Shown: positions 1 to 32,031 of the stretch, one piece after another | Layout of the letters: each line of letters begins with the position of its first letter | How positions within the stretch are numbered: position 1 is the first letter of the stretch | Source: Sulfurimonas sp. | Lineage (GTDB): Bacteria > Campylobacterota > Campylobacteria > Campylobacterales > Sulfurimonadaceae | Length of the DNA stretch: 32,031 nt | Direction: 5' to 3' | Assembly: GCA_021648405.1 (NCBI GenBank) | Contig: JAKISX010000014.1 | Coordinates: forward strand, 1-32,031 | Translations under genes and position numbers: made by a program | The notes under the pieces: generated by a model | Database searches by the model: none | Seen by the model: only the letters and a program-made list of their open reading frames with translations | What the model was told of the DNA's origin: nothing

Positions 1-296
1 CAATGTTTGAAGCTGATCCAGAAACTAAATGTATCGTTATGATTGGAGAAATTGGTGGAGATCTTGAAATTCAAGCAGCAAAACTAATTAAAGAGCAAAT
101 AACTAAACCAGTTGTAGCTTTTATTGCAGGGCAAACTGCTCCTAAAGGTAAAACGATGGGTCATGCTGGTGCTATTGTGTCTGGTTCTGCTGGAACTGCA
201 AAAGAAAAAATGGAAGCACTTGAAGCTGTAGGTGTAACGGTTGTTGTGTCACCTGCTGAAATAGGTGCTGCTGTAACTAAAGCAATGGCTAAGTAG
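1..296 (+). CDS. sucD: Succinate--CoA ligase alpha subunit, C-terminal part (truncated by window start)
   Basis: Translation [29 protein letters not shown]...[44 protein letters not shown] is the SucD C-terminal domain; followed by oor genes. Confidence 0.93.
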
Positions 297-314
297 TTAG
301 TTTTTTTAGTGCGA

Positions 315-349
315 GCCTCGTAAAGTAACAATTTGTTATATTACGAAGC
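315..349 (+). promoter_or_regulatory. Strong RNA hairpin in sucD-oorD intergenic region
   Basis: TCGTAA(318-323)/TTACGA(341-346) plus GTAACA(325-330)/TGTTAT(334-339), loop ATT, extended by GC/GC; no following U tract. Confidence 0.6.
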
Positions 350-364
350 GTTAATAGCACAATT

Positions 365-429
365 TAGATTAAAATTATGAAAACTTTGATACTCTTTGTT
401 ATCAAAGAGTAATGTGCAGATTTAATCTA
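365..429 (+). promoter_or_regulatory. Structured oorD leader with alternative hairpins
   Basis: TAGATTAAA(365-373)/TTTAATCTA(421-429) encloses CTTTGATA(384-391)/TATCAAAG(400-407) and, mutually exclusive, ACTCTTTG(391-398)/CAAAGAGT(403-410). Confidence 0.5.
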
Positions 430-451
430 CACTTTAAAAATAGGAGAATAA

Positions 452-799
452 ATGTCAACTTTTCTAACTGTAAATCCAGGTGATCAACCAGTGTGGGTAA
501 ACACCAGTAACTGTAAAGCATGTGATATATGTGTATCAGTATGTCCTTCTGGAGTACTATCTATGGTATATGAAGTCACATCAACACTTGGTGCGACTAT
601 AGCTATTGAGCATCCAGAATCTTGTATAGGGTGTAATGAGTGTGAATTATCATGTCCTGATTTTGCTATATATGTAGCAGATAAAAAAGAGTATAAAGAG
701 GCTGGTTTTAGTTTTGCTAAACTTACTGATGAAGCTAAAGCTCGTCAAGTAGCAATCGCTGCTAATAACTACTATTCAATAGAACAAGGAGCTAGATAA
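452..799 (+). CDS. oorD: 2-oxoglutarate:acceptor oxidoreductase, ferredoxin-type delta subunit
   Basis: Two CxxCxxCxxxCP motifs (CKACDICVSVCP, CIGCNECELSCP); followed directly by oorA, oorB and oorC. Confidence 0.92.
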   Translation: MSTFLTVNPGDQPVWVNTSNCKACDICVSVCPSGVLSMVYEVTSTLGATIAIEHPESCIGCNECELSCPDFAIYVADKKEYKEAGFSFAKLTDEAKARQVAIAANNYYSIEQGAR

Positions 800-1932
800 T
801 GGCAACAAGAGAAATTATATCAACTGGTAATGAGCTAGCAGCTTTAGCCGGCGTTGATGCTGGTTGTACTTTTTTTGGTGGTTATCCACTGACACCGTCA
901 AGTGAAGTTATGCATGAAATTTCTGACCTTTTACCAAAGGTTGGTGGTACATGTATTCAGATGGAAGATGAGATAGGTGCAATTTGTGCAGTTATTGGTG
1001 CAGGTATGGCTGGAGCTAGAACTATGACTGGTACTTCAGGTCCTGGTATGAGTTTAAAAGCTGAAAACTTAGGTCTTGCTCAGATGGCAGAAGTACCTTT
1101 GGTTTGTGTAAATGTTATGCGTGGTGGTCCATCAACTGGTCTTCCAACTCGTGTATCTCAAGGTGACATTCTGCAATCTAAAAACCCATCACATGGTGAC
1201 TATAAATCAATCACTTTATGTGCTGGTACTTTAGCTGAATGTTACACTGAAACTGTAAGAGCTTTTAATATTGCTGATAGATTTATGCAACCTGTTATTG
1301 TTTTACTTGATGAGACTATTGGTCATATGCATGGTAAAGCAGACCTTCCAACAGTAGAAGAAGTTAAAGCTGGAATTGTTCCTCGTAAGCGTTTTGACGG
1401 TCCTGCTGAAGAGTATTTTCCATATGAGTGTGGTCCAACGGAGCCAGCAGTATTAAATCCAATGTTTGAAGGCTACAGATATCACTTCACAGGGCTTCAT
1501 CATGATAAAAATGGTTTCCCAACAGAAGAGATTGAAACTTGTCGTAAGCTTATTCAGCGTTTAGAAGATAAAGTTGCTATGCATGAAGATGAGCTTGAAT
1601 CTTATGAAGAATTTATGATGGATGATGCCGAGGTTATGATTATTGCTTATGGTTCTGTTTCACTTGCAGCTAAAGAATCAATTCGTCATCTTCGTGATGA
1701 GGGTATTAAAGCTGGTTTATTTAGACCAATTACAATTTGGCCTTCACCTGCGAAAAAAATCAAAGAATATACTGATAAAATTAAAAAAGTTTTAGTTGTA
1801 GAGCTCAATATAGGACAGTATCATAGTGAAGTTGAAAGAGCATCTTCTAGATTAGACATTGATGGTTTATTTAAAGTTAATGGTAGACCAATATCTCCTT
1901 ATGAGATTGTAAATAAAGTAAAGGAGTTATAG
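799..1932 (+). CDS. oorA: 2-oxoglutarate:acceptor oxidoreductase alpha subunit
   Basis: FFGGYPLTPSSEVMHE...GTSGPGMSLKAENLGLA...VNVMRGGPSTGLPT, typical KorA/OorA; overlaps oorD stop. Confidence 0.95.
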   Translation: MATREIISTGNELAALAGVDAGCTFFGGYPLTPSSEVMHEISDLLPKVGGTCIQMEDEIGAICAVIGAGMAGARTMTGTSGPGMSLKAENLGLAQMAEVPLVCVNVMRGGPSTGLPTRVSQGDILQSKNPSHGDYKSITLCAGTLAECYTETVRAFNIADRFMQPVIVLLDETIGHMHGKADLPTVEEVKAGIVPRKRFDGPAEEYFPYECGPTEPAVLNPMFEGYRYHFTGLHHDKNGFPTEEIETCRKLIQRLEDKVAMHEDELESYEEFMMDDAEVMIIAYGSVSLAAKESIRHLRDEGIKAGLFRPITIWPSPAKKIKEYTDKIKKVLVVELNIGQYHSEVERASSRLDIDGLFKVNGRPISPYEIVNKVKEL

Positions 1933-1933
1933 T

Positions 1934-2791
1934 ATGGCATTTAATTATGAAAAATATTTAAGAATTCAAAAAATGCCAACACTTTGGTGTTGGGGTTGTG
2001 GTGATGGTGTTATCCTTAAGGCTTTTGTAAGAGCTATCGAAAAAATGGGTATAAAACAAGATGATGTATGTGTTATTTCTGGAATTGGTTGTTCTGGTAG
2101 ATTTTCTTCATATGTAGATTTCAATACTATCCATACGACACACGGTAGAACTGTAGCTTATGCAACAGGTGTAAAACTTGCTCGTCCAGATAAAGTAGTT
2201 GTTTGTGTTGCTGGAGATGGTGACGCACTTGCAATCGGTGGTAATCATACTATCCATGGCTGTAGAAGAAATATTGATATCACAATGATTGTTATCAATA
2301 ACTTCATCTATGGTCTTACTAATGCGCAAACTTCTCCAACTACCCCACAGGGTATGTGGACAGTAACTCAAAAAATTGGTAATATTGATCCAACTTTTGA
2401 TACTTGTGAATTAGCTATCGCTTCTGGAGCTTCATTTGTTGCTCGTGAAACTATGCTTGATCCTAAAAAATTAGAAAAAATCCTTATTAAAGCACTTGAG
2501 CACAAAGGTTTTTCTATGATGGAAGTACTTTCTAATTGTCATATCAATCTTGGTAGAAAAAACAAGATGGTTTCCGCAATGGAAAACCTAGAGTGGATTG
2601 ATAATATCACAACTTCAAAAAAGAAATATGATGCTATGACTGAGGAAGAGCAATTAAACTTATTTCCACTTGGTATTTTAAAACAAGACCTAGAGGTTCG
2701 TGAGTATTGTGATATGTATAAAGATGTTATAGATGCACATCAAGGTAAGCGCGCAAAAATTACACAAGATGACTTTAAGAAAAAAATCTAA
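1934..2791 (+). CDS. oorB: 2-oxoglutarate:acceptor oxidoreductase beta subunit (TPP binding)
   Basis: WCWGCGDGVILKAF, GIGCSGRFSSYVDFNTIHTTHGR, GDGDALAIGGNHTIH...NNFIYGLTNAQTSPTT. Confidence 0.95.
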   Translation: MAFNYEKYLRIQKMPTLWCWGCGDGVILKAFVRAIEKMGIKQDDVCVISGIGCSGRFSSYVDFNTIHTTHGRTVAYATGVKLARPDKVVVCVAGDGDALAIGGNHTIHGCRRNIDITMIVINNFIYGLTNAQTSPTTPQGMWTVTQKIGNIDPTFDTCELAIASGASFVARETMLDPKKLEKILIKALEHKGFSMMEVLSNCHINLGRKNKMVSAMENLEWIDNITTSKKKYDAMTEEEQLNLFPLGILKQDLEVREYCDMYKDVIDAHQGKRAKITQDDFKKKI

Positions 2792-2800
2792 GGAGATACA

Positions 2801-3355
2801 GTGAGTAAAACATTAATGAGATTTACAGGTGTTGGTGGACAAGGTGTTCTTCTTGCTGGTGAGATTTTTGCAGCTGCAAAAATTAAAACTGGCGGTCATG
2901 GACTAAAAACAGCAACATATACATCACAAGTTCGTGGTGGTCCAACTGTTGTTGATATTCAACTAGATGATAAAGAGATTTATTACCCATATGCAAATGA
3001 TGGGGAGATAGGTTTCATGCTTTCAGTTGCACAAAAAAGTTATGATCTTTTTAAAGATGGTGTTCAAAAAGGTGGAACTATAGTAATTGATCCAAACCTA
3101 ATCAAGCCTACTGAACAAGATAGAAAAGATTGGAAGATTTTTGAAATTCCAATTATCACAATAGCAAAAGAAGAGGTTGGTAATGTTATTACTCAATCTG
3201 TTGTAGCATTAGCAATCGCAAATACTATGATGAAAGCTATTGATAAAAAAACTTTAGTAGATACTATGCTTTCTAAAGTACCAGCTAAAGTTCATGATGT
3301 AAATATAGTCGCTTATGATCTTGGTGAAAAATATGCAAATGAAGCTGTAGCTTAA
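2801..3355 (+). CDS. oorC: 2-oxoglutarate:acceptor oxidoreductase gamma subunit (GTG start)
   Basis: MRFTGVGGQGVLLAGEIFAAA...YTSQVRGGPTVVDIQ; GTG at 2801 with upstream AAGGAGA. Confidence 0.94.
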   Translation: MSKTLMRFTGVGGQGVLLAGEIFAAAKIKTGGHGLKTATYTSQVRGGPTVVDIQLDDKEIYYPYANDGEIGFMLSVAQKSYDLFKDGVQKGGTIVIDPNLIKPTEQDRKDWKIFEIPIITIAKEEVGNVITQSVVALAIANTMMKAIDKKTLVDTMLSKVPAKVHDVNIVAYDLGEKYANEAVA

Positions 3356-3370
3356 TTAAATTATTTTCGA

Positions 3371-3397
3371 AGCAGTCCAAGCGGCTGCTTTTTTTTA
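3371..3397 (+). terminator. Rho-independent terminator of the oor operon
   Basis: AGCAGTCcaagcGGCTGCT stem (7 pairs including one G.U) followed by T8. Confidence 0.85.
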
Positions 3398-3401
3398 TTA
3401 A

Positions 3402-3431
3402 AAAGTTTAATATTAAATAATATTAAACTTT
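3402..3431. repeat. 14-bp perfect inverted repeat with 2-nt spacer at the tetR 3' end
   Basis: AAAGTTTAATATTA (3402-3415) aa TAATATTAAACTTT (3418-3431); overlaps the tetR stop codon and probably serves as its terminator. Confidence 0.7.
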
Positions 3432-4046
3432 GATGCTCTCCCAAAAATAATCCACATGTTTTTCAAATTGTGTAGATAGCATATCTGTAGATTTTGAATC
3501 AAAACGGAGTAGGGTAACTTGTAATCGAATATAAAATAAGGTAGAGATAAACTCATATGCCATTATCATTGGGTCTCCTGAGCGAACAAGTGAATTTTGC
3601 ATCATTATAAAGAATCCCTCAGCCAATATTTTTACATTTTTATCATGAAATTCACTCATAAACTGCTCTCTAAGCTCTCTATTTTGTAAAAGCTCTATCA
3701 TGAGCAACCTAAACATCTTCTCGCTATTCTTATCAAATGTAAGTAGTTTGTATTGTTGCGCGAATTTACTAATAAAAGCTTTACCTTTAAGCGCATTTTG
3801 TTTTATTTCCTCATCGTCAAATGAGAATGGAGTGGTAAATATATCTTTTGAAACTTCTAGAAATATATTTTCTTTATTTTTAAAATGATTATACAGAGCA
3901 CTCTGTTTAATTCCTATCTCTGATGCAATTTTTCGCACACTTGTACCTTTGTATCCGTATTCAGAGAATAGGGCAGTTGCGGCTTTTAATATCTTTTGTT
4001 TAGTTGTATTTTTTTTATGATGTTGCGTATTCATAGGCTTTTCCAT
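3423..4046 (-). CDS. TetR/AcrR-family transcriptional regulator
   Basis: TKQKILKAATALFSEYGYKGTSVRKIASEIGIKQSALYNHFKNKENIF is a canonical TetR HTH; start may be the internal Met at 4034. Confidence 0.92.
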   Translation of the reverse strand: MEKPMNTQHHKKNTTKQKILKAATALFSEYGYKGTSVRKIASEIGIKQSALYNHFKNKENIFLEVSKDIFTTPFSFDDEEIKQNALKGKAFISKFAQQYKLLTFDKNSEKMFRLLMIELLQNRELREQFMSEFHDKNVKILAEGFFIMMQNSLVRSGDPMIMAYEFISTLFYIRLQVTLLRFDSKSTDMLSTQFEKHVDYFWESIKV

Positions 4047-4060
4047 CTCTTTTTTTAATT

Positions 4061-4171
4061 ATGAACAGTTGTTAATTAATAATATATTATATATGAACAG
4101 TTGTTAATTTAAACTTATAAGCAATGAACGGTTGTTCATGTAAAGCAGGTACTAAAAGAACGACTGTTCAT
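4061..4171. promoter_or_regulatory. Array of four palindromic operator-like sites (ATGAAC-N4-GTTMAT)
   Basis: 4061-4076 ATGAACAGTTGTTAAT; 4093-4108 ATGAACAGTTGTTAAT; 4124-4139 ATGAACGGTTGTTCAT; 4156-4171 AAGAACGACTGTTCAT. Start-to-start spacing 32, 31, 32 bp. Confidence 0.8.
4086..4091 (-). promoter_or_regulatory. Putative -10 element of tetR
   Basis: TATAAT on the minus strand, located between operators 1 and 2. Confidence 0.4.
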
Positions 4172-4185
4172 TACATAAAAAGGGC

Positions 4186-4191
4186 TATAAA
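4186..4191 (+). promoter_or_regulatory. Putative -10 element of rnpB
   Basis: TATAAA about 22 nt upstream of the presumed rnpB 5' end; operator 4 would overlap the -35 region. Confidence 0.35.
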
Positions 4192-4212
4192 AGGAAAAAT
4201 TATGTACTATTG

Positions 4213-4558
4213 CATAGGTGTAATAGATAGTTAATTGTATAGTTTTTTTGCAATAGGAAAGTCCGAGCTGCTATAAGAGAGTGTTCCATCTAACTGATGG
4301 CCAGCGTAAGCTGAGGGAAAGTGCAACAGAAATATTACAGCCACTTAATCGTGGTGATGGTGAAAAGGTGGTGTAAGAGACCACCAGCTTCTGTGGTAAC
4401 ACAGAGGGCTTGTAAACCCAACATGGCAGCAAGAAACAAATGGTTAGCCTCTTATATGGTATTTTAATACTATTGCTTTTGTTTCGCTAGAGATACTTTG
4501 TGAAAAGTATAGTAGATTAATGCTATCACTACAAAACTCGGCTTACATTACACCTGAA
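4213..4558 (+). ncRNA. rnpB: RNase P RNA (bacterial type A)
   Basis: P1 stem AGGTGTAAT(4216-4224)/ATTACACCT(4547-4555); conserved GGAAAGTCCGAGCT, GGGAAAGTGCAACAGAAA, CAGAGGGCTTGTAAACCC, and terminal ACTCGGCTTAC. Confidence 0.93.
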
Positions 4559-4639
4559 TTATATTAATATTAAAAAATATCAACCAACAAACAGGGCATA
4601 TTATGAAAAAAACAAGCACAGTTAGACTGCAGAAGAATC

Positions 4640-4807
4640 ATGAGTTTTTTTAAAGAAAATTCACAAAAAGTTATATCACTTGGTGGCATAGTAGTTTCCG
4701 TACTAATAATATATTTTGCATTAACATATGAGATTAAAGTAGATACACAAAGTGAAACATCAAAACACACTGATAAAGAAATAGAGTCATCTACTCTCGA
4801 GAAATAA
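4640..4807 (+). CDS. Small single-pass membrane protein (55 aa), possibly the C-terminal part of a longer ORF beginning at 4603
   Basis: MSFFKENSQKVISLGGIVVSVLIIYFALTYEIKVDTQSETSKHTDKEIESSTLEK; hydrophobic TM segment. Too short for the supplied ORF track. Confidence 0.5.
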   Translation: MSFFKENSQKVISLGGIVVSVLIIYFALTYEIKVDTQSETSKHTDKEIESSTLEK

Positions 4808-4827
4808 TTTTCAAGAGAATATACATT

Positions 4828-5067
4828 ATGTTAACCAACGAACAGGAGTATGTCACAATTATGACTAAAAAAGAAGAACTAATATTAGATATACAAAATT
4901 TATTAAATAATTATGACAATGTGCATTCTACAAGTATTAACCCAGATTTACTAAAATTTATGGATGAAAGTACTCTCATCTCTATTATAGATACTTTATT
5001 GACACAAAAAGAAAACAACAAAGAGTCAGATTTAGCATGGCTTGAATCATTTAAGAAAGTAAAATAG
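4828..5067 (+). CDS. Small hypothetical protein; start uncertain (4828 or 4861)
   Basis: MTKKEELILDIQNLLNNYDNVHSTSINPDLLKFMDESTLISIIDTLLTQKENNKESDLAWLESFKKVK; GGAG upstream of the 4861 ATG; directly precedes the response regulator. Confidence 0.6.
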   Translation: MLTNEQEYVTIMTKKEELILDIQNLLNNYDNVHSTSINPDLLKFMDESTLISIIDTLLTQKENNKESDLAWLESFKKVK

Positions 5068-5119
5068 CTAAATTTACTTATTGTTTAAAATAGTTTTTAT
5101 GTTATTAACCAAATTTTAC

Positions 5120-5125
5120 TATAAT
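5120..5125 (+). promoter_or_regulatory. Putative -10 element for the response regulator gene
   Basis: TATAAT 30 nt upstream of the ATG at 5155. Confidence 0.4.
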
Positions 5126-5154
5126 GGCACATAGATATTAATTAGGAATATAAC

Positions 5155-5706
5155 ATGAGCAATATAGACTTAGTACAATTAACACAACAAACAAAAAAAT
5201 TGACTGCAATGGTAGTTGAAGATGAAAAAGTGACCAATGAGTTACTAAGTATAACTTTTAAAACTTTCTTTTCAGATGTAACTTCGTGTTTTAGCGGTGA
5301 AGAGGCACTTTCCGCATACAGTGAAAATCAACCAGATATAGTTTTTGTTGATATAGTTATGCCGGGTATGGATGGTATTGAGTTAGCAAGAAAAATTCGT
5401 GCAATTAATTCTTCTCAAATAATTATTGTGATTTCTGCTACCAATGATATTGAAAAAATATCTGAATCTATAGAAGTGGGTGTGAATAGTTTTATTCAAA
5501 AACCAGTTGATACAAAAAAAATTATTGAGCTCTTAAGCGGAATAACATCATTAGTAAGTAAAAAACAAAAAGTTGAAACTAAAACATTTTCAATCTCTCT
5601 ACCTTTGAATATTTATGACCTCGTAGATGATAATGCAAAAGAGGAAAGCATCTCTAAGAATGCTGTAATCATTAGAGCACTCCGTAGTTTTTATGATAAT
5701 CATTAA
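5155..5706 (+). CDS. Orphan response regulator with C-terminal ribbon-helix-helix-like domain
   Basis: REC motifs VVEDE, VFVDIVMPGMDG, VISA, IQKP; C-terminus KTFSISLPLNIYDLVDDNAKEESISKNAVIIRALRSFYD resembles CopG/Arc RHH. Confidence 0.85.
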   Translation: MSNIDLVQLTQQTKKLTAMVVEDEKVTNELLSITFKTFFSDVTSCFSGEEALSAYSENQPDIVFVDIVMPGMDGIELARKIRAINSSQIIIVISATNDIEKISESIEVGVNSFIQKPVDTKKIIELLSGITSLVSKKQKVETKTFSISLPLNIYDLVDDNAKEESISKNAVIIRALRSFYDNH

Positions 5707-5770
5707 TTCAATGAGCTAATTTTATAGTGTTTTAAGCAAAATATTTGTAGAATCACGGCTCACATTAAGT

Positions 5771-5845
5771 GGCCCCGTCGTCTAGCGGTTAGGATCCATG
5801 GTTTTCATCCATGTTACAGGAGTTCAATTCTCCTCGGGGTCACCA
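5771..5845 (+). tRNA. tRNA-Glu (anticodon TTC)
   Basis: GGCCCCG...GGTTTTCATCC anticodon arm...GGAGTTCAATTCTCC T-arm...CGGGGTCACCA; encoded CCA. Confidence 0.95.
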
Positions 5846-5910
5846 ATTACAACAAAGAACTTTATTAGCTAAAACTTGTTAAAATCCAAAAAAAATACTT
5901 AGGAATTTTA

Positions 5911-7209
5911 ATGTTAAGATTTGCACCTAGTCCAACTGGTGATATGCACATTGGTAATTTGCGCGTAGCCCTATTTAATTATATTGTTTCAAAACAAAAA
6001 GATGAAGATTTAATTATAAGAATTGAAGATACAGATAAACAAAGAAATATTGAGAGTAAAGATAAAGAGATACTCGATATATTAGAACTGTTTGGCATTG
6101 AGTACTCACAAGTCATTTATCAAAGTGAAAATGTTAGATTTCACTCTGCAATGGCTCTACAGTTAATACATGACAAAAAAGCCTTTAGTTGTTTTTGTTC
6201 TACAGAGTGGCTTGAATCAAAAAGAGAAGAAGCAAAGATCAATAAAAAACCATATAGATATGATGACGCTTGTGCTAATCTTCCTGATGAGCTTGTTATT
6301 GATAACTTAAATCCTTTTACAATTCGCATCAATAGACCTACAAAAAATATTATTATAAAAGACCATATTAAAGGTGATGTATCTTTTAAGCCTGAGGATG
6401 TAGATAGTTTTATCATTATGAGACAAGATAAAACTCCAACATATAACTTTGCTTGTGCAGTTGATGATATGCTTAGCGATATATCTTTAGTGATTCGTGG
6501 TGAAGATCATATGAGTAATACTCCAAAACAAGACCATATTAGAACTTCTCTTAATTATGATAAAAAAATACAGTATGCTCATCTACCTATTATTTTAAAC
6601 GATGATGGTAAAAAAATGAGCAAAAGAGATAACGCTTCAAGTGTTAAGTGGCTGTTAGAAGATGGATTTTTGCCAGAGGCTATTTCAAATTATTTAATAT
6701 TAATGGGAAATAAGCCCCCAAAAGAGATATTTAGTGTAAAAGAAGCTATTGAGTGGTTAAGTCTCGATAATATATCAAAGTCCCCTGCTCGCTTTGATAT
6801 AAATATGCTAAGACATATAAATAATGAGCATCTAAAGCTACTTGATGCTAAAGAACTCTCAAGATATGTTGGATTTGCGGATGCAGAAATTGGTGAACTT
6901 GCAAAAATTTATCTTGAAGAAGCAAGCACAACAAAAGAGCTTAAATCAAAAATAGAGCCTATCTTTGCACAAAAGGTTATTCCTGATGAATTTGCAGAGC
7001 AATCAGCTCAAATAAGTCAAATTATTAAAGATGCGCCCTACTTTGAGCAATACAGTGATTTTAAAAGTTATATAATGAAAGAATCAGGACTTAAAGGTAA
7101 AAACTTTTTTAAACCTCTTCGTATCATCTTAACTGGTGGCGAGCATGGTCCAGATATTGCTATTATCTATAAATATATTAAAAATTATATTGGAGAAATT
7201 ATAAAATGA
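5911..7209 (+). CDS. gltX: Glutamyl-tRNA synthetase, GluRS2-like
   Basis: [14 protein letters not shown] (HIGH-type motif), [29 protein letters not shown] (KMSKS motif). Confidence 0.95.
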
Positions 7210-7502
7210 GTGAATTAGGAAATACGATAATTGCCTTAGGCGATATCTTTACTAGTCTCATAGGAGTTTATATTTGGGTTGTAATTATTACTGTATTGTT
7301 AAGTTTTGTTAATCCTGACCCACGCAATCCAATAGTGCAATTTTTATATAAAGCAACAAATCCGGCTTACTCTTTTGTAAAAAGATATATAAATACAAAC
7401 CTTGGAGGTCTTGATCTGGCTCCATTAGCAATCATAATGGGACTACAGGTAGTAATGGTTTTATTGAACTATCTATTTTATACGCTTGCTAGCTTAATTT
7501 AA
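7206..7502 (+). CDS. YggT family membrane protein
   Basis: Short hydrophobic protein with [50 protein letters not shown]. Confidence 0.85.
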
Positions 7503-7512
7503 AGAAATATCT

Positions 7513-9132
7513 ATGAAAAAATTCTTTTTTATATTTATAGCTTTTTTGGTATGCGTAGATGCAAGTATCACACTAAAGCAAATAAACTCCAAACCATCTT
7601 CAAGAGCAAAAAATTTCTTGATTTGGCAATATTTAAAACAAGATATTACTGACATTCAGGCAGATATAGCTTACTCGCAAGTTGATGGAGAGCATAATAA
7701 AATACTTTATAGATATGCAAAAAAAACGAAAAACGAAAAAATAAAATATGAAGTTTCATGTAAAAAAACAAAAGATTTAACAAAAATAACTGACACTAAA
7801 TGTCTTGAATTAGCTTTTAGTGCTAAAAAAACTGAAAAATTATCAATAGAGCAAAGAACAAAGTTAATAAATAACTTAAAATCTAGTGATTTTATATCTA
7901 TTTTAGAAATTCAAAACGATGTAAAAATTAATGAATTTTATAAAAAACATGATGCAAAAACTTTTTTAAAACTTTTTAACAAATCTAGCTTTAATTATAG
8001 ATATAAAAATCTAAATCTTAATCTTAATAAAGAGTTTGTAAACTCTTTTACTAACACATATAATACCTCTAATTTTATAAAATTAGTAGTAAATAATGAA
8101 AATTTTAATAAGCTTCAAAAATCTTTATTAAATATAGATGCTAAACAACTTAGCTCGCAGTCAAATTTCTTTTTAGGTCTAAATCAACTAAATCATTTTA
8201 ATACAAAAAAAGCAATTGAGCATTTTTATATAGCTAGAAAAAAAGCAACAACTGCAATACACAGAGATAAAAATAATTTTTGGCTGTATTTAAGTTCTTT
8301 AGAGGAAAAATACTTAAAAAAATTAGTTCATTCAAATGATATAAATATATACAGACTTTATGCAAGTGAGATATATAAAATTGATATAGATAACTATTTT
8401 AGCCATGTGAAAACCAACCCTAATAAAGAGATTAAAAATTTAAATGATCCATTTATATGGGCTGAAATATTATCACAAATAAAGCAAACACCAAAAAATC
8501 AACTAACAGACCTCTCACAACAATATCAACACCAAGAGATGATTCCTGTTCAAAATTTTATACTTCAAAAAGCATCAGGTTATGTTAAGCACGGGTTTAT
8601 AATGCCTTACGATAGGTACATGAAAGAATTATCTATTGATGATAAGGCTTTGGTTTATGCTCTAATGCGTCAAGAGAGTCAATTGATTCCATCTGCAATA
8701 TCTCGCTCATTTGCATTAGGACTTATGCAAATAATGCCATTTGTGACAGATGATATAAGTAAAAGAATAAAAAACCCTATAGATAGTTATAGTGAAATGT
8801 TTAATCCAAAAACCAATATTAGGTATGCAATTAAACATATAAGGTGGATGCAAAAATCACTATATCATCCACTATTTATTGCTTATGGTTACAATGGCGG
8901 AGTTGGTTTTTTTAAGAGATATCTTAAAAATGATAAGTTTGAAAATAAAAAATACGAACCATTTTTAAGTATGGAGATGATGTCAAATAGTGAGAGTAGA
9001 GAGTATGGTAAAAAAGTATTGTCAAATTATATAATATATAAAAAAATAATGGGGCAAGAGGTATCTATTGTTCATCTTTTTGATACATTATTGAAGCCAA
9101 AGTTAACTGATCGTTTCCGAAAGTTAAATTAA
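7513..9132 (+). CDS. Soluble lytic murein transglycosylase (Slt-like)
   Basis: Signal peptide; ALMRQESQLIPSAISRSFALGLMQIMPFVTDDISKRI...NIRYAIKHIRWM...AYGYNGGVGFFKRYL. Confidence 0.88.
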   Translation: MKKFFFIFIAFLVCVDASITLKQINSKPSSRAKNFLIWQYLKQDITDIQADIAYSQVDGEHNKILYRYAKKTKNEKIKYEVSCKKTKDLTKITDTKCLELAFSAKKTEKLSIEQRTKLINNLKSSDFISILEIQNDVKINEFYKKHDAKTFLKLFNKSSFNYRYKNLNLNLNKEFVNSFTNTYNTSNFIKLVVNNENFNKLQKSLLNIDAKQLSSQSNFFLGLNQLNHFNTKKAIEHFYIARKKATTAIHRDKNNFWLYLSSLEEKYLKKLVHSNDINIYRLYASEIYKIDIDNYFSHVKTNPNKEIKNLNDPFIWAEILSQIKQTPKNQLTDLSQQYQHQEMIPVQNFILQKASGYVKHGFIMPYDRYMKELSIDDKALVYALMRQESQLIPSAISRSFALGLMQIMPFVTDDISKRIKNPIDSYSEMFNPKTNIRYAIKHIRWMQKSLYHPLFIAYGYNGGVGFFKRYLKNDKFENKKYEPFLSMEMMSNSESREYGKKVLSNYIIYKKIMGQEVSIVHLFDTLLKPKLTDRFRKLN

Positions 9133-9529
9133 TTACTTTGCCCGTTTCTTCAAATGATACTAAATAATATTTACTCCATTTATTTCTTTCATTGACAAGT
9201 TTGGAAAATTTATTATCATTACTAAGTTTTTCAATTTCTAGAGGGCTGTTTTTATTTAATTCAATCACATAATTTTCTTTATTTTGTGTATCTTTGAGAT
9301 AGATAGATATATAAAAGTATTCATTTTTATTATACTTATCTGGGTATATTTCATTTAGGTATATAGATGAAAATGTACCAATAATTTTATTGTTTTTAAC
9401 TAATTTTGTTTTTTTAAAATATTGCGCGCTCAATTGTTGTTCTAAATTCATATCAAAATTTGAAAATGCTTTTTTATGCGAACATCCGCTTAAAATTAAT
9501 AATGCTAAAAATAAAACAATATATTTCAT
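9065..9529 (-). CDS. Hypothetical lipoprotein
   Basis: MKYIVLFLALLILSGCSHKK: signal peptide and lipobox LSGC; start chosen at the second Met of the ORF. Confidence 0.7.
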   Translation of the reverse strand: MKYIVLFLALLILSGCSHKKAFSNFDMNLEQQLSAQYFKKTKLVKNNKIIGTFSSIYLNEIYPDKYNKNEYFYISIYLKDTQNKENYVIELNKNSPLEIEKLSNDNKFSKLVNERNKWSKYYLVSFEETGKVINLTFGNDQLTLASIMYQKDEQ

Positions 9530-9620
9530 CCACATTCCTCTAAAATAGTTGAAGAAATTATATCTTATTAAACTACCTTTTTGTATAATCTATTAAATTT
9601 TTAAAAATAAAGATATTAAA

Positions 9621-10124
9621 TTGAAAAAAAGATTAGCAGTAGCTTTTACAGGACCATCAAATAGCGGAAAAACTACCCTTATACTAAAGGTAGCTAGAAA
9701 ACTAATACATGAATACTCAAAAAAAGTAGCAATTATAAAACATGACCCTAGTGATAAAGCAAGATTTGACAAGGCTGGTAAAGATAGCTATAAATTTAGC
9801 GATACAGGAGCAGAGGTTATTGTAACCTCCCCTACTAGAACAACCTACTTCTCTCAGCGCCATAATGAACTCGATGAGATGATTAGGTTATTTGATAAAT
9901 TTGATATTCTTTTAGTTGAGGGGCTGAAAAATCTTCCACTACCAAGAATAAGTGTATTTAGAGATAGGCTTGATGTTGATTATTTTAGCTATATGAATGC
10001 ATTGGCAACTGATGGCAGTATAAATTTAGATGATTACGATTTGCCACAGAACATAGATGTAATTGACCTTAATAATAGTGATGAAATTATATCTTGGATA
10101 TTAAATAATGCCAAAGAAGTATAA
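9621..10124 (+). CDS. mobB: Molybdopterin-guanine dinucleotide biosynthesis protein B (TTG start)
   Basis: AVAFTGPSNSGKTTLILKVARKL (P-loop), AIIKHDPSDKARFDKAGKDSYKFSDTGAEVIVTSP, LLVEGLKNLPLPRISVFR. Confidence 0.88.
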   Translation: MKKRLAVAFTGPSNSGKTTLILKVARKLIHEYSKKVAIIKHDPSDKARFDKAGKDSYKFSDTGAEVIVTSPTRTTYFSQRHNELDEMIRLFDKFDILLVEGLKNLPLPRISVFRDRLDVDYFSYMNALATDGSINLDDYDLPQNIDVIDLNNSDEIISWILNNAKEV

Positions 10125-10143
10125 TAAAGAAAGGTTTAGATAG

Positions 10144-10983
10144 ATGACAGATATATTTGATGCAATTCAAAGAAGTGCAAAAAGAATTAAAAAAGCTATA
10201 GATATTAAAGATATAGGTTATTCTAATCAAGCTAATAGTTCTGGAGAAACTCAGCTTCAGCTTGATATTCAATGTGATATGATTATAGAAGAGGAATTTT
10301 CACAAATTAGTTCTATTCATACTATTGCAAGTGAAGAAAAAGAAAAAGAGATGCTTTTTCATAAACAAGGTAAATATTATATCGCGTATGATCCATTAGA
10401 TGGGTCATCATTGATAGATGTTAATCTTAGTGTTGGTACTATTTATGGTATATACGAAGGTGGTTTTGGGGCTGATAAAATGGTAGCATCTTGTTATGTG
10501 GTTCATGGTCCAAGAGTTGAGATGGTATTTGCTCACAATAAAGTAAAATTACATCTACTTCAAGGTGAAAACTGGGAGTTTATAAAAGAGATTCATTTAA
10601 CACAAAAAGGTAAGATTATGGCTCCTGGTGGGACACAACAAAACTGGACTAAATATCATAAAGAGATGATAGATGGTTTTTTTGCAGATGGGTACAGATT
10701 AAGGTATTCGGGTGGTATGGTTCCAGACTTGCACCAACTACTTTTAAAAGGTGGCGGACTTTTTAGTTATCCCTCTACAAGCGATAAACCAGATGGAAAA
10801 CTTCGTAAACTTTTTGAAATATTTCCATTTGCGTTTATTTACAAAATTGCTGGTGGCGGAGCAATAGATGGTAAAAATGATTTAATGGATATTGATTGCA
10901 AACATATTCACGATACTTCACCTTGTTTTTTTGGTTCAAACTATGAGATAGAGAAAGTAAAAGAAGTTTATGCAAGTAACTAG
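10144..10983 (+). CDS. fbp: Class I fructose-1,6-bisphosphatase
   Basis: [58 protein letters not shown]. Confidence 0.95.
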
Positions 10984-11176
10984 TGAGGTTGAACTAGATA
11001 AGTTTGAAATACATCTTGAGGGCATGATAAAAAAAATATCACTATGCCAAGAGGAAAAAAATTTAAAGAGTTGTAGTGATTGTGAGTCTTACTTTGGATG
11101 CAAGATAAGAGATGACTATGTAAAGTCAGTTTATAATAGTATGTCAAAAGGTGATACTGGCGGATTTGAGTTTTAA
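10970..11176 (+). CDS. Small four-cysteine protein overlapping the fbp 3' end
   Basis: 68 aa: [50 protein letters not shown]; 14-nt overlap with fbp. Confidence 0.75.
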
Positions 11177-11246
11177 TTATATGTACGCATAAGCAATAAA
11201 GTCACTTATGCTGCGTTAACACTAAGTTCTCTTCAGCAGAGAGCTC

Positions 11247-11270
11247 AAGCGACTAGTCGCTTTTATATTT
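11247..11270 (+). terminator. Possible terminator or attenuator between fbp operon and metG
   Basis: 16-bp perfect palindrome AAGCGACTAGTCGCTT followed by TTTATATTT. Confidence 0.5.
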
Positions 11271-11287
11271 AAAAAAGGAAAATAATT

Positions 11288-13207
11288 TTGAATAAATATA
11301 TAACTACACCAATATACTATGTAAATGGCGAAGCACACATTGGGCATGCTTATACAACTTTTATAGCTGATACAGTAGCTAGATACGAAAGATTAAAAGG
11401 CAATAAAACTTATTTTTTAACGGGCACTGATGAGCACGGACAAAAAATAGAAGAATCAGCTAAAAAAAATTCTAAGCCTATTCAAGAATTTGCTGATGAG
11501 ATAAGCGCAACGTTTAAAAATCTTTGGGATGAACTTAACATTAGTTACAGTAAATTTATTCGAACTACAGATGAAGACCATATGGTTGGTGTAAAAAAAG
11601 CATTTGAAGTTATGTATAATAAAGGTGATATATATAAAGATTTTTATGAGGGTCATTACTGTGTAAGTTGTGAAACATTTTTTCCTGAAACTCAACTGAT
11701 AGATGGTGAATTTTGTCCAGATTGTGGACGCACAACCAATGTAGTTAAGGAGGAAAGTTATTTTTTTAGACTCTCAAACTACGAAGATAAACTTTTAAAA
11801 TATTATGAAGACAATCCAGATTTTGTACTTCCTTGCTCAAGAATTAATGAGGTTAAAAATTTTGTTAAAAGTGGGCTTAGAGATCTGTCCGTAACAAGAA
11901 CTTCATTTACTTGGGGTGTAAAATTACCAGACTTTATGGGTGATGATAAACATGTAATGTATGTATGGCTTGATGCTTTAATGAATTATATTACAGCACT
12001 TGGATATGGAAAAGATGAAGAAAATATGGAATTTTGGCCTGCTTCAACGCAGTTTGTTGGAAAAGATATACTTCGTTTTCATGCTATATATTGGCCAGCA
12101 TTTCTAATGAGTCTTGATTTGCCTTTGCCTAAACATATTGGTGTCCATGGTTGGTGGACTAGAGATGGCGAAAAAATGAGCAAATCAAAAGGTAATGTAG
12201 TTGCGCCTAAAGATGTTGCTGATACTTATGGAGCTGAAAACTTAAGATATTTCATGCTTCGCGAAGTTCCTTTTGGTCAAGATGGAGACTTCTCTCAAAG
12301 AGCACTGATTGATAGAATAAACTCAGAACTTAGTAATGATTTAGGTAATTTACTAAATCGTATTATTGGTATGAGTGGGAAATATTCTGATTTTCTTATA
12401 GATAGCATAGATGTACAAAAGTATCATTCTAAAGAGATAGAATCTATGAATAAAATTATAGATTCATTAGATGGGTTTATGCAAAACTTACAAATACATC
12501 GTTATCTTGAGGAGTTATGGAAATTATTTTCCCTTGGAAATGGTGTTATACAAGAGTTTGAACCTTGGGTTAAGATGAAAGAAGATAAAAAAGATGAAGC
12601 ACTCGCTACAGTTGCTTTAGTAGCAAATATATTAGCTAAAGCAGCCATAATGCTATCTCCTGCAATGCCTAAAACAACAGCTATAATTGCTGATACTCTT
12701 AATTTTGAAATAAATAATGAAAGCTATATAGAATTAATTTGCAATAAAAAACTATTAAAATTATTTAATATTAAAAAAACAGAACCTTTATTTCCTCGCA
12801 TAGATGAGCCTTTGATGCCTGAAGCTCCTCTTCAAGAGCCAAATAAAGATGAATCAAATAAAGAGAAAAAGGAAGACGATGGGCTTATAGAGATTGGTCA
12901 ATTTTTTGAAACTTCTTTAAAGGTTGGTACAATCATAGAGGCTGAGATAGTTCCAAAAAGTTCAAAGCTTTTAAAACTTCAAGTAGATTTAGGTGAAGAC
13001 AAATTAAGACAAGTGGTTGCTGGAATTAGAAAATCATACTCCGTAGAGGATCTCATTGGCACTCAAGCGTGTGTAGTGGCTAACTTAAAACCTGCCAAAT
13101 TAATGGGGATGTTATCAGAGGGAATGCTGCTTGCTGCTAAGGATGATGAGGGTTTATCACTTATTAGACCTGAGAGACCTAAAAAAGCTGGTACTCCTAT
13201 TGGATGA
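11288..13207 (+). CDS. metG: Methionyl-tRNA synthetase (TTG start)
   Basis: TPIYYVNGEAHIGHAYTT, TGTDEHGQKI, zinc knuckle CVSCETFFPE...CPDCG, DGEKMSKSKGNVV, C-terminal tRNA-binding domain FETSLKVGTIIEAE... Confidence 0.97.
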   Translation: MNKYITTPIYYVNGEAHIGHAYTTFIADTVARYERLKGNKTYFLTGTDEHGQKIEESAKKNSKPIQEFADEISATFKNLWDELNISYSKFIRTTDEDHMVGVKKAFEVMYNKGDIYKDFYEGHYCVSCETFFPETQLIDGEFCPDCGRTTNVVKEESYFFRLSNYEDKLLKYYEDNPDFVLPCSRINEVKNFVKSGLRDLSVTRTSFTWGVKLPDFMGDDKHVMYVWLDALMNYITALGYGKDEENMEFWPASTQFVGKDILRFHAIYWPAFLMSLDLPLPKHIGVHGWWTRDGEKMSKSKGNVVAPKDVADTYGAENLRYFMLREVPFGQDGDFSQRALIDRINSELSNDLGNLLNRIIGMSGKYSDFLIDSIDVQKYHSKEIESMNKIIDSLDGFMQNLQIHRYLEELWKLFSLGNGVIQEFEPWVKMKEDKKDEALATVALVANILAKAAIMLSPAMPKTTAIIADTLNFEINNESYIELICNKKLLKLFNIKKTEPLFPRIDEPLMPEAPLQEPNKDESNKEKKEDDGLIEIGQFFETSLKVGTIIEAEIVPKSSKLLKLQVDLGEDKLRQVVAGIRKSYSVEDLIGTQACVVANLKPAKLMGMLSEGMLLAAKDDEGLSLIRPERPKKAGTPIG

Positions 13208-14196
13208 GACTAGAAAATGTACTTGCCCTTACACATGCCTCACTAATTAATGAACCTTGTGTAAGTGATTTCAATAATATTGTTTTCGATGTAAAAAAAG
13301 TAAATCGTGGTGATTTGTTTATTGCAATAAACCATGACGAGATAAATCAAGCAGTACAAAACGGAGCCTATGGAATAGTATTTGATAAACCGACTCAAAT
13401 TATTGATTCTGAAATAGCTTGGATAGAGACAAAAAATATTGAAGATGCTTTAAAAAGATTACTTAGATTTCGTTTGATAGAAAAAGAGGTAGTTGTTTAT
13501 GAATGTGATGAAATTATCCTTAAGTTAGCTATGCAATGTTCTACGGATTCAAATTTTATAGTAGTTAATGGCGACATACAAAAGCTATATAAAAATTTAT
13601 GGCATATAGGCAACAGAAGCACCCTGCTCTTTTGTTCAGATTTGATTGATGAAAATCTTTTTGTGAATATAAAATCAATTCCAAAAAATATTATCCAAAA
13701 AATAACAATAATGGAACAGACCTTATTTGAAACATCTTTTATATATGAAAATAAATTTTATGAAAGACAATTAATTTCTCCTTTTTTTATCCCTTATTTA
13801 GAAAAATTATTTCATCTGTATAGATCGTTGAAAATAAATTTTAAGCTTAAAAAATTCACCCCTATTGAAAATTTCGAAGCTGTATTTACAAATAAAAAAT
13901 TTGAGATAAAAGAGTTTGGCTCTAGTGATTGTGTACTTATTTTTGAGCCAAATATTAAGCTTGTTAAGCAGGGAATGGATTATTTACAAAATCGTGCACC
14001 ATGGGCAAATATTATATATATAATTCCACAGACTATGAAATCAAATCATCTTAACACCTTTATCTATGAGCAAAAAAATGAAATAATAGATATTTTAAAA
14101 AAAAATAAATTCAACTTTGCATTTATTGTTGGTGCCGATAAAAATATACTCCATATTGCTAAATCTAATCAAAAACAATTAATACTAGAATTTTAA
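13204..14196 (+). CDS. Degenerate Mur-ligase-like protein, function unknown
   Basis: VFDVKKVNRGDLFIAI...HDEINQAVQNGAYGIVFDKP resembles the MurE/MurF N-terminal domain; no GTxGKTT P-loop; overlaps metG by 4 nt. Confidence 0.6.
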   Translation: MRLENVLALTHASLINEPCVSDFNNIVFDVKKVNRGDLFIAINHDEINQAVQNGAYGIVFDKPTQIIDSEIAWIETKNIEDALKRLLRFRLIEKEVVVYECDEIILKLAMQCSTDSNFIVVNGDIQKLYKNLWHIGNRSTLLFCSDLIDENLFVNIKSIPKNIIQKITIMEQTLFETSFIYENKFYERQLISPFFIPYLEKLFHLYRSLKINFKLKKFTPIENFEAVFTNKKFEIKEFGSSDCVLIFEPNIKLVKQGMDYLQNRAPWANIIYIIPQTMKSNHLNTFIYEQKNEIIDILKKNKFNFAFIVGADKNILHIAKSNQKQLILEF

Positions 14197-14313
14197 CAGC
14201 TATTTTATTTAAATTGCGATAACACTATAATAATAATTTTAATATTACACAGATTTAAGCTAACATTATTAAAATAAATATTATAGTACAATATTAAAAA
14301 AAAGGTGCTATTT

Positions 14314-14709
14314 ATGGAAAAAGAAGTATTTTTAGATGACAAAGCTTTTTTAGTATCTGAGACAGATAAAAATGGAATAATTAGTTTTGCAAATGATGAG
14401 TTTTGCAAATATGCAGGATATACTATTGAAGAATTGATTAATGAACCACATAACATAGTTAGACATGCGGATATGCCTCGTGCAGCATTTAAAGACCTAT
14501 GGGGTACCGTAAAAAAAGGCAATATCTGGAGAGGATTTGTAAAAAATAAAGTAAAAGATGGTGGATATTACTGGGTATATGCAACAGTATATCCTTTTAC
14601 ATCTTGTAATGGTTCAAGAGGATATATCTCTTGTAGAAAAAAAGCTTCAAAAAATGAAGTTGAAGAATATACAAAACTGTATAAACAAATGAAACTAAAG
14701 GAAAACTAA
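14314..14709 (+). CDS. PAS-domain protein, Aer/CetB-like
   Basis: [86 protein letters not shown] at 14314 behind AAAGG. Confidence 0.9.
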
Positions 14710-14710
14710 G

Positions 14711-16777
14711 ATGAGTTTTTTAAAAAATATAACTATTAAAAATAAACTTTTGTTAAATATTACTGTCCCAATTATAGCAATATTGATTTTGTCTTTAATA
14801 GCGATACTTGAGCATAATACAAAAAGCAATGAATATAAAAATTTTGATAATATTGTAAAATTAAATGTCGCTATTTCAAAGCTTCTACATGAGACACAAA
14901 AAGAGAGAGGCTTAACAGCCCAATATGTAGGGACTAATGGAGAGAAAGCTTCTCAAAAGCTTCCACAACAACATCAAAATACAGATAAGCTAATCGAAAA
15001 ACTTAATAAGCTTTTGCAAAACGGTGATACTAAAAAACTCTTAAGTGGGGATATTTCAATCTCTTTAGAAAAAGGTTTAGCAAAGATGGAGAATATAAAA
15101 AACACAAGATCTAATGTTTTGTCTTTAAATACATCTCTAAAAGATGCATTATCGTATTATACAAAAATGAATAGTTATTTTTTACATTTCATTGCTAAAA
15201 CATCCCACTTAGCAGTAGATTCAGAACTTACTTATAACACTCTTGCATATTATAATTTTTTACAATCAAAAGAGAGAGCTGGTATAGAAAGGGCTATAGC
15301 TGCTACTACATTTGCCAATGATAAATTTGCTAAAGGTATGAAACAGAAATTAGAATCTCTTATTTCTGAGCAAAATTCATATATGGATAGTTTTGAAACA
15401 TTAGCTAACAAAAATTTAGTTACATATAAAAACAACACTATTGAGCAAAGTGTTATTACTGAGATAAATCGCTTAAGAAAAGTTCTTTATGGTTCACAAA
15501 ATGGAGAAAACTTTGGCGTAGATTCTTCATATTGGTTTGAAGTAGCTACTAAAAAAATAAATTTTTTAAAAAAAGTAGATGATTACATTAGCGCAGCGCT
15601 AATTGAGCAATCAAATTTAAAATATGAAAACGAACAAAAACTTTTAATTTTATATAGCATACTAATATTTGCAATTATTCTAATAACATCTTTGTTGTCT
15701 TTTTTCATTGCAAGAGATATTTCAACTTCAGTTTCAAAAATAGATAAAGGTGTAAAAAGATTTTTAGAATTTTTAAATCGTCAGCATAATATTATTGAAA
15801 AAATAGAACTTGATGGTAAAGATGAGATGGCAAGTGTTGCAAAAATGATAAATAAAGATATAGATAAAATTTCTCAAGAGATTGAGAATGATATGTTGTG
15901 TGTTGGAGAAGCTGTATTAACGCTTAATAAGCTAGAACAAGGTCATTATAACTGCAGAGTACAAGCCCAAGCAGCAAATCCACAAATCCAAACATTAGCA
16001 AATACAATCAACAAGATGCTAGATACACAGCTTAATATTATGAATGATATATTGGGTGTTCTTGATGAGTATGCAACTTATAACTATGTAGATACAATTA
16101 AGTTGGATGATAAAATTGGTGGTGAAACAAAAAAAATGGTACAAAACATCAATACATTAGGCTCAGCAATAACAAAGATGTTAAATGATTCATATAGTAG
16201 CTCAAATAAGCTTCTAGTAAAATCAGATTTTTTACAAACACAAATGAAATCATTAAGCTCTTCGACCATTGAACAATCAACCATTTTAGAACAAGCAGCA
16301 CAAAATATGACACAAATAACAAGCTCTATAGAAGACACATCACATAGGACACAAGAGATTATTGAGCAGTCTAGTGATATTAAAGAAGTTGTAAATATTA
16401 TAAACGACATAGCAGATCAAACAAACCTCTTGGCATTAAATGCTGCTATTGAAGCTGCAAGAGCAGGCGAGCATGGGCGTGGTTTTGCCGTTGTAGCAGA
16501 TGAGGTAAGAAAACTTGCTGAGAGAACTCAAAAGTCATTAACTGAAATTAATACCAATATTAATATTTTAACGCAATCTATTTCGGAGATAGGGACAACT
16601 ATTGACGAACAAAGTAAGCAAGTATCAGATGTTAATGATGTTATAATGAAGATTGATACAACAACTCAAGAGAATGCAGATACTGCCACAAAGGTAAATG
16701 ATGTTGCTGATGAAGTAAAAAAGATGTCATCTTCTATACTCGTAAATGTAGAAAAAAATAAATTTAATAAATTATAG
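14711..16777 (+). CDS. Methyl-accepting chemotaxis protein with NIT-type (nitrate/nitrite-sensor-like) periplasmic domain
   Basis: N-terminal [20 protein letters not shown], second TM, HAMP region, [39 protein letters not shown] hairpin tip. Confidence 0.92.
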
Positions 16778-16782
16778 CGATA

Positions 16783-17916
16783 ATGAACAGAAGAAACTTT
16801 TTAACTACAACTAGTATAATTGGAGCTTCTTTAGCTATATCAGGATGTAATGAAACAGATCGTCAAGCAATAGATTATACTAAGCATCCAAAAAAAGATT
16901 CTTTTGTTAAAAAAGATGTAAATGTAAACAAAAATAAAAAAGTTATAATAAACTTAGCTACAAGTTGGCCAGCACATTTTGCTATCATGGGTACTGGTGT
17001 AGATAAATTTGCCGCTAGAGTAAAAGATATAAGTGGTGGAAGCTTAAAGATTAAAATTTACCCAAAAAATGTATTAGTCCCCGCTTTGGCTGTTTTTGAT
17101 GCAGCTTCTGCTGGTCAAATTGATGCTTTTCACTCAGGTCCATACTATTGGAAAGGTAAAAATTCAGCATTTTCCCTTTTTAGCGGAATCCCTTTTGGAT
17201 TAACAGCTGAGGAGATAAACTCTTGGATGCTTTATGGCGGTGGTTTAGAGTTATGGCGTGAACAATATGCAAAATATAATCTATATCCATTTTTAGGTGG
17301 AAATACAAATATACAGATGGGCGGATGGTTTACAAACCCGATAAACTCCTTAGATGATATGAAAGGCCTTAAAATGAGGATACCTGGTCTTGGTGGAGAG
17401 GTGTTTTCAAAAATGGGCGTTAATCCGATTTTATTACCAGCTGGAGAGATATATACATCTCTAGAGCGCGGTGTAATTGATGCTACAGAGTGGGTTGGGC
17501 CTGCACTTGATATTAAAATGGGATTTTATAAAGTAGCGCCCTATTACTACTCTGGTTGGCATGAGCCTGGTTCAATACTAGAGCTTACTTTTAACATACA
17601 AAGCTGGAATAAACTAGCAAGTGAGCATCAAAGTATGATTGAAGTTGCATCTAGTGAGATGAACTCAAATATGACATATGAATTTCATGCAAAAAATATT
17701 TATGCACTTCAAGAACTGCAATCACTTAATGTTAAATTATCAAGATTTCCTCAAGATGTATTAGATGCTGGAAAAAAAGCTTTAATAGAAGTGGTAGATG
17801 AAGAAAGTTCAAAAAATGATAATTTTGCCAAAGTGTATAAATCGATAAAGAAACATCTTGACCTATCAAAACAGTGGGATGATGTTAGTTTAAAATATTT
17901 TTTAAACGAAAGATAA
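16783..17916 (+). CDS. TRAP transporter-type (DctP) substrate-binding protein, predicted Tat-exported lipoprotein
   Basis: MNRRNFLTTTSIIGASLAISGCNE (RR motif plus lipobox), WPAHFAIMGTGVDKFAARVKDISGGSLKIKIYP...MKGLKMRIPGLGGEVFSKMGVNPILLPAGEIYTSLERGVIDATEW. Confidence 0.9.
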   Translation: MNRRNFLTTTSIIGASLAISGCNETDRQAIDYTKHPKKDSFVKKDVNVNKNKKVIINLATSWPAHFAIMGTGVDKFAARVKDISGGSLKIKIYPKNVLVPALAVFDAASAGQIDAFHSGPYYWKGKNSAFSLFSGIPFGLTAEEINSWMLYGGGLELWREQYAKYNLYPFLGGNTNIQMGGWFTNPINSLDDMKGLKMRIPGLGGEVFSKMGVNPILLPAGEIYTSLERGVIDATEWVGPALDIKMGFYKVAPYYYSGWHEPGSILELTFNIQSWNKLASEHQSMIEVASSEMNSNMTYEFHAKNIYALQELQSLNVKLSRFPQDVLDAGKKALIEVVDEESSKNDNFAKVYKSIKKHLDLSKQWDDVSLKYFLNER

Positions 17917-17950
17917 CTACCATTTAGATACAATTTCAAAATTACTTTAT

Positions 17951-19219
17951 TTGGAATTATTTTTGAAAATATATACTATTTTTTTTATACTGCTACACAC
18001 CTCACTCTTGGCTTCTTTTGATGGAAGAATTATTGACACTATCACAAAAGAACCTATTTTTAAAGCGAAAATAAGTGATTCTAGTTCTACTGTATATTCT
18101 GATAAAAATGGTTTTTTCTCAATCAATAGCGAAGAAGACAACTACTCTATAAAGGCGTATGGATATAGACCTTTTAGTTTTTCTAAAAATCTAAGTTATC
18201 CAACCATGGAGATTGAACCAATAAAAATTAAAGCATTGTATTTAAATTTCTGGGGTGCGAGAATAACATCTAAAACTTTTAAAAGAATAATTGATATTTG
18301 CGATGAAACAGAGATTAACTCAGTAGTTATTGATATTAAAAGCGTTTATGGACATACTGTTTATAAAACATCTTTTGAAAAAGCAAACTCTTATGGTGCA
18401 TGGTATCAACGAACAATTAAAGACATAGAAGAATTTATGAATATTTTAAAAGAAAAAAATATATATACAATAGCAAGAATAGCTACATTTAAAGATGATT
18501 TACAAGCCTTAAACAATCCTGAGTATGCGATAAGAGATTCAAATGGTTCAATTTGGAGAAATCATGATAATATAGCTTGGGTAGATCCATATAATAAAAA
18601 AAGTCATATATATGCTATGGAGATTGCTAAAGATGCTGCAAAAGTTGGTTTCGATGAAATAAATTTTGATTTTATTCGTTTTCCAGCAAGAAGAGGTTTG
18701 GTTTACTCAAAAGAAGATACGCAAGAAAATAGAGTTCAAGCTATTAGTGATTTTTTGGAATTTTCTCAAAATGAATTAAGGCAGTATGGAGTATTTACAT
18801 CTGTTAATACTTATGGGAATATTTGTTGGACTAAAGATGATACAGGTATTGGTCAAACCGTAGTTGATTTGGCTAAACATGCAGATTATCTTTCTCCAAT
18901 GTTATATCCATCTGGTTTTGCTTCTGGTTTTTTTGGTCTTGAAAATCCATCTGAGCATCCTCATGTTGTTATTTATAGTAGTATAAATCAAATTATAGAT
19001 ATTATTGAACCAAAAAGAATTCGCCCTTGGTTGCAACATTTTAAAGACTATACAAGTAGTGCAGTGTTTTATAGACAAAAAGAGATAAAAGAGCAAATTA
19101 GAGCAACCGATGAGCATAACACCAGCGGATGGATGATGTGGTCACCATCAAGTAGATATATATCAAATTATTTTCAAAAAAATATTAAAGCAGATAAAAA
19201 TTTGACTCTATTTCCTTAG
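17951..19219 (+). CDS. Putative glycoside hydrolase (DUF4015-like) with N-terminal carboxypeptidase-regulatory-like domain; TTG start
   Basis: FDGRIIDTITKEPIFKAKISDSSSTVYSDKNGFFSI, then LNFWGARITSKTFKRIIDICDETEINSVVIDIKSVYGHTVYKT...EINFDFIRFPARRG...DYLSPMLYPSG. Confidence 0.82.
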   Translation: MELFLKIYTIFFILLHTSLLASFDGRIIDTITKEPIFKAKISDSSSTVYSDKNGFFSINSEEDNYSIKAYGYRPFSFSKNLSYPTMEIEPIKIKALYLNFWGARITSKTFKRIIDICDETEINSVVIDIKSVYGHTVYKTSFEKANSYGAWYQRTIKDIEEFMNILKEKNIYTIARIATFKDDLQALNNPEYAIRDSNGSIWRNHDNIAWVDPYNKKSHIYAMEIAKDAAKVGFDEINFDFIRFPARRGLVYSKEDTQENRVQAISDFLEFSQNELRQYGVFTSVNTYGNICWTKDDTGIGQTVVDLAKHADYLSPMLYPSGFASGFFGLENPSEHPHVVIYSSINQIIDIIEPKRIRPWLQHFKDYTSSAVFYRQKEIKEQIRATDEHNTSGWMMWSPSSRYISNYFQKNIKADKNLTLFP

Positions 19220-19718
19220 CGTTAGGAAAATATTCATCTACTAAATTATGAAATTTTTTAGAATGATTCATATGTATTAGATGTGCTAATTCATGGACTA
19301 TCACATAGTCAATTTGCTCTATTGGTGCATTGTATAGATATATATTTAAAGTAATTATTTTTTTTGAATCACAACTCCCCCATCTTCGCTTCATTCTTCT
19401 AAATTTTAATTCTAAAAATGATAAATTCATTTTTTTTGAATATATTTCTACTCTTTTTCTCAAATAATCTTTGGCTTTATCTTCATCTGAAATTTCTTTA
19501 TTAACTATAGTTTTATTATTTAAATAAATAATTTTTTTTCTTATCCAGTGTTGTTTTTTTTCTAGTAGTTCATAGATGAAGACATCTGACACTTTAGGTG
19601 TTTTAAGAATCACTTCATCTTTAGTAACACTTATGTAGCTATTTTTTAACTTTGGTTTGCATATATGAGTTATATTTAATTCATTATACTTTATATTATT
19701 TGTATAGTATTTGATCAC
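19185..19718 (-). CDS. YgjP-like metallopeptidase (DUF45/M48-type)
   Basis: MKRRWGSCDSKKIITLNIYLYNAPIEQIDYVIVHELAHLIHMNHSKKFHNLV: HExxH plus RRWGSC. Confidence 0.9.
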   Translation of the reverse strand: MIKYYTNNIKYNELNITHICKPKLKNSYISVTKDEVILKTPKVSDVFIYELLEKKQHWIRKKIIYLNNKTIVNKEISDEDKAKDYLRKRVEIYSKKMNLSFLELKFRRMKRRWGSCDSKKIITLNIYLYNAPIEQIDYVIVHELAHLIHMNHSKKFHNLVDEYFPNAKEIESNFYLL

Positions 19719-20370
19719 TTATTCCTGCTAATTTAAAGCCATTAAGTCTAAGCCTACAGCTATCACAAACTCCACATGCCTCTTCATCATTTTTATAGCA
19801 ACTCCAAGTTAGATGAAGTGGAACTTTTAATTCTATAGCTTTTTGTACTATTTGTGATTTTTGCAATTTAACAAGTGGCATATGAATTTCAATTTTTGTT
19901 TCATCTTTTGTTCCTAAGTTGATGCTCTTTTGCATACTTTTTATATATTCATTCGTACAATCTGGATAACCACTACTATCTTCTTCAACTACACCAATAC
20001 TAATAATACTAGCACCCTCTTTTTCAGCGATAGCAGCTGCCATACTTAAAAATATACCATTTCTAAAAGGTACATAAGTTACTGGTACACCCTCTTGTAC
20101 TCCAGATATTGGAATATCTATCTGTTTGTCTGTTAATGCTGAAGCTCCTAATTTTTCAAAAAAATCTAAGTCAAGTATGTAACGCTCTTTTACGTGTAGT
20201 TCATCACATATGCTATTGAAACATTTTAATTCTTTGTTTTGTGTCCTTTGATTGTAGTTAAAATGAACACCAATTATTTCATAACTACTATTTTTCATCA
20301 TATAGGCACTAAGCGTTGAATCCATACCACCACTCATAATGCAAACTGCTTTTTTATTTTTTGAATTCAT
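19696..20370 (-). CDS. queC: 7-cyano-7-deazaguanine synthase
   Basis: AVCIMSGGMDSTLSAYMM (PP-loop), VPFRNGIFLSMAAAIAEKEGA, SCYKNDEEACGVCDSCRLRLNGF. Confidence 0.95.
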   Translation of the reverse strand: MNSKNKKAVCIMSGGMDSTLSAYMMKNSSYEIIGVHFNYNQRTQNKELKCFNSICDELHVKERYILDLDFFEKLGASALTDKQIDIPISGVQEGVPVTYVPFRNGIFLSMAAAIAEKEGASIISIGVVEEDSSGYPDCTNEYIKSMQKSINLGTKDETKIEIHMPLVKLQKSQIVQKAIELKVPLHLTWSCYKNDEEACGVCDSCRLRLNGFKLAGISDQILYK

Positions 20371-20419
20371 AAAAAGATTTTAGCATAAAATTTTAATAAA
20401 GATTAAAAGAAACAATCAA

Positions 20420-20425
20420 TATAAT
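20420..20425 (+). promoter_or_regulatory. Putative -10 element for the small ORF at 20454
   Basis: Perfect TATAAT 28 nt upstream of the ATG. Confidence 0.4.
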
Positions 20426-20453
20426 GTATCATATTAATTGAAAAGGCTTTATT

Positions 20454-20630
20454 ATGGATGTATCATCTTCAATAAATGTTCCAGCACAAATAGAAAAAGA
20501 TCCAATGAAAAAAGCGTTAGAGGTACAAGGAGAGCAGGTTCTTAAGGTGCTTGAAGGTCTTCAAGAAGAATCTCAAAAAATTGCAACACACAAAACAGGT
20601 ATTGGAAATAACCTAAACGTTTCTGCTTAA
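20454..20630 (+). CDS. Small putative motility protein (YjfB-like), 58 aa
   Basis: MDVSSSINVPAQIEKDPMKKALEVQGEQVLKVLEGLQEESQKIATHKTGIGNNLNVSA; hydrophilic helix and G-x-N-(I/L)-(D/N)-V tail typical of YjfB-like proteins; below the ORF track cutoff. Confidence 0.6.
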   Translation: MDVSSSINVPAQIEKDPMKKALEVQGEQVLKVLEGLQEESQKIATHKTGIGNNLNVSA

Positions 20631-20701
20631 TATCTACAATTTATAGATATTTTTGTATCTATTTATGCTAATTAACATCTTCCTTAGATATAATTCCAAT
20701 T

Positions 20702-21124
20702 ATGATTGAACTTGACAATAGAACTTCACTAATAATTAATAATTCTTTTTTAAATTCTATAGCTATTTTATTTAGCAATAAAGAGATAGAATTAATAATT
20801 GTTGATAAAGATGAGATGCAAGAGATAAATAAACAATTTAGAGATATAGACAACTCTACAGATGTTCTTAGTTTTGCTTTTGAAGATATGCCAAACGCTC
20901 CATTGGGTAGCATTATTATATCATCTTGGCATGTGCAAACAAAAGCCAAAGAGCTCGGTCACACCAGTGATGATGAGATAGCCTTACTTTTTATTCATGG
21001 ACTGTTGCATCTGCTTGGATATGATCACGAGATTGACAATACTAAAATGAGAGAAAAAGAAAAAGAATTAATTAAAAAATTTAAATTACCAAATAGTTTA
21101 ATAATTAGAACACAAGGAAAATAG
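20702..21124 (+). CDS. ybeY: Endoribonuclease YbeY
   Basis: NKQFRDIDNSTDVLSFAFED...LLFIHGLLHLLGYDHEID (HGxLHLxGyDH). Confidence 0.95.
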   Translation: MIELDNRTSLIINNSFLNSIAILFSNKEIELIIVDKDEMQEINKQFRDIDNSTDVLSFAFEDMPNAPLGSIIISSWHVQTKAKELGHTSDDEIALLFIHGLLHLLGYDHEIDNTKMREKEKELIKKFKLPNSLIIRTQGK

Positions 21125-22053
21125 TGGATTTTATAATATTTTTAACAGCTATGTCTGCATTAATTTATGGTGCAGATTTTATAATCAAAGAATCTGAGCG
21201 TATAGCTCTTCATTTTAAAATTTCTCATTTTGTAATTGGGGCTACATTAGTAGCTTTTGGTACATCTTTACCAGAGATGGCAGCATCTATGATGGCTTCA
21301 TCAGCTGGGAAAAGTGATATGGCAGTTGCAAATGTCATAGGTAGTGTTATATTTAATATAGCATTAGTGCTAGGTATTGTATTTTTTATTACCAAAAAAA
21401 TGAATCCAACTAGAAATCTTTTTGCAAAAGATAGTGCTTGGGTTATTGTACCTGTTATTATATTTTTTATAATGGCACAAGATGGGGTTATAAGCAGAGT
21501 AGATGGTGCATTGTACCTTCTTTTAATGGTTTCATATATTTTCTTTTTATTTACTGATTCAAAGGAAGATTTAGAGGCCGAAATTGATGATTCGCTCGCT
21601 AAAGAAAAATTTAATTGGTCAAAATCTGTTATATTGCTTGGTATTGGATTTGTTTTAACAATTGGTGGAGCTAGCTTTGTTATAGATAGCGGTACAAATA
21701 TAGCAAGAATTTTTGGTGTAAGTGAGTGGTTAATAGGGATATTTTTAATCTCCCTTGGTACTTCTCTTCCTGAGCTTGTTGTATCACTTGTAGCTGTTAA
21801 AAAAGGGCATGCAGAGATGAGTATAGGAAATATAATTGGCTCAAATGTTGCTAATTTTTCTATGGTTCTAGGAGCTGCCTCTCTTATTAATCCGTTAACT
21901 GTTGATTTAGTAGCTACAAAATTTGATATGCTTATTATGGTTGGTGTTTCGGTTACTTTATTATTTATATTGGCAAATAAGTTATATAACAAAGCTGGCG
22001 CGATATTTTTACTTATGATTTTAGCACTATTTGTTCAAAATGCTATTGTTTAA
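21124..22053 (+). CDS. Calcium/sodium antiporter (CaCA family, YrbG-like); GTG start
   Basis: Two inverted repeats: VAFGTSLPEMAASMMASSAGKSDMAVANVIGSVIFNIALVLG and ISLGTSLPELVVSLVAVKKGHAEMSIGNIIGSNVANFSMVLG. Confidence 0.93.
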   Translation: MDFIIFLTAMSALIYGADFIIKESERIALHFKISHFVIGATLVAFGTSLPEMAASMMASSAGKSDMAVANVIGSVIFNIALVLGIVFFITKKMNPTRNLFAKDSAWVIVPVIIFFIMAQDGVISRVDGALYLLLMVSYIFFLFTDSKEDLEAEIDDSLAKEKFNWSKSVILLGIGFVLTIGGASFVIDSGTNIARIFGVSEWLIGIFLISLGTSLPELVVSLVAVKKGHAEMSIGNIIGSNVANFSMVLGAASLINPLTVDLVATKFDMLIMVGVSVTLLFILANKLYNKAGAIFLLMILALFVQNAIV

Positions 22054-23827
22054 TATATTCTAACTCCAAAAGCTTGTTGTAGATTTTTGAAACAATTTCT
22101 CCAGCAGCAGCCCCTCCATGCCCACCATGTTCTACTACGACAGAAACAATATACTGTGGATTTTTATATGGACCATATGATGTAAACCAAGCGTGTGAAC
22201 GCCTATAATACTCCATGTCACGCTCTAAAATTCTATTTTCAATGTCTTGCATGATTCCAACAACTTGAGCTGTTCCTGTTTTGCCAGCAATTTTAACTTT
22301 TGAGCTTAGATGATTTATTGCTGTCCCTTTTGGATGATTACATACTTCATACATAGATTTTCTAATAAGTGAGATTCTTTTTAATTCATCTTTGTTTAAT
22401 ACATCAATAATTTTTGGCTTTACCACTTTGTCACCAATTTTTTTTGCAATAAATGGTGTTGGAAGCTTTGATGTTGCCATTAAAGCAGTAAATTGTGCTA
22501 TTTGAATTGGCGTAACTAAAAAGTCACCCTGCCCTATGGATGTATTTACAGTTTCTCCAATGTACCAAGAACGATTATATTTTTTTCTTTTCCACTCACG
22601 CGAAGGTACTGTTCCAATAAACTCATTTGGTAAATCTATCCCTGTTTTTTTACCAAGCCCATATCGGATAAATCCATCACTCATTTTTTTTATTCCAACT
22701 TTTAAACTTCCTTTGTAAAAATAATCATCACAACTCTCACGGATAGCTTTTTTGATTCCAGTTTCAGAATGGCCTTGTTTTTTCCAACATCTAAAAACTC
22801 TTTTTCCAAGTGGCATTGAAGATTTACAATCAACATTCCAATAAGGGCTAATTCCATTTGTTAAATAGATTAAACCAAGACCAGTTTTAATGGTAGATGC
22901 TGGTGGATATAGACCATGGGTAGTTTTATTTGTAAACGGCTTATCTATGCTATTTGATAAAAGAGCCCATTCTTTATGAGATATTCCAGATACAAAAGTA
23001 TTTAAATCATATTCAGGAAAGCTACTAGAAGATAATATTGCTCCATCAACTCTCATCACAATAACTGAACCTGCTTTTTGTGTAAATAATGAAGATATAT
23101 ATTTTTGTAGCTCAATATCAATATTTAAAATCAACCTTCTATCTTCTTTGGCTTTGGAGTATGATAATTCTTTTATCACTTGATTATTAGCATTTACTTT
23201 AACTTTTTTACTACCAGCTTCACCTTGAAGATAACTATTATAATATTTCTCAATTCCAACTTTACCAGCATAACCAATTAGTTTTAATAAAGCATTATCG
23301 TCAATATCTTTAGCATTAGCGCGAGACACATACCCTATAGAGTGTGCCGCAATTTCACTATATGGATAATGTCTTTTTGGAGATGGAACAATTTTTATAT
23401 TTTCGCGAAGACTTAGCTTAGTGTAAACAGGCATCATTTTGTCATATGAAATAAAATCAACTATATCGATAAAATCATGGTTATAGTATGAATCATATTT
23501 TTTATATGCTTTAATAAGTTTTTTAGGATCAAGTTCTGGAATCAAAGATATGATTTTTTTAATCTCTGTATCAAAAATTTCTTTATTTTTCTTTTGAGTT
23601 AGGTGTGGTTTTAGTTGTATTTTAAATCCAAGTTTATTTATGGCAATTGGTCTATTTTTATTATCTAATATCTCACCGCGTACAGGAGCAATTTTTTCTA
23701 TTTTTATTGTGTTGTTTTGAGATAGTTTTTCATAATATGTATTTGACTCTATAGCTAAAGAAAAAACCCTAACTATCAAAGCTAGCCATATCGATATAAA
23801 CATAAATAGAATAAATTTTATTTTCAC
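22043..23827 (-). CDS. mrdA: Penicillin-binding protein 2
   Basis: RGEILDNKNRPIAIN, PASTIKTGLGLIYL (SxxK), ESCDDYFYKG (SxD), KIAGKTGTAQV (KTG). Confidence 0.95.
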   Translation of the reverse strand: MKIKFILFMFISIWLALIVRVFSLAIESNTYYEKLSQNNTIKIEKIAPVRGEILDNKNRPIAINKLGFKIQLKPHLTQKKNKEIFDTEIKKIISLIPELDPKKLIKAYKKYDSYYNHDFIDIVDFISYDKMMPVYTKLSLRENIKIVPSPKRHYPYSEIAAHSIGYVSRANAKDIDDNALLKLIGYAGKVGIEKYYNSYLQGEAGSKKVKVNANNQVIKELSYSKAKEDRRLILNIDIELQKYISSLFTQKAGSVIVMRVDGAILSSSSFPEYDLNTFVSGISHKEWALLSNSIDKPFTNKTTHGLYPPASTIKTGLGLIYLTNGISPYWNVDCKSSMPLGKRVFRCWKKQGHSETGIKKAIRESCDDYFYKGSLKVGIKKMSDGFIRYGLGKKTGIDLPNEFIGTVPSREWKRKKYNRSWYIGETVNTSIGQGDFLVTPIQIAQFTALMATSKLPTPFIAKKIGDKVVKPKIIDVLNKDELKRISLIRKSMYEVCNHPKGTAINHLSSKVKIAGKTGTAQVVGIMQDIENRILERDMEYYRRSHAWFTSYGPYKNPQYIVSVVVEHGGHGGAAAGEIVSKIYNKLLELEYIKQ

Positions 23828-24276
23828 AAAGCACTCACAATCAAGAATTCAATTATTATATAGTAAATTATATAGTAACTAATCCCAACTAAAGGGACTA
23901 AAAATATACTGGACATAAGTAGATTAAAAAAATAAAAGCCAATATATGCAAATAAAACTATAGATATTCTTATGCATGGTTTACAGTTAAAATTTTGCTC
24001 TATTTTTGGCAATACAAACTTATATACCAATCCAAAATATATAATGGTGCTAAAAAGTAAATATCCTTTTTCACTTTCAAAAACTAGTAAACAAAACATA
24101 ACCAAAAAAACAGCTATAAAGTCATCATTTTTAAGAAATTTAATAAAAAATAAAAATAAAACACCAAGAAGTGGCGGTAAAAAAAGGTATATACTACTTA
24201 AACTCTCATATATTACAAATAATGCAACATATACTAAAGGAGTTAAATGTTTTTTATTAGAGATACTTCGTTGCAT
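23824..24276 (-). CDS. Hydrophobic membrane protein, MreD-like by position
   Basis: About 150 aa, several TM segments, overlaps the start of mrdA by 4 nt; sequence similarity to MreD not clear. Confidence 0.55.
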   Translation of the reverse strand: MQRSISNKKHLTPLVYVALFVIYESLSSIYLFLPPLLGVLFLFFIKFLKNDDFIAVFLVMFCLLVFESEKGYLLFSTIIYFGLVYKFVLPKIEQNFNCKPCIRISIVLFAYIGFYFFNLLMSSIFLVPLVGISYYIIYYIIIEFLIVSAL

Positions 24277-24701
24277 ATTGGAAAGTGTTTACATTTAATA
24301 CAATCGGCCCATATTTTATGTTCAGGGAGTGACTCTTTTGGAATTTCTGTAAAATCTAATCTCTCAAAAAAAGATTGTTTATAGGTAAGACTCAATACTT
24401 TTTGTAGTCCAAGTTCTTTACCTTCATCTAAAAGTTTTAAAACTAAATTTTCACCAATGCTCTTACCTCTAGAACTTTGTTTTACCACAAGTGATCTAAT
24501 TTCACCTAATGATGGTGAATGTATATGAAGCGCACAAAAAGCGATAAGTTCATTGTCTTTAAAACACAATGTATATGATCTAATATTTGTAGCTATCTCG
24601 TCATCACTTCTTTCTAAAATAATACCAGATTCAACCTCCGGTGCTACTAGTTTTTGCATGCTTGTAATATTACCGAGCTTTGCTTTTTGATATTTAATCA
24701 T
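24243..24701 (-). CDS. GNAT N-acetyltransferase, ArgA/ArgO-like (candidate N-acetylglutamate synthase)
   Basis: CFKDNELIAFCALHIHSPSLGEIRSLVVKQSSRGKSIGENLVLKLLDEGKELGLQKVLSLTYKQSFFERLDFTEIPKESLPEHKIWADCIKCKHFPICNE. Confidence 0.8.
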   Translation of the reverse strand: MIKYQKAKLGNITSMQKLVAPEVESGIILERSDDEIATNIRSYTLCFKDNELIAFCALHIHSPSLGEIRSLVVKQSSRGKSIGENLVLKLLDEGKELGLQKVLSLTYKQSFFERLDFTEIPKESLPEHKIWADCIKCKHFPICNEVSLIKNI

Positions 24702-25311
24702 TAGTTGAATAACCCTCTAGCAAATCAAATAATATTTTATTGACTTTTGCTAAACCTTTCTTTTTAGAACTTGAAACCATTATTGCATGTGGAAACTCTT
24801 TTCTTAGTTTGTTTTGTTCTTTTTGATTTAGTTTATCTACTTTTGTAAAGAGTTGAAGTATGTATTGAGAATCATTAGAATTTTCAACTAAAAAATCACT
24901 TACTGATTTGTCTATATCAAGGTTTGGATGCCTACAATCAACAAGGTGGATAAAGACTTTTATATTTTTACGAGATGCAATATAGTCAGTTAAATTTTTT
25001 TCCCAATCGCTTTTAATGCTTTTTGAAACCTTCGCATAACCAAAACCTGGCAAGTCAACAAATTTAGCAAATTTTTTCTGAGAGTTATCTCTATCCATAA
25101 AAGTTACATCAAAATAATTAATTAATCTTGTTTTTCCTGGAGAAGATGATACTTTAGCCAATCCTTTGTGGTTAGTTAACGCATTTAAAAGTGAGCTTTT
25201 GCCTACATTAGATCTAGCCATAAACACTACTTCATCTTGGATTAAAGATTCTGGTGCTCCTTTTATATTTGGAGCTGAAATTACAAATTTTGAATCTACT
25301 ATTTCAATCAT
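24694..25311 (-). CDS. engB: Ribosome biogenesis GTP-binding protein EngB/YsxC
   Basis: FMARSNVGKSSLLNALTNHKGLAKVSSSPGKTRLINYFDV, FVDLPGFGYAKVSKS, TKVDKLNQ. Confidence 0.95.
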   Translation of the reverse strand: MIEIVDSKFVISAPNIKGAPESLIQDEVVFMARSNVGKSSLLNALTNHKGLAKVSSSPGKTRLINYFDVTFMDRDNSQKKFAKFVDLPGFGYAKVSKSIKSDWEKNLTDYIASRKNIKVFIHLVDCRHPNLDIDKSVSDFLVENSNDSQYILQLFTKVDKLNQKEQNKLRKEFPHAIMVSSSKKKGLAKVNKILFDLLEGYSTND

Positions 25312-25768
25312 TTTTTTCCTCTTTTAAATCAAATATCATTATAACTGGCTTATTAGTTTTGCCTTTTGCCTTAGCTTTACCCTCTATTGTTTTTATAATA
25401 ACTTCATCTCCAATAATTTCATTTTTTTCACCAATTTGAATTATATGGACATCAGTATAGAAATAATATTCTTTTGTAAGTGGTTTATAGATGGCTTTTT
25501 GTGATATTCCTCTATATTTTTCCCCAGTTTGTGTCTCTATTATAAACGATACATTACCCTTCGCTATAAATTTTGTTGGTTTATTATTCACATCTGTATA
25601 AATGGTAACTTTAGATGCATTAAGCTCATCACTACCTTTAACTATACTTACATCACCTATAAATGTCGATATTCCCTTGCTTTGATCTGATTCAAATGAT
25701 TTTGCTTTAACTCGTAGTTCATTTGCATATATAGATGTTGTTATTAAAATTATTAAAATTATTTTCAT
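25304..25768 (-). CDS. lptA: LPS transport periplasmic protein LptA (OstA-like)
   Basis: Signal peptide then VKAKSFESDQSKGISTFIGDVSIVKGSDELNASKVTIYTDVNNKPTKFIAKGNVSF. Confidence 0.85.
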   Translation of the reverse strand: MKIILIILITTSIYANELRVKAKSFESDQSKGISTFIGDVSIVKGSDELNASKVTIYTDVNNKPTKFIAKGNVSFIIETQTGEKYRGISQKAIYKPLTKEYYFYTDVHIIQIGEKNEIIGDEVIIKTIEGKAKAKGKTNKPVIMIFDLKEEKND

Positions 25769-26292
25769 TAGTTTTTCTCTTGCGCGTTATAGACAGCATA
25801 GACATTTTCTGATTTAATTGTGTTGTTTTTATTATCATATATAATTTTACTACCACTAACTTTATTTAATCCCATATGCGATACATATCCAACTTCGCTT
25901 ATCGCTATATCTGTGGTTTTATTATATATAACTTCTTGTGAAAAAAAACTTAAGCCATCCTCTCTGCTAAATCTTACATCTCCATTTAGATAAGTAGTAT
26001 CACCTTTATATAATCCTTCTTTTGCTTTCATATTTACTATATATTTTTTGGAGTTATCACTATAATCGATATTTTTAATAACATATCTATCTTCATACTT
26101 AATAGCTTCATTACCTTTCATTAGTGTAATTAACCCTGTTTTATCTAATTCATATAATGTGAATGAAAATAAACTAAATTGAGGCACTTCATCAAGTTTT
26201 GCTTTTTTTAATTTCATTGGTTCAAATAAAAAATAAATCATCGATAAACCAATAACGACTAATGATAAAAAAAGGTTTATACTCAAAGCCAA
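25768..26292 (-). CDS. lptC: LptC-like LPS export protein
   Basis: N-terminal TM, then LptC-like repeats (KEGLYKGDTTYLNGDVRFSREDGLSFFSQEVIYNKTTDIAISEVGYVSHMGLNKVSGSKIIYD); between kdsC and lptA. Confidence 0.78.
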   Translation of the reverse strand: MALSINLFLSLVVIGLSMIYFLFEPMKLKKAKLDEVPQFSLFSFTLYELDKTGLITLMKGNEAIKYEDRYVIKNIDYSDNSKKYIVNMKAKEGLYKGDTTYLNGDVRFSREDGLSFFSQEVIYNKTTDIAISEVGYVSHMGLNKVSGSKIIYDNKNNTIKSENVYAVYNAQEKN

Positions 26293-26777
26293 ACACCTAA
26301 AAAATCATCTTTTTGATCATTTTGTTCAACTAGTATATCTATCATTTCGCGAACAGCACCATCGCCACCATTGCGCGATAGCACAAAATTTACAATACCC
26401 TTAATATCATCAACACCATCATTTGGGGTGAAACTTTTTCCAACTAATTTAAGCATCGCATAATCATTCAAATCATCGCCTATAGCGCTAACTTCATAAT
26501 TTTTTAAGCCAAGAGAATTGATTAGTTTTTTTAAAACTTCCCCTTTGTTTTTTATGCCTTGATAACAATGTTTTATTCCAAGTTCTTCTGCTCGTCTTTG
26601 AACCATTTTAGAATTTTTACCAGTTATTATAGCTACATCATTACCAATTTTTATCCAAGTAGTTATGCCAAGGCCATCTTTTACATTAAAAGCTTTAAGC
26701 TCAATACCGTCGGATGTATAGATAAGACTACCGTCACTTAAGCAACCATCTACATCCAAAACGATAAGCTTTATCAT
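26283..26777 (-). CDS. kdsC: 3-deoxy-D-manno-octulosonate 8-phosphate phosphatase
   Basis: LIVLDVDGCLSDGSLIYTSDGIELKAFNVKDGLGI...AIITGKNSKMVQRRAEELGI...AIGDDLNDYAML. Confidence 0.93.
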   Translation of the reverse strand: MIKLIVLDVDGCLSDGSLIYTSDGIELKAFNVKDGLGITTWIKIGNDVAIITGKNSKMVQRRAEELGIKHCYQGIKNKGEVLKKLINSLGLKNYEVSAIGDDLNDYAMLKLVGKSFTPNDGVDDIKGIVNFVLSRNGGDGAVREMIDILVEQNDQKDDFLGVWL

Positions 26778-27346
26778 AGCACTTCTTTAGTGCTTGGTAT
26801 TGCGATTTTGTCATTCTTTGTTGTAGCTCTACGAATAGCTACACCAATAGATTTAAAAGCTGCTTCTATGATATGATGCTTGTTTTTTCCGCGTTTTTGA
26901 ACAATATGCACGCTAATACTTGCGTTTAAAACAAATGCTCTAAAAAATTCTTCAACAAGCTCAGTATCAAACTCTCCAACTTTACCGCTTAGATTTAAGT
27001 CATAAACTAAAAAAGGTCTATTGCTAAGGTCTATATCACATTCCACACATGCCTCATCCATCACTATAGCAGTGTTTGCAAAGCGTTCTATAGATTTTGC
27101 AGGATATAAAGACTCACAAAGCAATGAACCGATAACTATACCAACATCTTCAACGCTATGGTGATCATCAATGTGTATATCTCCTATGCATTTTACATCT
27201 AAGTCAATCAATGAATGTTTTGAAAAACTCTCAAGCATATGATTTAAAAAACCAACACCAGTATCTATATTACTCTTCCCAGTTCCGTAAAGATTTAATG
27301 AAACACTAATATTTGTTTCTTTTGTTTTTCTTGTTTTTGTAGTCAT
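26774..27346 (-). CDS. hisB: Imidazoleglycerol-phosphate dehydratase
   Basis: GVGFLNHMLESFSKHSLIDLDVKCIGDIHIDDHHSVEDVGIVIG...KNKHHIIEAAFKSIGVAIRRAT. Confidence 0.96.
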   Translation of the reverse strand: MTTKTRKTKETNISVSLNLYGTGKSNIDTGVGFLNHMLESFSKHSLIDLDVKCIGDIHIDDHHSVEDVGIVIGSLLCESLYPAKSIERFANTAIVMDEACVECDIDLSNRPFLVYDLNLSGKVGEFDTELVEEFFRAFVLNASISVHIVQKRGKNKHHIIEAAFKSIGVAIRRATTKNDKIAIPSTKEVL

Positions 27347-28161
27347 TAATTATCCCTTACTATAAATGAATTTTGAAATATACTATCAGCTTTGTAGTCA
27401 CGCGCTTCTTGCTCACTCTTAAAACCGCTAAGCCACACCTTAAATGAACGAGAACCATCTTTGTTATTGATATCTTTAATTATAGTCCTATAACCATCAA
27501 GTCCATTATGTAGTGTTTGTGTTTTCAAAGCTCCATTAAAGTTGGCAAATGAACCAATTTGAATTGCAAAATTAGCCGCTTGAGCCTCTTGCGGTATAGA
27601 TTTTAATTGCTTTGTAGGAGAAATGGTTTTTTTACCTCTAACTTGAAAACCTAAAATTTCTATCTCAACAGGCACAACACCAACACCAACCATCTTTATT
27701 TTATGTGCAGCAGCGCTTGATAGGTCAATTATTCTAGTAGCTATAAATGGACCTCTGTCATTTATTCTAACCACTGTAATTAAACCATTAGATTTATTAG
27801 TAACTTTAACTATTGTATTCATTGGTAATGTTTTATGTGCAGCTGTCATATCATGCATATTATAAGTTTCACCATTTGATGTAAGCTTACCATGAAAATC
27901 TAGACCATACCAACTAGCTTTACCACTAAATTCATCGCCAACATGGACAACTGATGGATAGTATCTTATGCCACGAATTGTATATGCTCTCATTGTTGGA
28001 TGAGAGTGTGATTTTCTATCCATATTTTTTGAATGAGAGTCTTTATCTGCTGAATAAGTTTTAGGTGGCTTATATTTGATGTATGCTTTTTTACCCCTAG
28101 TGCTACATCCACTAAAAGCGATAATAACAAAAATTAAAAATATTATAGATAATTTATTCAT
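27346..28161 (-). CDS. rlpA: Septal ring lytic transglycosylase RlpA family lipoprotein with SPOR domain
   Basis: FSGCS lipobox, [43 protein letters not shown]...[10 protein letters not shown]-terminal SPOR-like [15 protein letters not shown]. Confidence 0.93.
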
Positions 28162-29380
28162 ATATTTTTAACCTTTCTCCTGTTCTTATAAGTGAACTTG
28201 AAAGATGGTTTTGTTGCTTAATATTGTAAACACTAACCTTGTGAGCTTTAGATATAGACTCTAAAGTATCACCTTTTTTAACTAAATAATAAAATTTACT
28301 GCTAATTTTGTTTATTTTAGAATTAGCAGCTACTGGGATAATGATTTTTTGTTTTAGTTTAAGTTTTGAATTTTTCATATTATTAAAATCCATAATAACT
28401 TTATATGTAACACCGTATCTTTTGCCAATATATGAAAGATTATCTCCTTTTTTTACTATGTGTACTTTATATGAGTTTTTTATAGCATCTCTTGTATAGT
28501 GTTGTTTAAATTCACTTAGTTTAATGTAAGGAATATAGATTTCATAATTTTTTTTATATGGTGGGACAAAATCATATTTAAGATGTCTATTTAATTTCTT
28601 TAATGTTTTTAATGGCAAATTTATTATTTTTGATACTCTTCTAAGCGATTCTCCGCCTGATAACATAACGGTTGACATAGAGTAGGCACTTGCACGATTT
28701 AATATATGTCCATACTCACTATCTAATAAAAATTTATCATCATTACCTATAAGAGCTAAGGCTATAATTTTTCTAATATACATCCTGCTCTCTTTTGGTA
28801 TATAGTTCTTTTTTGGGTCTAGTAAGACTAATAAGTCATCAGTTCCAGCTCTTCTTATACCCTTGCTTAATCTTCCACCACCACAATTATAAGCTATAGC
28901 AGCTAAGTACCATTTACCAAATCTATCGTGTAGATGAGAAAGAAATTTTGCAGCAGCTTTTGTTGATTTAATAGGGTCGCGTCTTTCATCTACATATTTA
29001 TCTATTTTTAAACCGAAACTTACTGCTGTTCGAGGCATGAATTGCCATAAACCAGCTGCGCTTTTTTTTGAATATGCTTTATTTGAAAAATTTGATTCCG
29101 CCATTGCAAGATATAAAAACTCCGGCGGAATATTGTGTTGAGCTAATATTTTTTTAACAGTTGGAATATAGATATAAGCATCATCCATAGCATTAAAAAA
29201 GTGTTTACTTCTGTATATTGCACTATTGTGCGCCCTCATTTTATTTAAAGTTTTATCATATAAAAATGATGCATCAATATCAAACGAGTCAAGAAGCTTA
29301 ATCTCTTTGTTGTGGTTAAAAGTATAATTTAGGTTTGCAAATAACGCAAAGGGTATTAGTAAAAATAATAAAAATTTCAA
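28154..29380 (-). CDS. mltD: Membrane-bound lytic murein transglycosylase D with two LysM domains
   Basis: [37 protein letters not shown]...YNCGGGRL; LysM repeats [18 protein letters not shown] and [18 protein letters not shown]. Confidence 0.93.
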
Positions 29381-29420
29381 TTGTCATAACTTTGTTTTAA
29401 AATAAAAGTTTGATTTTATC

Positions 29421-30200
29421 CTAATAATGATTAAAAAAAAGTTTTATAGCATTATTTGTAGTAATATCTTCAACTTCTAGTAAAGGAATTTTTAATAATT
29501 CACTCATTTTTTGAGCTATAAATTTTGTATAAATAGGCTCATTTCTCTTCCCTCTATGGGGCGCTGGAGTTAAATATGGTCCATCTGTTTCAATTAGCAA
29601 TTTATCTCTAGGAATCTTAGGCAAGATATTTATTAATTTTTTTGCATTTTTAAAAGTTATAACACCACCAATACCAAAATAAAAACCGTTGTTAGCTAAC
29701 GATAAAAGCTCTTCATCCGCATTGTAGCAATGTAGCACTCCACCAACCTCTCCAGCATTTTGCTCAAGCAATATCTTTTTAGCATCAGATGAAGCATCTC
29801 TAATGTGAATAATAAGTGGCTTTTTATATTTTTTTGCAATCTTTATTTGGGCTATAAATATCTCTTTTTGTCTAAATTTTTCAACTTCTTTTTCCTCATC
29901 ACTACCTTCTAAGCGAAAATAATCCAATCCACACTCACCAACCGCTACACATTTTTTATTATCTAAATAAGAATCAAAATTTAAACTATCAAATCCATCT
30001 ATATCGTAAGGATGTATGCCAACTGCAAAATATACATCTCCATTTTTTTTTGATATTTCAACTGCATAATCAAGCGTATCAGCATCAGCACCTGGAATTA
30101 TAAATTTTTTTACACCATTGTTTCTTGCTCTATTTAAAACATCGTCTAAATCATCTTTATATTTTTCATTATCTAAGTGAATATGTGTATCTACTATCAT
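29421..30200 (-). CDS. tatD: TatD-family metal-dependent hydrolase
   Basis: IVDTHIHLDNEKY, VGIHPYDI, VGECGLDYFR, PLIIHIRDA, LIETDGPYLTPAPHRGKRNEP. Confidence 0.95.
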   Translation of the reverse strand: MIVDTHIHLDNEKYKDDLDDVLNRARNNGVKKFIIPGADADTLDYAVEISKKNGDVYFAVGIHPYDIDGFDSLNFDSYLDNKKCVAVGECGLDYFRLEGSDEEKEVEKFRQKEIFIAQIKIAKKYKKPLIIHIRDASSDAKKILLEQNAGEVGGVLHCYNADEELLSLANNGFYFGIGGVITFKNAKKLINILPKIPRDKLLIETDGPYLTPAPHRGKRNEPIYTKFIAQKMSELLKIPLLEVEDITTNNAIKLFFNHY

Positions 30201-31732
30201 TTGTTAGCCTCTAAAAGTTCTTTTGCAAACACTTTAGCTTCATTTGTGATGTTTTCTCCTGAAATAATCCTTGCAATTTCATCAATTCTATTTGACATAT
30301 TAAGCTGTGACACCATTGATTCATCATTTTCTTTATATATCAAAAAATGTTGGTCTCCCATTGATGTTAGCTGTGGTTGATGTGATATAACAAAGATTTG
30401 AAAGTATTTTGAGAGTTTTTTAAGCACTTTTGCTACACTCATAGACTCTTCCCCACTTAAGTTTGCATCTATCTCATCAAGCATTAAAACACCGTTATTT
30501 GAATTCATAAGTTCTGACTTTAAAGCAAGTATAGCTAATCTTAATCTGTTGAATTCTCCAGTGCTTACTTTGGATAATTCAATATTATTGAGTTGTATGT
30601 TAATCTCATCTAAGCCAAATACAGTTTTTTCACTCTTTTTTATAACAACTTTTGCATCTCTTAAATATAGCTCTTTTAAGTATGAATTTAAATCAGTTTC
30701 AAAAAAATCTACCTCCAGATGTCTTAAATTTGATAACTCTTCAGCTAAAGAATTTTCTTCAATAAATAATTTATCTACTCTAGCTTGCAAATCATCTTTT
30801 GTTATTTCAATATTTTCGTATTTATGAAGTTCTATGATTTTTTTTTCTTTATACTCAATAGCTTCTTTAATACCACCATATCTTCGTTTTAATTCTCCTA
30901 GTTCTTCTAATCTATTTAAAACAATCTCTATATCAACTTCATCTAAAGCGCTAAATTTTTCCTGAGCATTATCAAATATTGCTCTTAACTCATTCATACT
31001 ATCGTTAAAAAATGAGCTATCTACTTCAAGTGAATCAAGAACATTAAATACGCTGTTTTCGCTTTGAAATATAGTATTTGCATTTTCAAGAGAGTCTAAA
31101 ATTTTTTCTTTCTTTGAGAGTTCTTTTTTTATTTTTAATAACTCTTCGTCTTCAAATTCTTTGGGATTAATATTTTGTATTTTTTGTATTTCAAATTTGG
31201 CAAATTCTTTTAAGTCTATTATTTTTTTTTCTTCATCTTCTATGTTGTTTAGTTCAGTTTTTAAAGCTTTATGTTCTAAAAAAATCTTTTTGTATTTTTC
31301 TTTTACATTAAAAATATTTTTATTGTTTTTAGCAATTCTATTATCAAGAATATCTAATAGATTTTCATTCTCAAAATCACTAAAATCTTTTAAGCTAAGA
31401 TGTCTTAAGTTATTTGAAGAAAGTGATTGCATAACTTTTTTAGAGATACTTTGGTTGTTTATGAAATATCTTGATTTTTCTTTTTTTATATGTTTAAAAA
31501 CATTTACATCATCATTTTGTATCCCTGTCTCATCTGTATCTATATCCCATGTTACTTGTGATTCACACAGCGCAGCATCACAAGAATTTCCCCCAAGCGA
31601 AGTGAGAATAGAATCCATAAGTATAGACTTACCGCTGCCACTAGGTCCAGTAAAAACAATTAACCCTGATGTAAGGTTTAGCTCCACTTCTTTAAAACTA
31701 AGATAATCTCTTAAGTAAAATCTTTCTATCAT
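30197..31732 (-). CDS. recN: DNA repair protein RecN
   Basis: MIERFYLRDYLSFKEVELNLTSGLIVFTGPSGSGKSILMDSIL, coiled coil, STGEFNRLRLAILAL, MLDEIDANLSGEESMSVAKVL. Confidence 0.93.
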   Translation of the reverse strand: MIERFYLRDYLSFKEVELNLTSGLIVFTGPSGSGKSILMDSILTSLGGNSCDAALCESQVTWDIDTDETGIQNDDVNVFKHIKKEKSRYFINNQSISKKVMQSLSSNNLRHLSLKDFSDFENENLLDILDNRIAKNNKNIFNVKEKYKKIFLEHKALKTELNNIEDEEKKIIDLKEFAKFEIQKIQNINPKEFEDEELLKIKKELSKKEKILDSLENANTIFQSENSVFNVLDSLEVDSSFFNDSMNELRAIFDNAQEKFSALDEVDIEIVLNRLEELGELKRRYGGIKEAIEYKEKKIIELHKYENIEITKDDLQARVDKLFIEENSLAEELSNLRHLEVDFFETDLNSYLKELYLRDAKVVIKKSEKTVFGLDEINIQLNNIELSKVSTGEFNRLRLAILALKSELMNSNNGVLMLDEIDANLSGEESMSVAKVLKKLSKYFQIFVISHQPQLTSMGDQHFLIYKENDESMVSQLNMSNRIDEIARIISGENITNEAKVFAKELLEANK

Positions 31733-32031
31733 TTTGTTACTCGCTTATTTATATTAGATTTCTTTGAAGCTATTTTTATGTTTCGTCCCAGAGTTTGAGC
31801 CATAACATTGTGTCTTCTTTTTTCTTTAGTTCTTGGGTCTATTGAGATACCTTTCATAGGAAACAAGTATTGCCATTTAATGTCGTATTTTGACTTTGGG
31901 TATTTTTTATCTAGTGCATACGGTATATATACACCTCCATATCAATCTTTTAAATCTCGCTTATGCAGCAAAGTTGTTGTTTCAATTGTTTCTAAAAGTT
32001 TAGCTTTTAATTTTTTTGGCAATGGTATTGT
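31729..32031 (-). pseudogene. Integron integrase (IntI-type tyrosine recombinase) fragment, decayed; continues beyond window
   Basis: Minus-strand translation TIPLPKKLKAKLLETIETTTLLHKRDLKD*YGGVYIPYALDKKYPKSKYDIKWQYLFPMKGISIDPRTKEKRRHNVMAQTLGRNIKIASKKSNINKRVTK* matches the IntI pattern LHxxDLxxGYGxVxxPxALxxKYPxxxxxxxWQYxFPxxxxSxDPRxxxxRRHH...GIxKxVT; in-frame TGA and no downstream HTLRHSFATHLL...Y catalytic part. Confidence 0.85.

Follow-up and report, generated by a model that had tools for sequence, protein, structure and literature searches.

The region analyzed here, a 32,031-nt stretch of a Sulfurimonas sp. contig (JAKISX010000014.1, assembly GCA_021648405.1; hereafter the window), carries on its minus strand an ORF of 207 aa, tetR (3423-4046), which we propose encodes the protein that binds an operator array upstream of the gene. 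Divergent from tetR is its neighbor rnpB, encoding the class A RNase P RNA (4215-4560, plus strand; Rfam RF00010, E=8e-71), and an unannotated XerCD-type dif site (4809-4840, plus strand, TTTCAAGAGAATATACATTATGTTAACCAACG) lies between rnpB and a small ORF (4861-5067). The array consists of four 16-bp palindromes, to which no strand is assigned: site 1 (4061-4076, ATGAACAGTTGTTAAT) is within the tetR leader, site 2 (4093-4108, again ATGAACAGTTGTTAAT) is within the -35/-10 spacer of the tetR promoter, site 3 is at 4124-4139 (ATGAACGGTTGTTCAT), and site 4 (4156-4171, AAGAACGACTGTTCAT) adjoins the rnpB promoter region; sites 1 and 3 are conserved in relatives. The palindromes, their starts at 4061, 4093, 4124 and 4156, and the resulting spacings of 32, 31 and 32 bp are present exactly as given in the initial annotation. 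Its description of the site form, which allowed a leading T, was right as to the palindromes, but none of them begins with T, and the right half of sites 1 and 2 reads GTTAAT. In the 32-kb window, these are the sole matches to ATGAAC-N4-GTTCAT with 0-1 mismatches; a search at three mismatches lists 19 sites, which is at chance level.

The features of TetR/AcrR family membership, an N-terminal HTH domain and a palindromic operator overlapping the protein's own promoter, are both found for the window protein. Pfam identified a TetR_N domain (PF00440, E=2e-17, 63 bits against a cut-off of 24), and the predicted fold is canonical and all-helical (pLDDT 86), with TetR proteins as the best structural matches. 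About 50 of the 59 genus genomes encode an ortholog (best matches 67-89% identical), and three or four like sites were found upstream of every genus ortholog examined, at spacings of 31-33 bp and once of 43 bp (locus L016). Beyond the genus, a three-site, sequence-only pattern in which the gaps were left free and all gap lengths allowed was applied to 400 Campylobacterales genomes, 92 of which proved to carry an array. The reversed pattern, used as a control, gave 0 matches, and the array is therefore far beyond chance. None of the 400 genomes had more than one array, and every array fetched was directly upstream of an orthologous tetR, across six families and with protein identity down to ~39%. 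Array and tetR co-occurred 1:1 over 142 loci, consistent with the earlier assignment of the sites to the adjacent TetR. Since arrays were found only upstream of orthologous tetR and at no other place, the array is tied to TetR, and the comparative data make it a well-supported prediction that TetR dimers bind the four 16-bp sites. The element apparently has been lost in some species of the genus, as the array was not found in the 99% complete genomes G040, G021, G303, G335 and G439, of which G021, G303 and G439 carry dif. Given that some near-complete genus members are without tetR and the array, the element is not essential.

The -10 element of the tetR promoter (TATAAT, 4086-4091, minus strand), already noted in the initial annotation, immediately follows site 2 when read along the tetR strand and is conserved in the genus. 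An operator is located between the -35 and -10 elements in families f1, f6 and f10, and in f6 and f10 TTGACA and TATAAT exactly flank the proximal operator. Because one operator falls within the -35/-10 spacer, TetR very likely represses tetR, and the autorepression suggested at the outset fits the promoter layout. An operator within the promoter spacer is also what would be expected of an ordinary TetR repressor that regulates itself through several operator sites, whose targets, if any, would be weaker sites elsewhere or would depend on an unknown ligand, and the canonical fold does resemble ordinary ligand-binding TetR repressors. Four phased sites nevertheless exceed what autorepression needs.

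Spacing was strongly phased. In 142 distinct upstream regions, the spacings were 22 bp (18 cases), 31-33 bp (260) and 42-43 bp (121), and at a period of 10.5 the mean vector length was 0.94 over the 142 distinct loci. True off-phase spacings numbered 2 among ~400 intervals (24 in L291 and 34 in L304), the other off-values in the count being weak or missed sites. Arrays in the window's family have three turns, Sulfurovum-type arrays (f6) mostly four, and Nitratiruptor-type arrays (f18) two or three, and mixed-turn arrays such as 43-33-43 and 22-33-22 occur. On the TetR tree, the turn class of the three intervals changed at least 6, 8 and 4 times, landing on whole turns bar two exceptions. The predicted helical phasing is thus borne out, with whole turns kept across families in relatives of the window. 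Arrays of the same core elsewhere in GTDB are irregularly spaced and without an orthologous TetR, bar one weak TetR match on a Treponemataceae contig, and were rejected as relatives of the TetR element. As these unrelated arrays are irregularly spaced, the phasing is not forced by the search pattern. The Treponemataceae locus (L288), in which three sites 35 bp apart lie at 367 beside a distant TetR-like reading frame, is possibly an independent multi-operator autoregulator. Separately, GAACATATGTTC repeats exactly 22 bp apart were observed on many contigs of the Bacteroidaceae MAG RGIG1657 (L238, L247, L255, L283, L298, L307), without a homologous TetR.

The initial annotation had also raised filament-like binding. 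Fixed contacts are a poor fit to an array that occurs with two-, three- and four-turn spacings, and a filament of touching dimers is unlikely, since the 42-43 bp spacing is kept as well as the 22 bp spacing. As the distance may shift by a turn while the phase may not, we infer that the dimers on an array probably work jointly by curving or looping the DNA, and not by way of fixed contacts between adjacent dimers.

We searched for other sites that TetR might bind. A two-site pattern gave no match outside the tetR locus in 16 genomes. Among non-array motif matches in nine genomes of the genus, 55 were inspected and 50 of the 55 were inside ORFs, in line with coding density. With neither a second array nor a pair in the genomes searched, and with single near-consensus sites elsewhere falling mostly within ORFs, we rejected a consensus-site regulon; no wider set of consensus targets emerged, although weak trans operators with two or more mismatches may exist. 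This confinement to one locus also bears on the possibility that the sites are SOS boxes. The core motif of the array is that of the Gram-positive LexA box (Cheo-type GAAC-N4-GTTC), but a LexA domain (PF01726) was not found in the window genome or in the array-bearing relatives tested, and the domain occurs in just 1 of the 60 genomes examined, a member of another family. An SOS function has next to no probability, and we rejected it despite the core-motif match. Clusters of at least three irregularly spaced GAAC-N4-GTTC boxes observed in Acidimicrobiales and other actinobacterial MAGs (L233, L242, L245, L263, L271, L274) are probably LexA boxes.

The placement of the array between tetR and rnpB, as annotated for the window, is correct there, but rnpB is a neighbor only within the window's family. 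It is divergent and adjacent in 12 of 12 genus loci tested and in some other genera of the family, and site 4 mostly stands 62-64 bp from the rnpB anchor, all of which would suit a TetR that governs rnpB from site 4 and an array that serves rnpB expression. The absence of rnpB beside tetR and the array in five other families makes this very improbable, and rnpB was rejected as the purpose of the array.

A different neighbor is kept. The window dif, which has 4 mismatches in 32 positions to the S. denitrificans dif, is the only match in the genome to the dif core pattern and is separated from the array by 638 bp, with rnpB between. A scan that covered both dif types, with reference sequences from PMC2731167, located dif on the same side of tetR as the array in 110 of the 142 loci, at distances of 41-1326 bp (median 454). 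The orientation of dif is the same in 109 of these 110 linked loci, and the linkage spans both XerCD/dif and XerH/difH lineages. Mismatches to dif were 0-7 at array loci compared with 9-14 at best in unrelated genus loci. The published dif sites of S. denitrificans, Sulfurovum NBC37-1 and Nitratiruptor SB155-2 lie beside arrays, their published coordinates being matched within one base, and in two other families the sequence adjoining the array is the published difH. In complete genomes, the array is near the middle of the chromosome record. The GC skew of the window changes sign near 18-22 kb, ~15 kb beyond dif, similar to the published offset of 12.9 kb in S. denitrificans. The window spans the replication terminus.

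The linkage is not absolute. Inserted DNA parts the array and dif in some genomes, by 1.5-20 kb in the majority of cases followed and by 32 kb in G325 and 80 kb in G365, so strict adjacency is not required. At least two genomes have a partial dif between the array and the intact dif, and such a pair of degenerate and intact dif sites between the array and the terminus is what a mobile element integrating at dif would be expected to leave behind. Degenerate and intact sites ~10.6 kb apart were observed at 611 and 11219 of L392 (genome G238) and at 136592 and 147250 of contig C9 of genome G056.

The gene order in families f4 and f18 is tetR, array, difH, xerH, and most of these loci have 54-118 bp between the array and difH. 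In the compact loci L096, L097, L100 and L101, xerH and tetR diverge from each other with the array and difH between them, and TetR could also affect xerH there. This order, together with phased sites that would suit a wrapped complex, raises the possibility that the array assists Xer recombination at dif as an accessory site, with DNA wrapping controlling synapsis in the manner of the ArgR/PepA sequences of cer. The cer and psi accessory sites likewise have a multi-dimer regulator complex beside an Xer core site, and cer requires ~180 bp of accessory DNA (PMC5357621). These are, however, plasmid sites, whereas the array accompanies a chromosomal dif often hundreds of bp to kb distant. A site of this type would be expected within ~200 bp of the Xer core, as in most f4 and f18 loci; in the window rnpB intervenes, and separations reach tens of kb elsewhere. 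In addition, relatives of the window use XerCD acting at classical dif (PMC2731167). We consider an accessory-site role improbable overall; it best fits f4 and f18, and for the window it is weak.

The strongest rival to a terminus function is inherited synteny around the ordinary autoregulator described above, in which proximity to dif would have no function. Neighbors can be kept by vertical inheritance, and dif and the array have drifted apart in some genomes. Against this, other neighbors changed between families while dif stayed: a methyltransferase gene follows tetR in Sulfurovum, murA is on different sides of the locus in different families, and the lasting neighbor pair across families is the array and dif. 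The lack of any array, pair or enriched intergenic consensus site elsewhere also argues against an ordinary repressor. We regard this explanation as a real possibility, though one more likely to be wrong than right.

Several known systems share features with the locus. TetR-family autoregulators have in common the TetR fold, the HTH and a palindromic operator in their own promoter spacer; the array differs in its three or four operators at whole turns across families, in having no other target found, and in its proximity to dif. In the RefZ-RBM system of Bacillus, a TetR-family protein also has sites at a conserved chromosomal position, but the RBMs are five dispersed sites near oriC, in contrast to the one cluster near the terminus here (PMC6657595). 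NCBIfam RefZ was a weak best NCBIfam match to the window TetR (51 bits, cut-off 180), and identity with RefZ was rejected given a score far below the cut-off and one array per genome with no second pair. Structure comparison gave no particular likeness of the predicted fold to SlmA or RefZ. The nucleoid occlusion factor SlmA resembles the element we propose in being a TetR-family DNA binder that is not mainly a transcription regulator. SlmA sites are dispersed and avoid Ter, unlike the single array per genome in the terminus, and we rejected a SlmA-like system on this distribution. MatP-matS of Enterobacteria likewise forms a sequence-specific complex in the terminus region, but MatP is not a TetR protein and its numerous matS sites are scattered throughout the Ter domain; here, the protein is TetR by Pfam and the sites form one cluster, and membership in the MatP-matS system was rejected. 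We found no description of a link between TetR and dif, or of a TetR array beside dif, in the open-access literature.

Taken as a whole, the best explanation is that TetR forms a self-regulated nucleoprotein element at the replication terminus, an account that seems to us about evenly poised between right and wrong. TetR dimers would occupy the 16-bp operators on one helix face, and the dimer bound in the -35/-10 spacer would repress tetR, holding the dose of TetR low. The TetR-DNA complex itself would be the working object, either as a mark of the terminus or as a nucleoprotein complex that aids the last steps of segregation or division. While the TetR-operator part of this explanation is well supported, we infer the function of the complex at the terminus with less confidence, from the observations that this locus seems to be the one place bound and that dif accompanies it under two different Xer systems. 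The loosened linkage in some genomes and the absence of tetR from some members of the genus argue against a strict requirement. More tentatively, and with somewhat less than an even chance of being correct, these loci may represent a previously undescribed terminus system of Campylobacterota in which TetR on a single phased array beside dif acts in segregation, dimer resolution or division instead of controlling a regulon, and in which the geometry of one multi-dimer complex would set the phase-locked spacing of two, three or four turns.

The series of 22, 32 and 42 bp is a rare evolutionary demonstration of selection on operator phase rather than distance, and places limits on how multi-dimer TetR complexes can be modeled. 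To our knowledge, MatP-like factors are not known in these sulfur-oxidising bacteria. The conserved TetR array beside dif offers a single locus at which terminus organisation can be tested in this widespread group.
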